Shown piece by piece: positions 1 to 64,000 of a stretch of DNA of 64,000 bases; within the stretch, counting starts at the first letter, position 1, and each line of letters begins with the position of its first letter. The stretch covers positions 3,100,001 to 3,164,000 of the forward strand of contig NZ_CP082322.1 in assembly GCF_019884725.1 (NCBI RefSeq), in the 5' to 3' direction. The notes below the pieces were generated by a model. That model did not search any database. It was not told the DNA's origin and saw only the letters and a list, made by a program, of their open reading frames with translations. The DNA comes from Leucobacter tenebrionis. GTDB lineage: Bacteria; Actinomycetota; Actinomycetes; Actinomycetales; Microbacteriaceae. A program made the translations under genes and the position numbers.

Positions 1-142
1 CGAGTTCCTGCCGCAACCCGGTACCGGGGCGGACCCCTGGACGGACGGCGAACGGATGATGCCGAACACGCAGACCGTCGTGGTCGGGGGAGTTCACGCC
101 CTCGCCATCGATATACCCGTGCTGGAAGGAGCACTCGTATGA
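1..142 (+). CDS. C-terminal fragment of an unidentified protein
   Basis: Reading from base 2 gives 46 codons ending in TGA at 140-142; the gene begins before the window. The tail (ending in VVVGGVHALAIDIPVLEGAL and V) has no motif I recognise. The stop overlaps the start of the next gene as ATGA, so the two are probably translated together. The downstream neighbour is a DUF3237 gene, and in two other places here DUF3237 genes are coupled in the same way, once to a flavin monooxygenase. This fragment could therefore be a catabolic enzyme, but that is only context. Confidence 0.6.
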   Translation, partial: EFLPQPGTGADPWTDGERMMPNTQTVVVGGVHALAIDIPVLEGALV

Positions 143-687
143 CCTCGCAGAAACCCGGATCGACCCCTGAGTGCGCTGCGGTGGTGAGTCGTGCAGATCC
201 CGACTCATCCCTGCCTGATCCCTGCCTCGAGTACGTCTTCGAGATCCGTGCCACGATCGAGCCCGATGTGCGTGTGGGTCGCGGCGTCGACGAGGTGCTC
301 ACCTTCACGCCGATCTCGGGCGGGAGCGTGGCCGGGCCGCGGCTGAACGGGGAGGTGCTCGCGGGAGGCGGAGATTGGGCCGTGGAGCGCTCGGGGACCT
401 CCCAGCTCGAGGCGCGCTACCTGATCCGCGCTGACGACGGCTCCGTCATCGACGTGCTCAACCGCGGCTACTTCCGCGCGAGTGACGATGTGATCGCCCG
501 CATGGAGCGTGGTGAGGCGGTCCCCGAGGACGAGCCCGGACTCTACTTCCGCACCGCCCCGGTCTTCCAGACCGATGCTCCCGCGCATCGCTGGCTCGCC
601 GAGCATCAGTTCATCGGCCTCGCGCGAGACGGTGAGAGCGAGACGGGGGAAGCGCAGGTCTGCGTCCGGGTCTTCGCGGTGCGATGA
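139..687 (+). CDS. DUF3237 (UPF0311) family protein, copy 1
   Basis: The 182-residue protein carries the DUF3237 pattern: LEYVFEIRATI, then TPISGGSVAGPRLNGEVLAG with GGDW, a central VIDVLNRGYF, YFRTAPVFQT and a final HQFIGLARDG. Function in this family is not established; it is a small beta-barrel-like family often found beside catabolic enzymes. AAGGAG at 126-131 supports the ATG at 139, which overlaps the previous stop. It has about 30 extra N-terminal residues compared with the copies at 6831 and 10456, and that stretch contains a short duplication (the base string ATCCCTGCCT occurs twice near 207-226). No signal peptide is visible, so it is probably cytoplasmic. Confidence 0.9.
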   Translation: MTSQKPGSTPECAAVVSRADPDSSLPDPCLEYVFEIRATIEPDVRVGRGVDEVLTFTPISGGSVAGPRLNGEVLAGGGDWAVERSGTSQLEARYLIRADDGSVIDVLNRGYFRASDDVIARMERGEAVPEDEPGLYFRTAPVFQTDAPAHRWLAEHQFIGLARDGESETGEAQVCVRVFAVR

Positions 688-708
688 TGCGGCGGATCGG
701 GCTATCCT

Positions 709-745
709 CGTCATCCTGCGCGAGTGTACGCGTCGCAGGATCCCG
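709..745. terminator. Hairpin between convergent genes
   Basis: TCCTGCG at 714-720 pairs with CGCAGGA at 734-740. The hairpin lies between the convergent ends of the DUF3237 gene (687) and the tetR-like gene (804), so it may terminate both. The longer string CGTCATCCTGCG at 709-720 recurs at 3192-3203. There is no T tract. Confidence 0.5.
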
Positions 746-803
746 CAACGCGGTGGTGCCGTGGGCGCCATCGGGAGATGCAGAGAACGCTTCGCGTCTG
801 CTT

Positions 804-1394
804 CTAAGCATCTCGCGCGCGCGGGACGGAGGGCAGCGCGCGCAGCGCAGACAGTGCGACCTCGCGCGTGCGCGCCGCGTTCCAGTACGCGGGGTCCTCG
901 GCATTCGCGAAGTAGGAGCCGCGCAGCAGCAGGTAGCCGAGCTCGCTCGCGAGGTCGGGATCGGCGTAGCCGGCCTCGCGAGCGGTTTCGCGCAGCGCCG
1001 CCCGGTACCCCGCCGATTCCCGGCGCAGCACGTCGCGCAGCGCGGGCTCCGTTTCGGCGTTCGCGACGATCTCGAGGATCAGGGCCCGCAGCACGGGTTC
1101 GGCATCGTCGGGTTCGGGCTCCCACGAGACCAGGGCCTCGAAGCGCTCGGCGGGGGAGAGGTCGTCGACGACGTTCTCGTATTCGGAGCGCCATCGAGCG
1201 CTGGCGCGGTCGAGCACGTTGAGGATCAGCGCGGTGCGCGAGGGGAGGTAGTTCGTGACGAGCGTGGTGGACCCGCCGAGCTCGCGGGCGACCGCACGGA
1301 TGGTGACGGCGTTGGCGCCTGAAGCGCGGGCGACGCGGATCGTGGCCTCGGCGATGGCCTGGAGTCGTGCTTCACGGTCGATGTCCTTGGGCAT
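804..1394 (-). CDS. TetR family transcriptional regulator
   Basis: The 196-residue protein has an N-terminal TetR helix-turn-helix at about residues 8-52 (AEATIRVARASGANAVTIRA followed by VARELGGSTTLVTNYLPS) and a C-terminal all-helical ligand/dimerisation domain of normal length. It is transcribed away from the importer operon that starts at 1518 with only about 120 bases between them, the usual arrangement for a local repressor. A palindrome at 1430-1439 overlaps the likely -35 box of the importer promoter and would be a natural operator. The inducer is unknown. Confidence 0.93.
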   Translation of the reverse strand: MPKDIDREARLQAIAEATIRVARASGANAVTIRAVARELGGSTTLVTNYLPSRTALILNVLDRASARWRSEYENVVDDLSPAERFEALVSWEPEPDDAEPVLRALILEIVANAETEPALRDVLRRESAGYRAALRETAREAGYADPDLASELGYLLLRGSYFANAEDPAYWNAARTREVALSALRALPSVPRARDA

Positions 1395-1429
1395 AGCGCG
1401 AGCCTAGCGACCGGCCTCACAAAAATGCA

Positions 1430-1460
1430 ACATTGATGTACAACAGCGTTATATTATGAT
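1430..1460 (+). promoter_or_regulatory. Candidate promoter and TetR operator for the first importer operon
   Basis: TTGATG at 1433-1438 and TATGAT at 1455-1460 are separated by 16 bases and sit in an unusually AT-rich patch. The palindrome ACAT-TG-ATGT at 1430-1439 covers the -35 element. The GATGT string repeats again near 1457-1461. Assignment to the divergent TetR regulator is inference from position. Confidence 0.5.
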
Positions 1461-1517
1461 GTGCCTCGGATGGATCATCGTCGATCCACCCCGAGGCGAT
1501 TCCGAAAGGACGGAACC

Positions 1518-3161
1518 ATGAAACGAAGCGGACTGGTCGCGGCACTGGCGCTCGGAGCGGCGGGGCTCTTCGCCGTCACCGCCTGCGCGCCGCGCGAGAG
1601 CGTTGCTACCGAGAGTCGGGAGGCGGTCGATCGGGAACAGCTCGTCACGGCGCTGCCCGCGGCCGAGACCCCGGTCGACGAGGTCGTGTGGTCGGTCGTC
1701 GAGGGCGAGCCGGCGACGCTCGACCCGGGCACGTCGGCGACGGTGATCATCCCCAACCTCTGCGAGAACCTGCTGCAGCTGCAGCCCGACTTCTCGATCG
1801 CTCCCGGCGTCGCCGAGAGCGCCGAGTGGATCGACCCCGTGACCTTCGTCATCGAACTGCGCGACGACGTCTTGTTCTGGGACGGCACCCCGCTCACAGC
1901 CGACGACGTGGTCTACAGCCTGCAGCGCGGCCAGGATCCCGCCTCGCAGTGGTTCGCCGCGTTCGTGCTCGTCTCGAGCATCGAAAAGACCGGCGACCTC
2001 GAGGTGACGGTGCGCTTCGACGCACCCGACTCCGCCTTCCGAGACGCCATCGCGGGCGGCGCCGGTGCGGTGATGAGCAAGGCCTACGGCGAGCAGGCCG
2101 GCCCCGCGCTCGGCACCGCGGAGGGCGGGCTCATGTGCACCGGCCCCTACCAGCTCGCGCAGGGAGGGTGGACGCCCGGCAGCGAGATCGTCACCACCGC
2201 GAACGAGCACTACTGGGGCGGTGCGCCGCTCGTCGAGACCCTGAAGTACGTCTTCGTGACCGACGGGTCGACCCTCTCGACGGCGCTCACCCAGGGCGAG
2301 ATCGACGGAGCCTACAACGTGCCGCCGGGCTCGCGCGGCGCGTTCGAGGGTGAGGGATCCGGCAGCCTGATCCTCGGCCCCTCGACGGCATCGTTCAGCT
2401 TCGGCCCGGCCACAGCCGACGGCCCCGCCGCGAATCCCGCGATCCGTCAGGCGCTCAGTCTCGCCATCGACCGTGAGAAGTACATCGACACCGTATTGAA
2501 CGGGCTCGGCGAGGCGCAGAAGACCATCGTGCCGCCCTTCACGTTCGGCGAATCCGAGGCGAGCAGCATCTACCAGGCGGCCTACGACGAGCTCGACGCC
2601 CCCGAGGTCGACCTCGAGCGCGCGAAGCAGCTCATCGAGGAGAGCGGCGAGGACGTCAGCCAGCCGCTCGTCGTGGCGATCCCCGCCGGCGCGAAGGAGT
2701 TCCAGCAGACCGCCGCCATCATCCAGAGCGCAGGGAAGAGCATCGGACTCGACATCGAGATCGATGAGATGCAGCCCGCCGACTTCGGTGCGATGTTCTA
2801 CGATCCGGGCGCCCGCGACGGCATCGACTTCGTCGCCACGCAGGGCTACCTCGAGACCCCCGGCGTGATCGGCTACCCGTCGCTGTTCACGCTGCCCGAG
2901 GATCGCGGCGGCGTCTTCAACTGGAGCGGCTACTCGAACGACGAGGTCACCGCCCACATGGAGGCGGCACGCACCGCGACGGACGCGGAAACCGCGGCCG
3001 AGGAATTCGTGGCGGCGCAGCGGATCTTCGCTCCCGATCAGTTGCAGGTGACCCTGGCGGGCTCCTACCAGCTCACCTATCTCTCCGACGAGCTGACCGG
3101 TGCCACCACGTCGATCGCCATCTACAGCAGCCCCTGGGCGCTGCACCTCGGCGGCAAGTGA
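1518..3161 (+). CDS. ABC importer substrate-binding lipoprotein, family 5 (peptide/nickel type)
   Basis: The 547-residue solute-binding protein belongs to family 5 (DppA/OppA-like). The ATG at 1518 is preferred because GAAAGGA lies just upstream (1504-1510) and the protein then begins with a clean lipoprotein signal: MKRSG, a hydrophobic run and the lipobox VTAC. Mature features include WSVVEGEPATLDPG near the N-terminus, the family's ADDVVYSLQRGQD motif and IRQALSLAIDREKYID in the second lobe. It should be anchored outside the membrane and deliver substrate to the permeases encoded downstream. The substrate is not readable from sequence. A strong hairpin starts at its stop codon. Confidence 0.95.
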   Translation: MKRSGLVAALALGAAGLFAVTACAPRESVATESREAVDREQLVTALPAAETPVDEVVWSVVEGEPATLDPGTSATVIIPNLCENLLQLQPDFSIAPGVAESAEWIDPVTFVIELRDDVLFWDGTPLTADDVVYSLQRGQDPASQWFAAFVLVSSIEKTGDLEVTVRFDAPDSAFRDAIAGGAGAVMSKAYGEQAGPALGTAEGGLMCTGPYQLAQGGWTPGSEIVTTANEHYWGGAPLVETLKYVFVTDGSTLSTALTQGEIDGAYNVPPGSRGAFEGEGSGSLILGPSTASFSFGPATADGPAANPAIRQALSLAIDREKYIDTVLNGLGEAQKTIVPPFTFGESEASSIYQAAYDELDAPEVDLERAKQLIEESGEDVSQPLVVAIPAGAKEFQQTAAIIQSAGKSIGLDIEIDEMQPADFGAMFYDPGARDGIDFVATQGYLETPGVIGYPSLFTLPEDRGGVFNWSGYSNDEVTAHMEAARTATDAETAAEEFVAAQRIFAPDQLQVTLAGSYQLTYLSDELTGATTSIAIYSSPWALHLGGK

Positions 3162-3196
3162 CGTCGGAGGGACGCGCCAGCACCCCTCCGACGTCA
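3159..3196. terminator. Strong hairpin at the stop codon of the binding-protein gene
   Basis: A perfect 13-base-pair stem is formed by TGACGTCGGAGGG (3159-3171) and CCCTCCGACGTCA (3184-3196) with a 12-base loop; the left arm includes the TGA stop. It sits inside the operon, between the binding-protein and permease genes. It could cause partial termination or protect the 3' end of the upstream message. No T tract follows. Confidence 0.6.
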
Positions 3197-3249
3197 TCCT
3201 GCGGACGAGCAGCGTTTCTCTCGCACATTCCGTGCACGCAGGATGACGG
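3192..3249. repeat. Inverted repeat CGTCATCCTGCG / CGCAGGATGACG
   Basis: Twelve-base perfect arms lie at 3192-3203 and 3238-3249. The left arm overlaps the right arm of the preceding hairpin, so the two structures are mutually exclusive. The same 12-base arm is found at 709-720. Confidence 0.75.
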
Positions 3250-3296
3250 GCGGGGAAGCCCCGCTCGAACCGACTGAACACGTAAGGAACCACACG

Positions 3297-4256
3297 GTGA
3301 ACGGACTCCTGATACGCACTCTGCTGGGAAGGCTCGGTGGCCTGCTGCTGACCCTCTTCCTGTCGAGCGTCGTGATCTTCTCCGCCCTGCTGCTCACGCC
3401 GGGCGACCCCATCGCGGCTCTCGCGGGCGGGGCCAAGCCGACCCCCGAGCTCATCACCCAGATCCGCGCCGAGTACCACCTCGACGACCCGATCTGGTCG
3501 CGCTATCTGCAGTGGCTCGGAGGCGTCTTCACCGGTGATTTCGGGCGCTCCTTCGTCTACAAGACCGACGTGCTCGACCTCGTGGCCCCCCGCTTCGGCG
3601 TCACCTTCCAACTGGTGCTCCTCACCGTCGTCATCATCCTCGTGTTCGGCGTGGGCTCGGGCATCCTCGCCGCGACCCGCGGCCCGGCCGTGGACCGCGC
3701 CGTCGCCGTCGCTACGGCGCTCGGCATGGCGCTGCCCACCTTCGTGGTCGCGATCCTGCTGATCTGGATCTTCGCGAAGAGCCTCGGCTGGTTCCCCGTC
3801 TTCGGCGAGGGGACGGGCGGGTGGGACCGACTGTGGCACCTGATCCTGCCCGCGGTCTCGCTCTCCGTCATGTTCATCGCCTACATCAGCCGCGTGACCC
3901 GCAGCTCGCTCGTCGCTCAGCTGCACTCCGAGCACGTCGAGACGGCTCGGGTGCGCGGCATCCCGCGCAGCCGCATCTTCCGAGTGCACGTGTTCCGCAA
4001 CGCGTCACCGCAGATCCTCGCGATTTCGGGCACCACCATCGCGGGTCTCTTCGCGGCCTCTGCCATCGCCGAGCAGGCGTTCGGCCTCGGCGGCATCGGC
4101 TCCCTGCTCACGGAGGCGGCCGCCCGCAAGGACCTGCCGGTCGTGCAACTCGTGTCCCTGCTGCTCGTCGCCATCTTCGTGGTGCTGAACGCCGTCGCCG
4201 ACCTGCTCGGCGCCCTCATCGACCCCGACACCATCACCGCAGGGAGGCAGGCATGA
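3297..4256 (+). CDS. ABC importer permease, DppB-like
   Basis: This 319-residue integral membrane subunit has about six membrane segments. The first is LLLTLFLSSVVIFSALLLTP, followed by the family's conserved GDP and the motif about YHLDDPIWSRYLQWLGG. The EAA-type ATPase-contact loop is ETARVRGIPRSRIFRVHVFR near residue 220. I chose GTG at 3297 because AAGGA at 3284-3288 precedes it; an in-frame start at 3243 would add 18 unlikely residues. It overlaps the next permease gene by ATGA, so the pair is translationally coupled. Confidence 0.93.
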   Translation: MNGLLIRTLLGRLGGLLLTLFLSSVVIFSALLLTPGDPIAALAGGAKPTPELITQIRAEYHLDDPIWSRYLQWLGGVFTGDFGRSFVYKTDVLDLVAPRFGVTFQLVLLTVVIILVFGVGSGILAATRGPAVDRAVAVATALGMALPTFVVAILLIWIFAKSLGWFPVFGEGTGGWDRLWHLILPAVSLSVMFIAYISRVTRSSLVAQLHSEHVETARVRGIPRSRIFRVHVFRNASPQILAISGTTIAGLFAASAIAEQAFGLGGIGSLLTEAAARKDLPVVQLVSLLLVAIFVVLNAVADLLGALIDPDTITAGRQA

Positions 4257-5116
4257 GCGTCGCACAGCTGGCAGCAGGCCGGGCGCCGAAGGCCGCGATC
4301 CGCGCGGCCCGGAAAGACTGGATGTTCGTCTCGGCCCTCGCCGTGTTCGGCGTCATCGCGATCGCCGCGGTGGTCGGGCCGTGGATCGCGCCCTACGACC
4401 ATACCGAGCTCTACGTCGGCGACGTGAACGGCATCGCGTCGATCTCGCACCCGTTCGGCACCGACGACGTCGGCCGGGACATCCTGTCCCGCGTGCTCGT
4501 GGGCGCCCGAACGAGTGTCGTCGCGCCGATCTTCGTCGTGATCCTCTCGACGATCGCGGGGGCGGCTCTCGCAGTGACCGGAGCCTGGTTCGGCGGGGTG
4601 CTGCGCGGCACGATCGCGCGCATCGTCGACGTGATCTTCGCGATCCCCGGCCTCGTGCTCGCCGTGCTGGCGGTCGCGATGTTCGGCAAGGGGCTCGTCG
4701 CCCCCGTGATCGCCCTCTCGATCGCATACATCCCGGTGGTCGCCCGCCTCACCCAGACGGCGGCCTCTCGCGAGCTCGGCAAGCCGTACGTCGCCGCACT
4801 GCGCGTACAGGGCGTGTCGAGCTTCGCGATCTGCTTCAAGCATCTCGTACCCGCGCTCGTGCCGGTGGTCGCCGCGCAGATGGCGGTGGGCTTCGGCTAC
4901 GCGATGCTCGACCTGGCGGCGATCTCGTTCCTCGGCCTCGGGGAACAGCCTCCCGCGGCCGACTGGGGTGCGATGATCGCGGGCGGCCAGGCCGGCATCC
5001 TCGCGGGCGCTCCCGAGCAGTCGCTGTTCCCCGCGATCTTCGTGGTGCTGACCGTGCTGTCGGTGAGCATCATCGGAGCCCGCGTCACCACCTGGGCAGA
5101 GGAGAAGGAACGATGA
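4253..5116 (+). CDS. ABC importer permease, DppC-like
   Basis: The 287-residue second permease begins at ATG 4253, overlapping the previous stop. It shows the DppC pattern: an N-terminal membrane segment (MFVSALAVFGVIAIAAVVGP), the periplasmic-side IAPYDHTEL stretch, HPFGTDDVGRDILSRVLVGA, and the ATPase-contact loop KPYVAALRVQGVSSFAICFK. SFLGLGEQPPAADWGAMI near the C-terminus is also typical. It forms the heterodimeric channel with the preceding gene product. Confidence 0.94.
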   Translation: MSVAQLAAGRAPKAAIRAARKDWMFVSALAVFGVIAIAAVVGPWIAPYDHTELYVGDVNGIASISHPFGTDDVGRDILSRVLVGARTSVVAPIFVVILSTIAGAALAVTGAWFGGVLRGTIARIVDVIFAIPGLVLAVLAVAMFGKGLVAPVIALSIAYIPVVARLTQTAASRELGKPYVAALRVQGVSSFAICFKHLVPALVPVVAAQMAVGFGYAMLDLAAISFLGLGEQPPAADWGAMIAGGQAGILAGAPEQSLFPAIFVVLTVLSVSIIGARVTTWAEEKER

Positions 5117-6834
5117 CCGTCACTGAGAACACCACCGGCACCCCCGTGCTCGAACTCGACGGGCTGTCGATCTCGATGCCGGGCCGCACGCTCGTTCACG
5201 ACTGCACGCTGAGGGTCGGCGCGGGCGAGGCCGTAGGCCTCGTCGGGGAGTCCGGGTCGGGCAAGACGCTCTCGGTGCGCGCAGTCGCGGGCCTGCTGCC
5301 CGCCCAGTTCGAGACGGGCGGATCGATCCGCATCCTCGGCCACGACGTCGCCGAACTGAGCACGCGCGAGCTGCGCGAACTGCGGGCGCGGCGCATCGGC
5401 ATGGTCTTCCAGACGCCGCGCGCACATCTCAACCCGCTGCGCTCGATCGGCGACTTCATGACGGAGGCGCTGATCAGCGTCGGCGGAGCGAAACCGGATG
5501 CTGCCCGTGCGCGGGCCGTCGAACTGCTCGACGAGGTCGGAATCCCCGATCCCGCCCGCCGAATGCGACAGTTCCCGGCGGAGCTGTCGGGAGGTCTGCT
5601 GCAGCGCACGATGATCGCGGCGACGCTCGCCATGGATCCCGAGATCCTACTCGCCGACGAGATCACGACGGCCCTCGACGTGACCACGCAGGAGGAGGTG
5701 ATGGCCGTGATCGGGGAGCTTCGCAAGCACCGCGAGCTGTCGATGCTGTTCATCACGCACGACCTCGCGCTCGCCGGGGCGGTCACCGATCGCGTCGCCG
5801 TGATGCGGCGGGGACGCACGATCGAGACGCTGCGGTCGGCCACCATGCGCCGCGACGCGCAGGAGGAGTACACGCGCGTGCTCATGGCCGCGGCGCTCGA
5901 CGAGGAGCCCGCGGCCCAGGACGGGACCGAACCGACCGAGCACCGCTGCCCCGCTCCGATCCTGTCGGTCGACGGTCTGCGCAAGACCTTCCGGGTGCGC
6001 AGTGCGACGGGCGGCGGACGCGAGACCTTCGTCGCGGTCGACGACGTGACGTTCGAACTCGCCTCCGGCGGGTCCCTCGGCATCGTGGGGGAGTCGGGAT
6101 CCGGCAAGTCGACCACCGCCCGCATCATCTGCGGCCTGGAACGCGCCGACGCCGGCACCGTCACCGTGGCGGGCGAGGACTGGAGCGCGCCCGCCCGCGG
6201 CACCGCCGCACGTCGAGCGCGCGCCAAGACCGTACAGATGGTGTTCCAGGATCCCTACCAATCGCTCGATCGAAGGCAGACCGTGCGGCAGTGCCTCGCC
6301 GAAGCGATCCGCGTGCACCGGCCGCGCGACTCCCGCGCCGCCGTCGAGGCGCGCATCGCCGAGCTGATGGGGCAGGTGCGTCTCGACGAGGCCCTGCTCG
6401 ACGCGCGTCCGCGCGCCCTGTCAGGCGGGCAGCGCCAGCGCGTCGCCATCGCACGGGCGCTCGCCGCCGATCCACGCATCCTCGTGCTCGACGAGGCGGT
6501 CTCGGCGCTCGACGTGACCACGCAGGTCGAGATCCTCTCGCTGCTCGACGCGATCCGGCGCGATACGGGCGTGGCGCTGCTCATGATCACCCACGACCTC
6601 ACCGTGATCCGGCGCCTCTGCGACAGTGTCGCCGTGATGCGACGGGGTGCGGTCGAGGAGTACGGCACCGCCGACGAGATTCTCGACGCTCCCCGCGCAG
6701 AGTACACGCGGCTGCTGCTCGATTCGATTCCGCGGGAGGGGTGGAAGCCCCGGCGACGGAGGCCGGGCCGCACCTCGGCGATCCCCGTCGTCACCGGCAC
6801 CCAGACCGTTCCCGACATGGAGGACCTCGCATGA
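5113..6834 (+). CDS. Double ABC ATPase (DppD-DppF fusion)
   Basis: This 573-residue protein has two complete ATPase domains in one chain. The first has Walker A GESGSGKTLS near residues 46-53, signature ELSGGLLQRTMIAATLA and Walker B LLADEITTALD. The second has GESGSGKSTTAR, LSGGQRQRVAIARAL and VLDEAVSALD. The first signature reads LSGGL, a minor departure from LSGGQ. Each domain ends in the family's oligopeptide-importer extension. It powers the importer encoded at 1518-5116. The start overlaps the permease stop, and the stop overlaps the next gene, both as ATGA. Confidence 0.95.
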   Translation: MTVTENTTGTPVLELDGLSISMPGRTLVHDCTLRVGAGEAVGLVGESGSGKTLSVRAVAGLLPAQFETGGSIRILGHDVAELSTRELRELRARRIGMVFQTPRAHLNPLRSIGDFMTEALISVGGAKPDAARARAVELLDEVGIPDPARRMRQFPAELSGGLLQRTMIAATLAMDPEILLADEITTALDVTTQEEVMAVIGELRKHRELSMLFITHDLALAGAVTDRVAVMRRGRTIETLRSATMRRDAQEEYTRVLMAAALDEEPAAQDGTEPTEHRCPAPILSVDGLRKTFRVRSATGGGRETFVAVDDVTFELASGGSLGIVGESGSGKSTTARIICGLERADAGTVTVAGEDWSAPARGTAARRARAKTVQMVFQDPYQSLDRRQTVRQCLAEAIRVHRPRDSRAAVEARIAELMGQVRLDEALLDARPRALSGGQRQRVAIARALAADPRILVLDEAVSALDVTTQVEILSLLDAIRRDTGVALLMITHDLTVIRRLCDSVAVMRRGAVEEYGTADEILDAPRAEYTRLLLDSIPREGWKPRRRRPGRTSAIPVVTGTQTVPDMEDLA

Positions 6835-7346
6835 TCGACGCTGCAGAGACAGCACTCATCGAACCCGCGCTCGAGTACTGCTTCGAGTTGCGCGTCGACG
6901 TCGCCGATGCGCTGCCGATGGGAGGCTCGACCGAGGGCGAGGGACTGCATTTCGCGCCGATCACGGGTGGGGCCTTCGAGGGTCCGCGCTTGCGCGGACG
7001 GATCCTGCCGGGCGGCGGGGACTGGTGGCACGGACGCGGTCTCACCGTGCGCCTCGATGCCCGCTACGTGATCGAAGCCGAGGTGCGCGGGGACGAGCAC
7101 CGGAACGGCGAGCCCGCCCGCGCCGCGATCGACGTCGTGAACCGCGGCTACTGGCGAACAGACCCCGAGAGCTTCGAGCGCATGCTCGCCGGAGAGGCCG
7201 TGGACGAGCGCGATCTCTACTACCGCACCGCCTTCACCTTCCAGACCGAGCATCCCGCCCTGCAGTGGCTGGCCGAGTCGCAGTTCGTCGGGTACGCGCG
7301 CCCCGAGCCCGGGCGCGTGGTGATCCGTGTATTCCGGCTCGCGTAG
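6831..7346 (+). CDS. DUF3237 family protein, copy 2
   Basis: This 171-residue paralogue of the proteins at 139 and 10456 carries LEYCFELRVDV, FAPITGGAFEGPRLRGRILP with GGGDWW, IDVVNRGYWRTDPESFERML, YYRTAFTFQTEHPALQWLAE and SQFVGYARPE. Copies 1 and 2 are clearly closer to each other than to copy 3. The start is fused to the importer ATPase stop by ATGA, so it is made together with the importer, which suggests a job in the same pathway. The biochemical role of the family is unknown. Confidence 0.9.
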   Translation: MIDAAETALIEPALEYCFELRVDVADALPMGGSTEGEGLHFAPITGGAFEGPRLRGRILPGGGDWWHGRGLTVRLDARYVIEAEVRGDEHRNGEPARAAIDVVNRGYWRTDPESFERMLAGEAVDERDLYYRTAFTFQTEHPALQWLAESQFVGYARPEPGRVVIRVFRLA

Positions 7347-7370
7347 ATACCTCAGAGAGAAAGAGTGACC

Positions 7371-9053
7371 ATGTCAGAATTCGCAGACCTCTGCATCGTG
7401 AACGGCCGAGTGTTCGACGGCCGGGTGCGCACGGCGAGCACGGCGGTGGCGGTGCAGAACGGCCGCATCGTCGAGGTCGGGACAGACACCGCGGTGCTCG
7501 CTCACCGCGGCCCCCGCACGCGTGTCATCGATGCCCGCGCCGGAGCGATCCTGCCCGGCTTCGTGGACGCCCACGCGCACGCGGCGTTCGCCGGAGTCGA
7601 GCGCCTGAGCCTCGACCTCACCTCCGCGGACTCGGTCGACGGCACCGTCGAGCTCATCGCGCGGGCGGCGGCGGCCCTCGACGCCGCAGGCGACCCCGAT
7701 GCCTGGTTGACCGGCGGAGGCTGGTCGCACGAGCTGTTCGAGCACCCGACCCGCCAGATGCTCGACGAGATCGCCCCCGACCGTCCCATCGCCCTCAGCG
7801 ACGCCGGCCACCACACGCTCTGGGTCAACAGCCGGGCCCTCGAGATCGCCGGCATCGACCGCGACACCCCGCAGCCGGCCAACGGGCACGTCTACCACGA
7901 CCAGCACGGCGAGCCCACGGGCTACCTCAACGAGGGCGGCGTCGAGCTGCTCGCGCCGTACATCCCGGCCGCCACAGTCGAGGAGATGACGGCCGGGCTG
8001 CTGGAGGCGCAGCGCTACCTGTGGTCGCTCGGGGTCACCGGCTGGCACGAGGCGATCCTCGGGGAGTTCAACGGAAAAGCCGACTGCACCCCCGCCTACC
8101 TGGCAGCGATCTCCGACGGGTCGCTGCGCAGCCGCGTCTCGGGCGCCCTGTGGATCCCGGCCGGTACGACGCTCGCCGAGGTGCCGGCGCTGGTCGAGCA
8201 CTTCGAGCGCCGTCGCGCCGAGAACGAGGCGGCGGGGCTGCCGTCGTCGACCTGCAAGGCCATGGTCGACGGCGTGCCGCAGGGGGAGACCGCCGCTCTG
8301 CTCGACCCCTACTGCTCGCACCCGCACACCGGCGAGCTGCACATCGACGCCGAGACCATGTGCGAACTCGCGATCCGACTCGATGCGCGAGGCTTCGCCC
8401 TCCACCTGCACGTCATGGGCGACCGGGGCACGCGCGTCGCCCTCGACGCGATCGAGGCGGCGCGCCGTGCCAACGGGCCCGGACCGCGTCACCACCTCGC
8501 CCACCTCTCGATGATCGCCCCCGACGACACCCGGCGCTTCGGAGCCCTGGGGGTGACTGCCAACATCCAGGGGCTGTGGGCCACCACCGATCCATCGATG
8601 ATCGCGGTCGTCGGGGAGGAGCGCTCGGCGCGGTCGTACCCGTTCCGCGAGCTCGTCGAGAGCGGAGCCGACCTCGCCATGGGCTCGGACTGGCCAGTGT
8701 CGCTCGCCGATCCCTGGCAGGCGATCCACGTGGCGGTCAACCGCGCGCACCCCTTCGGACCGGCGGCAGGGCTGCCGCCGCTCGACCCCTCACAGGCGCT
8801 CACGCTCGTCGAGGCGCTCGCCGCGTACACGAGCGGGTCAGCGTCGCTCGTGCTCGGGGCCGCCGGGCGTGTGAGCGTCGGGGAGCGCGCCGACCTCGTC
8901 GTGGCGACCGAGGACCCGTTCGAGCTGCCGGAGGATCAGCTGTTCAGGCTGGCAACGGCCGTCACCGTCGTGGCCGGCGAGGTCGTGCACGAGCGGGTGC
9001 CCGCCGGGTCACCCGACACTCGTGCGCTCCCCGAACCCGTCGAAAAGCGCTGA
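7371..9053 (+). CDS. Amidohydrolase, YtcJ-like (amidohydrolase family 3)
   Basis: The 560-residue metal-dependent hydrolase is of the usual length for YtcJ-like proteins. It opens with a beta strand region (ADLCIVNGRVFDGRVRTAST) and the metal-binding DAHAH at residues 66-70. Later it has LHLHVMGDRGTRVALDAIEA, HHLAHLSMIAPDDTRRF and the metal site MGSDWPVSLADPW. Such enzymes cleave amide or related bonds in small molecules; the substrate here is unknown. ATG 7371 is chosen with a purine-rich site (AGAGAAAGAG) upstream; a GTG two codons earlier is possible. Likely cytoplasmic, acting on imported substrate. Confidence 0.9.
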   Translation: MSEFADLCIVNGRVFDGRVRTASTAVAVQNGRIVEVGTDTAVLAHRGPRTRVIDARAGAILPGFVDAHAHAAFAGVERLSLDLTSADSVDGTVELIARAAAALDAAGDPDAWLTGGGWSHELFEHPTRQMLDEIAPDRPIALSDAGHHTLWVNSRALEIAGIDRDTPQPANGHVYHDQHGEPTGYLNEGGVELLAPYIPAATVEEMTAGLLEAQRYLWSLGVTGWHEAILGEFNGKADCTPAYLAAISDGSLRSRVSGALWIPAGTTLAEVPALVEHFERRRAENEAAGLPSSTCKAMVDGVPQGETAALLDPYCSHPHTGELHIDAETMCELAIRLDARGFALHLHVMGDRGTRVALDAIEAARRANGPGPRHHLAHLSMIAPDDTRRFGALGVTANIQGLWATTDPSMIAVVGEERSARSYPFRELVESGADLAMGSDWPVSLADPWQAIHVAVNRAHPFGPAAGLPPLDPSQALTLVEALAAYTSGSASLVLGAAGRVSVGERADLVVATEDPFELPEDQLFRLATAVTVVAGEVVHERVPAGSPDTRALPEPVEKR

Positions 9054-9064
9054 GCCCGGCTCCG

Positions 9065-9108
9065 GATCAGAGATCTCTGATCTCTGATCCCTGATCCCTG
9101 ATCCCTAC
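9065..9108. repeat. 18-base palindrome followed by 7-base tandem repeats
   Basis: GATCAGAGATCTCTGATC at 9065-9082 is a perfect palindrome. It runs into five consecutive 7-base units from 9074 to 9108 (TCTCTGA, TCTCTGA, TCCCTGA, TCCCTGA, TCCCTAC). It lies in the gap between the amidohydrolase and monooxygenase genes. It may be a protein-binding site, a terminator or a slippage-prone repeat. Confidence 0.85.
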
Positions 9109-9172
9109 TCCGGTCTCCGGAAAGGAGACCGGCCCCTCTCTCCATCCGCAATCGTGTAAGGAAGCACATCTC

Positions 9173-10459
9173 ATGAAGATCATCATCGTCGGGGCCGGTA
9201 TCGGCGGCCTCATCACCGCGCTCAGCCTGGAGGCGGCGGGGTTCACGGATATCACCGTGGCGGAGCGCACCCCCGAGATCCGCGGGCTGGGCGTGGGGGT
9301 GAACCTCCTGCCGCACGCGGTGCGCGAGCTGACCGAGCTCGGCGTGGCCGACCGTATCGCGGCGCTCGGCGTGGAACCGGGCACGCTCAGCTACTTCAAC
9401 CGTCAGGGGCAACCGATCTGGAGCGAGCCGCGCGGGCGCGACGCGGGCTATGAGTGGCCGCAGCTCTCCGTGCACCGTGGTCGGCTGCAGCTCGAACTGC
9501 GCGATCTCGTCGAGGAGCGTCTCGGGGACGTGATCCGGCTCGGGCACCGGCTCGTGGACCTGCGGGACGGTGCGGAGGGCCTGGGCGGGGATCCCGCTGC
9601 CGCGGGGGCGACCGCGGTGTTCGAGCTGCCCGATGGCAGCCGTACCGAACTGACCGGCGACCTCGTGATCGCAGCCGACGGCATCCACTCGGCTGCGCGC
9701 AAGCTGTTCTACCCGGCCGAGGGGGAACCGGTGTGGAGCGGTCTCACGCTGTGGCGGGGCACCGCCCTGATCGAGCCCTTGCTCGACGGGCGCACCATGG
9801 TCATGGTCGGCGACGGCGAGCAGCGGTTCGTGGCCTACCCGCTGAGCGGTCCGCTCGAGGACGGGCGGCAGCGCCTCAACTTCATCGCCGAGCGCCGCGG
9901 GGAGGGATCTCCCACCGCCGACTGGAACCGGCAGGTCGAGCGCGGCCCCATCGCCGAGATATTCGAGGGGTGGAGCTACGACTGGCTCGATATCCCCGCA
10001 GTGATCGCGGGCGCCGAGGAACTGCTCGAGTACCCGATGGTCGACCGCGATGCGATCCCGCAGTGGACGTTCGGACGCGTCGTGCTGCTCGGCGACGCCG
10101 CCCACGCCATGTACCCGAACGGTTCGAACGGCGGCTCGCAGGCTACCCTCGACGCTCGCACGTTGGCGTACGAGCTGGCGACGGCGACCTCGGTCGACGC
10201 GGCGCTCGCCGCCTACGAGGGGGCGCGCCGCCCCGCGACGGCTCGGATGCTCGAACTGGCCCGCGGCGGCGGGCCCGAGAAGGTCATGCAGCTCGCCCGG
10301 GACCGCGCCCCGGAGGGTTTCACCGATATCGAGGCCGTGATCCCGCGCGAGGAGCTCGAGACGATCGCCGCGGAGTACAAGATCGCGGCGGGCTTCCACC
10401 CCGACCAGCTGAACGCGCGCTCGTCGTTCAACGCCCGCGTCGGGCAGGGCGCGGCATGA
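9173..10459 (+). CDS. FAD-dependent monooxygenase, PhzS-like
   Basis: This 428-residue single-component flavoprotein hydroxylase has the FAD-binding GAGIGG at residues 7-12, the second dinucleotide motif IAADGIHSAAR at about 166-176, and the FAD ribityl motif LLGDAAHAMYPNGSNGGSQA at about 305-324. The PNGSNGGSQA variant is typical of the PhzS-like branch, which decarboxylates or hydroxylates aromatic acids using NADH. A site near 9160 (AAGGAAG) precedes ATG 9173. The stop overlaps the start of a DUF3237 gene. The substrate is unknown; an aromatic acid is likely. Confidence 0.92.
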   Translation: MKIIIVGAGIGGLITALSLEAAGFTDITVAERTPEIRGLGVGVNLLPHAVRELTELGVADRIAALGVEPGTLSYFNRQGQPIWSEPRGRDAGYEWPQLSVHRGRLQLELRDLVEERLGDVIRLGHRLVDLRDGAEGLGGDPAAAGATAVFELPDGSRTELTGDLVIAADGIHSAARKLFYPAEGEPVWSGLTLWRGTALIEPLLDGRTMVMVGDGEQRFVAYPLSGPLEDGRQRLNFIAERRGEGSPTADWNRQVERGPIAEIFEGWSYDWLDIPAVIAGAEELLEYPMVDRDAIPQWTFGRVVLLGDAAHAMYPNGSNGGSQATLDARTLAYELATATSVDAALAAYEGARRPATARMLELARGGGPEKVMQLARDRAPEGFTDIEAVIPREELETIAAEYKIAAGFHPDQLNARSSFNARVGQGAA

Positions 10460-10923
10460 CGGCGCCGGAGCTCGCCCCCGTCTGCGAGATCGTGGTCGAG
10501 TTGGGCGAGCCGCGCGGTTTCGGCCTCACGCGCGACGGTGAGCGCCGTTTCACCCCGATCGTCGGGGGCGAGCTGCGCGGGATCGCGGATGCCGAGATCG
10601 GCGATGCGGTGCGGGCGCTGCGGGCCGAGATCCTGCCTGGCGGGGGAGACCGTCAGCTCGTGCGCGCGGCATCGTCGCAGCCGGACGGCACGACCGCTCT
10701 CGAGATAGACGCCCGCTACGACGCGCGCAGTCCGGAGGGCGCGCTGATCGGGGTTCACGCGACCGGCATCCGGCGCGCAGGGGTCTCGGGGGTGTACTTC
10801 CGGGCGATGATCCGCTTCGAGACCGCCGATCCCGCACTCGCCGAACTGCAGGACGCGCTCTTCGTCGCCGACGGCGTGCGCGAGGCCGATCGCGTACGCC
10901 ACACCGTGTACCGCCTCACCTGA
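10456..10923 (+). CDS. DUF3237 family protein, copy 3 (divergent)
   Basis: At 155 residues this is the shortest of the three copies. It keeps the family skeleton (RRFTPIVGGELRG, LRAEILPGGGDRQLVRAASS, LEIDARYDARSPEGALIGVH, GVYFRAMIRFETADPALAEL) but lacks the NRGY motif that copies 1 and 2 share, having ATGIRRAG there instead. The ATG overlaps the monooxygenase stop. The coupling to a flavin hydroxylase suggests it acts on, or protects against, the hydroxylation product, but that is inference. Confidence 0.87.
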   Translation: MTAPELAPVCEIVVELGEPRGFGLTRDGERRFTPIVGGELRGIADAEIGDAVRALRAEILPGGGDRQLVRAASSQPDGTTALEIDARYDARSPEGALIGVHATGIRRAGVSGVYFRAMIRFETADPALAELQDALFVADGVREADRVRHTVYRLT

Positions 10924-11283
10924 CGCGGGCCGGTCCGCTGGCCGCTGGCCGCTGGCCGTTGTCCCGATGGCCGATGGCCCGACGGCCGCCGGCCTGCCCT
11001 CCGGCCGGGCTCCGGATGCCGTCGTCCCGACGGCCGCCGGCCTGCTGGCCCGCCGGGCTCCGGCTGCCTGTCTCCTCTGACGAAACCGCGCCGTTGTAGA
11101 CCTCCTGCACAGTTGTAGACCTCTCATCCCGTAGGAGAGGTCTACAACGGTGCAGCAGGTCTACGGCTGTCAGACCGTCAGAGGTTCGCCCACAGGCGCG
11201 GCTTCGGGGGTGAGCGCGCTGAGTTGTCCACAGATCATCACGGAGGCGGCTCACTGCCCGCAGACATCGGCGAGGCTCGTCGC
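10924..11283. repeat. Intergenic repeat region: 48-base duplication and nested hairpins
   Basis: No gene is visible in this 360-base stretch. The left half is low-complexity GC sequence in which CCCGACGGCCGCCGGCCTGC occurs at 10978-10997 and again at 11026-11045, with similar bases after each copy. This makes a 48-base imperfect tandem duplication. The right half holds the nested hairpins annotated separately (11090-11167). The remainder, to 11283, leads into the nuclease-fold gene and shows no clear ribosome-binding site. Confidence 0.7.
11090..11167. repeat. Nested hairpins carrying the motif GAGGTCTACAAC (left flank)
   Basis: The inner stem is 14 perfect base pairs: 11112-11125 (GTTGTAGACCTCTC) with 11135-11148, and a 9-base loop. 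The outer stem pairs 11090-11110 with about 11150-11167 (GTGCAGCAGGTCTACGGC), with one mismatch and a 3-base bulge. Thus four copies of the AGGTCTAC core lie here, two on each strand. The same motif forms the hairpin and tandem units at 12400-12501. Confidence 0.85.
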
Positions 11284-12387
11284 ATGGACCTCGACCAGAA
11301 ACGCCGAGTCGAATTCGCCGACTCGCTCGCCCTGGCGCGGCAGAGCGTCGTGAGCACGCGCGATCTTCATCGTGCCGGGATGACCGGACGAGCGATCGCG
11401 GCGGCAGTGCGAAGCGGGAGCCTGACGAGGCTGCGCACCGGATGGTTCGTGCCGGCCAGTGCGTGGGACGCCGTGAAGCCTGACGCCCGTCACCTCACCG
11501 CCGTAGTTGCGGCGCAGCGGGTGGCCCCATCCCGGATCGTGTTCTCGCACCGCTCGGCCGCGACGCTGCATCGGTTGCCCGTCTGGTCTCGCTGGCTGGC
11601 AGACGAACCGGGACCCGAGGATGAGCGCTGGCTCTCGGAGACCCGGGTCGTGCACACGACCGGGGAGTCTGGCGCCAGACGGGTCCCCGAGCCGTCACGC
11701 GTGCGCCACAGGGAGAGCTTGTCCGCCGCCGACGTCGTTCGAGTCGACGGCTTCGCATGTACTTCGATCGAGCGGACGCTCTTCGACATCGCACGCTCCG
11801 AACCCTTCCCGATCGCGCTCGCATGCATCGATGAGGCACTGCGTCGAGAGGTGAGCCGCGGGAGGCTGGTGGATCGCGAGCGCTGGGCGGCCTGGCGCGA
11901 GCGCATGCTCGGACGTGCGCGTGCCTACGCGGGGCGACCGGGCGCACGAGCGGTCAGAGCGCTCGCGCTGCTCGCCGATCCCAGGGCGGATTCGCCGCTC
12001 GAGAGCGGAAGCCGCCTGCGATTCCTGCAGTGCGGAATCGAGGTGGAGCTGCAGCACGAGGTGTTCGGAGCCGACGGCCGTCGGTATCACCTCGACTTCT
12101 GGCTCAAGCGCCAGAACCTTTTCGGCGAGTGTGACGGAAAGATCAAGTACGTCGACGTCGAACTGCTGAACGGCAGAAGCGCGGACGACGTGTTCTTCGC
12201 CGAGAAGCTGCGGCAGGACGCCGTAAGCGGTGCCATCATGATGCGGGGCGTGCGGTGGGCCGCGAGACACGTCGTGACCGGCGCTCGATTCGCGGCTCAC
12301 CTGCGATCGCTCGGCGTCGAGGTTCCGGGCCGTGCCACCCGGGTATTCGGCGCCGACGTGGCAGGGTTCCTGGATGCGTTGCCGTGA
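11284..12387 (+). CDS. AbiEi-like N-terminal domain plus PD-(D/E)XK-type nuclease-fold protein
   Basis: The 367-residue protein starts at ATG 11284. Residues about 10-65 form a winged-helix region of the AbiEi antitoxin type (STRDLHRAGMTGRAIAAAVR, then SGSLTRLRTGWFVP), and FSHRSAATLHRLP follows. The C-terminal third contains YHLDFWLKRQNLFGECDGKI and then KY. The spaced D ... E-x-D-G-K is the active-site pattern of DUF559/Vsr-like PD-(D/E)XK nucleases. Proteins with this pairing are widespread in Actinobacteria but not characterised. No AbiEii-type toxin is adjacent. The gene stands alone between two hairpin clusters that share a motif. Confidence 0.75.
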   Translation: MDLDQKRRVEFADSLALARQSVVSTRDLHRAGMTGRAIAAAVRSGSLTRLRTGWFVPASAWDAVKPDARHLTAVVAAQRVAPSRIVFSHRSAATLHRLPVWSRWLADEPGPEDERWLSETRVVHTTGESGARRVPEPSRVRHRESLSAADVVRVDGFACTSIERTLFDIARSEPFPIALACIDEALRREVSRGRLVDRERWAAWRERMLGRARAYAGRPGARAVRALALLADPRADSPLESGSRLRFLQCGIEVELQHEVFGADGRRYHLDFWLKRQNLFGECDGKIKYVDVELLNGRSADDVFFAEKLRQDAVSGAIMMRGVRWAARHVVTGARFAAHLRSLGVEVPGRATRVFGADVAGFLDALP

Positions 12388-12399
12388 CAGCAGCGGCCA

Positions 12400-12501
12400 T
12401 TGCAGACCTCACGCACCGCTGCAGTGCCGCCGCACGGTGCGTGAGGTCTACAACGGTGCGAGAGGTCTACGACGGTGCGGAGGACTGCAGTGGTGCGGAA
12501 G
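12400..12501. repeat. Hairpin plus 19-base tandem units carrying GAGGTCTACAAC (right flank)
   Basis: Bases 12400-12418 (TTGCAGACCTCACGCACCG) pair with 12435-12453 with one mismatch. From 12436 the unit GGTGCGnGAGGTCTACnAC repeats: 12436-12454, 12455-12473, a decayed copy at 12474-12491, and the start of another at 12492. The array begins 12 bases after the stop of the nuclease-fold gene and could also act as its terminator. Confidence 0.85.
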
Positions 12502-12538
12502 GGCCGCCTCCGCGGCCCGGCCCGCCCAGCCCTGCGCC

Positions 12539-14350
12539 CTACTCCGCGGGGACGTCGAGGCCGTTGACGCGCTGGATCTCGCGCTGGTACTCGGCCACCA
12601 CGCTGCGGGAGACGCGGCAGTCAAGCAGGATCGTGCCCTGCGCTCCGGCCGCCGTCCACGCGGCCAGCGCCTCGAGGTCGTCGAGGCGCTCCACCCGCAC
12701 TCCCTGCGCACCGAGGGCGCTCGCGACGCCCGCGAAATCGACGTCGGGGATCAGCATCGGGCCCTGCCCGAGCCCCATCTCGCCGTACAGGTGCACCTCG
12801 GCTCCGTAGGCTCCGTCGTTCCACACCACGATCACGCTGCTCGGGGAGGTGCGGATCGCGGTCTCGAGATCCGCGAGCGCCATGAGGCCGCCGCCGTCGC
12901 CGGTGCTCAGCACGGTCGTGGTGCCGGGAGCAGCCGCCGCGACGCCCGCGACCGTGGGGAAGCCGAGGCCGATGGTCTGGTACGCGGTGCCGACCATGAT
13001 CATGCGCTCAGGGGATGCCACGTGCCAGCGGGTGTTGGCCCAGCCGATGAAGTGGCCGCCGTCCGTGGTGACGTGCCGATCTGCGGGCAGCAGTTCGTCG
13101 AGGCGGGCGGCCACCGCGCGCGGGTCGAGCCGGCCGTCGGCGCAGATACCCTCGGGATGGGCGAGCAGCCCGTTGTCGCGAGCGCGGAGAGCGCCGCCGG
13201 GCTCGAGGCCGGGCACGCTCTCGCGCCACCCGCTCGGCACCCGGCCGGCATCGAGCAGCGCGCCGCGCAGCGTGGCGAGCGTCGCGCGGGCGTCGCCCTG
13301 CAGCAGCAGATGGGTGATCGGGCGGTTGGTCTTCGGCGGGGAGACCTGCTCGTCGTCGATGCGGATCACGGTCGTGCCTGGCCCGAAGAGGTCGCCGAAG
13401 CGCATCGTGAACTGGTTCAGGCTCGCGCCGACCACGAGCACGACATCGGCGAGCTCGATGGTCTCCATCGCGGCCTGCTGCCCGAAGCCGCCAGTCACGC
13501 CGAGGTCGAAGCGCGGATCGGGGAAGATGCTGCGCGCGAGTGCGGTGGTCGAGGTGAGTGCGCCGAGGGTGTCGGCGATCGCGCCGAGCTCCGCCGAGGC
13601 GCCCGAGAGGTGCGCGCCGCGCCCGGCGAGAACGACCGGCCGCTCGGCCTCGATCAGCGCGCGCACCGCGGCCTCGAGCTGGTGGCCTGCGGGGCCGCCG
13701 AGGCGTTCCGGCTGGGGCGTCACCGCGGCGGGTGAGGGAGCCGCGATGTCGGCGACGGAGGCGCTGAGCGAGGCCAGCACCGCCGGATCGTTCAGGTCGA
13801 TGCCAGCGGATCCGGATCCGGATCCCGCTCCCTCGCGGCCCGCCTGTGAAGCGACGGCGGGAGCCGACACGAGGTCGTATGGGATGCCGAGCACGACGGG
13901 CCGGCGCACGCGGTGCGCGTAGGCGACCGCGCGATCCACGGTCCGCTCGATGTTGGTGACCGAGAGCATGTGCGTGCGCACGCCGAGCGCAGCGGCGAGC
14001 ATCTCCTGGTCGACGTCCCAGGGGCGCGGGCCCGCGCTCGGGGCGTCTCCGACGACGACGAGCATGGGGGTGCGGGCCTGCGCCGCCTCGGCGAGCGCGG
14101 TGAGGGTGTTGGTGAAGCCCGCGCCGTAGGTGGTGGTGGCGATCGCGAGCCTGCCGCTCACGCGGGTATAGGCATCGGCCGCGGCAACCGTGCCCGCCTC
14201 GTGGCGCACGGCGGTGTAGGGCACGCCGACCTGGGCCAGGTGCTCGATGAGGTGGGCGTTGCCGTTGCCCATCAGGCCGAAGCTGTGGTCGGCGTGCTTG
14301 GCGAGCGCGGTCGCGAGGGCATGGGTGAGCGAGGGAGTCGGAGTGGACAT
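12539..14350 (-). CDS. Thiamine diphosphate-dependent enzyme (acetolactate synthase/decarboxylase superfamily)
   Basis: The 603-residue enzyme has the three-domain POX layout. The catalytic glutamate that activates ThDP is in AVRHEAGTVAAADAYTRVSG (Glu51). The central domain follows, and the ThDP/magnesium motif GDGGGLMALADLETAIRTSP with VVWNDGAYGAE lies in the C-terminal third. Members decarboxylate 2-oxo acids or make 2-hydroxy-2-oxo acids; the reaction here cannot be set from sequence. AAGGA lies six bases before ATG 14350 on this strand. An AraC-type gene ends about 150 bases upstream on the same strand. Confidence 0.9.
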   Translation of the reverse strand: MSTPTPSLTHALATALAKHADHSFGLMGNGNAHLIEHLAQVGVPYTAVRHEAGTVAAADAYTRVSGRLAIATTTYGAGFTNTLTALAEAAQARTPMLVVVGDAPSAGPRPWDVDQEMLAAALGVRTHMLSVTNIERTVDRAVAYAHRVRRPVVLGIPYDLVSAPAVASQAGREGAGSGSGSAGIDLNDPAVLASLSASVADIAAPSPAAVTPQPERLGGPAGHQLEAAVRALIEAERPVVLAGRGAHLSGASAELGAIADTLGALTSTTALARSIFPDPRFDLGVTGGFGQQAAMETIELADVVLVVGASLNQFTMRFGDLFGPGTTVIRIDDEQVSPPKTNRPITHLLLQGDARATLATLRGALLDAGRVPSGWRESVPGLEPGGALRARDNGLLAHPEGICADGRLDPRAVAARLDELLPADRHVTTDGGHFIGWANTRWHVASPERMIMVGTAYQTIGLGFPTVAGVAAAAPGTTTVLSTGDGGGLMALADLETAIRTSPSSVIVVWNDGAYGAEVHLYGEMGLGQGPMLIPDVDFAGVASALGAQGVRVERLDDLEALAAWTAAGAQGTILLDCRVSRSVVAEYQREIQRVNGLDVPAE

Positions 14351-14498
14351 CACAGATCCTTGAGCGATTCGAAAGGGAATATTGGAGCCGTGTATGTCTC
14401 GTCGCGTCGACGGCGGTGCCGGTGCGACAGCAGCGCCCCTTTTTCGAGCGCCTTGGCCGGTCGGGCCGAAGAGCTCGACCGGACTGGACAGGGTTATT

Positions 14499-15584
14499 CT
14501 AGCGATAATCCGGCGGCTCAGCGGTAGCTCTGCGCGCTGTACTGAAGAAGTCCTCCGTGGTCGTCAGCCGGCCGGCCTGCGGGGCCCGCTCTCCCTCGCG
14601 GGTGCTGCGCCGATATTCGCGAGGCGAGACACCCGTCGCCTGCTTGCACACGCGGCTGAAGTGGGCCAGGTCTGCGAACCCCCACCGCGAGGCGATGTCC
14701 GAGACGGTGGAGCCGTTGCTCGGCGCCGCGAGCTCGTGGAGGGCGTGATGCATGCGTCGGTGCCTGATCCACCCGCTCGGAGTCCAGTTGTGCGGCTTGA
14801 AGAGGAGCTGCAGCGATCGCACCGACATGAAGTGGCTCGCCGCGACCACCGCCGGGGTGAGATCGGGATCGCGGAGGTTGTGCTCGATGAATGCGAGCAC
14901 ATCGGTGAGCGGGCGTTCTTCCTCCTGGAGCGAGAGCGGAGCGTGCAGCCGCAGCATCGCGGCGATGAGATCGCGCACGAATCCGCCGGCCGACATCCGG
15001 TCGAATGGACCGAGCAGTGCGCGGTTGAAGAAGAACCCTTCGAGCACACTGCTGAGCACGCGTGCCGGGCCGTCGGAGCTGCCGATCGTCGAGGCTGAGA
15101 GCGCGTCGAAATCGCTGACCACCGCCGAGACCGCGGAGCCGGGGATGACGGTGGCCATCCGCTCGTGATGACCGTTGACGATCACCTCGAACGGTCGTGC
15201 GAGCTCGGTCACCGCGAACTCTCCCGGCCGGATCAGCAGTGTGTGCCCGCCCTGGCGGATCACGGCGAGACCGCTGAGCTGGTAGGTGATCATGAGGTGC
15301 GCGGGATCGCGCATCGTGCGCACCTGCTGCGGCGTGCGTCTGGCGCGATGGGCGTTCGATTGGATGGAGACGAGGGTGCAGGCGTCCAGCGCCATCGCCT
15401 GCATCCGCCCCAGCGCGTGAGGTTCCGCCGTGAACTCGACGTCGAGAGGGTCGAGCACCCGCCCGAGGGCGTCGCCCCACTGCTCGGGGCGTCGCCCGGG
15501 CTCGGAGTCGGAGAGGTCGATATCGATTTCGACCTCGGCTCCGTACCGCTCCCCGCTGCGTTGCGGCTCCCGTGCAGTGCTCAT
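14499..15584 (-). CDS. AraC family transcriptional regulator
   Basis: The 361-residue regulator has an N-terminal cupin-like ligand domain of the AraC-binding-like type (MITYQLSGLAVIRQGGHTLL, then IRPGEFAVTELARPFEV) and a C-terminal double helix-turn-helix. The latter contains SVRSLQLLFKPHNWTPSGWI and SDIASRWGFADLAHFSRVCK, ending QATGVSPREYR. ATG 15584 is chosen over an upstream in-frame start that would add 26 arginine-rich residues. It is divergent from the importer operon at 15773 and probably activates it; it may also control the ThDP enzyme downstream. Confidence 0.92.
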   Translation of the reverse strand: MSTAREPQRSGERYGAEVEIDIDLSDSEPGRRPEQWGDALGRVLDPLDVEFTAEPHALGRMQAMALDACTLVSIQSNAHRARRTPQQVRTMRDPAHLMITYQLSGLAVIRQGGHTLLIRPGEFAVTELARPFEVIVNGHHERMATVIPGSAVSAVVSDFDALSASTIGSSDGPARVLSSVLEGFFFNRALLGPFDRMSAGGFVRDLIAAMLRLHAPLSLQEEERPLTDVLAFIEHNLRDPDLTPAVVAASHFMSVRSLQLLFKPHNWTPSGWIRHRRMHHALHELAAPSNGSTVSDIASRWGFADLAHFSRVCKQATGVSPREYRRSTREGERAPQAGRLTTTEDFFSTARRATAEPPDYR

Positions 15585-15772
15585 GACCCGTCCAGGATAC
15601 CGACGGCGTTCCGCGGCTCGGCGGCTCCGAGCATGGCGTTCGGAGCGCTTCGCCAAATGCACGGTGTTGTTCGTGTATCGACAAGTACGGCTCGATGCGC
15701 GCCGATAGCTTCGTACACAGTCCGATGCGGTTTCACTCGACGTCGGATCTCATGACTCGAGGAGGAGCCCCC
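15585..15772. promoter_or_regulatory. Divergent control region between araC-like gene and second importer operon
   Basis: This 188-base space must hold the promoters for the regulator and the operon. I see AT-richer sequence around 15650-15720, including TTGTTC near 15666 and related strings GTGTATCG and CGTACAC, but no convincing -35/-10 pair. GAGGAGG at 15759-15765 is a strong ribosome-binding site for the operon's first gene. Confidence 0.4.
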
Positions 15773-17353
15773 ATGAACGCGTCAACGAATCGGAACGGGA
15801 GCGCATTCTCGCGCGTCCAGCTCACCCGCAGGAACCTGCTGATGTTCGCCGGTGCCGCGGGCGCGGTCGCGACGGCTTCCGGGCTCGCCGGTTGCGCGAC
15901 GGATACGGCCGCATCGGGCGGCGGAGCTCCGGCCGGAGGGAGCGGCGGCCGACTGCGGCTCGGGATCAACGGGGGCACCATCGCGACCGTCTTCGACCCT
16001 CACACCGCCAACGACGAGCTGCACAACTTCGTGGCGGTCTCGATGTATGAGAATGTCACCCAGCTCAACGGCAAGTTCCAGCTCGAGAACGTGCTCGCCG
16101 AGGAGATCACGCCGAACGCCGACGGCACCGAATGGACTCTCCGTATCCGCGAGGGGATCGAGTTCCATCACGGCAAGACCGTCACCGCAGAGGACGTCAT
16201 CTTCAGTTACAACCGCATTCTCGATCCGGCGACGGGGGCGCTCGCCGCGGGCTTGCTCGCCCCCATCGCTGAGATGACGAAGATGGATGAGCGCACGGTC
16301 CGGTTCACCATGTCGAAGCCGCACGGCTGGCTCGACCTGGCGCTCGGCGACGGCAGCATCCAAGGCATCGTGCCCACCGATTTCGATGTCGAGAAGCCGG
16401 TATCCACCGGTCCCTGGGAATTCGTCTCGCACGAACCGGGCAAGCAGTCGGTGTGGAAGCGTTTCGAGAATTATCACGGCGAGGTCGCCAAGGCGGATGA
16501 ACTCGTGCTGCAGGTGCTCATCGACAATGACGCGCGCGTGAACGCGCTAGTATCCGGGCAGGTGGACGCCATCACCGGACTGCCGGGCAACCAGGTCGAA
16601 CGGATCAAGAACGGCCAGGGCACCGGCATCGTCAGCCTCGAATCGGGCCAGTTCCAGCTCTTCCGGGTGCGCACCGACCAGGGACCGTTCCAGGATCGGC
16701 GGGTGCGTGAAGCGCTGCGCATGTGCCTCGACCGCGAACGCATCCTGCAGGTCGCCTACGGCGGGCAGGGGATCATCGGCTCCGACCTCTACGGGCGCTT
16801 CGATGCCGCCTACGACGAGTCGCTCGTGCGGAAGCGCGACATCGCGGGAGCGCAGAAGCTCATCGAGGAGGCGGGCGCTCAGGGTACCAAGGCGGTGCTG
16901 GCGACCTGGCCCGGATTCGCCGAGGCCGCTCAGATCATCGTCGCGAACGCGAAGGAGATCGGCCTCGACATCGCCTTCGAGGAGAAGGACGAGGCCACCT
17001 ACTTCGGCAGCTACATGGACTGGGACTTCGGCGTCGACAGTTACGGAGCCCTGAGCCAGATCACGATGGCCGCGCAGACGGATACCGCGAGCTCGATGAA
17101 CAACGGCACGCACTATTCGAACCCGGAATACGACGCGCTGTTCGAGAAAGCCTCCGCTGCGATGACGGCCGAGGAGCGCGAACCGCATCTGCAGGCCATG
17201 CAGAAGATCCTCTTCGAGGACGGCGGAAACATCATCCCGGTGTTCCGCAACACCCTCATGGGCGTCTCCGATAAGACGAGCGGCTGGGCGACCGAGGATC
17301 TCAACGGCATGAGCGCCTGGCGCGGACTCAACCGGGTGAGCGTGTCGGCGTGA
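15773..17353 (+). CDS. ABC importer substrate-binding lipoprotein, family 5, probably Tat-exported
   Basis: The 526-residue solute-binding protein has the N-terminal region LTRRNLLMFAGAAGAVATAS followed by the lipobox LAGC. The paired arginines suggest export by the Tat route before lipid anchoring, unlike the Sec-type signal of the paralogue at 1518. Family 5 features include GGTIATVFDPHTANDE, TVTAEDVIFSYNRILDPATG and VREALRMCLDRERIL. GAGGAGG upstream sets the start. The stop overlaps the GTG of the permease gene. The substrate is unknown; the downstream enzymes suggest an amino or amide compound. Confidence 0.95.
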   Translation: MNASTNRNGSAFSRVQLTRRNLLMFAGAAGAVATASGLAGCATDTAASGGGAPAGGSGGRLRLGINGGTIATVFDPHTANDELHNFVAVSMYENVTQLNGKFQLENVLAEEITPNADGTEWTLRIREGIEFHHGKTVTAEDVIFSYNRILDPATGALAAGLLAPIAEMTKMDERTVRFTMSKPHGWLDLALGDGSIQGIVPTDFDVEKPVSTGPWEFVSHEPGKQSVWKRFENYHGEVAKADELVLQVLIDNDARVNALVSGQVDAITGLPGNQVERIKNGQGTGIVSLESGQFQLFRVRTDQGPFQDRRVREALRMCLDRERILQVAYGGQGIIGSDLYGRFDAAYDESLVRKRDIAGAQKLIEEAGAQGTKAVLATWPGFAEAAQIIVANAKEIGLDIAFEEKDEATYFGSYMDWDFGVDSYGALSQITMAAQTDTASSMNNGTHYSNPEYDALFEKASAAMTAEEREPHLQAMQKILFEDGGNIIPVFRNTLMGVSDKTSGWATEDLNGMSAWRGLNRVSVSA

Positions 17354-18342
17354 CCGAGGCTGCTCCCACCGGCGGTTCCTCGGCGCCGCTGAGGAGGTAC
17401 CGCTGGATCCTGTTCCGGCTGCTGGCGGGGCTCGGCACGCTGCTGCTGGTCGCCGTCGTGGTGTTCTTCGCAACCTCGATCCTGCCCGGCGATGTCGCCC
17501 GCGTGGTGCTCGGGCGTCTGGCCACGGATGACGCCGTGGCGGCTCTGCGGGAATCGATGGGGCTCGACAGGCCCCTGGTCGTGCAGTTCTTCGATTGGCT
17601 CGGCGGGCTGCTCACCGGAGATCCGGGTGTATCCCTCGTGTCGGGTGTGCCGGTGCTCGAATACGTGCTGCCGCGTCTCGCCAACACCCTTGTGCTCGTG
17701 GGCTTCGTCGCGGTGATCGGCATCCCCCTGGCGATGGTGCTCGGCGTCTCGGCCGCGCTGCGACCCCGGAGCTTCTCGGACTGGGTGGTGAACACGGCCT
17801 CGATCGTGATCGCGGGGCTCCCCGAGTTCGTCATCGGCATCCTGCTCATCGTGCTCTTCTCCACGGGACTCTTCCACCTGTTCCCTGCGGTCTCGATCAG
17901 CGGCTCGGGCAACCCGCTCGCCGATCCGATCGTGCTCGTGCTCCCGGTGCTCACTCTGGTGATCGTCGTGCTCCCGTACACGGGGCGGCAGATGCGCGCG
18001 TCGATGATCGATGTGCTCGACACCGAGTACATCCAGATGGCCCGCTTGCGGGGCATCCGCGAATCGCGGGTGGTCTGGAACCATGCGATCCGCAACGGCG
18101 TGGCGCCCGCGATTCAGGCGGCCGCCCTCACGATCGCGTTCCTGCTCGGCGGCACGATCGTGGTGGAGTACCTGTTTCAGTATCCGGGTGTCGGAATGGC
18201 ACTCAATGATGCCGTGCTGCAGCGGGATCTGCCCGTCGTCCAGTTCGTCGTCGTGATCCTGGCCGCGGGGTACATCGTGTTCAACCTGCTCGCAGACGTG
18301 CTCACCGTTCTATTCACTCCGAAGCTGAGGACCGCACAATGA
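17350..18342 (+). CDS. ABC importer permease, DppB-like
   Basis: This 330-residue membrane subunit starts at GTG 17350, inside the previous stop. It has membrane segments beginning LLAGLGTLLLVAVVVFFATS, the family's ILPGDVARVVLG and LDRPLVVQFFDWLGGLLTGD, and the ATPase-contact loop EYIQMARLRGIRESRVVWNH. VEYLFQYPGVGMALNDAVLQ near the end is also typical. It pairs with the next gene, which overlaps by ATGA. Confidence 0.94.
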   Translation: MTEAAPTGGSSAPLRRYRWILFRLLAGLGTLLLVAVVVFFATSILPGDVARVVLGRLATDDAVAALRESMGLDRPLVVQFFDWLGGLLTGDPGVSLVSGVPVLEYVLPRLANTLVLVGFVAVIGIPLAMVLGVSAALRPRSFSDWVVNTASIVIAGLPEFVIGILLIVLFSTGLFHLFPAVSISGSGNPLADPIVLVLPVLTLVIVVLPYTGRQMRASMIDVLDTEYIQMARLRGIRESRVVWNHAIRNGVAPAIQAAALTIAFLLGGTIVVEYLFQYPGVGMALNDAVLQRDLPVVQFVVVILAAGYIVFNLLADVLTVLFTPKLRTAQ

Positions 18343-19202
18343 CCGCGCCGCGCACCGAATTCGTGCAACTCGCCCCTGCGCGCCGTCGCCGGGCCTACCT
18401 CCGCGATCCGCTCGCGCTCACCGGGACGGTCCTCGTGGCGTGCGTGCTCGCGATCGCGCTCTTCGGGCCGTTCGTCGCTCCGTACGGGATCGACGAGTCC
18501 GCCGGCGCCCCGTTCGCCCCTCCTGGCGGAGGCTCGCTCCTGGGCACCGATTTCATGGGGCAGGACGTGCTGAGCCGGCTGCTGCACGGAGGTGCGAGTG
18601 TCGTCTGGACCTCGCTGTCGGCCGCGGCGATCGGTGTCGTCTTCGGTGCGATCGTGGGCATGATCGCCGGATTCCGCCGCGGCGTGTTCGACGAGGTGCT
18701 GATGCGCCTCTCCGACGTCGTGCTCTCCCTGCCGACGATCGTCTTCGTGCTGCTCTTCGTCTCCGGCCTGGGGCGGTCCCTCTGGCTGCTCACGCTGCTC
18801 ATCGGCATCTCGCACATACCCCAGGTCGCGCGCGTGGTGCGCGGCGCGACCGTCGAGGTGGCGGGTCGAGAGTTCGTCGAGCAGGCCCAGGCGCTCGGGG
18901 CCTCCTGGGTGCGGATCCTGTCCGTGCAGATCGCGCCGAACATCATGTCGACGATCATGGTCGAGTTCGGGATCCGAATCGTGTGGTCGATCGTCGCGAT
19001 GGCGAGCCTGAGCATGATCGGTCAGGGGATCGCTCCTCCCGCCGCGGATTGGGGCCTGATGGTGAATGAGAACCGTACCGGCCTCACCATCCAGCCCGTG
19101 GCCGTGCTCGCCCCGGTGGCGCTCATCGCGGTGTATGCGCTCGGTACGAATCTGCTCGCCGAGGCATTCTCGAGGCGGGTCGCGATGAAGGAGGGTGCAT
19201 GA
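18339..19202 (+). CDS. ABC importer permease, DppC-like
   Basis: The 287-residue permease begins at ATG 18339, overlapping the previous stop. It has the first membrane segment LTGTVLVACVLAIALFGPFV, then GSLLGTDFMGQDVLSRLLHG, and the contact loop EFVEQAQALGASWVRILSVQ. IGQGIAPPAADWGLMVNENR matches the conserved C-terminal region. It is the same length as the DppC-like protein of the first importer. Confidence 0.94.
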   Translation: MTAPRTEFVQLAPARRRRAYLRDPLALTGTVLVACVLAIALFGPFVAPYGIDESAGAPFAPPGGGSLLGTDFMGQDVLSRLLHGGASVVWTSLSAAAIGVVFGAIVGMIAGFRRGVFDEVLMRLSDVVLSLPTIVFVLLFVSGLGRSLWLLTLLIGISHIPQVARVVRGATVEVAGREFVEQAQALGASWVRILSVQIAPNIMSTIMVEFGIRIVWSIVAMASLSMIGQGIAPPAADWGLMVNENRTGLTIQPVAVLAPVALIAVYALGTNLLAEAFSRRVAMKEGA

Positions 19203-20839
19203 GTGCCACGGCTGCTCCGGCGGAGACGACGAGCGAGTACGCGGTTGAGATCGACGGCCTCGCCGTCGAGGTGACCGGCGGGCGGGTGATCGTGGACTCG
19301 GTGAGTCTGGCGATCGAGCCGGGCCGCATCCTGGGTCTCGTCGGCGAGTCGGGATCGGGCAAGACCACGGTCTCGATGGCCGTGCTCGGGTATGTGCGAC
19401 CGGGCGCCGAGATCACCCAGGGTCGCGTATCTGTCGCCGGCCGGGATGTCAGGTCCCTCGACCAGGCCGGATTGCTCGCGCTGCGGGGCGCGGGTGCGAG
19501 CTATGTGCCTCAGGATCCCCGTGCCGCGTTCAACCCGGCACTGCGGATCGGGGCGCAACTGCTCGAGTGCGTCGAGGCGGGGGCGCCTGAACTGGATGCG
19601 GCTGGAAGGCGCGCCCGTGTCGCCGAGGCCCTCGACGCGGTCGGGCTTCCCGCCGACGCGGAGTTCCAGAACCGCTTCCCGCACCAGCTCTCGGGCGGCC
19701 AGTTGCAGCGGGTCGGCATCGCGATCGCGATCGCGCCGCGCCCGCGAGTGGTGGTGTGGGACGAGCCGACGACGGGGCTCGACGTCATCACGCAGCACCG
19801 CATTCTCGAGCTCGTACGCTCGCTCTGCTCTCGGTATTCGATCGCCGGCCTGTACGTGACCCATGATCTGGCCGTGCTCCCCGACCTCGCGGATGACCTG
19901 GCGGTGATGCGCGATGGGGCGATTGTCGAGCAGGGGGCCGCCTCATCGGTGCTCGCCGACCCGCAGCACCCCTACACGCGTCAACTGCTCGCCTCGGTCC
20001 CGAGCATGCGTATCGACGTCGGAGACGCCGACGCGCTCGCCGCCGAGCCGCGGTCGGAACCGCTGCTCGAGGTGAAGGGACTCAACGCCTCGTATCGGAG
20101 GCACCCGGTGCTCCGGGGCGTCGATCTCGAGGTCTCGGCCGGCGAGTGCGTCGCGGTGGTCGGAGAATCGGGATCGGGCAAGACGACTCTCTCTCGCAGT
20201 CTCATCGGCCTGCACCACGAACACGAGGGAGAGGCCCGCTGGCGCGGCAAGCAGCTTGCCCGGAAGGCCGCGCGCCGCAGCCGCGACGAGCGACGGCAAC
20301 TGCAATACATCTTCCAGAGCCCCCACTCCGCACTCAACCCGCGCGCGTCCGTGCTCGACAGCATCGTGTTCGCGCGGAAGACGGTGCACCGGGACCGGGC
20401 CGCACAGCATCGGAGCGCAGCGCTCGACGCGCTGCGGATGGTGGAGCTGGATCCGGCGAAGGGGGATCTGCTGCCCGCGACGCTCTCGGGCGGCGAACGC
20501 CAGCGCGTCGCCATCGCGCGTGCGCTCGTCACCGACCCGCAGCTCATCATCTGCGACGAGATCACCTCCGCGCTGGACGTCGTCGTGCAGCAGCGGATCA
20601 TGGAGCTCCTCATGGGGCTGCGCGACCAGACCGGCCTCTCCTACCTCTTCGTGACCCACAACATCGCGCTCGTGTCGGATATCGCCGACCGCGTGCTCGT
20701 ACTGAAATCGGGGCGGATCGAAGAATCGGGCCGGACCGGCGGTGTGCTTCGGCATCCGAAAAGCCAGTACGTCAAAGATCTCGTCGCGTACACGCCCACG
20801 CTCGACAGCGGCATCGACCGCGCAGCCGGAACGGAGTGA
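19199..20839 (+). CDS. Double ABC ATPase (DppD-DppF fusion)
   Basis: The 546-residue protein carries two ATPase domains. The first has Walker A GLVGESGSGKTT (residues 46-57), LSGGQLQRVGIAIAIA and VVWDEPTTGLD. The second has VVGESGSGKTTLSR near residue 320, LSGGERQRVAIARAL and IICDEITSALD. It energises the importer encoded by the three preceding genes, and overlaps the permease gene by ATGA. It is a full paralogue of the double ATPase at 5113. Confidence 0.95.
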   Translation: MSATAAPAETTSEYAVEIDGLAVEVTGGRVIVDSVSLAIEPGRILGLVGESGSGKTTVSMAVLGYVRPGAEITQGRVSVAGRDVRSLDQAGLLALRGAGASYVPQDPRAAFNPALRIGAQLLECVEAGAPELDAAGRRARVAEALDAVGLPADAEFQNRFPHQLSGGQLQRVGIAIAIAPRPRVVVWDEPTTGLDVITQHRILELVRSLCSRYSIAGLYVTHDLAVLPDLADDLAVMRDGAIVEQGAASSVLADPQHPYTRQLLASVPSMRIDVGDADALAAEPRSEPLLEVKGLNASYRRHPVLRGVDLEVSAGECVAVVGESGSGKTTLSRSLIGLHHEHEGEARWRGKQLARKAARRSRDERRQLQYIFQSPHSALNPRASVLDSIVFARKTVHRDRAAQHRSAALDALRMVELDPAKGDLLPATLSGGERQRVAIARALVTDPQLIICDEITSALDVVVQQRIMELLMGLRDQTGLSYLFVTHNIALVSDIADRVLVLKSGRIEESGRTGGVLRHPKSQYVKDLVAYTPTLDSGIDRAAGTE

Positions 20840-20842
20840 CCC

Positions 20843-22231
20843 GTGCACACCTGGAACACCGCGGAGGCTCGGCAGCGGGCCGAGGAACGCACCGATGCGC
20901 TGCGCGAGCGGTTCATCGAGAGGAGACCGGCTTCGCAGCGGGCCTCGATCGAGCAGCGGGAGCATCTGCCCTATGGCACTGCCATGCACTGGTTCTCGCA
21001 GTGGCCCGTGCCCTTCCCGATCTACCTGCGGTCCGCCGACGGCAACAGGGTGGTCGATATCGACGGCAACGAGTATCTCGACTTCTGCCTGGGCGACAGC
21101 GCCGCCCTGTTCGGTCACGGTCTGCCCCAGGTCGCCGAGCGCGTCGCGCATCGCTTGCGCTCCGGAGCGCAGGCGATGCTCCCCACGGAGGAGGCCGGTG
21201 AGGTAGCGGCGGAGCTCAGCCGCCGGTTCGGCCTGCCCAAGTGGCAGTTCGCGCTATCGGCCACCGACGCGAACCGTGCCGCGATCCGTATCGCCCGCGC
21301 CATGACGGGACGCAGCCGCGTGCTCGTCTTCGACGGCAAATACCATGGGGCGATCGACGAGCTGCACGTGGTGCTCGACGCCCGCGGAGAGACCAGACCG
21401 CTGCCCGGGGTGCACGACCTCGGCACCGACTTCGAACGCACGACGGTGATCATCCCCTTCAACGACGTCGAGGCGCTGCGTGCTGAGCTCGCGCGCGATG
21501 ACATCGCCGCGGTGCTCACCGAGCCCGCGCTGAGCAACGGCGCGCTCATGCTTCCCGAACCGGGATTCCACGACGAACTGCGTCGACTCACGCGGGAGCA
21601 CGGCACGCTGCTCATCCTCGACGAGACCCAGACGATCGTGGCGGGCCTCCGGGGCATGACCGGCGAATGGGGCCTCGAACCCGATGTCCTCACGCTCGGC
21701 AAGAGCTTCGGGGGCGGCGTCCCGGTCGGTCTCTGGGGCATGACGGAGAATGTCGCAGCGGGGATGCAGGCGTACGTGCTCTCGGGAGGGGCGCACGCCA
21801 ACCACGCCGGGTTCGGAGGTACCCTCGCGGGGAATGCTCTCGCCGTCGCAGCCGTGCACGCGGTGCTGCAGACCGCGTCGACCGAGGAAGCGTACGCTCG
21901 CTCGATCGCAGCCGCCTCGAAGATCGAGCTGGGCATGCGGGAGATCTTCTCGCGGCTCGGTGCGCCCTGGTCGGTCAGCCGCGCGGGGCTCCGTGTCTGG
22001 GTGGTCTTCTCGGAGAGGATGCCGGTCTCGGCAGCGCAGTACCGACCGACCGTCGATCCGGTCATCTCCGACTACCTCCATCTCTCGCTCGTCGAGCAGG
22101 GGATCCTGCTCGGGCCCTTCACCAACGGCATTCTCGCCGCGCCGCAGACCACGGACGAAGACGTCGTCCGGCTGCTCACCGCGTACGAGACCGCTGTGTC
22201 CCACCTCCTCGACTGCTCTGAAAGGGGCTGA
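20843..22231 (+). CDS. Class III aminotransferase, glutamate-1-semialdehyde aminomutase-like
   Basis: The 462-residue PLP enzyme has the PLP-binding lysine at about residue 287 in LTLGKSFGGGVPVGLWGM and the PLP-ring aspartate in TLLILDETQTIVAGLRGMTG. It shares FALSATDANRAAIRIARAMT and FDGKYHGAIDEL with its paralogue at 26136. The branch resembles HemL but sits in a catabolic operon, so it is unlikely to make tetrapyrrole precursors. It may transaminate or move an amino group on an imported substrate. GTG 20843 follows the ATPase gene by three bases. Confidence 0.88.
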   Translation: MHTWNTAEARQRAEERTDALRERFIERRPASQRASIEQREHLPYGTAMHWFSQWPVPFPIYLRSADGNRVVDIDGNEYLDFCLGDSAALFGHGLPQVAERVAHRLRSGAQAMLPTEEAGEVAAELSRRFGLPKWQFALSATDANRAAIRIARAMTGRSRVLVFDGKYHGAIDELHVVLDARGETRPLPGVHDLGTDFERTTVIIPFNDVEALRAELARDDIAAVLTEPALSNGALMLPEPGFHDELRRLTREHGTLLILDETQTIVAGLRGMTGEWGLEPDVLTLGKSFGGGVPVGLWGMTENVAAGMQAYVLSGGAHANHAGFGGTLAGNALAVAAVHAVLQTASTEEAYARSIAAASKIELGMREIFSRLGAPWSVSRAGLRVWVVFSERMPVSAAQYRPTVDPVISDYLHLSLVEQGILLGPFTNGILAAPQTTDEDVVRLLTAYETAVSHLLDCSERG

Positions 22232-22237
22232 TGCAGC

Positions 22238-24340
22238 GTGACACGCAGCTATCGCATCGCCATCGATACCGGCGGCACCTTCACCGATCTCGTGCTCGAC
22301 GACGGGTCCGGGCAGTTGCGACCGTTCAAGGCCCGCACGACGCCCGACGATCCCACCGTGGGGATCCTCGCCTCGCTCATGCGGGCCGCGCAGGGACTCG
22401 GGCTCGAGCTCACCGAACTGCTCGAGCGCACCGAGATGCTCATACACGGCACCACGCGCGCCCTCAACGCGGTGACGACGGGAGACGCGCTCGCTCGAAC
22501 GGCGTATCTCACCACGGCCGGCCATCCGGATATCCTGCTCTACGGCGAGGGCGGCCGCACCGACCTCTTCGATTACTCGCAGCCGGGGCGTCGGGCGTTC
22601 ATTCCCCGCAGTCTCACGTTCGAGGTGCCCGAGCGCATCGGCGCGAGCGGCGAGATCGTGACTCCGCTCGACGAGACGGCCGTGCGCCGAATCGCGTCCC
22701 AGCTGCGCGAAGACCGGGTCGAAGCGGTCGGCATCTGCCTGCTCTGGTCTCCGATCAACGACGCACATGAGCGTCGCGTCGAGGAGATCCTCGTCGAGGA
22801 ACTCGGAGATATCCCGATCACGCTCTCGAGTCGGTTGAATCCCACGCTGCGCGAGTACAGGCGAGCGGCTTCGACCGTCATAGACGCCTCTCTGAAACCG
22901 CTCATGACGCGTTACTTGGACGCGCTCCGGGACGCGCTCGGAGAGCGCGGCTTCGCCGGTCGGCTGCTCGTGGTCACCTCGGCGGGCGGGTTCCAGGATG
23001 CGCACGTGATCGCGAAGTCCCCGATCCTCAGCATCAAATCCGGGCCGTCGATGGCTCCCAACGCCGGAGCCTTCTTCGCGGCGCTCGAGGACCTCTCCGA
23101 CCGCTGCCTCATCGTCACGGACACCGGCGGCACGACCTACGATGTGAGCGTCATCGTCGACGGACGCGTTCCGACCACTCGGGAGACGTGGCTGGGCCGC
23201 AAATACATCAGCGATCTCACCGGCTTCAACTCGGTCGATATCCGAAGCGTCGGGGCCGGGGGCGGATCGATCGCCTGGGTCGACTCCGGCGGGGTGCTCA
23301 GAGTGGGGCCGCACAGCGCCGGCGCGCAGCCGGGTCCCGTCGCCTACGGGGCGGGTGGCACGGAGCCGACGCTCTCGGACGCCTGCCTCGTGCTCGGCTA
23401 TCTCGATCCCGAGACCTTCCTCGGGGGAGCGATGGAACTCGATGTTCCCCGCGCAGCCGAGGCGATCCGGGAGAAGATCGCCGAACCGCTGGGAGTGTCC
23501 GTCGATGTCGCCGCCGAGGCGATCCACCGCCTCGCGACCGAGCGCATGGTCGAGGGAGTCGAGGAGATCACGCTCAGCCAGGGCATCGACACCGGAGACG
23601 CCGTGCTCGTCGCAGGGGGTGGTGCCGGCGGGCTCAACGCGGTCTCGATCGCGTCGAGGCTCGGGGTCTCCGAGGTCCTGCTGCCGAACGCGGCGAGCGT
23701 GATGAGCGCGTTCGGCGCCCTCGGCAGCGATCTCAGCGACGAATTCGAGGTGCCGTGGCCGGGGTCCTCGGCTTCGCTCGACCTCGAACGCGCGACGGAG
23801 GTGCTGCGAGAGCTGCGGGCCCAGGCCCAGGGGTTCCTCGACGGGCCGGGCGCGGATCGTATCGGCGAGCGCCTCGAGTACATCATCGAAGCCCGGTACC
23901 CGAATCAGATCTGGGATCTGGAACTGCCGATCACGGTCTCGGGCGACGAACCTCGGCTCACCGCCGAGGACCTGGAGCGGATCGTCGATGGTTTCCACGC
24001 GCTGCATCTGCGTACCTTCGCCGTGCAGGACGAGCGCTCGCCGATCGAGATCATCACCTGGAAGCTGCGCGCCAGCGCCCGCATCCACGATCAGAGGCTG
24101 GTGCGCATGCTGCAGCCCGTCGACGGTGAGGCGCTACCGTCTCGGAGCGCCTACTTCCGACGCACGGGCCGCGTCGATGCGCCCGTGCGCTCACTGGCCG
24201 CGATGAGACCGGGGGAGCGGATCGAGGGGCCGGCCCTGATCGAACTCGACATGAACACGGTGGTCGTCGATGCGGGAGCGAGTGCCTGGCGCACCGAGGA
24301 CGGCAGCCTGCGGATCAATCTGGAGGGGATCAACGCATGA
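22238..24340 (+). CDS. hyuA: Hydantoinase/oxoprolinase family protein, A subunit
   Basis: At 700 residues it is of normal HyuA size. It starts with the nucleotide-binding signature RIAIDTGGTFTDLVLDDGSG and contains the second phosphate loop LIVTDTGGTTYDVSVIVDGR. IRSVGAGGGSIAWVDSGGVL follows, as in ATP-dependent hydantoinases, 5-oxoprolinases and acetone carboxylase beta subunits. These enzymes use ATP to activate a cyclic amide or ketone. GTG 22238 follows AAAGGGG at 22221-22227. The B subunit follows with an ATGA overlap. The symbol is used for the family only. Confidence 0.9.
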   Translation: MTRSYRIAIDTGGTFTDLVLDDGSGQLRPFKARTTPDDPTVGILASLMRAAQGLGLELTELLERTEMLIHGTTRALNAVTTGDALARTAYLTTAGHPDILLYGEGGRTDLFDYSQPGRRAFIPRSLTFEVPERIGASGEIVTPLDETAVRRIASQLREDRVEAVGICLLWSPINDAHERRVEEILVEELGDIPITLSSRLNPTLREYRRAASTVIDASLKPLMTRYLDALRDALGERGFAGRLLVVTSAGGFQDAHVIAKSPILSIKSGPSMAPNAGAFFAALEDLSDRCLIVTDTGGTTYDVSVIVDGRVPTTRETWLGRKYISDLTGFNSVDIRSVGAGGGSIAWVDSGGVLRVGPHSAGAQPGPVAYGAGGTEPTLSDACLVLGYLDPETFLGGAMELDVPRAAEAIREKIAEPLGVSVDVAAEAIHRLATERMVEGVEEITLSQGIDTGDAVLVAGGGAGGLNAVSIASRLGVSEVLLPNAASVMSAFGALGSDLSDEFEVPWPGSSASLDLERATEVLRELRAQAQGFLDGPGADRIGERLEYIIEARYPNQIWDLELPITVSGDEPRLTAEDLERIVDGFHALHLRTFAVQDERSPIEIITWKLRASARIHDQRLVRMLQPVDGEALPSRSAYFRRTGRVDAPVRSLAAMRPGERIEGPALIELDMNTVVVDAGASAWRTEDGSLRINLEGINA

Positions 24341-26139
24341 GTACCCACGACAACACCCGGCTCGGGGGCGAAGCGCGCGGGATCGCGCTCGCGGTGCTGA
24401 CGAGCCGTTTCGACGCGATCGTGCGTCGTATGGTGAACACGCTCTATCGCACCGGCCGATCCGGCGTCATCAACACCGCGAACGATTTCTCATGCGGCAT
24501 CGTGACGGGGAACGATGAACTCCTCACCTCGGTCGAGAGCCTGCCGATCCACGTGATGAGCGGCCCCGACCTCATGGCGAAATCGCTGCGCGAGTTCCAT
24601 GACGACTTCGCCGCCGGTGATGCCTTCCTGCATAACAGCCCGTATCACGGCAATTCGCACGCAGCGGACTACACGATGCTGGTGCCCGTCGTCGACCGCG
24701 ACGGAGTGCACCGCTTCACGGTGTTCGCGAAGGCGCATCAGGCCGACTGCGGCAACAGCGTTCCGACGACCTACGTCTCCAGCGCCCTCGACGTGTACAA
24801 CGAGGGGGCGCTGATCTTCCCGGGCGTGCAGGTGCAGCGCGACTACGAGCACATCGATGACATCGTGCGCATGTGCCGCATGCGCCTGCGCGTGCCCGAG
24901 CAGTGGTGGGGCGACTACCTCGCGCTCCTCGGCTCCGCCCGGGTGGGGGAGCAGCAGCTGCTGGCGCTCGGCGAGGAGCTCGGGTGGGACGCGCTCGAAG
25001 CCTACGTGACGGAGTGGTTCGATTATTCTGAACGCCGGATGGTGGCGTCCCTCCGGGACCTGCCGGCGGGCTCCGTGACGCAGACGAGCGTCTTCGACCC
25101 GACACCCGCCGCCCCCGAGGGCATTCCGATCTCGGCGACCGTGCACGTCGATCCCGTGGCCGCTCGAGTGAGCATCGACCTGCGCGACAACCCCGACTGC
25201 GTGCCATCGGGTCTCAACCTCACCGAGGCCACCTCCCGCACCGCGGCGATGATCGGAGTGTTCAACTCGGTCTCCTCCGATGTGCCGATCAACGCCGGCA
25301 GCTTCCGGCGCGTGGAAGTGCTGCTGCGCGAGAACTGCGTCGTCGGAGTCCCGCGGCATCCCGTCTCGTGCTCGCTCGCGACGACCGGGGTCGCGGAGCG
25401 GCTCGCGAACGCCGTGCAAGCGGGGCTCGCGGCTCTCGGGGACGGCATCGGCATGGCCGAGGCCGGGTACGTCATGCCTCCGGCCGACGCCGTGATCTCG
25501 GGGGTAGACCCGAGGACGGGCGACCCGTTCATCAACCAGGTGTTCTTCGCCTCCTCGGGGGGCGGTGCCGCGCCGAACCAGGACGGCTTCCTCTGCCTCG
25601 GCCACGTCGGAGCCGCGGGCGTCGTGCGACGCGAGGGGGTCGAGATGGCCGAGATGCGTTTTCCGTTCCGGATCGAGACGCAGCGAGTGCTCACCGACAG
25701 CGAAGGCGCCGGCGAGTACCGAGGCGCGCCCGGCAACCTCGTCGAGTACACGCCCGTCGGCGGCGAACTGCGTGTCATCTACAGTGCGGGCGGCTACCTC
25801 AACCCGGCGAAGGGTGTGCGCGGCGGCGGCGACGGAGGACGATCCTCCGCCGGGCTGCGCGGAGCCGACGGAGTGGAGCTGGAACTCCCGGCAGACGGCG
25901 ACGTGCTGCTCAAACCCGGGGAGACGATCATCTCCCGCGCCTGCGGGGGCGGCGGCTACGGTGCACCGTTCGACCGCGACCCCGAGGCGGTGCTGCGCGA
26001 CGTGCTCGATGCGCTGGTCTCGCGCGAGCGGGCCGCCGAGGTGTACGGAGTGGCCGTCACCGACGACGGGGTTCTGGACCGCGACGCGACCGCGGCGCTG
26101 CGCTCGGTCGGCGTCGGGAATGCCGGGGCCTCCCGATGA
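24337..26139 (+). CDS. hyuB: Hydantoinase/oxoprolinase family protein, B subunit
   Basis: The 600-residue B subunit opens with ALAVLTSRFDAIVRRMVNTL and TANDFSCGIVTGNDELL. It has FLHNSPYHGNSHAADYTML and KAHQADCGNS in its first quarter, and IISRACGGGGYGAPFDRDPE at the C-terminal end, all typical of HyuB/acetone carboxylase alpha-type proteins. It is expected to form a complex with the preceding A subunit. Both its start and its stop overlap neighbouring genes by ATGA, tying it tightly to the second aminotransferase. Confidence 0.92.
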   Translation: MSTHDNTRLGGEARGIALAVLTSRFDAIVRRMVNTLYRTGRSGVINTANDFSCGIVTGNDELLTSVESLPIHVMSGPDLMAKSLREFHDDFAAGDAFLHNSPYHGNSHAADYTMLVPVVDRDGVHRFTVFAKAHQADCGNSVPTTYVSSALDVYNEGALIFPGVQVQRDYEHIDDIVRMCRMRLRVPEQWWGDYLALLGSARVGEQQLLALGEELGWDALEAYVTEWFDYSERRMVASLRDLPAGSVTQTSVFDPTPAAPEGIPISATVHVDPVAARVSIDLRDNPDCVPSGLNLTEATSRTAAMIGVFNSVSSDVPINAGSFRRVEVLLRENCVVGVPRHPVSCSLATTGVAERLANAVQAGLAALGDGIGMAEAGYVMPPADAVISGVDPRTGDPFINQVFFASSGGGAAPNQDGFLCLGHVGAAGVVRREGVEMAEMRFPFRIETQRVLTDSEGAGEYRGAPGNLVEYTPVGGELRVIYSAGGYLNPAKGVRGGGDGGRSSAGLRGADGVELELPADGDVLLKPGETIISRACGGGGYGAPFDRDPEAVLRDVLDALVSRERAAEVYGVAVTDDGVLDRDATAALRSVGVGNAGASR

Positions 26140-27494
26140 CCAGCCGGACGGGGACGGGACAACCCGCTGCCGGGCGGGTCGTCGAATTGCTCGAGCGGGA
26201 GCGCGAGCTCTTCCGACGCAACCACCCGGGCAGTGAGCGGGTCCACCGGGAAGCGCGGCATCTGCTCGGCGGCGTGCCGTTCCACTGGATCCGCGCGTAC
26301 GCCGTGCCGTTCCCCATCGCGGTAGTGCAGGCCGACGGCGCGCATCTCGTCGATGTCGACGGGAACGCGTATCATGACTTCGGTCTCTCCGGCACAGCCG
26401 CGATGGGCGGGCATCATGGATCGCTGCTGCGGGAGATCATGACCGAGCAGGTGCCGGGCCCGGGCGTCGTGACCGGCTGGACGACGGAGGACGCCGGCCC
26501 GGTCGGAGCGCTGCTCGCGGAGCGCTACGCGCTGCCGGTCTGGGAGCTCGCCCTGTCGGCGACCGAGGCGAATCGGGCCGCGATCCGTCTTGCCCGCGCG
26601 ATCACGGATCGCCCGTTCATCATCGCTTTCGGCGGCGCCTACCACGGCTCGCTCGAGGAACTGCACGCCACGGCTCCCGGCAGCGCTCCGGGCGCCGGTG
26701 ACTCGGTGCGAGTGCTGCGTTTCAACGACCCGGAAGGACTCGCGCGAGCGCTCGCGGACCGGCAGGTCGCAGCGGTCATCATGGAACCCGCGCTGACGAA
26801 CGGCGGCGGCGTCGCTCTGCCGGATCCCGAGTTCGTCGCCGCGCTCGGCTCGCTCACCCGCGAGCACGGCACTCTGCTCATCGTCGACGAGACCCAGTCG
26901 GGGGCGGCGGGGTACCGAGGCGCCGGGTACGAGTTCGGTCTGGATCCCGACTTCATCACCCTCGGCAAATCACTCGCGGCCGGGCTTCCGATCGGTGCGG
27001 TCGGCATGCGGCAGTCGCACGCGGACGCCGCAGCGCGGGTGCTCGAAGCTTTCCCGGGAGGCCCCTGGTCGCTGTCGGGGTACGGTGCGACGGTCACGGC
27101 CGGACCGCTCACGCTTCGGGCGGCCCGCCGATACCTCACCGAGGTCATGACCCCTGATGTCTACGACCGCATGAACCAGCTCGCTCAGGAGCTCTCGGTG
27201 CGTTTATCGCAGGTGCTGGCGCGCCTGGAACTGCCCTGGCGGGTGAGCACCCTCGGGGCGATCATCGGTCTCTCGTTCCGGGAGGAGCCCGTGCGAGACG
27301 GCGAAGACGCTCGGGCTCCCGATCCTGTTCCCGGCCTGCGAGACTACCTGTTCATCTCGCTGCTCAACCGGGGTGTACTCGTCGGCAACCTCGGAGGCTA
27401 CGTCGTCGTGAGCCCCACGAACACCGAGCGTGACATCGATGCGATCGTGCATGCGTTCGAGGAGGCGACGAGTCTTCTGCGGGTCGACGAGTGA
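26136..27494 (+). CDS. Class III aminotransferase, glutamate-1-semialdehyde aminomutase-like, second copy
   Basis: The 452-residue protein is a paralogue of that at 20843. Shared features are LALSATEANRAAIRLARAIT, FGGAYHGSLEEL, LLIVDETQSGAAGYRGAG and the PLP lysine (residue 278) in ITLGKSLAAGLPIGAVGM. It begins inside the HyuB stop and ends the operon. Two related aminotransferases flanking a hydantoinase pair suggest two distinct nitrogen-transfer steps or two related substrates. There is no clear terminator in the 76 bases before the convergent iclR-like gene. Confidence 0.88.
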   Translation: MTSRTGTGQPAAGRVVELLERERELFRRNHPGSERVHREARHLLGGVPFHWIRAYAVPFPIAVVQADGAHLVDVDGNAYHDFGLSGTAAMGGHHGSLLREIMTEQVPGPGVVTGWTTEDAGPVGALLAERYALPVWELALSATEANRAAIRLARAITDRPFIIAFGGAYHGSLEELHATAPGSAPGAGDSVRVLRFNDPEGLARALADRQVAAVIMEPALTNGGGVALPDPEFVAALGSLTREHGTLLIVDETQSGAAGYRGAGYEFGLDPDFITLGKSLAAGLPIGAVGMRQSHADAAARVLEAFPGGPWSLSGYGATVTAGPLTLRAARRYLTEVMTPDVYDRMNQLAQELSVRLSQVLARLELPWRVSTLGAIIGLSFREEPVRDGEDARAPDPVPGLRDYLFISLLNRGVLVGNLGGYVVVSPTNTERDIDAIVHAFEEATSLLRVDE

Positions 27495-27570
27495 GCTTCG
27501 GTGCAGCAGTGAGGCTCGGAGGCGAGCAGTGCGACGCGCCGAGACCGAGCACCTCCTTGCGGAAAACGGC

Positions 27571-28290
27571 TCAGCGGTAGCTCTGCGCGATCCGTGCGGC
27601 CGCGTTCTGCAGCGCCGCGACCGCGGCGTCGAGCGGTTCGGGCATGCGGAAGTGCACGATCGCGACCGCGGCCGGGGGCTCGCCCACCAGGCGGAGCGGC
27701 ACGGCGAGACCGGTGACGCCGTCGATCACCTCGTCGTTGCTCGCGGCGTAGCCGTCTCGCTTCGCCCGTTCCGCGGCCTCGCTGAAGACGGGGGAGCCGA
27801 GGCGGGCCTCGCGCTCGGCTGCCGTGAGCGACGACTCGATCGCGTGCCCCGGGGCGCCGAGATGCACGGGGTGGCGCACGCCGGGGTTGCGGGAGATCGT
27901 CGCGGCGACGTTGGAGGGTTCGACCGTCACGAGGGTCACGACCTCGTCGGCGTCGAGCAAGGTGAGGAACGCGGTCATGCCGAGTTCGTAGGCGAGCTCG
28001 GTCACCACGGGCATCGCAGCGGTGTGGAGCGCGGGGGCCACGCCGTGCGAGAGCACGGTGAGCTTCGGGCCGAGGCGGATGCGGCCCGCGTCGTCTCGGG
28101 CGACGAAGCGGCGCTGTTCGAGGGTGCGGAGGATGCGGTACGCGTTGGAGCGGTGGATCCCCAGGCCCTCGGCGAGCTCGTTGATCGTGAGGGGCGTCTC
28201 GGCCTCGGCCAGCAGCTCGAGCGCCTGAAGTCCTCGGGAAAGGGTCTGCGAGCCCGCAGCCGCAGGTCCCTTCGCGGGCGAATTTTCCAT
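27571..28290 (-). CDS. IclR family transcriptional regulator
   Basis: The 239-residue regulator has an N-terminal winged helix (LELLAEAETPLTINELAEGL, GIHRSNAYRILRTLEQRRFV) and a C-terminal IclR ligand domain (GMTAFLTLLDADEVVTLVTV, HPVHLGAPGHAIESSL, RDGYAASNDEVIDGVTGLAV). It is divergent from the flavoprotein hydroxylase gene at 28431 and probably controls it in response to an aromatic ligand, a common role for this family. Inverted repeats lie between the two genes. Confidence 0.94.
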   Translation of the reverse strand: MENSPAKGPAAAGSQTLSRGLQALELLAEAETPLTINELAEGLGIHRSNAYRILRTLEQRRFVARDDAGRIRLGPKLTVLSHGVAPALHTAAMPVVTELAYELGMTAFLTLLDADEVVTLVTVEPSNVAATISRNPGVRHPVHLGAPGHAIESSLTAAEREARLGSPVFSEAAERAKRDGYAASNDEVIDGVTGLAVPLRLVGEPPAAVAIVHFRMPEPLDAAVAALQNAAARIAQSYR

Positions 28291-28364
28291 GGGGCATATT
28301 CTTCCGTAGGAATTGTTTGCGCGCGGTGTTGTGCGATCGCGCGCCGCGGTTTATTCTTACTGTG

Positions 28365-28397
28365 CGATATTCAAACTTGATGTTCAAATATCGAACA
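28365..28397. promoter_or_regulatory. Candidate IclR operator in the divergent promoter region
   Basis: TGTTC at 28381-28385 and GAACA at 28393-28397 form an inverted repeat with a 7-base AT-rich spacer. A wider pair, GATATT near 28366 and AATATC ending at 28392, overlaps it. TTCAAA occurs twice. The AT-rich character stands out from the surrounding sequence. GAGGAG at 28420-28425 is the ribosome-binding site of the hydroxylase gene. Confidence 0.5.
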
Positions 28398-28430
28398 TCG
28401 TGAGCATGGCCCGCTCAGTGAGGAGAAACA

Positions 28431-30332
28431 GTGCAGTTCCACCACCACGGATACGTCTCGACCGATCCCCGTGTCCAGCCGGCAGCAGGGGTCGGCCTCG
28501 ACCGACCCGAGGAGCTCCCGGCCGAGATCGACGTGCTGATCGTGGGATCCGGCCCCGCCGGCATCACGGCGGCGGCGCAGCTCGCCCAGTTCCCCAATGT
28601 CGTCACCCGCACGATCGAGCGCCGCGACGGCCGTCTCGTCCTCGGACAGGCCGACGGCATCCAGGCGCGCAGCGTCGAGACCTTCCAGGCCTTCGGATTC
28701 GCCGAGGAGATCATCAAGGAGGCCTACCGCATCACCGAGACGGCCTTCTGGAACCCCGATCCCGAGAACCCCGAGAACATCGTGCGCACGGGCTTCACCC
28801 CCGACGATCCGCAGGGCATCAGCGAGTTCCCCCACCTCATCGTCAACCAGGCCCGCGTCATCGACTACTTCGCCGAGTACGCCCGCCGCGCCCCCGCTCG
28901 CGGAGACGTCGACTACGGCTACGAGTTCGTCGGGCTCGAGGTCGGCGAGGGCGAGTACCCCGTCGAGGTGACGCTGCGCCGGGTCTCCGGCTACAGCGGG
29001 GCCGGCATCAACACCGTCGACTCCAAGATCTCGACCGGCGAAGAGTTCACCGTGCGCGCGAAGTACGTGATCGGCGCCGACGGCGCGCGGTCGAACGTGC
29101 GCCGCTCCATCGGCGGATCCCTGCAGGGCAGCGCCTCGCTGCACGCCTGGGGGGTCATGGACGTGCTGCCGCGCACCGACTTCCCCGACATCCGCAAGAA
29201 GTGCATCATCAACTCCGAGGCCGGCTCGATCCTGCACATCCCGCGCGAGGGCAACCACCTCTGCCGCATCTACGTCGATCTCGGCGAGACCGACGAGAAC
29301 GACGGCGGCAAGGTGCGCAACACCCCGCTCGAAGACGTCATCGCGCAGGCGAACGCGATCCTGCACCCCTACACCCTCGAGGTGCGCGACGTGCCCTGGC
29401 ACAGCGTCTACGAGGTCGCTCACCGCCTCACCGACCGCTTCGACGACGCCGCGACCTCGCCCGACGGCAAGGGGCGCGTGTTCCTGATGGGCGACGCCTG
29501 CCACACGCACAGCGCCAAGGCGGGCCAGGGCATGAACGTCTCGATGCAGGACGGCTGGAACCTCGGCTGGAAGCTCGGCTACGTGCTCGAGGGCCGCAGC
29601 CCCGACTCGCTGCTGAAGACCTACTCCGACGAGCGGCAGGTCGCCGCGAAGAACCTCATCGACTTCGACCTCGAGTGGTCGACGCTGATGGCGAAGAAGC
29701 CCGAGGAGTTCGACTCGCCGTCGCAGCTGCGCGACTTCTACGTGCAGACTGCCGAGTTCCCCGCCGGCTTCATGACCGAGTACGAGCAGTCGATGCTGAC
29801 GGGGGGCAAGGAGCACCAGGCGCTCGCCGCCGGCTTCCCGATCGGCAAGCGATTCAAGTCGGTCATGACCACTCGCGTCGCCGACGCCGTCGACATCCAC
29901 ATCGGCCACCACCACCGCTCGGACGGGCGGTTCCGCGTCTACGCGTTCGCCGACGCCTCGGGCGAGCGGCTCGCGCGCTGGGCCGAGTGGCTGCGCACCG
30001 CCGACGAGTCGCCCATCAAGCGGTTCACGCCCGAGGGCGCCGACATCGACGCGATCTTCGACGTGAAGGCGATCATGCAGCAGGAGCACCACGACGTCGA
30101 CATCATGGCGCTCGACGAGCTCTTCCGTCCGCTCTCGGGTCCGTTCCAGCTGGTCGACTACGAGAAGATCTACGCCGCGAAGCCCGGCGATGACATCTTC
30201 GACCAGCGCGAGGTCGACCGCGACGGCGCCGTGGTCGTGGTGCGCCCCGACCAGTACGTCTCGGCGATCCTGCCCCTCGACGCCCCCGAGCAGCTCGGCA
30301 CGTACTTCGAGTCGCTGCTGCTCGAGCAGTAG
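28431..30332 (+). CDS. FAD-binding aromatic hydroxylase (phenol 2-monooxygenase / 3-hydroxybenzoate 4-monooxygenase type)
   Basis: The 633-residue flavoprotein matches the length of phenol hydroxylase-type enzymes. It has FAD-binding VLIVGSGPAGITAAAQLA (GSGPAG at 39-44), the motif YVIGADGARSNVRRSIGGSL, and the flavin-contacting FLMGDACHTHSAKAGQGMNV with SMQDGWNLGWKLGYVLEG. A C-terminal thioredoxin-like domain ends in SAILPLDAPEQLGTYFESLL. It should add a hydroxyl group ortho or para to an existing one using NADPH and oxygen. GTG 28431 follows a good ribosome-binding site. Confidence 0.93.
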   Translation: MQFHHHGYVSTDPRVQPAAGVGLDRPEELPAEIDVLIVGSGPAGITAAAQLAQFPNVVTRTIERRDGRLVLGQADGIQARSVETFQAFGFAEEIIKEAYRITETAFWNPDPENPENIVRTGFTPDDPQGISEFPHLIVNQARVIDYFAEYARRAPARGDVDYGYEFVGLEVGEGEYPVEVTLRRVSGYSGAGINTVDSKISTGEEFTVRAKYVIGADGARSNVRRSIGGSLQGSASLHAWGVMDVLPRTDFPDIRKKCIINSEAGSILHIPREGNHLCRIYVDLGETDENDGGKVRNTPLEDVIAQANAILHPYTLEVRDVPWHSVYEVAHRLTDRFDDAATSPDGKGRVFLMGDACHTHSAKAGQGMNVSMQDGWNLGWKLGYVLEGRSPDSLLKTYSDERQVAAKNLIDFDLEWSTLMAKKPEEFDSPSQLRDFYVQTAEFPAGFMTEYEQSMLTGGKEHQALAAGFPIGKRFKSVMTTRVADAVDIHIGHHHRSDGRFRVYAFADASGERLARWAEWLRTADESPIKRFTPEGADIDAIFDVKAIMQQEHHDVDIMALDELFRPLSGPFQLVDYEKIYAAKPGDDIFDQREVDRDGAVVVVRPDQYVSAILPLDAPEQLGTYFESLLLEQ

Positions 30333-30380
30333 ACGGATAGGCTCGAAGGGAGTACATCGAAGTCCACGAAGGGAATGCAC

Positions 30381-31466
30381 ATGGTCTACCGGGTTCAAGG
30401 CGTCGTGGTGCGCGAGAAGAACGCTCCTGCGACGATCGAGACGATCATCGTCCCCGAGCCGGGGCCGGGCGAGGTCGTGGTCGACGTGCTCACCTGCGGC
30501 GTGTGCCACACCGACTACCACTACCAGCAGGGCGGTATCGGCGACGAGTTCCCGTACCTGCTCGGGCACGAGTCGACGGCGCGGGTCGCGGTGGTCGGCG
30601 AGGGCGTGACCGAGGTCGCGGTGGGGGATCGGGTGATCCTGAACTGGCGGGCCGTGTGCGGACAGTGCCGCGCGTGCGCGAAGGGGCAGCCGCAGTACTG
30701 CTTCGCGACGCACAACGCGGCGCAGAAGATGACGCTCGAGGACGGCACGGAGCTGTCGGCGGCGCTCGGGATCGGCTCGTTCGCCGAGAAGACGCTCGTG
30801 GCCGCCGGCCAGTGCACGAAGATCGACGAGGAGTCCGACGCGGCGGCGGTCGGATTGCTGGGCTGCGGCATCATGGCCGGGATCGGCGCGGCCATCAACA
30901 CCGGTGAGATCAAGCGCGGCGAGTCGGTCGCGGTGATCGGCTGCGGCGGCGTCGGCACTGCGGCGATCGCCGGCGCGCAGCTCGCGGGGGCGACGACGAT
31001 CGTCGCGGTCGACATCGACGACGCGAAGCTCGAGCAGGCGAAGCGCTTCGGTGCGACGCACACCGTGAACTCGCGGACGACCGACCCGGTCGAGGCGATC
31101 CAGAACCTCACGGGCGGGTTCGGAGCCGACGTGGTGATCGACGCGGTAGGCCGCCCCGAGACGTACCGTCAGGCGTTCTACGCCCGCGATCTCGCGGGCC
31201 GCGTGGTGCTCGTGGGGGTGCCGACGCCCGAGATGACCCTCGAACTGCCGCTGCTCGACGTGTTCGGGCGGGGCGGATCGCTGAAGTCGTCGTGGTACGG
31301 CGACTGCCTGCCGAGCCGCGACTTCCAGATGCTCATCGACCAGTACAAGCTGGGGCGCCTCGACCTCGAGGGCTTCGTCACGGAGCGCATCGGGCTCGGC
31401 GACGTCGAGGAGGCGTTCGGCAAGATGGCCGCAGGCAACGTGCTGCGCTCGGTGGTCGTGCTGTGA
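30381..31466 (+). CDS. S-(hydroxymethyl)mycothiol dehydrogenase (mycothiol-dependent formaldehyde dehydrogenase)
   Basis: This 361-residue zinc-dependent alcohol dehydrogenase has catalytic zinc ligands in [10 protein letters not shown] (Cys42) and LGHES (His63), a structural zinc site [15 protein letters not shown], and the NAD fold [40 protein letters not shown] is typical of the mycothiol-linked enzyme. It oxidises the formaldehyde-mycothiol adduct, detoxifying formaldehyde. ATG 30381 is preferred to ATG 30375 because GAAGGGA ends at 30374. It overlaps the metallo-hydrolase gene that usually accompanies this enzyme. Confidence 0.93.
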
Positions 31467-32122
31467 GCAGGGTCGAGACCGTCGCGACCGGGGCTGCGGG
31501 CGCCCGGATCGAGCGCCTGGTCACGAGCGGCACCTTCTCGCTCGACGGCGGCACCTGGGATGTCGACAACAACGTGTGGATCGTGGGCGACGACGCCGAG
31601 GCGATCGTGATCGATCCGGCGCACGATGCCGCCGCGGTCGCCGCCGCGGTGGGGGATCGCCGGGTGCACGTGATCCTGCTCACCCACGGGCACGACGACC
31701 ACATCCGTGCTGCGCGGGAGGCGGCGGATCTGCTGGGTGCGCCGCTGTGTCTGAACCCCGCGGACCGGATGCTCTGGGACGCGGTCTACGACGACGCACC
31801 CGACCGCGAGATCCTGAACGGCGACACGTTCAAGGTGGCCGGGGAGCGGCTGTACGCTCGTTACACGCCGGGCCACTCGCCCGGCTCCACCTGCTTCGTC
31901 TCGCCGACGCTCGGCGCCGTCTTCACCGGCGACACACTGTTCCAGGGCGGACCGGGTGCGACCGGTCGTTCGTACAGCGACTTCCCGACGATCATCGATT
32001 CGATCCGCCGCGAGCTGCTCACGCTCCCCGAGGAGACCGCGGTGTACACCGGCCACGGCGACAGCACCACGATCGGGGCCGAGAAGCCGCACCTCGACGA
32101 GTGGATCGCACGCGGGCACTGA
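31463..32122 (+). CDS. MBL-fold metallo-hydrolase, partner of the mycothiol dehydrogenase
   Basis: The 219-residue hydrolase starts at GTG 31463 inside the previous stop. The zinc motif HxHxDH is at residues 75-80 (LLTHGHDDH), with [23 protein letters not shown] and a final [11 protein letters not shown] completing the glyoxalase II-like metal site. Genes of this type regularly follow the mycothiol-dependent formaldehyde dehydrogenase; a role in hydrolysing the resulting thioester (S-formylmycothiol) is a reasonable but unproven idea. Confidence 0.9.
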
Positions 32123-32132
32123 ACGGAGCTGC

Positions 32133-33272
32133 ATGACCGAGAAGGATCGGCCGTTCGAGCGCATCGTCGTCGGCGGCGGTGCGATGGGCTTGGCGACCGC
32201 GTGGCAGCTCGCGCAGCGCGGCGTGCGGGTCGTGATGCTCGAGCGATTCGAGCCCGGGCATACCCGCGGTGCGTCCCATGGAGCCACGCGCAACATGAAC
32301 AACGCCTACGCCGAGGCGCACTATCTCGACCTCTACGACGACTCGCTGCGGCTCTACCGCGAGCTCGAGCGGCGGTCCGGGCGCGAACTGCTGGCGCTGC
32401 GGGGCCTGGTGACCCACGGTGACGAGCGCAAGGTGCTGAGCGCGTACGAGGCGCTGCGCGCACGCGGAGCAGCCGCCGAGATGGTGAGCGCCGCGACGGC
32501 CCGCGAGCGGTGGCCCGGCCTGCGCTTCGACACGGACGCGCTCGTGAACCGGGAGGCCGGGCGCATCGACGCGGCCGCCACCCTCGAGACGCTCGATGCG
32601 CTCGCGCGGAGCGCGGGCGCCGAACTGCTCTACGGCCATCGGGTGCTCGGGATCGAGCCCGGATCCCCGGGCGTGGTGGTGCACGCCGAGGCCGCCGACG
32701 GCGAGCGGATCGAGTTCTCGGCCGATGGCGCGGTCGTCGCGGCCGGGGCCTGGACCGAGTCTCTGCTGGGAGACCTCGTGGAGCTGCCGCGGCTCACCGT
32801 CACCGAGGAGCACCCTGCGCACTTCGCGATCAAGCCCGGCTTCGAGGGCGCCGACTGGCCGTCCTTCAACCACTTCCTCCACGCGTCCGGCCCGCAGGGC
32901 AACCGCGGCAACGTCTACGGCATGCTCACGCCGGGCGAGGGGGTGAAGGTCGGTTTTCATGCGACGGGGGAGCGGATCGACCCCGACGCACGCCCCTTCC
33001 GCGCCACCGACGAGGCGCGCAGCCGACTGCGCGAGCACGTGTCGGAGTGGTTTCCCGGCCTCGATCCCGATTCCGCCCAGGAGATCAGCTGCACCTACAC
33101 GTCGACCGAGAGCGAGCGCTTCGTGCTCGACCGCAGCGGCGCGCTCACCGTGGGCGCGGGCTTCTCGGGCCAGGGCTTCAAGTTCGTGCCAGCCATCGGC
33201 CGGGTGCTGGCCGACGCGACGATGGGCGACGCGCTGCCGCCCGCGGCTTTTCGCATCGCCGCGCACGGGTGA
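32133..33272 (+). CDS. FAD-dependent N-methyl amino acid oxidase (monomeric sarcosine oxidase / SolA type)
   Basis: The 379-residue flavoprotein begins with IVVGGGAMGLATAWQLAQRG (FAD fold, residues 11-30) and HTRGASHGATRNMNNAY. The covalent-flavin cysteine of this family is visible as Cys320 in ISCTYTSTESERFVLDR, and GAGFSGQGFKFVPAIGRVLA follows. Enzymes of this type oxidise N-methyl amino acids, giving formaldehyde and hydrogen peroxide. That fits its position ten bases after a formaldehyde detoxification pair. The exact substrate is not determined. Confidence 0.9.
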   Translation: MTEKDRPFERIVVGGGAMGLATAWQLAQRGVRVVMLERFEPGHTRGASHGATRNMNNAYAEAHYLDLYDDSLRLYRELERRSGRELLALRGLVTHGDERKVLSAYEALRARGAAAEMVSAATARERWPGLRFDTDALVNREAGRIDAAATLETLDALARSAGAELLYGHRVLGIEPGSPGVVVHAEAADGERIEFSADGAVVAAGAWTESLLGDLVELPRLTVTEEHPAHFAIKPGFEGADWPSFNHFLHASGPQGNRGNVYGMLTPGEGVKVGFHATGERIDPDARPFRATDEARSRLREHVSEWFPGLDPDSAQEISCTYTSTESERFVLDRSGALTVGAGFSGQGFKFVPAIGRVLADATMGDALPPAAFRIAAHG

Positions 33273-33289
33273 GGCGCCGCCGCGCCCCC

Positions 33290-33361
33290 AACTTCGGATC
33301 TCGCCCCTCCTTCGGACGGTTTCCCGCGATTCCATCCGAATAACGGGCGAGCTCCGAAGTT
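33290..33361. repeat. Long inverted repeat between convergent genes
   Basis: Seventeen-base arms lie at 33290-33306 (AACTTCGGATCTCGCCC) and 33345-33361 (GGGCGAGCTCCGAAGTT), with one mismatch and a 38-base interior. It lies just after the SolA-like gene. Confidence 0.8.
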
Positions 33362-33408
33362 CGGACGGCGGTTCCTTCGGCAGGCTCGGGGATCTCCCCA
33401 AACGCGAG

Positions 33409-33440
33409 CGGCCCCGGGGACCGTGAGATCCCCGGGGCCG
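33409..33440. terminator. Bidirectional terminator-like hairpin
   Basis: A perfect 12-base-pair stem, CGGCCCCGGGGA at 33409-33420 with TCCCCGGGGCCG at 33429-33440, has an 8-base loop. It is midway between the convergent SolA-like and aldehyde dehydrogenase genes, with no T tract. Confidence 0.75.
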
Positions 33441-33471
33441 CCGTCTGTGCGAAGCTGATGTCGCCGCGAGC

Positions 33472-34827
33472 CTACTTCGCCGCGAAGCGGAAGAGCTTCT
33501 TGTTGGCGAACTCGAGCATGCCGACCTTGCCGAGCTCGCGTCCGTAGCCCGACTTCTTCACGCCGCCGAAGGGCACGTCAGCGCCCTCGAGGCCGGCGGC
33601 GCCGATGAACACCATGCCCACGTCGAGCTGGTTGCCGACCTGCTCCGCGCGCTCGAGATCGTCGCAGATCACGACGGAACCGAGGCCGTAGGGCGAGGAG
33701 TTGGCGAGCTCGATCGCCTCCTCGTCGCTCGACACCTTGTAGAGCTGCGCGACCGGGCCGAAGAGCTCCTGGCTGTAGACGTCCATCGAGGGCGTGATGC
33801 CCGACAGCACGGTCGGCTTGTAGAGGTTGCCCTCGGGGTTGTTGTCTCCCACGAGCACCTCGGCACCCTGGTCGATCGCACCCTGCACCTGCGTGGTGAG
33901 GGTCTTGGTGGCCTGAGCCGACGACAGCGGGCCGAAGTCGTCGCCGTAGCTCTGCCCGCCGATCGCCGCGACGAACTTCTCCTTGAACTCGTCGAAGTAC
34001 TTGTCCATGACCACGATGCGCTTGGAGCCGTTGCAGGCCTGACCGGTGTTCTCCATGCGACCGCCCACGGCGTGCTCGACCGCGTGGTCGAGATCGTCGG
34101 TGTCGAGCACCAGGAACACGTCCGAGCCGCCCAGCTCGAGCACGCACTTCTTCAGTGCGCGGCCGGCCTGCTCGGCGACGATCGCGCCCGCGCGCTCCGA
34201 GCCGGTCAGCGAGACGCCCTGGATGCGGTCGTCGGCGATGATGCCCTCGATCTGCTCGTGCGTCGCGAACACGTTCACGTAGGCGCCCTCGGGGAAGCCC
34301 GCGTCGCGGAAGAGCTTCTCGAGCGCGAGAGCGGACTCGGGGCACTGCGCGGCGTGCTTCAGGATGATGGTGTTGCCGAGGATCAGGTTCGGCACCGCGA
34401 AGCGGGCGACCTGGTAGTACGGGTAGTTCCACGGCATGATGCCGAGGATCACGCCGGTGCCCTGGAAGCGGAGGAAGGTCTTCAGGCCGTCCTCGACCTC
34501 GAGCTCCTCATCGGCCAGCCACTTCTCGGCGTTGTCGGCGAATGCCGCGGTGATGGCGCCGGAGAACTCCGCCTCGCCGACGGACTGGTCGAGCGGCTTG
34601 CCCATCTCGCGATTGATGATCGCGCCCAGCTCGTCCTTACGCTCCTCGAAGAGCTCGGCAGCGCGCTTCGCCAGCGCGGCTCGCTCGGCGACCGTGGTCT
34701 TCCGAGCCCATTCCTTGTAGGCCTTCTGAGCCGAAGCCAGGCCGGCCTCGATCTCTTCGGCCGTCGCGTCGGGGTACTCGGCGACGGTCTCGCCCGTGGC
34801 CGGATTGATTACGGCGAAGGTGCCCAT
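33472..34827 (-). CDS. NAD(P)-dependent aldehyde dehydrogenase, succinate-semialdehyde dehydrogenase type
   Basis: The 451-residue enzyme starts at ATG 34827, preceded by AAGGAG; an upstream in-frame start would add 19 residues. Catalytic residues are Cys265 (NTGQACNGSKR), Glu231 (VLELGGSDVFLV) and Asn134 (GIMPWNYPYYQ). The length is near that of the shorter GabD1-like branch. It probably oxidises succinate semialdehyde or a related aldehyde, consistent with a nearby amino acid permease. It is divergent from that permease gene. Confidence 0.92.
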   Translation of the reverse strand: MGTFAVINPATGETVAEYPDATAEEIEAGLASAQKAYKEWARKTTVAERAALAKRAAELFEERKDELGAIINREMGKPLDQSVGEAEFSGAITAAFADNAEKWLADEELEVEDGLKTFLRFQGTGVILGIMPWNYPYYQVARFAVPNLILGNTIILKHAAQCPESALALEKLFRDAGFPEGAYVNVFATHEQIEGIIADDRIQGVSLTGSERAGAIVAEQAGRALKKCVLELGGSDVFLVLDTDDLDHAVEHAVGGRMENTGQACNGSKRIVVMDKYFDEFKEKFVAAIGGQSYGDDFGPLSSAQATKTLTTQVQGAIDQGAEVLVGDNNPEGNLYKPTVLSGITPSMDVYSQELFGPVAQLYKVSSDEEAIELANSSPYGLGSVVICDDLERAEQVGNQLDVGMVFIGAAGLEGADVPFGGVKKSGYGRELGKVGMLEFANKKLFRFAAK

Positions 34828-34889
34828 AGATGACTCACTCCTTAGTGACGTTCGTCGGGTGTCGGACACTGCCAAGTCTGGCACACCTC

Positions 34890-34960
34890 GGTGCCCAGCA
34901 CTAGCGCGGGCACCGACGTTTTCGCGTTGCTCAATCGAAGTTGAGGTATCGATCTCGATA
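34890..34960. promoter_or_regulatory. Hairpin and palindrome in the divergent region before aldehyde dehydrogenase and APC permease
   Basis: GGTGCCC (34890-34896) pairs with GGGCACC (34908-34914). TATCGA-TC-TCGATA at 34947-34960 is a perfect inverted repeat in an AT-richer patch. One may be an operator controlling the divergent pair. No regulator gene is adjacent, and I cannot place promoters with certainty. Confidence 0.4.
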
Positions 34961-35054
34961 GTGCATGGGTCTGAAAGCTGCGGAATCAGCGTAATAGACT
35001 GATGTTCGCAACGGGGCCGCCGGATCCAGCCCGATCATTCCACGACGGGATCCG

Positions 35055-36593
35055 ATGAAGCAGAGTGAGCGCATGGAGAAACACACACTGGACAACGCCA
35101 CCGACACCGGGCACATACACGTCGGAAAGGGGCTCAACGAGGGCGCGCTCGGCGTGGTCGGATCGACCGTCATCGGGCTGGCGTCGACCGCGCCGCTCTA
35201 CTCGCTCGCGGCGACGCTCGGGTACGTGATCCTCGCCGTCGGCGCCCAGGCTCCGCTCGTCTTCATCATCGCCTGCGTTCCGATGATCTTCGCGGCCTTC
35301 GCCTATCAGGAGCTCAACCGCGAGATGCCCGACTGCGGCACGACCTTCGTGTGGGGCACGAAGGGCTTCGGCCCCGTGGTCGGTTGGATCGGCGGCTGGG
35401 CGGTCGCGGTCTCGGCGATCATGGTCCTGGCGAACGTGGGCGAGATCACCGGCAAGTACTTCTGGCTGCTGCTCGGCAACCAGGAGTTCGCCGACAACCG
35501 GGTGATCGTGGTCGCGACCTCGGTCGTGTTCATGGCGATCATGACGTTCGTGAGCACGATCGGCGTGCAGATGGGCGAGCGACTGCAGATGGTGCTCATG
35601 ACCATCCAGATCGTTGCGATGGTGCTCTTCGGAGTGCTCGCCCTGTGGCACGCGCTCGACGGCAGCAACCCGGGATCCATCGCCTTCGACTGGCAGTGGT
35701 TCAACCCGGCCGAGCTCACCTCCTGTTCGGGGTTTATCGAGGCGGTGCTGCTCGCGCTCTTCATCTACTGGGGCTGGGACACCTGTCTGGCGCTCAACGA
35801 GGAGACGAAGAACCCCCGGAAGACCCCTGGCCGCGCCGCGCTCTCGAGCATCGTGGTGCTCATCGTGCTCTACGTCGGCATCTCGGTTGCGGTGATGATG
35901 TTCGCGGGCTTCGGCGACACCGGCTACGGCCTCACCAACCCGGAGAGCCTCGACGACGTGTTCTCGGTGCTGGGCGGTGCCCTCTTCGGCCCGTGGGGCT
36001 GGTTCCTGATCCTCGGCGTGATGCTCTCGGCGGCATCGTCGACGCAGACGACGATCCTGCCCACCGCCCGCGGCACGCTCTCGATGGCGGTCTATCGGGC
36101 GCTGCCCGCGAAGTTCGCCGAGCTGCACCCCAAGTTCAAGACGCCGTGGTTCTCGACCACGCTCATGGGCGCCGCCGCGATCATCTACTACGTCGGCATG
36201 TCGATCCTCTCCGAGGACATGCTCGCCGACTCGCTCACCTCGATGGGCCTCGCGGTCGCCCTCTACTACGCGATCACCTCGTTCGCGTGCGTCTGGTACT
36301 TCCGCGGCACACTACGCGACAGCGCACGCAACCTCTGGATGCGCGGGATCCTGCCCGGTCTCGGCGGGCTGATGCTCACCTACGCCTTCGTGCAGTCGGC
36401 GATCGACATGTGGAGCACCGACTACAGCGAGACGGTGCTGCTTGGGGTCGGCGGCGCGTTCGTGATCGGGATCGGCGCGATCCTGCTGGGCTTCGTGCTC
36501 ATGGGCATCTGGTGGCTGCGACCGAACGCGAAGCCGTTCTTCCGCGGCGAGAGCCTGAACCGCGACACTCCGGTGCTCGTGCCCGACGAGTGA
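35055..36593 (+). CDS. APC family amino acid permease
   Basis: The 512-residue transporter has about twelve hydrophobic segments. The N-terminal GALGVVGSTVIGLASTAPLY matches the first-helix substrate motif of the APC superfamily, and REMPDCGTTFVWGTKGFGPV follows. IYWGWDTCLALNEETKNPRK is the conserved segment before helix seven. It should import an amino acid or amine by proton coupling. A second ATG at 35073 is also possible; neither has a strong ribosome-binding site. The divergent aldehyde dehydrogenase suggests a link to GABA-like or amine catabolism, as inference. Confidence 0.9.
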   Translation: MKQSERMEKHTLDNATDTGHIHVGKGLNEGALGVVGSTVIGLASTAPLYSLAATLGYVILAVGAQAPLVFIIACVPMIFAAFAYQELNREMPDCGTTFVWGTKGFGPVVGWIGGWAVAVSAIMVLANVGEITGKYFWLLLGNQEFADNRVIVVATSVVFMAIMTFVSTIGVQMGERLQMVLMTIQIVAMVLFGVLALWHALDGSNPGSIAFDWQWFNPAELTSCSGFIEAVLLALFIYWGWDTCLALNEETKNPRKTPGRAALSSIVVLIVLYVGISVAVMMFAGFGDTGYGLTNPESLDDVFSVLGGALFGPWGWFLILGVMLSAASSTQTTILPTARGTLSMAVYRALPAKFAELHPKFKTPWFSTTLMGAAAIIYYVGMSILSEDMLADSLTSMGLAVALYYAITSFACVWYFRGTLRDSARNLWMRGILPGLGGLMLTYAFVQSAIDMWSTDYSETVLLGVGGAFVIGIGAILLGFVLMGIWWLRPNAKPFFRGESLNRDTPVLVPDE

Positions 36594-36682
36594 CGGTGCT
36601 CGCCCCGCTCGTGACCTTCGTCATGATGCCCGCACCCGATCGCGTTCGATCCGTCGCCGGGGCGAAGTCGCGGCCCGGGTGC

Positions 36683-37684
36683 CTACGGCTCGCTGCTCGA
36701 CGCTGCGGAGGCCGGGGGATGATCCGTTCGCTGGTCCGGGCCTGAGGCCGTCCGCGCGGCCGGTGCGGGCGCTGCGGCTGCGGGCGCTGCGGGTGCGGTA
36801 TCGGCCTTGCGGCTCCGGCGGCGGTGCGCCGCCCGCACGATGAGCAGCACCGCGACCGCGAGCACGGCGGCGACGGCCAGCCAGGGGAGCAGGATACCGG
36901 CGAGCACGAGTGCTCCGGCACCCGCGGTGCCGAGCGAGCCGATGCCTGCGAGCAGCCCCTCCCAGAAGTTCGACGGGCCGCCGCCGGGCAGGGCGGACCT
37001 GGTCCGGAGAGAGACGTCGATCGTGGCCTCGGAGACCTGTCCCTCGAGCGACTTCAACTGCGCGCGCAGCCCGTCCAGATCCTGCTGGCGCTGCGACAGC
37101 GCGGCCTCGGCCTCGAGCAGCTCGCTCGTGGTCGCCGCCCCCGCCATCAGCTCGGTGAGGCGCTCCACCGAGCTCTCGAGGGCCGCGACGCGGGCGCGCA
37201 GGTCTACGTGCTCGGTCGTGACGTCGAGCTCGGAGCGGCTCTGCGACAGCACCGTGCCCACCTCGGAGAGCGCGTCGAAGGTCTCGTCGATGCGATCCTC
37301 GGGCACCCGCAGGGTGACGTCGGCGCCGGCAGCGACCTCCCCGCTCGCGCGATACACGTTCGACGACTGCACGCTGCCGCCCTGCTGCTCCGCGACCTCG
37401 GCGACCCGTTCCGCGGCGTCGGCCGGGTCGTCCACCTCGAGCGCGAGGTCGCCGGTGCGGATCACCGAGCGCTCGGCCCGGCTCTCCGGGGTGTCGTCGA
37501 CGGAGGGCGCCGCCATGTCCCCGGCCTCACCGCCGGAGACCCCCGGATCGGCTTCGGAGCGCGCGGACGGCTCGCCCCGCATCGTATCGGATCCGCCGCT
37601 CGTGCCGGAGAGTGCCGAGCAGGCGCTCAGTGGGATCATGATCAGGGCGGCGAGTGCCAGGGCGAGGGGGAGACGTCGCTTCAT
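36683..37684 (-). CDS. DUF4349 domain lipoprotein with C-terminal membrane segment
   Basis: The 333-residue protein starts with a lipoprotein signal (MKRRLPLALALAALIMIPLS followed by AC). A low-complexity linker precedes the DUF4349 domain, whose core is SVIRTGDLALEVDDPADAAE, RVPEDRIDETFDALSEVGTV, a coiled coil (VDLRARVAALESSVERLTEL) and VSEATIDVSLRT. One membrane segment (LVLAGILLPWLAVAAVLAVA) and an alanine/proline-rich tail follow. The function of the family is unknown. It stands alone, on the same strand as the MFS gene to its right. Confidence 0.9.
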   Translation of the reverse strand: MKRRLPLALALAALIMIPLSACSALSGTSGGSDTMRGEPSARSEADPGVSGGEAGDMAAPSVDDTPESRAERSVIRTGDLALEVDDPADAAERVAEVAEQQGGSVQSSNVYRASGEVAAGADVTLRVPEDRIDETFDALSEVGTVLSQSRSELDVTTEHVDLRARVAALESSVERLTELMAGAATTSELLEAEAALSQRQQDLDGLRAQLKSLEGQVSEATIDVSLRTRSALPGGGPSNFWEGLLAGIGSLGTAGAGALVLAGILLPWLAVAAVLAVAVLLIVRAAHRRRSRKADTAPAAPAAAAPAPAARTASGPDQRTDHPPASAASSSEP

Positions 37685-37787
37685 GTGGACACCCTACGAC
37701 GGGGAGGCCGAGGCGGGGCGGCGAGAGTGCTGCGCCTTCCCTGTGTGCGACCGAACCGTTACCGAGACCGCGGCGCGCCGCGACCTT

Positions 37788-39023
37788 CTAGTTGAGCGGG
37801 ATCGAGAGCGTGCCGGTCTCGGGAGGCGGCTCGATGGTGCGGCCCTTGAGATCCGGAATCCAGCGGACCGAGGCGAGCGAGATCAGCGCCGCGGTCAGCA
37901 GCATCAGCGCCGCCACCAGGATCGCGCCGCGGGCGTTCATCACGTCGATCGCCACACCGCCGAGCGCGGAGCCCATCGCGACGCCCACCAGCTGGCCCAT
38001 GCCGACCCAGCCGTACGCCTCGGCCGTCTCGGAGAACTTCACGGTCGACGCGACGATGTTCGACAGCGCCGCGAACGCGGGCGCCGTGCCGAGGCCGCCG
38101 AGGAAGAGCACGATGCTCAGCCACCAGATGTTCAGGCTCACCATCGCGGCGAGCATGCCGGCCAGCACGATGCCGATGCGGAGCGCGAGCGACCAGGGGC
38201 GCATCTCGCGGTGTCCCATGAGCAGGCCGCCGACGAGCGACCCGCCGGCGAAGAGCGCGAGCACGATGCCCGATTCGATGCTGCCGTGGCCCCCGGATCC
38301 GTCGTGCCCGTCACCGGCGAAGGCCGCGACGACGCCCGCCTCGACCGCCGACATGGATGCGACGAAGAAGAGGCCGACCACGGTCGAGATGACCACGGTC
38401 GGATAACGCAGCACGGCACCGAAGCGGTGCTTCGAGGGCTTCAGTTTCACGGACCCGACGGCCGGGCTCATGATGAACCAGGCGCCGCCGAGCAGCATGA
38501 AACCGGCTGCGACGCAGAGGCCGGCCGTCGTCCCGAACTGCGAGGAGACGAACACCGCCACGACCGGGCCGAGCACCCAGATGATCTCCTGTGCCGACGC
38601 GTCGAGCGAGAACAGGGCGGACAGCTGCTTGCTGGGCACCAGCTTCGGGTACAGCGTGCGCACGGCCGGGGTGACCGGAGGCGTGGTCACGCCGATGAGG
38701 AAGGCGATACCCGCCACGGTCGCGAGCGGCAGGTGCACGAACGCGATCGTCACCAGCAGCGCCGTGCAGATGAGCGAGGTCGACGCCAGTACGGGGCGCA
38801 TGCCGAAGCGGCCCATGATGCGTCCGCTGAGCGGGCCCGAGATGGCCTGCCCGATGCTCTGCGCCGCCAGGACGATGCCCGCCGACGTGAAGTCGCCGAA
38901 GGCCAACTGGATGTGCAGCAGCAGAATGATCGAGAGCATTCCGAACGGGAACCGGGCGAGCAGCTGCGAAACCAGTACGCGGACGACCCCCGGTTGTTGC
39001 GCCAATGCCCCGTAAATACCCAT
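37788..39023 (-). CDS. MFS transporter
   Basis: The 411-residue protein has about twelve hydrophobic segments. The loop after helix two, SGRIMGRFGMRPVLASTS, resembles the MFS signature. It contains no recognisable solute-specific motif. A central cytoplasmic loop after SPAVGSVKLKPSKHRFG divides two six-helix halves. It may be an exporter. It is the upstream gene of a same-strand pair with the DUF4349 gene, 103 bases away, so shared transcription is possible but not certain. Confidence 0.88.
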   Translation of the reverse strand: MGIYGALAQQPGVVRVLVSQLLARFPFGMLSIILLLHIQLAFGDFTSAGIVLAAQSIGQAISGPLSGRIMGRFGMRPVLASTSLICTALLVTIAFVHLPLATVAGIAFLIGVTTPPVTPAVRTLYPKLVPSKQLSALFSLDASAQEIIWVLGPVVAVFVSSQFGTTAGLCVAAGFMLLGGAWFIMSPAVGSVKLKPSKHRFGAVLRYPTVVISTVVGLFFVASMSAVEAGVVAAFAGDGHDGSGGHGSIESGIVLALFAGGSLVGGLLMGHREMRPWSLALRIGIVLAGMLAAMVSLNIWWLSIVLFLGGLGTAPAFAALSNIVASTVKFSETAEAYGWVGMGQLVGVAMGSALGGVAIDVMNARGAILVAALMLLTAALISLASVRWIPDLKGRTIEPPPETGTLSIPLN

Positions 39024-39282
39024 CAGATCAGTATATGGCGGGTATCCGTTTCATGCAGTGCTATCGACGACGAAATCAGGGGTGAACAGTGCGTGTCGGT
39101 GCCGATACCGTGACCGGGAGGGAGTGGGATCTCATGGGATCCCGCCGCTCCAATCGAAATCGGGGTCGCTCGCGGCGCTTCTGCGTGGTGAGAAGCGCCG
39201 CAAGCGACCCCGAATTACAGGCGGGCCCGTCCGGGCGGCCGAGGGGTGCCGTCTGGCCGCCCGACCCGGGTGGAGCTGCGAG
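39024..39282. other. Intergenic space dominated by one large hairpin
   Basis: No gene is visible. It holds the MFS gene's upstream region (AT-richer near 39024-39060), the hairpin at 39157-39216 and GC-rich sequence leading to the end of the convergent helicase gene. Confidence 0.6.
39157..39216. repeat. 26-base-pair hairpin with TCGGGGTCG outer stem
   Basis: Arms at 39157-39182 and 39191-39216 pair over 26 positions with two mismatches and an 8-base loop (GCGTGGTG). The outer part, TCGGGGTCG / CGACCCCGA, is the same as in the hairpin at 56345-56399. It lies downstream of the minus-strand helicase gene and could end its transcript. Confidence 0.85.
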
Positions 39283-40905
39283 CTACATCGCGGAGCTGGT
39301 CGAGTAGATCGCCCCGCCCTGAGCGCGGCGCCCGCTGCGGCGCTGCCCGCGCGGGGCGTCGCCGCCCTGCGACTGCGACCCCTGCGACTGGCCGCCCTGG
39401 CCGCGGCCGCCCTGCTGGGTCGAACGGCCCCGCCCGCCGCCCTGCTGGGAGCCGCCCTGCTGAGCGCCGCCGCGATCGGTGCGCTGGCGCTGGCCGCCCT
39501 GGCCGTTCCGGGACTGGGGCTGGCCCGAGCGCTCCTGGCCGCCCGACGCCGACCCCTGCCCGCCGCTACGCCCGCGGCCGCCGCGCGAGCGCTTGCGCTT
39601 CGCATTGGCGCCCGTCGACTTGCCCTCGCCGGCGGGGGCGTGCCCGGCGGCGCGCTGCTGCGCGGCCTGGGCCTCGGCGCGCTTGCGCTCGGTCTCGCGC
39701 GGGTCGACGCGCGGCGCGACCTCGCCGATGAGCGAGAGGACCTCGGGATCGACGTTCCGAGCCATGGGGTCCACCTGCTTGGGGGTGACCCGGATCTTCG
39801 CGGCGCGCATGATCTGCTTCATCTCGCCGCGCTGCTCGGGCAGCACGAGGGTGACGACGTCGCCCTCGTTGCCGGCGCGAGCGGTGCGGCCGGAGCGGTG
39901 CAGGTACGCCTTGTGCTCGACGGGCGGATCGACGTGCACCACCAGATCGACGCCGTCGACGTGCACTCCGCGGGCGGCGACGTCGGTCGCGACGAGCACC
40001 TTCGCGTCGCCCGAAACGAACTCGGCCAGGTTGCGGTCGCGGGCGTTCTGCGACAGGTTGCCCTGCAGCTCGACCGCGGGGATGCCGGCGGCCGTGAGCT
40101 GCTTCGCGAGCTTCTTGGCCTGGTGCTTCATGCGGGTGAAGAAGATGCGCCGCGCGGTGCCGCTCGCGAGCGCCTCGATGAGCGCGTCCTTCTGCGCCTT
40201 GCCCGCCACCTCGAAGACGTGGTGGGTGAGCTGGGGTACGGGGCTCTCGGCGCTGTCGACGGAGTGCAGGATCGGGTCGTGCAGGTACTTCTTGACGATG
40301 TTGTCGACCCCGTTGTCGAGGGTCGCGCTGAAGAGCAGGCGCTGGCCGACCTTCGGGGTCTTGTTGAGGATGCGCGTGACGACGGGCAGGAAGCCCATGT
40401 CGGCCATGTGATCGGCCTCGTCGAGCACGGTGATCTCGACGCCGTCGAGGTGCACGAGGCCCTGCTTCATGAGGTCGTCGAGGCGGCCCGGAGCCGCCAC
40501 GACGATGTCGACGCCTGCCTCGAGCGCGGCCTCCTGGCGGCGCTGGGGGATGCCGCCGAAGATGGTGGTCACCTTGACGCCGACCGGGTCGGCGAGCATC
40601 TTGACGGTCTCGGCGATCTGGGTGACGAGCTCGCGGGTCGGTGCGAGCACGATGCCGCGGGGGCGGCTGGGTCGGCGCTTCGCGGCCGCATCGGCGGCGA
40701 GGTTCGCGACGAGCGGGATGCCGAAGGCGATCGTCTTGCCCGAGCCGGTGCGGCCGCGGCCGAGCACGTCGCGGCCGGCGAGCGTGTCGGGCAGCGTGTC
40801 GCGCTGGATCGGGAACGGGGAGGTCTTGCCGTTCTTGTCGAGCGCGTGCGCAATGGGCGCGGGAACGCCGAGCGATTCGAACGTGGGTGCAGTGGTGTCG
40901 GTCAC
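39283..40905 (-). CDS. DEAD-box RNA helicase with RGG-like tail
   Basis: This 540-residue helicase has a Q motif (FPIQRDTLPDTLAGRDVLGR), Walker A GRTGSGKT at 51-58, DEAD at 162-165 and SAT at 193-195. Domain two carries VATDVAARGVHVDGVDLVVH and HRSGRTAR. The last 100 or so residues are a low-complexity Gly/Gln/Arg tail, probably an RNA-binding region. It would remodel structured RNA, for ribosome assembly or cold growth. GTG 40905 is chosen because AAAGG precedes it by five bases; earlier in-frame codons give an implausible arginine-rich extension. Confidence 0.93.
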   Translation of the reverse strand: MTDTTAPTFESLGVPAPIAHALDKNGKTSPFPIQRDTLPDTLAGRDVLGRGRTGSGKTIAFGIPLVANLAADAAAKRRPSRPRGIVLAPTRELVTQIAETVKMLADPVGVKVTTIFGGIPQRRQEAALEAGVDIVVAAPGRLDDLMKQGLVHLDGVEITVLDEADHMADMGFLPVVTRILNKTPKVGQRLLFSATLDNGVDNIVKKYLHDPILHSVDSAESPVPQLTHHVFEVAGKAQKDALIEALASGTARRIFFTRMKHQAKKLAKQLTAAGIPAVELQGNLSQNARDRNLAEFVSGDAKVLVATDVAARGVHVDGVDLVVHVDPPVEHKAYLHRSGRTARAGNEGDVVTLVLPEQRGEMKQIMRAAKIRVTPKQVDPMARNVDPEVLSLIGEVAPRVDPRETERKRAEAQAAQQRAAGHAPAGEGKSTGANAKRKRSRGGRGRSGGQGSASGGQERSGQPQSRNGQGGQRQRTDRGGAQQGGSQQGGGRGRSTQQGGRGQGGQSQGSQSQGGDAPRGQRRSGRRAQGGAIYSTSSAM

Positions 40906-41270
40906 GTGGACCTTTCTTTCTGTGCAGCGGGCGACAGGGGCGCCCGGGCCGGGCATCACCGGATGCCGGCGGGCCGGAGGCCGTGCGTCGCTGCTGGATC
41001 GGCGAGTGCGCGGGATCGCGCATCCGTTCGCCGCGGAGAGTCGCGGTGCCGTGGCACCGGTGCGGATCGCCGGGCTGCGAGAGTCGAGCCGGGGATCACG
41101 CTTGAAAATCAGCGACGATGGGGTCGAACTCGGTCGACCCGTGAAGCCCACTCTACCGGACGCCGCTGCGAACCGCCCCCGAGATACGGATCTCGCACGC
41201 CCAACCGGGATCAGGCCTGTGAAATCCGTATCTCGACGCAGCCATCCGCTTGATCTGGCATGATCGCTCC
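40906..41270. other. Divergent region between helicase and GNAT-AAA genes, possible long helicase leader
   Basis: No gene is visible in this 365-base space. It should contain promoters for both genes. Bases 41180-41191 (CGAGATACGGAT) and 41224-41235 (ATCCGTATCTCG) form perfect 12-base arms around 32 bases, 35 bases before the plus-strand start. DEAD-box helicase genes often have long regulated leaders, so an RNA element is possible, but I see no known one. Confidence 0.5.
41180..41235. repeat. Inverted repeat CGAGATACGGAT / ATCCGTATCTCG
   Basis: Perfect 12-base arms at 41180-41191 and 41224-41235 flank a 32-base interior. It may be an operator or hairpin ahead of the GNAT-AAA gene. Confidence 0.75.
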
Positions 41271-42554
41271 ATGGGACGCATCACGATCCGGGATTTCCAC
41301 GACGACGACCTCGACGCGGTCGTGCAGCTCTGGTGGGAGGCGCGATCCTCGGCCGAGCAGCCGGTGTACTCGCTCGCCGAGGTGACCGCCTCCTGCCGCG
41401 AGGATCACGCGGTGGTCGCCGTGCGCGACGAGAAGGTCGTGGCCGCGGCGGTGGGGCGGGCCGCACACGCGCAGGGCTGGGTCGTGTTCTTCGGGGTCGC
41501 CGAGGAATCGCGCTCGGGCAATGTCTCGGGGGCGCTGCTCGACGCCCTCGAGCGCAAGATGGCGCCGCTGGGCCTCTCGACGCTGTCGGTGCTGATGCCC
41601 GAGGGCAGCCGCCTCGACCTGCTCACGTCGAACGGGTTCCAGGTGCGGCACAGCCTGCGCTATCTCGAGCGGCAGATGCCGGTGCAGAGGCGCGAGCTCG
41701 ATCTGCTGAAGGACGTGGGCGGCAGGATCCTGCCCCGCCATCTGTGGGAGAACGTCGCCGGCATGCGCCGCGAGAAGCAGCTGCTCGAGGAGCGCCTCGT
41801 GGCCCCGCTCGCGCAGCCCGACCTGGCGGATCGCTACGGCGTCGTGCCGCCGCACGCCGTGATGCTGTTCGGCCCTCCCGGCACCGGCAAGACGACGTTC
41901 GCGAAGGCCGTCGCCTCGAGGCTCGACTGGCCCTTCGTGGAGGTCTTCCCCTCGCGTCTGGGTGACGGGAAGACGAGCATGGCGGCGTCGCTACGCGGTA
42001 TCTTCGAGCAGATCGGCGAGCTCGAGCACGGGGTCGTGTTCATCGACGAGGTCGAGGAGATCGCGTCGCAGCGGAGCGATCCGCCCACTCCGACGCAGGG
42101 TGTGACGAACGAGCTGCTCAAGATCGTCGCCGATTTCCGGGCGCGCGAGGGCCTGTTGCTCGTGTGCGCCACGAACTTCGTGCGCGGTCTCGACGCCGCG
42201 TTCCTGCGCCACGGCCGGTTCGACTACGTGCTGCCGATCGGGCTGCCCGACGAGGAGGCGCGCGAGGCGATCTGGCGGCGGTACGTGCCCCCGCAGGTCG
42301 CGACCGGCATCGATTTCGCGAGGCTGGTCTCCGAGAGCGCGGGGCTCACTCCCGCCGATATCGAGTACGCGGCCAGGCGGGCGTCGCAGGAGGCGCTCGC
42401 GCGGGCGCTGCGCGCGCCGGAAGACGCGGCCCGATCCCGCACCGACCTCTCGACCGACGACTACCTGGCGGCGCTCGCCGTGACGCGCGCGACGGTGTCG
42501 GAAGAGCAGCTGACGACCTTCCTGGAGGATATCGAGACGCTCGCGCGGTTGTAG
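41271..42554 (+). CDS. GNAT acetyltransferase-like domain fused to an AAA+ ATPase
   Basis: The 427-residue protein has two parts. Residues 1-135 follow the GNAT fold (ITIRDFHDDDLDAVVQLWWE, HAVVAVRDEKVVAAAVGRAA, VFFGVAEESRSGNVSGALLD, LLTSNGFQVRHSLRYLERQM). Residues 145-395 are a classic AAA+ module: Walker A GPPGTGKT (201-208), Walker B VVFIDE (255-260), sensor TN at 301-302 and arginine finger RHGRFD (313-318), as in Cdc48/FtsH-type ATPases. No protease domain or membrane segment follows. The function is unknown; an ATP-driven remodeller with an acyl-CoA- or ligand-sensing N-domain is one reading. Confidence 0.85.
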   Translation: MGRITIRDFHDDDLDAVVQLWWEARSSAEQPVYSLAEVTASCREDHAVVAVRDEKVVAAAVGRAAHAQGWVVFFGVAEESRSGNVSGALLDALERKMAPLGLSTLSVLMPEGSRLDLLTSNGFQVRHSLRYLERQMPVQRRELDLLKDVGGRILPRHLWENVAGMRREKQLLEERLVAPLAQPDLADRYGVVPPHAVMLFGPPGTGKTTFAKAVASRLDWPFVEVFPSRLGDGKTSMAASLRGIFEQIGELEHGVVFIDEVEEIASQRSDPPTPTQGVTNELLKIVADFRAREGLLLVCATNFVRGLDAAFLRHGRFDYVLPIGLPDEEAREAIWRRYVPPQVATGIDFARLVSESAGLTPADIEYAARRASQEALARALRAPEDAARSRTDLSTDDYLAALAVTRATVSEEQLTTFLEDIETLARL

Positions 42555-42984
42555 GAGCCGCTCCTCGACATACTGCGGAAGGAGTTCCCCGTCGTGCGGC
42601 GCGAGCGGTTCTCCGTCCTGCGGTACGAGCGGTTCTCCGTCCTGCGGTACGAGCGGTTCTCCGTCCTGCTGCGAGAGCGGAGCGAGTCGCAGTATCCGCT
42701 GCGCCGCTGCGCCGCTGCGCCGCTGCTGCCGCTGCTGCCGTCATACTGAGTGCGGGGATCCGCGGAACTGAATCAGTGGCGGCCGCGCCGCGGCAGCGGA
42801 GGGATGCACCGAATCTTCGTCGTTCCCGCCGCCGATGCCGGGCTCGGTCCGGCACGCTCTCGCGGACTGCGTGAAGATTGGCCGCGTCTTCCACGGATTC
42901 CGCACCCCAGTTGTGTGCGCGGCCCTCGCCCCGCGCCCAGGATGGAGTGAGTACACAGACCGAAGGCGAGTGCAAAGGAGCAAC
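42555..42984. other. Intergenic region with tandem repeats and the promoter side of the polyamine-type operon
   Basis: No gene is visible in this 430-base space. It holds the bracketed tandem repeat at 42570-42695, a run of CCGCTG-type repeats at about 42697-42738, and then unique sequence to the operon's ribosome-binding site AAAGGAG (42974-42980). No clear promoter boxes were found. Confidence 0.6.
42570..42695. repeat. 24-base tandem repeats bracketed by ATACTGCG / CGCAGTAT
   Basis: A 24-base unit beginning GAGCGGTTCTCCGTCCTGCG occupies 42603-42626 and 42627-42650, with a partial third copy from 42651 and a degraded copy before 42602. Inverted 8-base arms ATACTGCG (42570-42577) and CGCAGTAT (42688-42695) enclose the array. 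Confidence 0.85.
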
Positions 42985-43869
42985 GTGACATCGACGACAC
43001 GCATGATTCACCTTGGCCGGAAGGAACGGCCGAAGCGTGGATCGCTGCTGCTGCTCATCCCGGGAGTGGCATCGGTGGTGCTGCTCGGGATCCTTCCGCT
43101 GTTCATCGTGGCACGGAACAGTTTCGCGGTCGCCGACGACTACGGAGGGATCACGGGCGGCTTCACGATCGAGCACTACGCCAAACTGCTCGATCCCGTC
43201 TACTCGAAGACGCTGCTGTTCTCGCTCGGCCTCGGTCTGCTGAACACCGTCGTGTGCATCGTGGTCGGCTACCTGACCTCGTACTACATCGTCTCGCGGC
43301 CCGAGGGCAGACAGGGCCTGCTCCTGCTGCTCATCATCATCCCCTTCTGGACGGACTTCCTCGTTCGCACCTTCGCGTGGATCACGATCCTCGGATCCGG
43401 AGGCCCCATAGCCGGACTGCTCGGGATATTCGGGATCACCGGGTTCTCGATGATCCCGAGCAACGTCGCGGTCGTCCTCGGTCTGCTGTACGCCTTCTTG
43501 CCGACCGCGATCTTCCCGATCTACGCGTCCATGCGATCGATCGACCCCTCGCTCAAGGAGGCCGCGACGGACCTCGGCTGCACCTGGTGGGGTGTGCACC
43601 GGCGGGTGATCCTGCCGCTCAGCCGCCCGGGGATCCTCGGCGCCGCTCTGCTCACCTTCATCCCGACGATGGGCGTCTTCGTGATCCCGGTGCTGCTCGG
43701 CGGGGGGAAGGATCCGCTCGTCGGCAACCTGATCGTCACGCTCTACACCGAGTTCCGCAATCAGCCGATGGGCGCGGCCGTATCGATGGTGCTGCTGGTG
43801 CTCATGGTGCTCTCGATGGGCCTGATCGGGCTCCTGATGAAGCGCACGTCGAACAAGAAAGGGGCGTAG
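42985..43869 (+). CDS. ABC importer permease, PotB-like
   Basis: The 294-residue permease has about six membrane segments, beginning LLLLIPGVASVVLLGILPLF. The conserved loop IIPFWTDFLVRTFAWITILG and the ATPase-contact motif SLKEAATDLGCTWWGVHRRV are typical of spermidine/putrescine permeases. GTG 42985 follows AAAGGAG; an in-frame ATG at 43003 is the alternative. It starts a seven-gene operon whose order (B, C, D, A) puts permeases first, unlike the common A-B-C-D order. Confidence 0.93.
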   Translation: MTSTTRMIHLGRKERPKRGSLLLLIPGVASVVLLGILPLFIVARNSFAVADDYGGITGGFTIEHYAKLLDPVYSKTLLFSLGLGLLNTVVCIVVGYLTSYYIVSRPEGRQGLLLLLIIIPFWTDFLVRTFAWITILGSGGPIAGLLGIFGITGFSMIPSNVAVVLGLLYAFLPTAIFPIYASMRSIDPSLKEAATDLGCTWWGVHRRVILPLSRPGILGAALLTFIPTMGVFVIPVLLGGGKDPLVGNLIVTLYTEFRNQPMGAAVSMVLLVLMVLSMGLIGLLMKRTSNKKGA

Positions 43870-43872
43870 CCC

Positions 43873-44655
43873 GTGGACCGAATCGTGAACGGCATCGCCC
43901 GCGCCGTCTTCGTCTTCCTCTACCTGCCCATCGCCGCCGTGATCGTCTACTCGTTCAACGCCGCGGGCACGAACACCCGCTTCGAGGGGCTCACCCTGCA
44001 GTGGTACGTCGACCTGTTCCAGGACGGAGCGCTCATGCAGACGCTCCGCACCAGCGCGGTCGTGGCCGTTCTGGCGGCGACCGTGGCGACCGTCGTCGGG
44101 ATCATGTTCGCCCTCGGCATGGCGCGCTACCGTGGCCGCGGCAAGGGCGGCCTGCTCGCGCTCATCGCGCTGCCCCTCGTCGTGCCCGAGATCGTGCTCG
44201 GCGTGGCACTGCTGAGCGTGTTCAGCGCGACGAAGATCCCGCTCGGCATTCTGACGCTCGTGCTCGGCCACCTCATCGTCTCGCTGCCCCTTGCGACGCT
44301 CGTGCTCATGAGCTCCGCCGCCATGCTCGACCCGAGCCTGCCCGAGGCCGCGACGGACCTCGGGTGCACCCCCTGGCAGACCTTCACCCGCGTCTACTTC
44401 CCGCTGCTGAGGCCCGCGGTCGTCGCGGCTTGGCTGCTGAGCTTCACGACGTCGTTCAGCAACATCGTGATGTCGACCTTCCTCAGCGGAGTCGGATCCA
44501 CCACCCTGCCGCTGCGGATCTACTCGAGCCTGAAGACGGGCCTCACCCCGAGCATCAACGCGCTCGGCGCCCTGCTGATCCTGCTCACCCTCGTGATCGT
44601 GCTCGCCGTCGGTGTGACCCAGATGCGTCGCATCCTCGTCGACTCGCGCTCGTAA
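43873..44655 (+). CDS. ABC importer permease, PotC-like
   Basis: The 260-residue second permease starts at GTG 43873, three bases after the PotB-like gene, with AAAGGGG just upstream. It shows VFVFLYLPIAAVIVYSFNAA, the PotC-like FEGLTLQWYVDLFQD, and the contact loop SLPEAATDLGCTPWQTFTRV. It forms the channel with the preceding gene product. Confidence 0.93.
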   Translation: MDRIVNGIARAVFVFLYLPIAAVIVYSFNAAGTNTRFEGLTLQWYVDLFQDGALMQTLRTSAVVAVLAATVATVVGIMFALGMARYRGRGKGGLLALIALPLVVPEIVLGVALLSVFSATKIPLGILTLVLGHLIVSLPLATLVLMSSAAMLDPSLPEAATDLGCTPWQTFTRVYFPLLRPAVVAAWLLSFTTSFSNIVMSTFLSGVGSTTLPLRIYSSLKTGLTPSINALGALLILLTLVIVLAVGVTQMRRILVDSRS

Positions 44656-44701
44656 CACCCCGGAACTCGCTCCACCTCGCTCCATCGAAAGGAACACCGA
44701 C

Positions 44702-45754
44702 ATGAAGAAGAAGACTCTCGCAGCCGCCGGCATCGTCGCCGCGCTGGCGCTCACCGGTTGCAGCGGCGGCTCGGAGGGCGGCTCCACCGAACTCAACGTC
44801 TACGCCTGGGCAGACGAGATTCCGCAGAGCGTGTTCGACGCCTTCACGGAGGAGACCGGCATCAAGGTCAACGTCGACAGCTTTGACAGCAACGAAACCA
44901 TGATCTCGAAGCTCGCGGCGGGCAACTCGGGCTACGACATCATCGAGCCGAGCCAGTACGCCGTGCAGCAGCTCGTGGGCCAGGAACTGATCGAACCGCT
45001 CGACAAGGAGAAGATCGAGGGCATCGACAACATCGCGTCGACGTTCGCCGATCCCACCTACGACCCCGGTCTCGAGTACTCGGTGCCGTGGGTATGGGGC
45101 ACCACCGGACTGCTGTACAACTCGGAGTGCACCGGCGGCGAGGAGATCACGAGCTGGAAGTCGCTCTTCGATCCCAAGTGGGACGGCAAGGTGAACATGC
45201 TCGATAACATGCTCGCCGCCTACATCGCCGGTCTGCAGGTCAACGGTTTCGACGCCGATAGCACGGACGAGCAGGAGATCGCCAAGGCCACGGAATCGCT
45301 CATCGAGCAGAAGAAGATGCTCGCGGGGTACAACTCCACCAACTACGGCGAGCTCGTCGCGAACGGCGACGTCTGCATCTCCGAGGCCTGGGGCGGCACC
45401 AGCACGGCGAAGATCGTCGAGGACAACGAGAACGTGCACTACGTGATCCCCGAGGAGGGCGGCAGCCTCTGGGTCGACGGCCTCGCGATCGCGAAGGGCG
45501 CTCCGAACCAGGAGGCCGCGTACGAGTTCATCAACTTCCTGCTGCGCCCCGAGATCGCTGCGATGGCGACGAACGACGGCGGTCTCGCGAGTGCGAACCA
45601 GGCCGCCCAGGAGCACGTGACGGACCAGGGCCTCCTCGCGAACGCGGCCGTCTACGCCTCGGAGGAGCAGGTGGCCAACGCCGACTTCATCGTCGACCCC
45701 GGTGCCGCGATGAAGTTCTACCAGGACGGCTGGACCCGGGTGAAGGCCTCCTGA
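44702..45754 (+). CDS. Spermidine/putrescine-type substrate-binding lipoprotein, PotD-like
   Basis: The 350-residue lipoprotein has signal MKKKTLAAAGIVAALALTGC with the cysteine at residue 20. The mature part matches PotD-type proteins: TELNVYAWADEIPQSVFDAF, EETGIKVNVDSFDSNETMIS, SGYDIIEPSQYAVQQLVGQE and SVPWVWGTTGLLYNSE. The ligand may be a polyamine or another small cation; family assignment does not fix it. AAAGGAA at 44689-44695 sets the start. Confidence 0.93.
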   Translation: MKKKTLAAAGIVAALALTGCSGGSEGGSTELNVYAWADEIPQSVFDAFTEETGIKVNVDSFDSNETMISKLAAGNSGYDIIEPSQYAVQQLVGQELIEPLDKEKIEGIDNIASTFADPTYDPGLEYSVPWVWGTTGLLYNSECTGGEEITSWKSLFDPKWDGKVNMLDNMLAAYIAGLQVNGFDADSTDEQEIAKATESLIEQKKMLAGYNSTNYGELVANGDVCISEAWGGTSTAKIVEDNENVHYVIPEEGGSLWVDGLAIAKGAPNQEAAYEFINFLLRPEIAAMATNDGGLASANQAAQEHVTDQGLLANAAVYASEEQVANADFIVDPGAAMKFYQDGWTRVKAS

Positions 45755-45798
45755 CCTTCAGGCGCAACGGCAGCTTCGAGCGAACAGCGATTGGGATC

Positions 45799-46908
45799 AT
45801 GAATACGCACAACACGACAACTACCGCGCCGGCCGTCGAGATCGAGGGCCTCTCGAAGAGCTTCGGCGGGCACCTCGCGGTGCACCCGCTCGATCTCGAG
45901 ATCCGTGAGAACGAGTTCTTCTCGATCCTCGGCCCCTCCGGCTGCGGTAAGACGACGCTCATGCGCATGATCACCGGTTTCGAGACACCGACCGGAGGCC
46001 GGGTGCGGCTCGGCGGCGTCGACGTCACGGACGCGCCGACGCGCAACCGCGACCTCAACATGCTCTTCCAGAGCTACGCGCTGTTCCCCCATCTGACCGT
46101 GTTCGACAACGTGGTGTTCGAACTGCGAGTGCGTCGTGTGCCCAAGGCGGAGGCCGATCGGCGGGCGAAGGAGGCGCTCGAGCTCGTCAGGCTCGCCCAC
46201 CTCGGGGATCGGAAGCCGGATCAGCTCTCGGGCGGTCAACGGCAGCGGGTCGCGCTCGCTCGGGCCGTGGTCTCCGGACCCAAGGTGGTGCTGCTCGACG
46301 AGCCGCTCGGCGCGCTCGACCAGCAACTCCGGAAGGAGATGCAGTACGAGCTCAAGCGGATGCAGCGCGAGGTCGGCATCACGTTCATCTATGTGACGCA
46401 CGATCAGGAGGAGGCGCTCACCATGTCGGACCGTATCGCCGTCATGTCCGAGGGCGTCGTGCAGCAGGTCGCGGGGCCGGAGGACATTTACAACCGGCCC
46501 GAGACGCGCTTCGTGGCGGGTTTCATCGGCAGCTGCAACCTGCTCGATGTGACGGTACCTGCCGGCTCCGCGGGCCAGCAGGTGGGTGCCGCGGCCGAGG
46601 GCATCGGCATTCTCCCGGCCGTGCTGGCGGAGGACGTGCATCGCGAGCAGGCGGGGACCCTGCTGCTGCGGCCCGAACGCATCGAGGTTCGTCGCGGTGA
46701 GGACGCAGCGGGCGAGGGGATCACCGGCACGGTGGAGACGCTCACCTTTCTGGGGGAGGAGTGGCACGTGCATCTCGCCGTCGGGGGGCATCCGATCAAG
46801 GTGTCGCTCTCGAGCCTCGTGAAGGAGCGGGATCTGCCCGGCCTCGCCGTCGGCGAGGAGCTCCGCATCGGCTGGCGCCCCGAAGATGCGCGCATCGTGA
46901 TCCGCTGA
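45799..46908 (+). CDS. ABC importer ATPase, PotA-like
   Basis: The 369-residue ATPase has Walker A GPSGCGKTT near residues 51-59, signature LSGGQRQRVALARAVV, Walker B VVLLDEPLGALDQQLRKEMQ and the switch histidine in IYVTHDQEEALTMSDRIAVM. A C-terminal TOBE-type domain (LLLRPERIEVRRGEDAAGEG, then LTFLGEEWHVHLAVGG) is present. It powers the importer encoded by the three preceding genes. Confidence 0.94.
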   Translation: MNTHNTTTTAPAVEIEGLSKSFGGHLAVHPLDLEIRENEFFSILGPSGCGKTTLMRMITGFETPTGGRVRLGGVDVTDAPTRNRDLNMLFQSYALFPHLTVFDNVVFELRVRRVPKAEADRRAKEALELVRLAHLGDRKPDQLSGGQRQRVALARAVVSGPKVVLLDEPLGALDQQLRKEMQYELKRMQREVGITFIYVTHDQEEALTMSDRIAVMSEGVVQQVAGPEDIYNRPETRFVAGFIGSCNLLDVTVPAGSAGQQVGAAAEGIGILPAVLAEDVHREQAGTLLLRPERIEVRRGEDAAGEGITGTVETLTFLGEEWHVHLAVGGHPIKVSLSSLVKERDLPGLAVGEELRIGWRPEDARIVIR

Positions 46909-47037
46909 TCCTGCCGCTCAGCTGATCTGCTGCTCCCCTCCGTTCTGTTCCACCTCGAGATCGGGTCGCGGATCCCTCATCGGATTCCGCGGCCCGAGGC
47001 TCGACCCGCACTGCAAGCCCCACTGAGAGAGGTCCTG

Positions 47038-47838
47038 ATGAGAGTCGCCGTTGTTCAAACGACACCCGGCATCGACGCCGACGTCAATTTCGCCACCATC
47101 CGTCGTTACACCGCGGAGGCGGCCTCGCGCGGCGCCGGCCTCGTGGTATTCCCCGAAGAGGCCGCACTGCTCGCCGACGACGAGATCAAACCCCGGATGG
47201 CGGAGATCGTGCGTGATGTGTGGCCTCGCTTCGAGCATCTGCTGGCCGAGCTCGCCCGGCAGCACCGTGTAGCGATCATCGCGGCCGGCTACGAGCCGAA
47301 TGATGCGGGGACGCCGTACAACACGATCCTCGCCTTCGACCACACGGGTGGGGAGATCGCCCGCTACCGCAAAATGCACACCTACGATGCGTTCGCCTAC
47401 CGGGAGTCGGCCTACGTCACACGAGGATCCGAACTGCCTCCGATCATCGAGGTCGAAGGGCTGCGGGTCGGCATCGCGAACTGCTATGACATACGCTTCC
47501 CGGAGCTCTTCCGCAGCATGGCGGATCGCGGGGTCGACGTCATCTCGCTGTCGGCCGCGTGGGTCTCGGGCAAGGGCAAGGAGGAGCACTGGGAGGTGCT
47601 CACCAAGGCCCGTGCCATCGAGAACGTGAGCTGGTTCCTCGCGTCAGGGACGGTCGGCGCCGACTCGGTCGGGCTCAGCCGCGTGATCGATCCTCTCGGA
47701 GTGGTCGTCGCCGGCGCTGACGCCCACGGGGAGGGCGTCGTCATCGCCGATATCGACGAGGAGCGCACGCGCCTCGCGCGACGGATGCTCCCGGCGCTCG
47801 ACAACCGCCGCATCGAACTCGAATACAGCATCCGGTAG
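47038..47838 (+). CDS. Carbon-nitrogen hydrolase (nitrilase superfamily)
   Basis: The 266-residue enzyme carries the Glu-Lys-Cys triad: Glu40 in VVFPEEAAL, Lys112 in YRKMHTYDAF and Cys149 in GIANCYDIRFPELF. The motif set resembles omega-amidase or deaminated-glutathione amidase-type members, which hydrolyse a side-chain amide. It is encoded between the importer and the RraA-like and BKACE genes, so it may act on the imported compound or an intermediate. It is 130 bases after the ATPase gene. Confidence 0.9.
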   Translation: MRVAVVQTTPGIDADVNFATIRRYTAEAASRGAGLVVFPEEAALLADDEIKPRMAEIVRDVWPRFEHLLAELARQHRVAIIAAGYEPNDAGTPYNTILAFDHTGGEIARYRKMHTYDAFAYRESAYVTRGSELPPIIEVEGLRVGIANCYDIRFPELFRSMADRGVDVISLSAAWVSGKGKEEHWEVLTKARAIENVSWFLASGTVGADSVGLSRVIDPLGVVVAGADAHGEGVVIADIDEERTRLARRMLPALDNRRIELEYSIR

Positions 47839-47897
47839 CCCGGCGTCCCGCAGCGCCCTCAACCGTCTCCGAATCTCCGACTCCGAAAGGAACACCG

Positions 47898-48584
47898 ATG
47901 TTCTTCCACACAGGGAGCACCCCGAAAGGCCTCTCCGATGAACTGCGGGCCAAGCTCGAGCGCTTGAGCTTTCCCACCCTCGGCCACTACCTCGAGGAAG
48001 GCTTCGTCGATCCCGAGATCCGACGCGTCGTCGCGGCAGGCGGCCGAGTGATCGGCACCGCCTTCACCGTTCGCACCACCGCTACCGATTCCACGGCGCT
48101 GCATCACGCGGCCGGCATGATCGAACGCGGCCAGGTGCTCGTTCTCGACACCGGCGGCGATCGTCGGCATGCCCCGCTCGGGGAAGTGGTGGCGGCCCAG
48201 CTCGCGGTGCGCGGCGCTGCGGGGGCCGTCGTCGACGGGGTCGTCACCGATGTCGACGAGATCGAGGGTCTCGGCCTGACCGTGCACGCGCGGGGCACCA
48301 GCATGCTCACGACCAAGCTGCACGGGATCGACGCGGGCGGTGTCAACGTGCCGGTGACCTGCGGAGGGGCCGTCGTGCGCCCCGGAGACGCGGTGCTCGC
48401 CGACGCCAACGGCGTGCTGGCGGTGCCGATCGACGTGCTCGAACGCATCGTCGACATCGCACTCGACGATGACGCAGAGGAACCCGAGCTCGTCGGCGAC
48501 CTCCGGGCCGGAAGGCCGCTGGGCGCACTCACCGGCGCGAGCGCGACGGTCGAGGCGCTGCTCTCGAGCGACACCCCGCAGTAA
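47898..48584 (+). CDS. RraA-like / HMG aldolase family protein lacking the Arg-Asp signature
   Basis: The 228-residue protein matches the RraA-like fold (YLEEGFVDPEIRRVVAAGGR, APLGEVVAAQLAVRGAAGAV, VDGVVTDVDEIEGLGLTVHA). Metal-dependent aldolases of this family use a D-x20-R-D signature; here the first position is Glu96 and the arginine is replaced by Thr117 (TD). Activity as a normal 4-hydroxy-4-methyl-2-oxoglutarate aldolase is therefore doubtful. GAAAGGAA before ATG 47898 sets the start. Context suggests a pathway step or a regulatory role in the same operon. Confidence 0.82.
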   Translation: MFFHTGSTPKGLSDELRAKLERLSFPTLGHYLEEGFVDPEIRRVVAAGGRVIGTAFTVRTTATDSTALHHAAGMIERGQVLVLDTGGDRRHAPLGEVVAAQLAVRGAAGAVVDGVVTDVDEIEGLGLTVHARGTSMLTTKLHGIDAGGVNVPVTCGGAVVRPGDAVLADANGVLAVPIDVLERIVDIALDDDAEEPELVGDLRAGRPLGALTGASATVEALLSSDTPQ

Positions 48585-48686
48585 AGGGGCCGCCGCGCTC
48601 GCGGAGACCCTCGCATCACCCTCGACGAGGATCGGCCGGCAGGCCGCTGCTTCGTCATGCCCGAATACCTCTCGAAAGGACCAGAC

Positions 48687-49412
48687 ATGCTGCTGAAAGC
48701 CGCTATCAACGGTGGACGATCCGCCGAGGAGCACCCCGCTGTGCCGCGCACCACCGAGCAGATCGTGGAAGCGAGCCTCGCAGCCGTTGCCGCGGGCGCC
48801 GACGTCGTGCACGCGCACGTGCTGACGGACGACGGCGAGCAGACCATCCGCCCCGAAGCGGTCGGGGCATGGGTCCGCGCTATGCGCGCCGCGGATCCGT
48901 CGATCGTCATCGGCACCACGACCGGCCTATGGACGGTCTCATCGCACGAGGAGCGCATGGCCCATGTCGCCGCCTGGCCGGCCGACGCCCTGCCGGACTT
49001 CGCATCGGTGGCGTTCTCGGAGGAGGGCGCGGCCGAGGCGGCCGAGCTGGTGCTCGAGCGAGGCATGATCCTGGAATCCGCCGTCTGGTCGATGGAGGAC
49101 GTCCCGGCCCTGCTCGCTTCTCCCACGCTGTACCGCAATGTGCGGGTGCTCATCGAGCCCGAGGTCGAGGACGCCGGAATCGCGGTGGGGCAGTGCCGTG
49201 AGATCGCTGCGGTGCTGCGCGAAGCGGGGGTCACCGCACCGATTCTGTATCACGGTTACGACGAGACGGTCTGGCCGGTCGTGGAGGCCGCCATCGAGGA
49301 CGGCTGCGAGACTCGGATCGGATTCGAGGACGGGGTGACGATGCCCGACGGCTCGGCACCGCGCGACAACGCAGAGCTCGTGCGCGCCGTGCGCGAGTTG
49401 GAGCGCCGCTGA
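48687..49412 (+). CDS. Beta-keto acid cleavage enzyme (BKACE, DUF849), short form
   Basis: The 241-residue protein starts at ATG 48687 after GAAAGGA. It has LLKAAINGGRSAEEHPAVPR near the N-terminus, and metal-binding His42 and His44 in GADVVHAHVLTDDGEQTIRP. PILYHGYDETVWPVVEAAIE and RIGFEDGVTMPDGSAPRDNA follow. It is shorter than classical 3-keto-5-aminohexanoate cleavage enzymes but fits the short branch. Such enzymes join a beta-keto acid with acetyl-CoA and split it. The substrate is unknown. It closes the transporter operon. Confidence 0.88.
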   Translation: MLLKAAINGGRSAEEHPAVPRTTEQIVEASLAAVAAGADVVHAHVLTDDGEQTIRPEAVGAWVRAMRAADPSIVIGTTTGLWTVSSHEERMAHVAAWPADALPDFASVAFSEEGAAEAAELVLERGMILESAVWSMEDVPALLASPTLYRNVRVLIEPEVEDAGIAVGQCREIAAVLREAGVTAPILYHGYDETVWPVVEAAIEDGCETRIGFEDGVTMPDGSAPRDNAELVRAVRELERR

Positions 49413-49538
49413 CCATCGCGGTCATGGGGCCCGCCGCGAGCCCGGTCGAGTGGCGGCCCGTTCCGGCCCCGTGGCCGCTCCGCGCGACCCGATACCCTGG
49501 TGTGCGGCGGGGAAGCGCCGGTGGGAGAGGGGGCTGGC

Positions 49539-50015
49539 ATGCTGGACGACCTGGATCGACGACTCATCGAGATGCTCGCGCGTGACGGGCGACGCAGCTT
49601 CGCCTCGTTGGCGGAGGAGCTCGGAGTCTCCCAGTCGACGGTGCGCTCCCGGCTCTCGAAGCTGCGCGAGGACGATGTGCTGCAGATCGTCGCGCTGTGC
49701 AACGCGTTGCTGCTCGGGCACCAGGTCGTGCGCCTCCTGCTCAGGGTGCGCAACCTGACTCCGCGAGCGGTTGCGAACGGGCTGCTCGGCATCAGCCAGA
49801 TCAACCACGTCGCCCTCGTCGCCGGATCGCACGACCTCTATCTCGAGGCGACCTGTCGGGATCAGCCCCGTCTCATCGACCTGCTCGATGAGATCCGGCG
49901 GCATCCTGGCGTGGCCTCGATCCAGCCCATCATCGTCACCTCCCTCGCGAAGGACTACACGTGGGAGGGGCTGCGGGGCACTGCGGGGCAGAGCATCAGC
50001 GACCCGGACGGGTGA
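49539..50015 (+). CDS. Lrp/AsnC family regulator
   Basis: The 158-residue regulator has an N-terminal helix-turn-helix (LDDLDRRLIEMLARDGRRSF, ASLAEELGVSQSTVRSRLSK) and a C-terminal RAM-type ligand domain (LLLGHQVVRLLLRVRNLTPR, INHVALVAGSHDLYLEATCR). ATG 49539 follows a purine-rich GGAGAGGGG. It lies 126 bases after the BKACE gene on the same strand and may control the operon. Its 3' end overlaps the convergent Lrp gene by 20 bases. Confidence 0.92.
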   Translation: MLDDLDRRLIEMLARDGRRSFASLAEELGVSQSTVRSRLSKLREDDVLQIVALCNALLLGHQVVRLLLRVRNLTPRAVANGLLGISQINHVALVAGSHDLYLEATCRDQPRLIDLLDEIRRHPGVASIQPIIVTSLAKDYTWEGLRGTAGQSISDPDG

Positions 50016-50526
50016 GGAGTCTGCCGGCGCGATTGGTCGGCAGAGGATCGCGGAAGCCCTGCCACAGATAGGTGTCCCGCATCACCTCGAGCACCGTGAG
50101 CGTCTCGAGGTCGGAGATGCCGCGGATCCGTCGGAGATCCTGCAGCACGATCCTTCCGAGCTCCTGCGCGTCCTGCGCCACCACATCGAGGATGATGTCG
50201 TAGTAGCCGAGCGCGCACGCCACGTACTTCACTTTGGGATGGTCTGCGATCTGCTCGGCGACGCGCGCAACCGGCACCTCGGTGACGCGGATTCCGATGT
50301 GAGCGGCGATCCCGCCGATCTTCGTCTCGTCGTACATGCCGACGACGTAGATGATGCCGAGCGAGACGAGACGATTGTAGCGCTGCCTCACCGTCGGCTC
50401 GGAGAACCCGATGCGGCGCCCGATCTCGGAGAACGAGAGTCGGCCGTCGACTCGGAGCTCATCGATGATGTCCCGGTCGACGTCGTCGAGGAGGGAGTCT
50501 TCTTCCTGCTGCTTCGTCGCGTCCAC
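49996..50526 (-). CDS. Lrp/AsnC family regulator, convergent
   Basis: The 176-residue regulator has the helix-turn-helix DVDRDIIDELRVDGRLSFSE, IGRRIGFSEPTVRQRYNRLV and the C-terminal sensing domain GGIAAHIGIRVTEVPVARVA, VKYVACALGYYDIILDVVAQ. It differs clearly from the neighbour at 49539, so it is not a recent duplicate. It converges with that gene and is divergent from the nuclease/helicase gene at 50625. The target is unknown. Confidence 0.92.
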   Translation of the reverse strand: MDATKQQEEDSLLDDVDRDIIDELRVDGRLSFSEIGRRIGFSEPTVRQRYNRLVSLGIIYVVGMYDETKIGGIAAHIGIRVTEVPVARVAEQIADHPKVKYVACALGYYDIILDVVAQDAQELGRIVLQDLRRIRGISDLETLTVLEVMRDTYLWQGFRDPLPTNRAGRLLTRPGR

Positions 50527-50624
50527 GCCCCGAGTCTACTCGTGGCCCATCGCGCCGCCGAGTGTTGGACCCCGTGAATGTCGGTGGGGGCCGGTAGCGT
50601 CGAGGGCAGCGAAAGGGGCACACC

Positions 50625-53600
50625 ATGTTCATGCAGGATCGGGCCGACGGCCTCGGGCAGCGCATCGTGACGAGCGCGAGCGACCTGACCGCCGCGAGCA
50701 TGTGCGAGTTCGCCTTTCTGCGGCGGGTCGATGCCAAGCTCGGGCGGAACGTCGAGGTGCCGCCCGACGACGACCCGATGCTCGCGCGGGCGGCTCGGCT
50801 GGGGGACGCGCACGAGGAGCGGACGCTCGAGGCGTACCGCGCTCGCCTGGGGAAGGGCGCGGTCGGCGCGGCGGGCGGTGTGGTCGAGATCCCTCGGCCC
50901 GACTCGATGAGCGAGGTCGCGCTGCTGGCCGTGGCCGAGCAGACGGTAGCGGCGCTGCGCGGTCGGGCCGACGTCGTGTTCCAGGCGACATTCTTCGAAC
51001 CGCGGATCGAGAACGCTACTCGGGAGCGCGGCGGCGAAGGCCCCGGGTCGGGGGCTGAGCTCGACATCGGTTTCGTCGGGTTCGCCGACTTCCTCCGGCT
51101 CGAGCCCGACGGTGCGTACGAGGTGCAAGACACGAAACTCGCGCGCCGGGCGAAGGTCACCGCGCTCATGCAGCTCGCGGCCTACGCCGAGCAGATCGAA
51201 CGACTGGGTGTCCCGGTCGCCGACGAAGCCGTGCTGATCCTGGGCGACGGCGTGCGCTCGCGGCACCGTATCGCCGATATCGCGCCGGTGTTCCGCGCGC
51301 GCCGCGAGCGGCTGCACCGGTTGCTGCGAAGCCGCGTCGGCGAGACCGGACCCGACGGGAGCCGCGAGAGCGCCGCTGCGATTCCCTGGGGCGCCGACGG
51401 GATCGCGGCGTGCGGGCGCTGCGAAGTGTGCGAACCCGAGATCATGCGCAGCCGTGATCCGCTCCTGATCTCGGGCATTCGGCGGAGCCAGCGAGATGCG
51501 CTCGTCGCGGAAGGGTACGACACGATCGAGGCCGTCGCTGCGCTCGCCGCCGATGCGCCCTCCGGGAAGGCGTCGCTCGACGGTCTCGCTCCGCAGGCGC
51601 TCGAACGGCTGAGCGCCCAGGCCGCTGTGCAGCTCGAGACGCGCCCCGGGGAGCCGCCGGCGCTGCGCATCATCGATGCGGGCGCGCTCGCCGCGCTCCC
51701 GGAGCCGAGCCCGGGCGATCTCTTCTTCGACTTCGAGGGCGACCCCATGTATCGGCAGCCCGGGCAGGGCGAGAACTCGAGCTGGGGGATCGACTACCTC
51801 TTCGGCATGGTCGACGTCGATCAGCGCTTCACTCCGATCTGGGCGCACGATCTCGCAGCCGAGAAACGGGCGCTGCTGGAGTTCCTCGATCTCGTGGCCG
51901 AACGTCGGTCCCGCTATCCCGACATGCACGTGTACCACTACGCCCCCTACGAGCGCTCCCACCTGCTCAGCATCGCGGCCAGGCACGGCGTCGGCGAGGC
52001 GAGAGTCGACCAGCTGCTGCGCGATCACGTGCTCGTCGACCTCTACCCGATCGTGCGTCGCGCACTGAGGGTCGGCTCCCGCTCCTATTCGATCAAGAAG
52101 CTCGAACCGCTCTACATGGGCGCGGAGCTGCGTGACGAGACCGGCGTGACGAGCGGCGCGCAGTCGGTCACCGAGTACGCGGAGGCGAGCGCGCAGCTCG
52201 CCTCCGACGACGAGACCGAGCGGCACGAGGGGCAGCGGCGCCTCGACGCGATCGCGGATTACAACCGCTACGACTGCGTCTCCACGCTCCGCCTCCGCGA
52301 CTGGCTGCTCGAGCTCGGCGCGGCACAGGGCGTCACCCCGTCTGCGCGGAGCGATGGGGGAGAGGACGCGGGGCCCGAGATCGAGCTGAGCCCGGTGGCC
52401 CTCGCACTCGCAGTCCACGCCGAGGCGGCGGGGCCGCGCGACCGCGCCGCAGCCGCCCTGGCGGCGAGCGCCATCGACTATCACCAGCGCGAGCAGAAGT
52501 CGTTCTGGTGGGCGCATTTCGCACGACTCGTCGATCCGCTCGAGGAGTGGGCCGACACGCGAGACGTTCTGGTGGTCGACCGTGCGAACAGCGCGGTGGA
52601 CGAGCCCTGGCACCTGCCCCAGCGCGCGCGGGTCTCGCGTCGCCGACTGCGACTGCGCGGTGAGCTGGCGCCGGGCAGCTCGCTGCGGGAGGGCGGCGAG
52701 GCATACGTCCTATACGAGCACCCGGCGCCCTTCCCGCAGCGCGGCGCGGCGCCCGGGGCTCGGGGCGCGCGACGGGTGAGGATCATCGAGCGTCTCGATG
52801 ACGGAGCCGTCATCGATGAGTCTCTGGGCGACGCACAGCCGTACTCCGACCTGCCTCTCGCGCTCGTGCCCGGGCCGCCCCCGCCGGCCGGTGCCCAGAA
52901 GGGGGCGATCGAGGAGTGGGGTGCGAGCCTCGCAGCAGAGCTCGACCGCGGGCGGTTTCCCGCAGATCCCGTGGTCGATCTCATCCGTCGGGTACCGCCG
53001 AGGCTCAGGGGCGACGGCGCCCTCGCGCAGCCGGGTTCGGCGCAGAACGACGGGAAGGAGACCGATCTGATTGGCGCGGTCGTGAACAGCCTGCTGCGTC
53101 TTGACCGCAGCTATCTCGCCGTGCAGGGTCCGCCCGGCACCGGCAAGACCTACCTCGCTGCCCGCGTGATCCGCAACCTCGTCGAGCAGCACGGCTGGCG
53201 CATCGGAGTCGTCGCGCAATCGCACCGCGTGGTCGAGAACGTGCTCGAGGGGGCCGTCGCAGCGGGAATGCCAGCCTCGCAGGTCGGCAAGGTGCCGCAG
53301 GGAGGAGCTCTCGCCGAGGATGCCCCGGCGCCTGCCTATACGGTGTTGCCCCGCAACGGACACGCGCGCTTCGTCTCCGACCACAGTCACGCCGGCCGGG
53401 GGTGCGTGATCGGGGGCACCGCTTGGGATTTCAGCAATCCCGCCAGGTTCGATCGGGGCTCGCTCGATCTGCTCGTGATCGACGAGGCCGGGCAGTTTTC
53501 GCTCGCCCCCACGATCGCCGCCTCGGTGGCGGCTGAGCGCCTGCTGCTTCTGGGAGACCCGCAGCAGTTGCCCCAGGTCTCCCAGGGCAGTCACCCCGAA

Positions 53601-54344
53601 CCGGTCGACACCTCGGCACTCGGCTGGCTGCTCGGCGACTACGAGACGGTGCCCGACGAACTCGGGTACTTCCTCGCCGAAACCCGCCGCATGCGTCCCG
53701 AGCTCGCCGACGTCGTCTCCGAGCTGGCCTACGAGGGCCGGCTCCGCGCCCACTCGACCGCGGCGGGGCGCGAGGCGATCGGGGCCGGCCCTCCGGGGCT
53801 GGTCTGGCATCCGGTCGCGCACCACGGCAATGCGACGAGCTCGGTGGAGGAGGCGGCCGAGGTGGTGCGGATCGTCCGTGAAGTGCTCCGGGGGTACCTT
53901 TCCGAGCGAGAAAACCCGAGTGCTGCGGGCGGTGCTGCCCGTCGTCCGCTCGAAGAGCGCGACCTCATCGTCGTCGCAGCGTACAACGCCCAGGTCGAGG
54001 TGGTCGGTGAGGCGCTGGCCGCGGCCGGGTTCGCGCGCGTGCGTGTCGGCACCGTCGACAAATTCCAGGGGCAGGAGGCCGTGATCGCAATCGTCACCCT
54101 CGCGGCCTCCAGCTCCGACGATGTACCGCGCGGCCTCGAGTTCCTGCTGATGCGCAACAGGCTCAACGTCGCGATCAGTCGGGCGCAGTGGGCGGCGCAT
54201 CTCGTGTCCTCCGACCGGCTCGGCGACGGGCTTCCCACCACGGCCGAGGGGCTCGCGGCTCTCTCCGGGTACCTGCGCCTGATCGAGCGGGCGCGCACCG
54301 CCGAAGCGCGCGAGTCGGCGCCGCAGAACGACCGTCCGCGCTAG
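50625..54344 (+). CDS. RecB-like nuclease fused to ribonuclease H-like and superfamily 1 helicase domains
   Basis: This 1239-residue protein combines three modules. The N-terminal RecB-like nuclease shows the D-x-K core (EVQDTKLA, Asp169 and Lys171), with Cys27 and the cluster CGRCEVC (Cys263, 266, 269) that could hold an iron-sulfur centre. A DEDD exonuclease-like domain follows (LFFDFEGDP, Asp369 and Glu371). The C-terminal UvrD/Dna2-like helicase has Walker A QGPPGTGKT near 835-842, VIDEAGQF near 953 and GTVDKFQGQEAVIAIVTLAA. It is a DNA repair or processing enzyme. GAAAGG sets ATG 50625. Confidence 0.88.
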   Translation: MFMQDRADGLGQRIVTSASDLTAASMCEFAFLRRVDAKLGRNVEVPPDDDPMLARAARLGDAHEERTLEAYRARLGKGAVGAAGGVVEIPRPDSMSEVALLAVAEQTVAALRGRADVVFQATFFEPRIENATRERGGEGPGSGAELDIGFVGFADFLRLEPDGAYEVQDTKLARRAKVTALMQLAAYAEQIERLGVPVADEAVLILGDGVRSRHRIADIAPVFRARRERLHRLLRSRVGETGPDGSRESAAAIPWGADGIAACGRCEVCEPEIMRSRDPLLISGIRRSQRDALVAEGYDTIEAVAALAADAPSGKASLDGLAPQALERLSAQAAVQLETRPGEPPALRIIDAGALAALPEPSPGDLFFDFEGDPMYRQPGQGENSSWGIDYLFGMVDVDQRFTPIWAHDLAAEKRALLEFLDLVAERRSRYPDMHVYHYAPYERSHLLSIAARHGVGEARVDQLLRDHVLVDLYPIVRRALRVGSRSYSIKKLEPLYMGAELRDETGVTSGAQSVTEYAEASAQLASDDETERHEGQRRLDAIADYNRYDCVSTLRLRDWLLELGAAQGVTPSARSDGGEDAGPEIELSPVALALAVHAEAAGPRDRAAAALAASAIDYHQREQKSFWWAHFARLVDPLEEWADTRDVLVVDRANSAVDEPWHLPQRARVSRRRLRLRGELAPGSSLREGGEAYVLYEHPAPFPQRGAAPGARGARRVRIIERLDDGAVIDESLGDAQPYSDLPLALVPGPPPPAGAQKGAIEEWGASLAAELDRGRFPADPVVDLIRRVPPRLRGDGALAQPGSAQNDGKETDLIGAVVNSLLRLDRSYLAVQGPPGTGKTYLAARVIRNLVEQHGWRIGVVAQSHRVVENVLEGAVAAGMPASQVGKVPQGGALAEDAPAPAYTVLPRNGHARFVSDHSHAGRGCVIGGTAWDFSNPARFDRGSLDLLVIDEAGQFSLAPTIAASVAAERLLLLGDPQQLPQVSQGSHPEPVDTSALGWLLGDYETVPDELGYFLAETRRMRPELADVVSELAYEGRLRAHSTAAGREAIGAGPPGLVWHPVAHHGNATSSVEEAAEVVRIVREVLRGYLSERENPSAAGGAARRPLEERDLIVVAAYNAQVEVVGEALAAAGFARVRVGTVDKFQGQEAVIAIVTLAASSSDDVPRGLEFLLMRNRLNVAISRAQWAAHLVSSDRLGDGLPTTAEGLAALSGYLRLIERARTAEARESAPQNDRPR

Positions 54345-54354
54345 TTTGGGAGGC

Positions 54355-55677
54355 ATGGTGAAACCAGGAGGCCCCTTCAAGACTCCGCCCTCGCGACGTC
54401 TCGAGCCGCTGCCGTCGGAGACGGTGCGTCCGCAGTCGGAGGCCACGCTTCGGCAGACGGAAGACCCCGCGCGTCAACCGGCGGCAGCGTCGGTGCTCGG
54501 GCCGTCGAGACGATCCAGGATCCCGGCCTTCGAGGTCATGCGGATCACCGACGAGATCGCCCATCGCCGCGCGGCGGGGCGCGACGTCGTCTCCCTCTGC
54601 GCGGGAGAGCCGGGGGCGCGTCCCGCTCCGGGCACGCTGAAGCCCGCGGGCTATACCGGTCCGCTCGGCACCTCACCTCTGCGGGAAGCGATCGCCGGGC
54701 ACTACCGCGGCTGGTACGGCGTCGACGTGGATCCCGGCACGGTAGCGGTGACGACGGGATCATCCGGAGCGTTCCAACTCGTGTTCCTCGCGGCCTTCGA
54801 TCCCGGCGACCGCGTCGCGCTCGCGAGCCCTGGCTATCCGGCCTATCGGAACATTCTGACCGCGCTCGGCGTGCAGGTGGTCGAGATCCAGGCCGGCCCC
54901 GAAACTCGATATCAGCCCACGCCGCAGCTGCTCGATGCCGCGGTCCGAGAGCACGGTCCGCTCGCCGGACTCGTCCTCGCTTCCCCGGCCAACCCCACAG
55001 GCACGATGCTCGCGCGCGCCGAACTCGCGGCGCTCGTGGAGTGGAGCCGCATGAACGGGGCACGGCTCATCAGCGACGAGATCTATCACGGAATCACCTT
55101 CCCGGACGCCGGGGCGGAGTCCCGCAATGGTGGTGTCGCGTCCGATGCACGAGGTGTGACCGTGCGCGAGCTCGACGCCGAGGCGGTCGTGATCAACTCG
55201 TTCTCGAAGTACTGGGGCATGACCGGGTGGCGCCTCGGATGGGCGCTGCTGCCGCCCGACCTCGTCGCCCCCTTCGAAGCGCTCGCGTCGAACTTCGCGC
55301 TCTCGCCGCCCGCACCCGCACAGGAACTCGCGCTCTCGGCCTTCACCGAAGAGAGTTATGCCCAGCGCGACGCGGTGGTGGCCGGCTTCGCGCGAGCAAG
55401 AGCACTCATCCTCGAGGCCGAACCTCAGCTCGAGTGGGGTGTGGCCGCGCCGTCCGACGGCGCGTTCTACTACTACTCCGAGCTCGGCCCCCAGCTCGAG
55501 CGCTTCGGCGGCTCAGTGGCCTACGCCCGGGCGCTGCTCGAAGAAGCCGACGTCGCGGTGGTGCCCGGTGTCGATTTCGATCCGATCGCGGGCGACCGCG
55601 CGGTGCGACTGTCCTATGCTGCAGGCGAGGCGGCGGTCTCGGAGGCGCTCGAACGCATCATCCGCTTCCAAAGCTGA
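54355..55677 (+). CDS. Class I/II pyridoxal phosphate aminotransferase
   Basis: The roughly 440-residue fold type I enzyme has the PLP lysine at residue 285 in NSFSKYWGMTGWRLGW, the SPANPTGTMLARAELAALVE motif and ISDEIYHGITF. It opens with about 45 extra residues before the usual IPAFEVMRITDEIAHRRAAG. The start is uncertain: GGGAGG sits only one base before ATG 54355, so GTG 54358 may be used. It begins ten bases after the helicase stop and is probably cotranscribed, though no functional link is obvious. Confidence 0.9.
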   Translation: MVKPGGPFKTPPSRRLEPLPSETVRPQSEATLRQTEDPARQPAAASVLGPSRRSRIPAFEVMRITDEIAHRRAAGRDVVSLCAGEPGARPAPGTLKPAGYTGPLGTSPLREAIAGHYRGWYGVDVDPGTVAVTTGSSGAFQLVFLAAFDPGDRVALASPGYPAYRNILTALGVQVVEIQAGPETRYQPTPQLLDAAVREHGPLAGLVLASPANPTGTMLARAELAALVEWSRMNGARLISDEIYHGITFPDAGAESRNGGVASDARGVTVRELDAEAVVINSFSKYWGMTGWRLGWALLPPDLVAPFEALASNFALSPPAPAQELALSAFTEESYAQRDAVVAGFARARALILEAEPQLEWGVAAPSDGAFYYYSELGPQLERFGGSVAYARALLEEADVAVVPGVDFDPIAGDRAVRLSYAAGEAAVSEALERIIRFQS

Positions 55678-55691
55678 GTCAGGCGCAGCCG

Positions 55692-56192
55692 TCAGGCCTG
55701 GGACGCCTCGTGCGCGTCGCCGAAACGGATCGGAGTCCCGGCGGCCACGCCGATCCTGCGCTGCAACGCCTCGTCGACCACGGCCCGCGGATCCGCCGTC
55801 TCGTCGACGGCGACCCCGAGCGAACGCAGCACCTCGGCCTCCGCGCCGCGGAGATCCAGCACCAGCGCCGTGACCGCCTCCGAGAGCGGCCCTTCCAGGC
55901 CGGCGACCGCGCGGGCCAGCGCGGATCGCACGGCCTTGCCCAGCGCGATCGGTTCTTCACCGCTGCCCGACTCGCGTTCCACCTGAGCGCTCGAGTAGTT
56001 CACCCCGTCCCCGGAGAGCGCCTCTGCGATCACTGACTCGTCTGCGAGTCGAACCTGCAGCTCGAGCACACTGCTCGACGCGGAGGGCACGGTCGAGAAG
56101 GGAAGCGGGATACCTCCGGAGGCCCCCGCGTGAGAATCGTGCGAGTGTTCGGACGCCTGCGAACCACCGTTGAAGGTGAACTTCAAATCCAT
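55692..56192 (-). CDS. Hypothetical protein
   Basis: The 166-residue protein has no family I recognise. It is acidic, with a His/Ser-rich N-terminus (SQASEHSHDSHAGASGG) and a helical C-terminal half (RSALARAVAGLEGPLSEAVT). No signal peptide or membrane segment is seen. ATG 56192 is chosen; GTG 56198 two codons earlier is possible and neither has a strong ribosome-binding site. The gene is convergent with the aminotransferase and has normal codon bias, so it is probably real. Confidence 0.6.
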   Translation of the reverse strand: MDLKFTFNGGSQASEHSHDSHAGASGGIPLPFSTVPSASSSVLELQVRLADESVIAEALSGDGVNYSSAQVERESGSGEEPIALGKAVRSALARAVAGLEGPLSEAVTALVLDLRGAEAEVLRSLGVAVDETADPRAVVDEALQRRIGVAAGTPIRFGDAHEASQA

Positions 56193-56344
56193 ATGCACCA
56201 GCCTACGCCCGCCCGCTGCGCGTACGCCCCGCCGCCTCCGCGCTGCGTTTCACCGCCCTCGCCGCCAGCCCTCGCCGCACGCGCCGCCGTCGCCGCCAGC
56301 CGTCACCGCCCTTCACTGCCCTCACCGCCCGCGCCCCTGGGCGA

Positions 56345-56399
56345 TCGGGGTCGTTTTCGTGCGTGTCGCGCGACGCGACACGCACGAAAACGACCCCGA
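56345..56399. repeat. Perfect 26-base-pair hairpin with a three-base loop
   Basis: Arms at 56345-56370 and 56374-56399 are perfectly complementary with loop CGA. The stem begins TCGGGGTCGTTTTCGTGCGT. Its outer nine bases equal those of the hairpin at 39157-39216. Confidence 0.9.
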
Positions 56400-56485
56400 A
56401 TCGGCGACACGGCCGAAAGTGACCCCGAAACGGATGGCGGTGCGGGGTCGGCGACGCCGCGCGTCCCGCGCCCCGCGCACACGGC

Positions 56486-56519
56486 AGCGGGCCCCGGTTC
56501 CGAAGAACCGGGGCCCGCT
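56486..56519 (-). terminator. Terminator-like hairpin for alanine dehydrogenase
   Basis: A perfect 15-base-pair stem, AGCGGGCCCCGGTTC at 56486-56500 with GAACCGGGGCCCGCT at 56505-56519, has a CGAA tetraloop. It is 18 bases beyond the stop of the minus-strand alanine dehydrogenase gene. Confidence 0.8.
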
Positions 56520-56536
56520 GAGCAGCGACTGGAGGC

Positions 56537-57664
56537 TTACGCCTGTGCTGCGAGGGTCTCCTCGAGCGAAGCCGAGGCGAGATCCGGGAACGCCTGGGCG
56601 ACACCGTGGTTGGTGATGACGCCCTCGTGCGCGTTGAGGCCCTTGGCGAGCGAGGCGTCGTCGTTCAGCGCCTTCACCCAGCCCTTGTCGGCGAGCGCGA
56701 CCACGTAGGGGAGCGTCGCGTTGGTGAGGGCAGCCGTCGAGGTCTCGGGCACCGCGCCGGGCATGTTGGCGACGCAGTAGTAGATCGAGTTGTGCACCGG
56801 GAAGGTGGGGTCATCGTGCGTGGTGGGGCGCGAGTTCTCGAAGCAGCCGCCCTGGTCGATGGCGATGTCGACGAGCACCGAGCCCTGCTTCATCTGCGCG
56901 ACCATCTCGTCGGTGACGAGCTTCGGAGCCTTCTCGCCCGGGATCAGCACGGAGCCGATGACGAGGTCGGCCTCCTTGAGCGCCTCAGTGATGTTGTGCG
57001 CGTTCGAGGTGCGGGTCTGGATGCGACCGTTGAACTCGTCCTCGAGCTGCTTGAGGCGGGGGATCGCGATGTCGATCACGGTCACCTCAGCGCCCATGCC
57101 GTAGGCGATGCGCGCGGCCTGCTCACCCGCGGCGCCGCCGCCGATCACGACGACCTTGCCGCGGCGGGTGGCGGTCACGCCGCCGAGGAGGATGCCGCGA
57201 CCGCCGTTGGCCTTCATGAGCGAGTAGGCGCCGACCTGCACCGAGAGACGCCCCGCGACCTCCGACATGGGGGCGAGGAGCGGCAGACCGCGGTTCGGCA
57301 GCTGCACGGTCTCGTATGCGATGGCGGTGGTGCCCGACTCGAGCACGGCCTCGGTGAGAGCCTTCTCGGCTGCGAGGTGCAGGTAGGTGAAGAGCACCTG
57401 GCCCTTGCGCAGCTTGTCGTACTCGGAGGCGATGGGCTCCTTGACCTTGAGGATCATGTCGGACTGCGCCCACACGTCGTCGGCGCCCTCGACGATCTTG
57501 GCGCCGGCGGCGATGTACTCCTCGTCGGTGATGGCCGAGCCGAGGCCGGCACCGGCCTGCACCAGCACCTCGTGGCCGCGACGAGCCAGCTCGAAGACGC
57601 CCGCCTGCGTGATGGCGACGCGGTTCTCATTGTTCTTGATTTCGGTAGGGATACCGACGCGCAT
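56537..57664 (-). CDS. ald: Alanine dehydrogenase
   Basis: The 375-residue NAD-dependent enzyme is close to the usual 371. It starts [20 protein letters not shown], with substrate/catalytic residues Lys75 (ILKVKEP) and His96 ([10 protein letters not shown]) at the family's positions. The NAD-binding loop is [20 protein letters not shown], and [20 protein letters not shown] follows. It interconverts L-alanine and pyruvate plus ammonia. An upstream in-frame start would add 23 residues; ATG 57664 has GGAG before it. It is divergent from an Lrp-type gene that probably controls it. Confidence 0.95.
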
Positions 57665-57750
57665 GGTCTGCTCCAGAATGTTCGGAATGCGATAAGGGTC
57701 CGTCCGTCTGCTGATCGTCAATTGGCAGATCACGACATGGGATGCCTCGA

Positions 57751-57800
57751 TTCTGCAACATATTCGTTTTCCGCAAAAGAAACATGAATTCTCTGCGGAA
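57751..57800. promoter_or_regulatory. Candidate Lrp/AldR binding sites between ald and its regulator
   Basis: The AT-rich divergent region carries TTCTGCAA (57751-57758), TTCCGCAA (57769-57776) and the inverted form CTGCGGAA (57793-57800), spaced about two helical turns apart. Repeated, loosely palindromic sites are typical of Lrp-family control regions. GGAGG at 57836-57840 is the regulator's ribosome-binding site. Confidence 0.5.
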
Positions 57801-57844
57801 ATAGTCGCTAAAATGGAGGATCATGAAGCAAATGCGGAGGGGTG

Positions 57845-58342
57845 ATGGCTGAGGATTCGAAGAATCTGCGCCTTGATGCGGGCCTGGATCAGGTGGACCG
57901 CAAGATCGTCGAGGAACTGCAGGTCAATGGCCGCGTCACGAACGCCGAATTGGCGGAGCGGGTGGGGGTCGCCGCGTCGACGTGCATCGCACGCGTGCGC
58001 AGTCTCGTGTCTCGCGGGATCATCAAGGGGTTCACCGCCTCCGTCGACCCTCGAGCCATGGGGCTCGGGCTGCAGGTGCTGGTGAGCGTGACGGTTCGCT
58101 CGGGCGCCAGGCAGCGGATCTCGGAGCTGAGCGACGAGCTGAGATCGCTCCCGGAGGTGATGCAGCTCTTCTTCCTCGGCGGTGTCGAAGACTTCATCAT
58201 CCATCTCGCCGTGCGCGATTCGGATCACGTGCGCGACTTCGTGATGGAGCATCTCTCGGCGCACCCCGCTGTGTCGTCGACCCGCACGAGCATTGTCTTC
58301 AGTCACCACCAGAATCCGGTGCAGGCGCCCGACGCGCGATAG
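57845..58342 (+). CDS. Lrp/AsnC family regulator, probable AldR-type regulator of ald
   Basis: The 165-residue regulator has the helix-turn-helix VDRKIVEELQVNGRVTNAEL, AERVGVAASTCIARVRSLVS and a sensing domain containing QVLVSVTVRSGARQRISELS and MQLFFLGGVEDFIIHLAVRD. Divergent pairing with alanine dehydrogenase is the arrangement known for AldR-type regulators in actinobacteria, which respond to alanine. ATG 57845 is preferred over GTG 57842. It converges on the antiporter gene, with 56 bases between. Confidence 0.9.
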   Translation: MAEDSKNLRLDAGLDQVDRKIVEELQVNGRVTNAELAERVGVAASTCIARVRSLVSRGIIKGFTASVDPRAMGLGLQVLVSVTVRSGARQRISELSDELRSLPEVMQLFFLGGVEDFIIHLAVRDSDHVRDFVMEHLSAHPAVSSTRTSIVFSHHQNPVQAPDAR

Positions 58343-58398
58343 CGCTGCGGCGCTCTCTGCGGACGTGGGATGCTCGGCGGCTGCCGGTCATCTCCCGG

Positions 58399-60180
58399 TC
58401 ATCTGCCGGACGGCGGCGTCAGCCTGGTCTCGTACGCGTCGAGGGCGAGTTCCGCGGCGCGAATGGCCTGAGAACTGTAGCGGCCGATCGCGCGCTCCTC
58501 GAGCAGCGCCTCGCGCTGCGCTTCGAGTGCCAGACGCACCAGGCGCTGGTACGTCTGAGTGGGGTGCTCTCTCCCGTGCGCCTGTACCGGTACCGTCGGT
58601 GCTGCCGCCGCTGCGAGAGGGAGCAGCGCACTGCGTGCGCTCGCCCGCGCGCGCTTCACCGCAAACTCCGACTGCTCTCGATGCTTCGGGTCGTCCGTGG
58701 CGCCGGGCTCTTTCTCGAGCGTCCTCTCGTCCTCCTCCACGGCCTCGTCGATCGCTTCATCGGCGGCCTCGTACAGTTCGCGGCTGAGTGAGATGAGCTC
58801 GGCCTTCTCCCGTCCGGTGCCAGCACCGTCGGGCCACAGCTTGCGGATGAAGACGGGCAGGGTCAGACCGTGCAGCAGCAGGGTGATCACGGCGACCGCG
58901 AAGGCCGCGAGCACGATCTGAGGGCGGTACGGGACGGTGACGGGGATCGACTGCGCCGCCGCGAGGGTGACGACGCCGCGCATGCCGCTCCACGACAGCA
59001 CGACGCCGTCGCGCCACCCGAGCTGCTGCTCGCGCTCGTGCTCGAGATCGGCTGCGGATCGCCTGGCGCGGATATCGAGTCTGCGGAGACGCTCGCTGAA
59101 GCGGCCCTCGGCCTTCTCCGCGATGCCGGAGTTCTGCACCCGTTCGTTGAGATGGGCGTAGCCCGCGTTGCGCCGCTCGTACCGGGCGGCGACGCGGCGC
59201 ATGCTCGCGATGAGCGGCACCATGAATGCCGAACGGCACAGGATGAGCAGCACCACCAGCCCGATCGAGAGCAGACCGATGTGCTCGAGGCGCAGCTCGC
59301 TCTCGCCGACCTGCGCGACGAGCGAGTGCAGTTGCAGCCCCATGATGAGGAACACGCCGTTCTCGAGCAGGAACTGCACTGTGCGCCAGTTGAGACGCTC
59401 GTTGGTGCGGGCGGACGCGCTGAACCTCTGAGAGGCGTGGTGGCCGGTGTAGAGCCCCGTCACGACGACGGCCAGTACTCCCGATGCGTGCAACTCCTCG
59501 GCGGGGATGAAAGCGACGAACGGCACGATGAACGAGATGATCGTGTCGTGCACGGGGCTGTTGAGCTTCGAACGGATCCACACGGTGACCACGCCGATGA
59601 GCAGACCCACCGCGAGCGCGACCGTGACCGAGAGCACGAACGAACCCGTCGCTGAGGACAGCACGAAGCTGCCGGCGACCGCCGCGGTCGCCGTCTTCAA
59701 CAGCACGAGCGACGTCGCGTCGTTGACGAGACTCTCGCCCTCGAGGATCGAGACCACGCGCTCGGGCATGCCGAGCCGCTTGCCGATGGAGGTCGCCGCC
59801 ACCGCGTCGGTCGGGCTGATGACCGCGCCCAGTGCGATCGCGGCCGCGAGCGGAATATCCGGGACGAACCAGTGCACGACGAACCCGACGGCGATGGCCG
59901 AGATGATCACGAGCAGCACCGAGAGCCCGATCACGGGCCGGAAGTTGCGGCGGAAATCGACGATGGGAACGTTGACCGCCGCGGAATAGAGCAGTGGGGG
60001 CAGCACCACGACCAGGATGATCTCGGGGTCGACATCGATGAGGGGCACGAAGGGGAGGTAGCCGATGCCGATCCCGATCAGCACCAGCAGCAGCGGTGCC
60101 GCGACTCGGATCCGGCTGCCCAGGATCGACGCCCCGACGAGGAGGATGACCGCGACGACCGAGAGAAGCCCGAATTCCAT
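58399..60180 (-). CDS. Sodium/proton antiporter, CPA1 (NhaP) family
   Basis: The 593-residue membrane protein has about twelve segments from its start (GLLSVVAVILLVGASILGSR). The ion-binding region AIALGAVISPTDAVAATSIG and the motif ILEGESLVNDATSLVLLKTA are diagnostic for CPA1 exchangers. DGVVLSWSGMRGVVTLAAAQ is a later conserved segment. A cytoplasmic tail of about 150 residues, rich in acidic and arginine residues, follows the last membrane segment. It exchanges sodium (or potassium) for protons for pH and salt balance. Confidence 0.94.
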   Translation of the reverse strand: MEFGLLSVVAVILLVGASILGSRIRVAAPLLLVLIGIGIGYLPFVPLIDVDPEIILVVVLPPLLYSAAVNVPIVDFRRNFRPVIGLSVLLVIISAIAVGFVVHWFVPDIPLAAAIALGAVISPTDAVAATSIGKRLGMPERVVSILEGESLVNDATSLVLLKTATAAVAGSFVLSSATGSFVLSVTVALAVGLLIGVVTVWIRSKLNSPVHDTIISFIVPFVAFIPAEELHASGVLAVVVTGLYTGHHASQRFSASARTNERLNWRTVQFLLENGVFLIMGLQLHSLVAQVGESELRLEHIGLLSIGLVVLLILCRSAFMVPLIASMRRVAARYERRNAGYAHLNERVQNSGIAEKAEGRFSERLRRLDIRARRSAADLEHEREQQLGWRDGVVLSWSGMRGVVTLAAAQSIPVTVPYRPQIVLAAFAVAVITLLLHGLTLPVFIRKLWPDGAGTGREKAELISLSRELYEAADEAIDEAVEEDERTLEKEPGATDDPKHREQSEFAVKRARASARSALLPLAAAAAPTVPVQAHGREHPTQTYQRLVRLALEAQREALLEERAIGRYSSQAIRAAELALDAYETRLTPPSGR

Positions 60181-60279
60181 GGTCCTAGGTTCTCACGTTC
60201 GAGGGGTGGCCCGACGCTCGGCGTCGATGGGTCTCGGCGTCGACGGACCTTCGCGTCGATGGACCGCGAGGTGCGCGGC
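60181..60279. repeat. Short imperfect tandem repeat (GGCGTCGAyGG)
   Basis: Between the antiporter start and the AlkZ-like gene end, related units CTCGGCGTCGATGGGT, CTCGGCGTCGACGGAC and TCGCGTCGATGGACC follow each other from about 60210 to 60263. No gene is seen here. Confidence 0.6.
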
Positions 60280-61473
60280 TCATGATGCCTTCTCCGAGGG
60301 AGGCAGGAGGGTGAGCGCGGGCGTCTCCCGGCCGTGGAAGCGGGCCCAACGCTCTGCTGCAGGCACGAGTGCGTCGAGGTCGATGCCCATACCGGGCAAC
60401 GGCGTGAGTTCGAGGCCGCCGTTCTTCCGGGTGCTGCGCTTCCAGGTGCCGACCACGCGGCCATCGGCGACGACCGTGGCGAGGAACATGCCGTTGCGGC
60501 CCGGCACGATGCGCTCGAAGTGACCGGGGTCGAGCTGCGCCTCGCGGTCGGTGTACCCGAGCAGGTGCTCGTCGAAGGACGGCAGCAGCAACCACTCGGC
60601 AGCGGATCCGTGGGAGGAGCGGGGAAGCTCGTCGAGCGCCGCGGGATCCGCCCAGAGCGAGGCCGCGGCCCCCGACGCCCCGTCGAGTCGCAGCAGCGCG
60701 ATCCTGCCGCTCTCGGAGGCCATCTGAATCGCTCGGCGGGCCTCTCGCGCGGTCAGCCCCGTCCACCACGCCAGATCCCGCTCCCGCACCGGGCCGCGCG
60801 CCGCCGCGTACCGCGCGGCGAGTTCCGCGAGCGCCTCGTCGCCCTCGAGCGCTCGCGGATCCCGGATCCACTCATCGGCCCGGACCAGCAGCGGTTCCCC
60901 GCCGTGCACGGGGCCGAACGTGGCCAGGCCGTTCTGGCAGAGCCACCAGATGATGTGATAGCGCCAGTTGCTCTTCCAGTCGATTCCCGCCTCCGTCCAG
61001 ATCGCGGAGAGCGCGTCGCGATCGAGGCCCCGCCCCTCGGCCGCCAGCCCCGTGAGCGCCTGCAGCGAGACGTCGACCAATTGCTCGAGCACCGCATCGC
61101 TCATGCCGAGGAACTCCCGGCGCTTCGGCGCCCCGGCAAGCACGCGGTGCCCCGTCGCCCGCTGCATCCAGCCGATGTCCGAGGCCGGGACGACGTGGAT
61201 CGTGCCGCGCATCGGCCAGGATCGCACGACGCGGCCCTCGTTGAACGCCGCCTGCACGTCGGCGGCGTCGGTACCGGGGGCGCGCAGCCCGAGTGCGAAC
61301 TGAGAGGATCGCCAGTCCTGCCCCTGTACCGCGAGCATGTGCTCGGCGACCGCTTCGATCCGCGCCGACCCCGCAGCCTCGGACCCGGTCGCGATACCGG
61401 CAGGCGTCGGCCCGAGCCCGAGCGCGCGCATGCGCAGATGCAGCAGCTGTTCCGCGGTGATGATGTCGGTCAT
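60280..61473 (-). CDS. AlkZ-like winged-helix DNA glycosylase (HTH_42 family)
   Basis: The 397-residue protein belongs to the winged-helix DNA-binding HTH_42 family, which includes AlkZ and YcaQ, glycosylases that unhook interstrand crosslinks and bulky alkylated bases. The AlkZ-type catalytic pair Q-x-Q appears as Gln50 and Gln52 in LAVQGQDWRSSQFALGLR. WPMRGTIHVVPASDIGWMQR and LLPSFDEHLLGYTDREAQLD are other typical segments. ATG 61473 is chosen; a longer frame adds 12 residues. It may be a house-keeping repair enzyme or give resistance to a DNA-alkylating compound. Confidence 0.82.
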   Translation of the reverse strand: MTDIITAEQLLHLRMRALGLGPTPAGIATGSEAAGSARIEAVAEHMLAVQGQDWRSSQFALGLRAPGTDAADVQAAFNEGRVVRSWPMRGTIHVVPASDIGWMQRATGHRVLAGAPKRREFLGMSDAVLEQLVDVSLQALTGLAAEGRGLDRDALSAIWTEAGIDWKSNWRYHIIWWLCQNGLATFGPVHGGEPLLVRADEWIRDPRALEGDEALAELAARYAAARGPVRERDLAWWTGLTAREARRAIQMASESGRIALLRLDGASGAAASLWADPAALDELPRSSHGSAAEWLLLPSFDEHLLGYTDREAQLDPGHFERIVPGRNGMFLATVVADGRVVGTWKRSTRKNGGLELTPLPGMGIDLDALVPAAERWARFHGRETPALTLLPPSEKAS

Positions 61474-61542
61474 GCGGTCAGTGTAAACCGAGCCTCCGAC
61501 ATCGATCACCGGGGCGAGCCCGCTGCGGGCGCATCGCGCGTG

Positions 61543-62637
61543 TCAGAATCGCGCGCGGTGGTACTGCGGCGGCACGAGCGATGCGGCCGCGGGTGCGCGC
61601 AGCTCGTGGGCCCATCTCAGCGGCAGGTGCGGATCCGCGAGCAGCGGGCGCCCCACGAAGATCGCATCGGCCTGCCCCGTGACCAGGAGCGACTCCGCCT
61701 GAGCCGCGTCGGTGATGAGGCCGACGGCGCCGAAAGCGAGGGATCCGGCCGGAGTCGCCCCGCGCAGATGCGCGGTGAGCGGGGTCTGGTAAGCGGGACC
61801 GACCGGGATCCGTGCGGCGGGGACATTGCCGCCGGATGAGACGTCGATCAGGTCGACGCCGTCTTCCGCGAGACGGGCGACGAGCTGCTCGGCCTCATCG
61901 AGACCGAAGCCGCCCTCGATCCACTCGGTCGCCGAGATCCGCACGAGGATCGGCAGATCGGCGTGCCGCGCCCGAATCGCCCGCACCACCTCCCGGAGCA
62001 GCCGAGCGCGCCGCTCAGCGTCGCCGCCGTAGTCGTCGTCGCGCAGATTCGAGAGGGGGGAGAGGAACTCGTGCAGCAGGTAGCCGTGTGCCGCATGCAC
62101 CTCGACGGCGTCGAAGCCGGCGGCAACCGCGCGGTCGGCTGCGGCGGCGAAGGCCTCGACGAGACCGGCGACTTCGTCGGTGCTCAGGGCATGCGGGGCG
62201 GCGAAGTCCCCGAACGGGACCTCGGAGGGTGCGACCGTCTGCCAGCCTCCCTCGGAGACGGGCACGCTGCCCTCGGGCCGGCCGGGCAACCAGGGATAGG
62301 TCGAGGCCTTGCGGCCGGCGTGCGCGAGCTGCACCGCGATGCGTGCTCCGTGCGAGTGCGCGATTGCGGTGACCCTGGCGAAGGCGGCCGTCTGGTCCTC
62401 GTTCCACAGACCGAGGTCGCGTGACGAGATGCGGCCCTCGGGTGTGACGGCCGTCGCCTCCATCACCACGAGTCCGGCCCCACCGCGGGCGAGGGCCCCG
62501 ACGTGCTGCAGATGCCAGTCGCCGGGTGCGCCGTCCTCGTGCTCTGCGGAGTACTGGCACATGGGGGACGCCCAGAGGCGGTTGCGCACCTCGAGGTTGC
62601 GGAGTCGGAATGGGCGGAAGAGGATCGGATCGGCCAT
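61543..62637 (-). CDS. NADH:flavin oxidoreductase, Old Yellow Enzyme of YqjM type
   Basis: The 364-residue FMN enzyme has the redox-tuning cysteine at residue 27 (WASPMCQYSA), the FMN-contact QLAHAGRKAS, the substrate histidines in AVEVHAAHGYLLHEFLSPLS and the typical NLRDDDYGGDAERRARLLRE. It reduces activated C=C bonds of enones using NADPH. ATG 62637 is preferred over an in-frame start 25 codons earlier. It is probably a stand-alone detoxification gene. Confidence 0.92.
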   Translation of the reverse strand: MADPILFRPFRLRNLEVRNRLWASPMCQYSAEHEDGAPGDWHLQHVGALARGGAGLVVMEATAVTPEGRISSRDLGLWNEDQTAAFARVTAIAHSHGARIAVQLAHAGRKASTYPWLPGRPEGSVPVSEGGWQTVAPSEVPFGDFAAPHALSTDEVAGLVEAFAAAADRAVAAGFDAVEVHAAHGYLLHEFLSPLSNLRDDDYGGDAERRARLLREVVRAIRARHADLPILVRISATEWIEGGFGLDEAEQLVARLAEDGVDLIDVSSGGNVPAARIPVGPAYQTPLTAHLRGATPAGSLAFGAVGLITDAAQAESLLVTGQADAIFVGRPLLADPHLPLRWAHELRAPAAASLVPPQYHRARF

Positions 62638-62775
62638 GCGTCGCAGTGTATCGGGCGCAACCGGCACGGGAGACCTCTGGCCTGCGGCCGCCGGCGGGAG
62701 TGCCGAGATCAAGAATGTCGGTGGTCTGTGGGAGGGTTGAGGAGTTCACAGCCGAGATGCAGAGGGAGGCTCCGG

Positions 62776-64000
62776 ATGCATGAGATCAAGTGCCCGCACT
62801 GCGGCAGGGCATTCACCGCCGATGAGGCCGGCTACGCCGACATCATCAAGCAGGTGCGCGACCATGAGTTCGAGCAGCAGCTGAGCGAGCGCCTGGAGCT
62901 GGCCGAGCAGGAGAAGGAGAAGGCACTCGAACTGGCCGCGGTGCGTGCGGCCGGGGAGCTGCAGCGTGCCGCGGCTGCGAAGGACGCCGAGCTTCAGGAG
63001 CTCCGTTCCCGGCTCGAAGCCGAGGAGACCGCGCGGAAGCTCGCGGTCTCTGAAGCGCTCGGTTCGGTCGAGAAGGAGCGGGATGCGCTCGCGAACGAAC
63101 TGGATCGGGTGAAGCGGGAGCGAGAGGCGGCAGAAGAGCTGGCGGCGGCGACCCTCGCCGCAGAGCTGAAGCAGACGGCAGCTGCGAAGGACTCCGAGAT
63201 ACAGGAGCTCCGGTCGCGGCTGGAGGCGGAGGAGACCGCGCGGAAGCTCGCGATCGCAGAGGCCGTCGGCAGGGTCGAGAAGGAGCGCGACGAGTTCAAG
63301 AACGGGTTGGAGCGGGCGGAGCTCGAGAAGCAGCTCGCCGAGAAGTCGCTGAAGGATCGCTACGAGGTGCAGCTGCGGGATCGCGACGAGGCGATCGAGC
63401 GCCTGCGCGACCTGAAGGCGAAGCTCTCGACCAAGATGGTGGGCGAGACGCTCGAACAGCACTGCGAGACGACGTTCAATCAGATCCGCGCGACCGCCTT
63501 TCCCCGCGCGCACTTCGAGAAGGACAACGACGCCCGCACCGGCAGCAAGGGCGATTACATCTTCCGCGATTTCGATACGAACGAGGCCGGCGAGCGCGGC
63601 ACCGAGATCGTGTCGATCATGTTCGAGATGAAGAACGAATCCGACACGACCGCCACGAAGCACAAGAACGAGGATTTCCTGAGAGAGCTCGACAAGGATC
63701 GGCGGGAGAAGGGCTGCGAGTACGCGGTCCTCGTATCGCTGCTCGAACCGGAGAGCGACCTGTACAACACCGGCATCGTCGACGTCTCCCACAGGTACCC
63801 CAAGATGTACGTGATCCGACCGCAGTTCTTCATCCAGCTGATCACGCTCCTGCGCAATGCGGCGATGAACGCCCTGCGCTACAAGAACGAGCTCGAGCTC
63901 GTGAAGGCCCAGAACATCGACATCACGAACTTCGAGAACGAGCTCGACGCCTTCAAGGGGGCCTTCGGCCGCAACTACGAGCTCGCCTCGAAGCAGTTCC
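62776..64000 (+). CDS. DUF2130 family protein, 3' end beyond the window
   Basis: A reading frame open to the last base begins at ATG 62776, preceded by GAGGGAGG. The first 408 residues are seen. The N-terminus has one CxxC (IKCPHCGRAF), then a long coiled coil of about residues 20-220, then the DUF2130 domain (KGDYIFRDFDTNEAGERGTE, IVSIMFEMKNESDTTATKHK, YAVLVSLLEPESDLYNTGIV). Two coil segments, each around AAAKDxExQELRSRLEAEET, are copies offset by 69 residues. The role of the family is unclear; a nuclease-like fold has been suggested for the C-terminal domain. Confidence 0.88.
   Translation, partial: MHEIKCPHCGRAFTADEAGYADIIKQVRDHEFEQQLSERLELAEQEKEKALELAAVRAAGELQRAAAAKDAELQELRSRLEAEETARKLAVSEALGSVEKERDALANELDRVKREREAAEELAAATLAAELKQTAAAKDSEIQELRSRLEAEETARKLAIAEAVGRVEKERDEFKNGLERAELEKQLAEKSLKDRYEVQLRDRDEAIERLRDLKAKLSTKMVGETLEQHCETTFNQIRATAFPRAHFEKDNDARTGSKGDYIFRDFDTNEAGERGTEIVSIMFEMKNESDTTATKHKNEDFLRELDKDRREKGCEYAVLVSLLEPESDLYNTGIVDVSHRYPKMYVIRPQFFIQLITLLRNAAMNALRYKNELELVKAQNIDITNFENELDAFKGAFGRNYELASKQF

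Follow-up and report, generated by a model that had tools for sequence, protein, structure and literature searches.

The closest described precedent for the locus analysed here is the RAYT/REP system, in which a resident gene is accompanied by private palindromes that spread (PMC3116915, PMC8266576). A second precedent concerns DNA recognition: Rv2827c and AbiEi bind several inverted repeats at their own promoters (PMC7319586).

The window, the whole stretch of DNA analysed, comprises 64,000 nucleotides (bases 3100001-3164000) of the 3.38-Mb single-contig genome of Leucobacter tenebrionis. One of its genes combines an AbiEi-type winged helix with a putative nuclease domain and lies between two palindromic elements of one family. 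We favour, with a probability of roughly 0.6, a gene-palindrome partnership like that of RAYT and REP but with an unrelated enzyme: the nuclease would drive the processing or spread of the elements. The pairing of this protein class with dispersed palindromes matches no known system and is therefore new, while its working logic is paralleled by RAYT/REP; in the open-access literature, subscription journals lying outside the search, no earlier description of such a pairing was found.

The window gene and its predicted product

A sequence-only reading of the window had attributed to this gene an AbiEi-like winged helix and a PD-(D/E)XK-type active-site pattern, and both were recovered.

11284..12387, + strand: gene for the AbiEi-type winged-helix (wHTH)/PD-(D/E)XK-like protein, 367 aa, stop codon included
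11323..11472, + strand: winged-helix DNA-binding domain, residues ~14-63, from Pfam AbiEi_4 (residues 14-51) and a fold match
11989..12213, + strand: putative PD-(D/E)XK-like nuclease core, residues ~236-310, with E240, D271, E282, D284 and K288

The winged helix was recognised as that of type IV AbiE by three routes: Pfam AbiEi_4 (E 2e-5, its score of 24.9 falling just under the curated cut-off of 25), PADLOC AbiEi (E 1.7e-10) and fold comparison, in which the AbiEi antitoxin 6y8q was the top match (Z 5.9, rmsd 7.2, 157 residues aligned). In this part the structural model has a pLDDT of 82-92 across residues 11-60.

The LDF...GECDGK pattern is present, and the tail of the protein carries a conserved E...D...ExDG...K. 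E240, D271, D284 and K288 are invariant among 30 genus homologues and E282 is kept in at least 90% of them; the catalytic-like residues also persist at equivalent positions of the phylum homologues. Their order, E240-D271-E282-D284-K288, is that expected of a PD-(D/E)XK nuclease, and low-confidence models show an alpha-beta-beta-beta-beta-alpha order of secondary structure. Overall the models were poor (pLDDT 65, and 55 for a nuclease-only model), and their low quality makes uninformative the Foldseek searches, which listed no convincing nuclease with either one. A profile search of the window protein against solved structures gave no match, and the protein itself had no significant match to DUF559 or REase_MTES_1575, the profiles that its distant homologues matched weakly. 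The residue pattern and these weak profile matches suggest a PD-(D/E)XK-like nuclease fold for the C-terminal domain.

The protein is under purifying selection, with dN/dS values of 0.15 and 0.20 on homologue pairs, and its closest named homologue is from Leucobacter soli. When 30 members from the genus and 30 from the phylum were scanned with Pfam, the matches were to AbiEi models, one RovC_DNA-bd and one MTES_1575, with no transposase domain among them. As judged by reading translations only, the gene is preceded by an FAD-monooxygenase-like gene and a small ORF and followed, on the opposite strand, by a TPP-enzyme-like gene, with no AbiEii nucleotidyltransferase toxin gene adjoining it.

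Palindromes around the gene and through its genome

The sequence-only reading had described two repeat clusters framing the gene and sharing one core, nested hairpins on the left and a hairpin plus 19-base tandem units on the right. This description held in each part.

11088..11173, no strand: left palindromic element, 19-bp unit spacing and 13-bp centre; units 11088-11104 (-), 11107-11123 (-), 11137-11153 (+) and, degenerate, ~11156-11172 (+); -32.6 kcal/mol as single-stranded DNA, fold z -9.0 against shuffles
12394..12497, no strand: right element of the same family; units 12394-12410 (-), degenerate partner ~12413-12429, then + units 12443-12459, 12462-12478 and 12480-12496; fold z -2.9

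The palindromes, of ~85 bp each, align at 70% across 81 bp, and the + units starting at 12443, 12462 and 12480 stand beside the right hairpin in steps of 19 and 18 bp. An extra unit in one arm is seen both here (window 12443-12496) and at two further loci, L025 and L017, as if tandem gain of units were possible. Just upstream of the left element, at 10970-11065, lies a two-copy GC-rich 48-bp tandem repeat.

The shared sequence is common in its own genome, beyond what chance would give. The sequence GAGGTCTACNACGG occurs 18 times, as against 0 for a reversed control, and the 17-mer with up to three mismatches gives 97 matches against 0, a minority of the three-mismatch matches being isolated in coding sequence. 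The palindrome family numbers 26 copies, most of which repeat one layout of two units per arm, 19-bp spacing and a 13-bp centre. In their inner arms, matching is higher within copies (0.85) than between them (0.81; permutation p < 0.001); the same comparison detected no covariation in the outer arms. With genes around the copies called by a simple codon-usage scorer, every one of the 26 is intergenic, and 15 have convergent neighbours; for comparison, 3 of the 20 intergenic gaps of at least 90 bp in the window are convergent.

Twenty-four of the 26 copies adjoin unrelated genes. The sequence-only reading had named the occurrence of the motif beside unrelated genes as grounds for giving up its proposal, and taken literally that is what was found; yet this is expected of a REP-like system: it is the gene family that the repeats follow, whatever genes adjoin them.

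These data bear directly on autoregulation, in which the protein would be an AbiEi-like repressor, the palindromes its operators, and something else the agent that spread the sequence through the genome. In its favour, the region upstream of the Rv2827c gene holds four 23-bp inverted repeats to which Rv2827c binds (PMC7319586), the upstream palindromes of the window gene sit in the promoter region, and AbiEi is the best fold match of the protein. However, equal palindromes stand downstream of the gene, 15 of the 26 copies have convergent genes on either side, an arrangement in which a promoter would not be expected, and the repeats are multi-copy genome-wide and track the gene; the nuclease-like domain of the protein is, moreover, conserved, and beside its gene no AbiEii toxin gene was seen in the translations read. 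We consider autoregulation alone, one of the two main rivals to the favoured reading, unlikely. An operator regulon for other genes was rejected as the main account because the copies mostly lie between convergent genes. A known RNA family was also rejected, the only matches being sub-threshold hairpins, mainly of microRNA families, which we take as spurious.

Homologues, their palindromes and the spread of copies

A homologue is present in 45 of 54 genomes of the genus, with start codons assigned by script. In most of them palindromes lie in the flanks, the sequence of which differs from gene to gene, own-genome paralogues included; homologues elsewhere in the phylum also have palindromes beside them, on both sides as a rule, with a different sequence in each lineage. 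The sequence-only reading had suggested searching related genomes for the window's unit and asking whether copies cluster around homologues, and its core idea came through that check, in the form of flanking palindromes that are lineage-specific. A pattern search found the own palindrome in none of the 53 other genomes of the genus.

In 15 of the 32 genus homologues, and in 21 of the 29 from the phylum, the two flanks have a repeat in common that exceeds the left/right sharing of every one of 122 other own-genome genes, the 122-gene control being taken from the own genome only and a separate mismatched-flank control also being run; about half of the genus homologues do not pass. A palindrome scoring at least 14 lies near 23 of 33 genus and 24 of 29 phylum homologues, as against 8% of control positions. 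A lack of hairpins beside homologues would have told against the sequence-only reading; the flanks instead carry lineage-specific palindromes, with not every homologue passing these tests, and its suggestion that a gene of this class travels with hairpins of its own, as REP-associated transposases do, gains support and extends across the phylum.

Elements measure ~60-90 bp, and in many families the units are spaced at ~19 bp. Of 41 palindromes with a direct repeat, 30 have a period of 19 bp and 37 have one of 18-20 bp; families from more distant small genomes (f40 and its like) mostly lack this spacing. Two paralogues in the own genome, at G000:C1:2089260-2090306 and 720311-721327, each have an unrelated flanking palindrome family of their own, one with at least about 16 loci and the other with at least about five. 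In several species groups, including the window locus with L039, L041 and L056, the gene neighbours are conserved but the repeats differ. Across all pairs, protein and repeat similarity are not correlated (Mantel p 0.23), and clear repeat sharing is limited to pairs of more than 50% protein identity.

Dispersal was followed in three genome searches with concatenated palindromes of 8, 12 and 10 families (30 further families), in which copy counts, being drawn from BLAST lists, are lower bounds. Nearly every family is multi-copy only in genomes that carry its cognate gene. Apart from one exception, which stays within a genus, every match listed at E < 1e-3 fell in a genome that has either the cognate gene or a close orthologue of it; six genomes without the cognate gene gave only weak matches to the families searched. 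One family is common to G051 and G012, the genes of which are 81% identical, and the G141 family has one listed match in G173, of the same genus. The family of the second own paralogue (L015) also occurs in G023 and G006, where it flanks their homologues. Copy number per family ranges from 2 to tens, and two of the 30 families (G027 and G047) gave matches only beside the gene. As in REP/RAYT systems, cognate extragenic palindromes are dispersed in the genome and flank the gene. The protein had no tblastn matches in plasmids or phages, and no relative was confirmed in viral contigs.

Many relatives have the orthologous gene pair but not the element, so copies have been gained within lineages. 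For two elements of G369, the neighbouring genes are paired in the same way in 8 and 7 relatives, where the short gap between them contains no element. Of five loci examined for own elements, four (L002, L020, L023 and L024) have orthologous gaps that lack them in up to five relatives; at the fifth (L025) the alignment was not clear. One genome per species was compared. Neither a target-site duplication nor an exact insertion point could be read: junctions at the own loci are too diverged, the G369 gaps are short and diverged, and the G152 genus has no close enough relative. Around most G152 copies the bases are AT-rich, and CAAG/CTTG-like bases lie beside many G369 copies (both in the L113-L118, L120-L130 set), each a hint of a preferred insertion context or a longer element. 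Directly beside an element shared with G023, G006 has ~680 bp of extra sequence (L162 about 835-1514 against L154).

Ordinary terminator-like hairpins, present near the gene by chance, would suit the mostly 3' position of the copies relative to genes. That reading is very improbable given families that each have a specific sequence, from 5 to 26 or more copies and a four-unit, 19-bp architecture, elements missing from relatives' orthologous gaps, and systematic placement on both sides of one gene family; as a sole account it was rejected, being contradicted by the family searches that tie multi-copy repeats to the cognate gene.

A further motif lies between the left element and the start codon.

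11224..11232, + strand: DnaA-box-like motif TTGTCCACA

The upstream region contains TCCACAG in 24 of the 33 genus homologues, compared with 0.8% of random windows, and a DnaA-box-like TT(A/G)TCCACA stands ~55-60 bp before the start codon in most of them, more weakly beyond the genus. The protein might use the palindromes as chromosomal landmarks in a site system that serves the host (for example in replication-linked repair, self-marking or defence), with their spread a by-product. The motif before most genus homologues, purifying selection together with a fixed chromosomal position, and the relation of AbiEi to phage defence speak for such a role. Copy numbers from 2 to tens speak against it, as does the turnover of solo sites: in the L015 family G023 and G006 share three, and none of those fetched is shared with the window genome (G000). 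We regard the host-serving account, the other main rival, as quite improbable.

A model for the proposed partnership and its place among known systems

In the favoured REP/RAYT-like partnership, the winged helix would recognise its private palindrome through the units spaced at ~19 bp, two in each arm and four in all; such recognition is plausible because AbiEi proteins bind inverted-repeat sets at their own promoters. The C-terminal PD-(D/E)XK-like nuclease would then nick or cut the DNA within or close to the element, a step that would probably take place while replication leaves the element extruded or single-stranded. The cut would lead to the short element being copied or moved to intergenic positions, for the most part 3' of genes. 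The gene, with a copy on each side, would be the single resident source and would usually keep its chromosomal position through inheritance; the dispersed copies would be non-autonomous, and protein and repeat would change together as lineages diverge. The data show the flanking palindromes, their gene-specific sequence, their dispersal and lineage-specific gain, as well as conserved residues resembling an active site and purifying selection on the protein. Binding, cleavage and mobilisation by the protein are what we infer; the sequence-only reading had allowed that the gene might process, spread or be regulated by the repeats, and the first two of these roles are the ones the model would assign to it. 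A broader formulation, to which we give even odds, is that of a phylum-wide class of elements, selfish or domesticated, whose private palindromes are mobilised by a PD-(D/E)XK nuclease that an AbiEi-type winged helix guides; REP-like repeats would then have an origin independent of HUH transposases, and the process would possibly be timed by DnaA.

Should the favoured reading be right, dispersed palindromes of the REP kind would have originated on at least two occasions, with enzymes unrelated to each other, and many actinobacterial genes that match AbiEi models and lack a toxin would have dispersed DNA elements as their partners. The many natural protein/repeat pairs, of divergent specificity and with one 19-bp architecture in most Actinomycetes families, would offer a ready system for the co-change of a DNA-binding protein and its sites, and for asking whether a restriction-type nuclease can mobilise elements.

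The DUF559 and REase_MTES_1575 families have a similar order of acidic and lysine residues, and distant homologues of the window protein match them weakly; to our knowledge, no palindromes have been described for those families. MITEs and their parent transposons offer another likeness, in short non-autonomous palindromic copies and a full copy consisting of the gene between two of them, but here no target-site duplication was seen at the diverged junctions, no transposase domain was found, and each family has one gene copy. With AbiEi antitoxins and Rv2827c the window protein shares an N-terminal winged helix, of a kind for which binding to several inverted repeats is known (PMC7319586); it differs in its additional nuclease-like C-terminal domain, in repeats on both sides of the gene and genome-wide, and, from type IV AbiE, in having no adjacent AbiEii toxin seen in one operon.

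The nearest likeness is to REP/REPIN-RAYT (TnpA-REP) systems, in short, extragenic, gene-specific palindromes that are dispersed and flank a largely in-place gene, and in the co-evolution of repeat and protein (PMC3116915, PMC8266576). The elements differ from REPs in their length of ~60-90 bp and, in many families, in units spaced at ~19 bp. GTAG is found within the own unit; read by eye, the other families seem to have no common GTAG or CGTC tag at the foot of the palindrome. RAYTs belong to the HUH superfamily and are related to IS200/IS605, whereas the window protein combines a winged helix with a PD-(D/E)XK-like domain and has no such match. Membership in the RAYT family therefore fails on the defining enzyme, while the working logic fits.

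Follow-up and report, generated by a model that had tools for sequence, protein, structure and literature searches.

The DNA analysed here (the window) is a stretch of 64,000 nucleotides, bases 3,100,001-3,164,000 of a Leucobacter tenebrionis genome that consists of one contig of 3,379,830 bases, and positions are those of the window unless stated otherwise. An inverted-repeat search of the 64-kb window identified two arms of 26 nt (56345-56370 and 56374-56399) that are 100% complementary and separated by 3 nt, confirming the perfect 26-bp hairpin with a three-base loop described in the initial annotation. It was described there as the longest perfect inverted repeat seen; of the 20 inverted repeats listed for the window, no other has fully complementary arms. 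At a pairing chance of ~0.28 per position, estimated from the local G+C content, simple arithmetic predicts ~1e-10 such perfect repeats per 64 kb. The three-base loop is no family trait: the central bases differ among copies, and their near-symmetry here is incidental.

The hairpin is flanked by a 168-aa open reading frame (ORF) and by an ald-like gene, the product of which is presumably similar to alanine dehydrogenase (Table 1). Position conservation in relatives was a check proposed together with the hairpin. In five relatives read (G008, G051, G038, G030 and G028) the site is empty, the 168-aa ORF lying so near the end of the ald-like gene that a palindrome array would not fit; in two others, L. 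chironomi (G029) and G025, ~10 kb separates the two bordering genes (loci L327 and L328).

Table 1. Coordinates of the features discussed (window positions, except for the last row, which gives positions in the genome)
Feature	Position	Strand	Remarks
Neighbouring ORF, 168 aa	55692..56198	-	No Pfam match at E 0.001
Type A palindrome	56345..56399	.	Convergent half-sites: TCGGGGTCGTTTTCGTGCGTGTCGC (+, start 56345) and its inverse (-, start 56377), offset 32
Third type A half-site	56406..56428	-	Direct repeat of the right arm, 29 bp onward; zero mismatches
Separate G+C-rich hairpin	56485..56520	.	Just past the ald-like gene, probably its terminator; self match at 3156485-3156520 of the genome
Neighbouring gene, ald-like	56537..57733	-	Adjoins the hairpin region
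Type B palindrome	39160..39213	.	Outer TCGGGGTC as in type A, inner stem different
Palindrome of the second, unrelated family (CGAGATACGGATCTCGCA)	41180..41235	.	Convergent pair in the window
Nuclease gene	246255-247235	-	Flanked by type B palindromes, 246155-246212 and 247412-247469

The outer TCGGGGTCG/CGACCCCGA of the hairpin recurs at 39160-39168 and 39205-39213, within the region (39157-39216) for which a shared outer stem and a different inner stem had been noted. A pattern search of the whole genome for palindromes of the form TCGGGGTC..GACCCCGA yielded nine, so the pair in the window does not stand alone: five are of type A, which has an inner GTGTC and includes 56345-56399, and four are of a looser type B, which includes the copy at 39160. 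One type B copy (L057, G000:C1:2561715-2561769) apparently lies within an ORF near its start and recalls palindromic elements that add a peptide to genes.

The type A half-site TCGGGGTCRNTTTNNNNCGTGTC has 59 matches genome-wide at up to three mismatches (reversed-pattern controls: 3 and 2 matches). Forty-five of these fall in 15 type A clusters, and the remaining 14 are isolated, 13 of them with three mismatches. Every one of the 15 clusters contains exactly one convergent pair, at an offset of 32, and 12 carry extra half-sites at exactly 29 bp. All non-convergent neighbours are direct repeats at this distance (nine forward, six reverse), and the extra half-sites flank the pair on one side or the other, never on both. 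When the 15 type A copies are aligned, their ends are TCGGGGTC/GACCCCGA, point changes aside.

A covariance model built from the 15 type A palindromes was run on 100 genomes and matched 19, all of them Leucobacter (the present genome and 18 of the 53 other genomes of the genus), with 1 to 53 matches per positive genome, both strands counted. Inner stems vary between Leucobacter species, while the outer GGGGTC is kept and is common to Leucobacter species and the Arthrobacter group. This pattern, along with the presence of 15 clusters of type A and four copies of type B, bears out the initial suggestion of a family of elements whose outer part is conserved and whose inner part varies; neither refuting condition named with the hairpin, a total of two copies in the genome or an outer stem that is not conserved, applies. 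When named genomes were scanned by pattern, 117 loci were returned, which include Leucobacter, Arthrobacter and close genera. The same scan found loci in two Streptomyces (L173 and L196), five loci of one Verrucomicrobia metagenome-assembled genome (MAG; L113, L126, L140, L159 and L200) and one of a Phycisphaerae MAG; the inner stems of these look unrelated, and the Streptomyces and Verrucomicrobia loci have GGGGTCA ends.

The length from GGGGTC to GACCCC was then compared among relatives, the scan permitting 49 to 73 bp and the palindrome finder applied to its loci ~40 to 97 bp. The length is 61 bp in 41 of 41 L. chromiireducens copies and 51 bp in 18 of 18 L. chironomi copies; L. chromiiresistens has lengths of 51 (2 copies), 52 (11) and 62 bp (5), four further Leucobacter have 52 (4), 61 (2) and 62 bp (2), and the Arthrobacter group has 51 bp in 36 of 37 copies and 50 bp in the other. 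Copies in the present genome measure 50 (2), 51 (9) and 80 bp (4), the last of which we read as arrays measured across an additional unit. Lengths are thus quantised at 50-52 or 61-62 bp. In L. chromiireducens, the central ~14 positions mostly hold 0.1-0.5 bits of information, yet the length is constant. A protein contacting both half-sites from the same side of the double helix would be expected to leave such steps of one helical turn around a free spacer. The fixed or helically stepped spacing around a centre of free sequence therefore suggests a pair of half-sites in double-stranded DNA, rather than the near-cruciform that was first envisaged.

The two arms also change together. Among the 41 L. 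chromiireducens copies, in which the arms are 97.8% paired, 30 cells are changed on both sides, compared with a mean of 10.3 after shuffling and above all 500 shuffles, an excess that kinship among the 41 rows can inflate. Four pair types occur at column 11, yet in 37 of the 41 copies (36 by strict identity) the two arms match there. Co-variation where any base is tolerated is not predicted by simple half-site recognition and is the main loose end of our interpretation; copying from arm to arm, or pairing between arms, may act as well.

Co-varying stem pairs are what would be expected if the palindromes were bidirectional transcription terminators or other RNA hairpins, spread or conserved in intergenic regions. 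Their locations fit this in part: by a rough gene guess from G+C at third positions, no gene contains any of the 15 type A clusters, one of which overlaps a guessed start, and some lie within 45 bp of a stop codon. However, the gaps that hold them are convergent, co-directional and, in two cases (L042 and L044), divergent; no run of more than two T's occurs within 15 nt on either side of any of the 15 clusters; and the ald-like gene already has a hairpin of its own. An RNA loop, moreover, does not require fixed spacing, a free centre and steps of ~10 bp, and termination would leave unexplained the matching palindromes that surround one family of nuclease genes, described below. A search of the window against Rfam gave no match above the gathering score. 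We regard a role in termination or as RNA hairpins as unlikely.

The half-site reading calls for a protein, and a candidate emerged from the element loci themselves. At two Arthrobacter loci, palindromes 1,052 bp apart enclose a single ORF, and a search of the element loci revealed relatives of this ORF beside palindromes in L. chromiiresistens, two L. chromiireducens strains and the present genome. This yielded six genes of a putative nuclease family with palindromes on both sides, one of them in the present genome (Table 1). A profile made from the six has matches in 49 of the 54 genomes of the genus at E 1e-6 and in 189 of 297 genomes sampled from the order at 1e-20.

Because a GNAT acetyltransferase gene in Arthrobacter (L194, 6659-7362) also sits between two near-identical palindromes, possibly by chance or as captured cargo, bracketing alone is no proof of a link, and a mispairing test was applied. 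For this test, 90 loci of the genus were taken among the matches listed (30 returned by the search, 59 further, mostly better-scoring ones, and one PF18741 locus) and combined with 29 loci of other genera; the PF18741 locus, which lacked a profile match, was dropped, and some matches of similar score, as well as weaker ones, lie outside the set. The resulting 118 loci included 116 with usable flanks. The upstream and downstream palindromes match each other (score of at least 16) in 45 of these 116 loci, as compared to 26 of 13,340 mispaired flanks (0.19%); the strict match holds for 31 of 88 Leucobacter loci and 14 of 28 loci in other genera. In a one-sided test, a palindrome was located in one flank and the opposite flank was searched for it; at 55 of 78 loci the true flank outscored every one of 40 foreign flanks, where ~2 would be expected. 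The other 71 of the 116 loci fail the strict match, including 38 that have no palindrome scoring at least 13 on either flank; these may be decayed, or the nuclease family may have other life styles. The palindromes differ strongly from locus to locus (e.g. CGGTGTAGCCATATTGC, ATGCCCCAGTTTG and GTGCGCCTTCTGGGC), and their similarity tracks that of the nucleases weakly (Mantel r 0.19, p 0.0005, 45 proteins).

Orphan palindromes resemble those of the resident unit in the present genome (type B), in L. chromiireducens, in G034 and in G047. At least 12 covariance-model matches are found in nine of nine genomes with a nuclease at E <=1e-100 versus two of 45 others (G029 and G034; Fisher 1e-8), with cut-offs that were picked after viewing the data and with four of the nine genomes having contributed to the nuclease profile. 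Palindromes that bracket nucleases in G048 and G022 (L. chromiiresistens) have almost the same arm as type A (..TTCGTGCGTGTCGC). Neither the four profile hits of the present genome nor the two of L. chironomi G029, which has many type A-like copies, include a nuclease bracketed by type A palindromes; type A copies, including the one at 56345-56399, would therefore be orphans or be served by the type B enzyme.

The genome holds other palindromes as well. The family CGAGATACGGATCTCGCA has 76 matches genome-wide at up to three mismatches (controls: 0 and 2), 62 of which form 31 convergent pairs, 30 at an offset of 38 and one at 39, with no further offset seen in the range of 18-120. One such pair lies ~180 bp downstream of a nuclease-family match (1685704-1686393 of the genome); the nearest copy on its upstream side is ~2 kb off. 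Palindromes with a GTTGTAGACCTC-type motif at 11096-11164 and 12397-12456 of the window look like yet another repeat family, with no nuclease tied to them.

The bracketed protein is ~310 aa long, and both structure and profile comparisons indicate that its C-terminal domain resembles that of I-Bth0305I (PDB 3r3p), which we take to be a Vsr-like homing endonuclease of the EDxHD type. An AlphaFold (AF2) model has a mean pLDDT of 69.8 and is good C-terminally and weak in the N-terminal third. Using Foldseek, the top match of this model was the I-Bth0305I catalytic domain (E 3.9e-3, TM 0.78 of the target), followed by mitoribosomal proteins with poor TM and then by PvuRts1I and TnsA at E 0.06-0.1; no Foldseek match reached E 0.001. 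A profile search retrieved the I-Bth0305I chain at E 0.019. A homing-endonuclease catalytic fold is thus predicted from the model, with weak E-values. Five of the six members weakly match the MTES_1575 REase/DUF559 families (PF18741 and PF04480), with a best E of 5e-6 for PF18741; in the two proteins looked at in detail, these matches are C-terminal and below the curated cut-offs, and a search of two proteins against NCBIfam found no match. PF18741 was dropped as a family marker, matching 53 of 54 relatives (34 of the same genus), often in frames of more than 1000 aa. Ratios of dN/dS of 0.14 between the two L. chromiireducens strains (at a dS of 1.5, near saturation) and 0.21 between two Arthrobacter nucleases suggest that the coding sequence is under purifying selection.

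The bracketed unit of the present genome lies between two convergent genes whose Pfam matches are gyrase/topoisomerase IV subunits, and which we take to be parC and parE. This gap was read at 29 loci of relatives, of which 20 were measurable: eight have 40-245 bp, too short for the unit, and other, long gaps measure 0.6-1.3 kb. No palindrome is present in the short gaps of G028 and G030, G004 has a terminator-like hairpin only, and G001 has a solo palindrome of another family. G021 has a fragment of the nuclease, enclosed by two palindromes that match each other and form a family of their own. By coordinates, the nuclease is also at this site in G050, G036 and G043, and a fragment of it in G008; no matching palindromes were seen around the nucleases of G036 and G043. 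These observations support repeated gain and decay of the unit at the parC-parE site. The gap itself (G000:C1:246130-247570, L055) looks like a hot spot, occupied in different relatives by nucleases, whether intact or decayed, by a solo palindrome, by other inserts or by near nothing.

For solo palindromes, 10 positions are common to the two L. chromiireducens strains, in a biased sample for which both sides had been preselected, and among eight L. chromiiresistens sites checked by position in G016, seven were occupied or had a gap too long for an empty site and the eighth was not assignable. No precise empty site for the orphan palindromes was obtained in a search among sister-species sites; of the flanks compared for a target duplication or insertion boundary, one comparison was noisy and in another the flanks were too diverged for a boundary to be read. 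As most of the tested sites are common to sister species, recent movement, and with it the recent acquisition first named as one option for such hairpins, is weakly supported, although the 56345-56399 site is empty in five relatives.

Shared positions in sister species, together with dyad sites at fixed spacing and the AbiEi-like similarity of two of the six proteins, would also suit operator-type sites, through which a regulator such as the AbiEi-like portion of the protein would control its own gene and many others, without any mobility. We consider this rather unlikely. Copies occur in convergent and divergent gaps alike, and one lies 3' of the nuclease gene with no obvious regulatory use. 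The distribution is patchy, with matches in 18 of the 53 other genomes of the genus; the parC-parE site holds the unit in some genomes, decayed remains in others and nothing of it elsewhere; and the protein has catalytic-domain similarity to a nuclease.

On balance, we think it probable that 56345-56399 is an orphan copy of the putative site recognised by a Vsr-like nuclease that would drive a REPtron-like element. The hairpin would be an inverted pair of ~23-26-bp half-sites at fixed spacing, and the full unit would comprise a palindrome, the gene for a ~310-aa protein with a C-terminal Vsr-like domain, and a second palindrome. Most likely, a nuclease dimer would bind both half-sites as double-stranded DNA and cut; repair by recombination would then place copies of the whole unit, or of its ends, between genes, and decay or loss of the gene would leave solo palindromes. 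The comparative pattern is the solid part of this scheme; we infer the binding, cutting and movement from it, and the nuclease function is putative.

More tentatively, the units could represent an undescribed class of mobile element, in which the gene of a Vsr-like homing nuclease lies between two copies of its own dyad site and solo sites are spread through Actinobacteria, with nuclease and palindrome co-diversifying, several orthogonal pairs per genome and specificity residing partly in helically phased spacing. No report of such a nuclease-palindrome system was found among the matches listed from the open-access PMC literature, as judged by titles and abstract openings, with most subscription papers outside this collection. 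If the proposal is true, the driver of REP-like palindromes in many Actinobacteria is a nuclease and not a transposase, the bracketed proteins are candidate site-specific nucleases, and many natural nuclease/palindrome pairs with readable specificity are at hand, making the origin of dispersed palindromes directly testable.

The closest known layout is that of REPtrons, which are described as dispersed intergenic palindromes with an enzyme gene flanked by the same palindrome (PMC3733652). As in REP/RAYT systems, many palindromes are dispersed between genes, copies flank an enzyme gene, and palindromes persist in genomes without the enzyme. The enzyme here, however, is not a Y1 HUH transposase, and in place of a GTAG-tagged hairpin there are two half-sites with a fixed spacer of free sequence, the GTAG end being absent by eye from the 15 copies. 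The REP-associated Y1 tyrosine transposase (PF01797) was not found in the present genome in a search that was positive, as a control, in five of 14 named genomes, and a RAYT was accordingly rejected as the driver. This weighs likewise against the alternative in which the palindromes are classical REPs or MITEs, mobilised by a transposase of the tyrosine or DDE type, and the nuclease is a hitch-hiker, a reading to which the REPtron-like layout and the head-to-tail, BIME-like arrays of half-sites would lend themselves. The transposase search covered the Y1_Tnp type; bracketing is tied to the nuclease family, with palindromes that match across the gene, and we judge the hitch-hiker reading highly unlikely. 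A survey of REP sequences names one Arthrobacter in a table, and the word endonuclease does not occur in its text (PMC12306157).

Among Vsr-like proteins, the MTES_1575-type domain has been described within large HEPN fusions, as one of the domains of these proteins (PMC3710099). Unlike these fusions, the protein bracketed by palindromes stands alone at ~310 aa. It shares a catalytic-domain fold and weak sequence similarity with I-Bth0305I, and, like the gene of a freestanding homing endonuclease, its gene is present or absent at one site (parC-parE) among relatives. In contrast to the I-Bth0305I type, it is a freestanding intergenic gene between palindromes, with solo copies of these elsewhere, and no intron or intein context is apparent in the units read. 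The system would therefore be new by its enzyme, while its layout alone could make it a REPtron variant.
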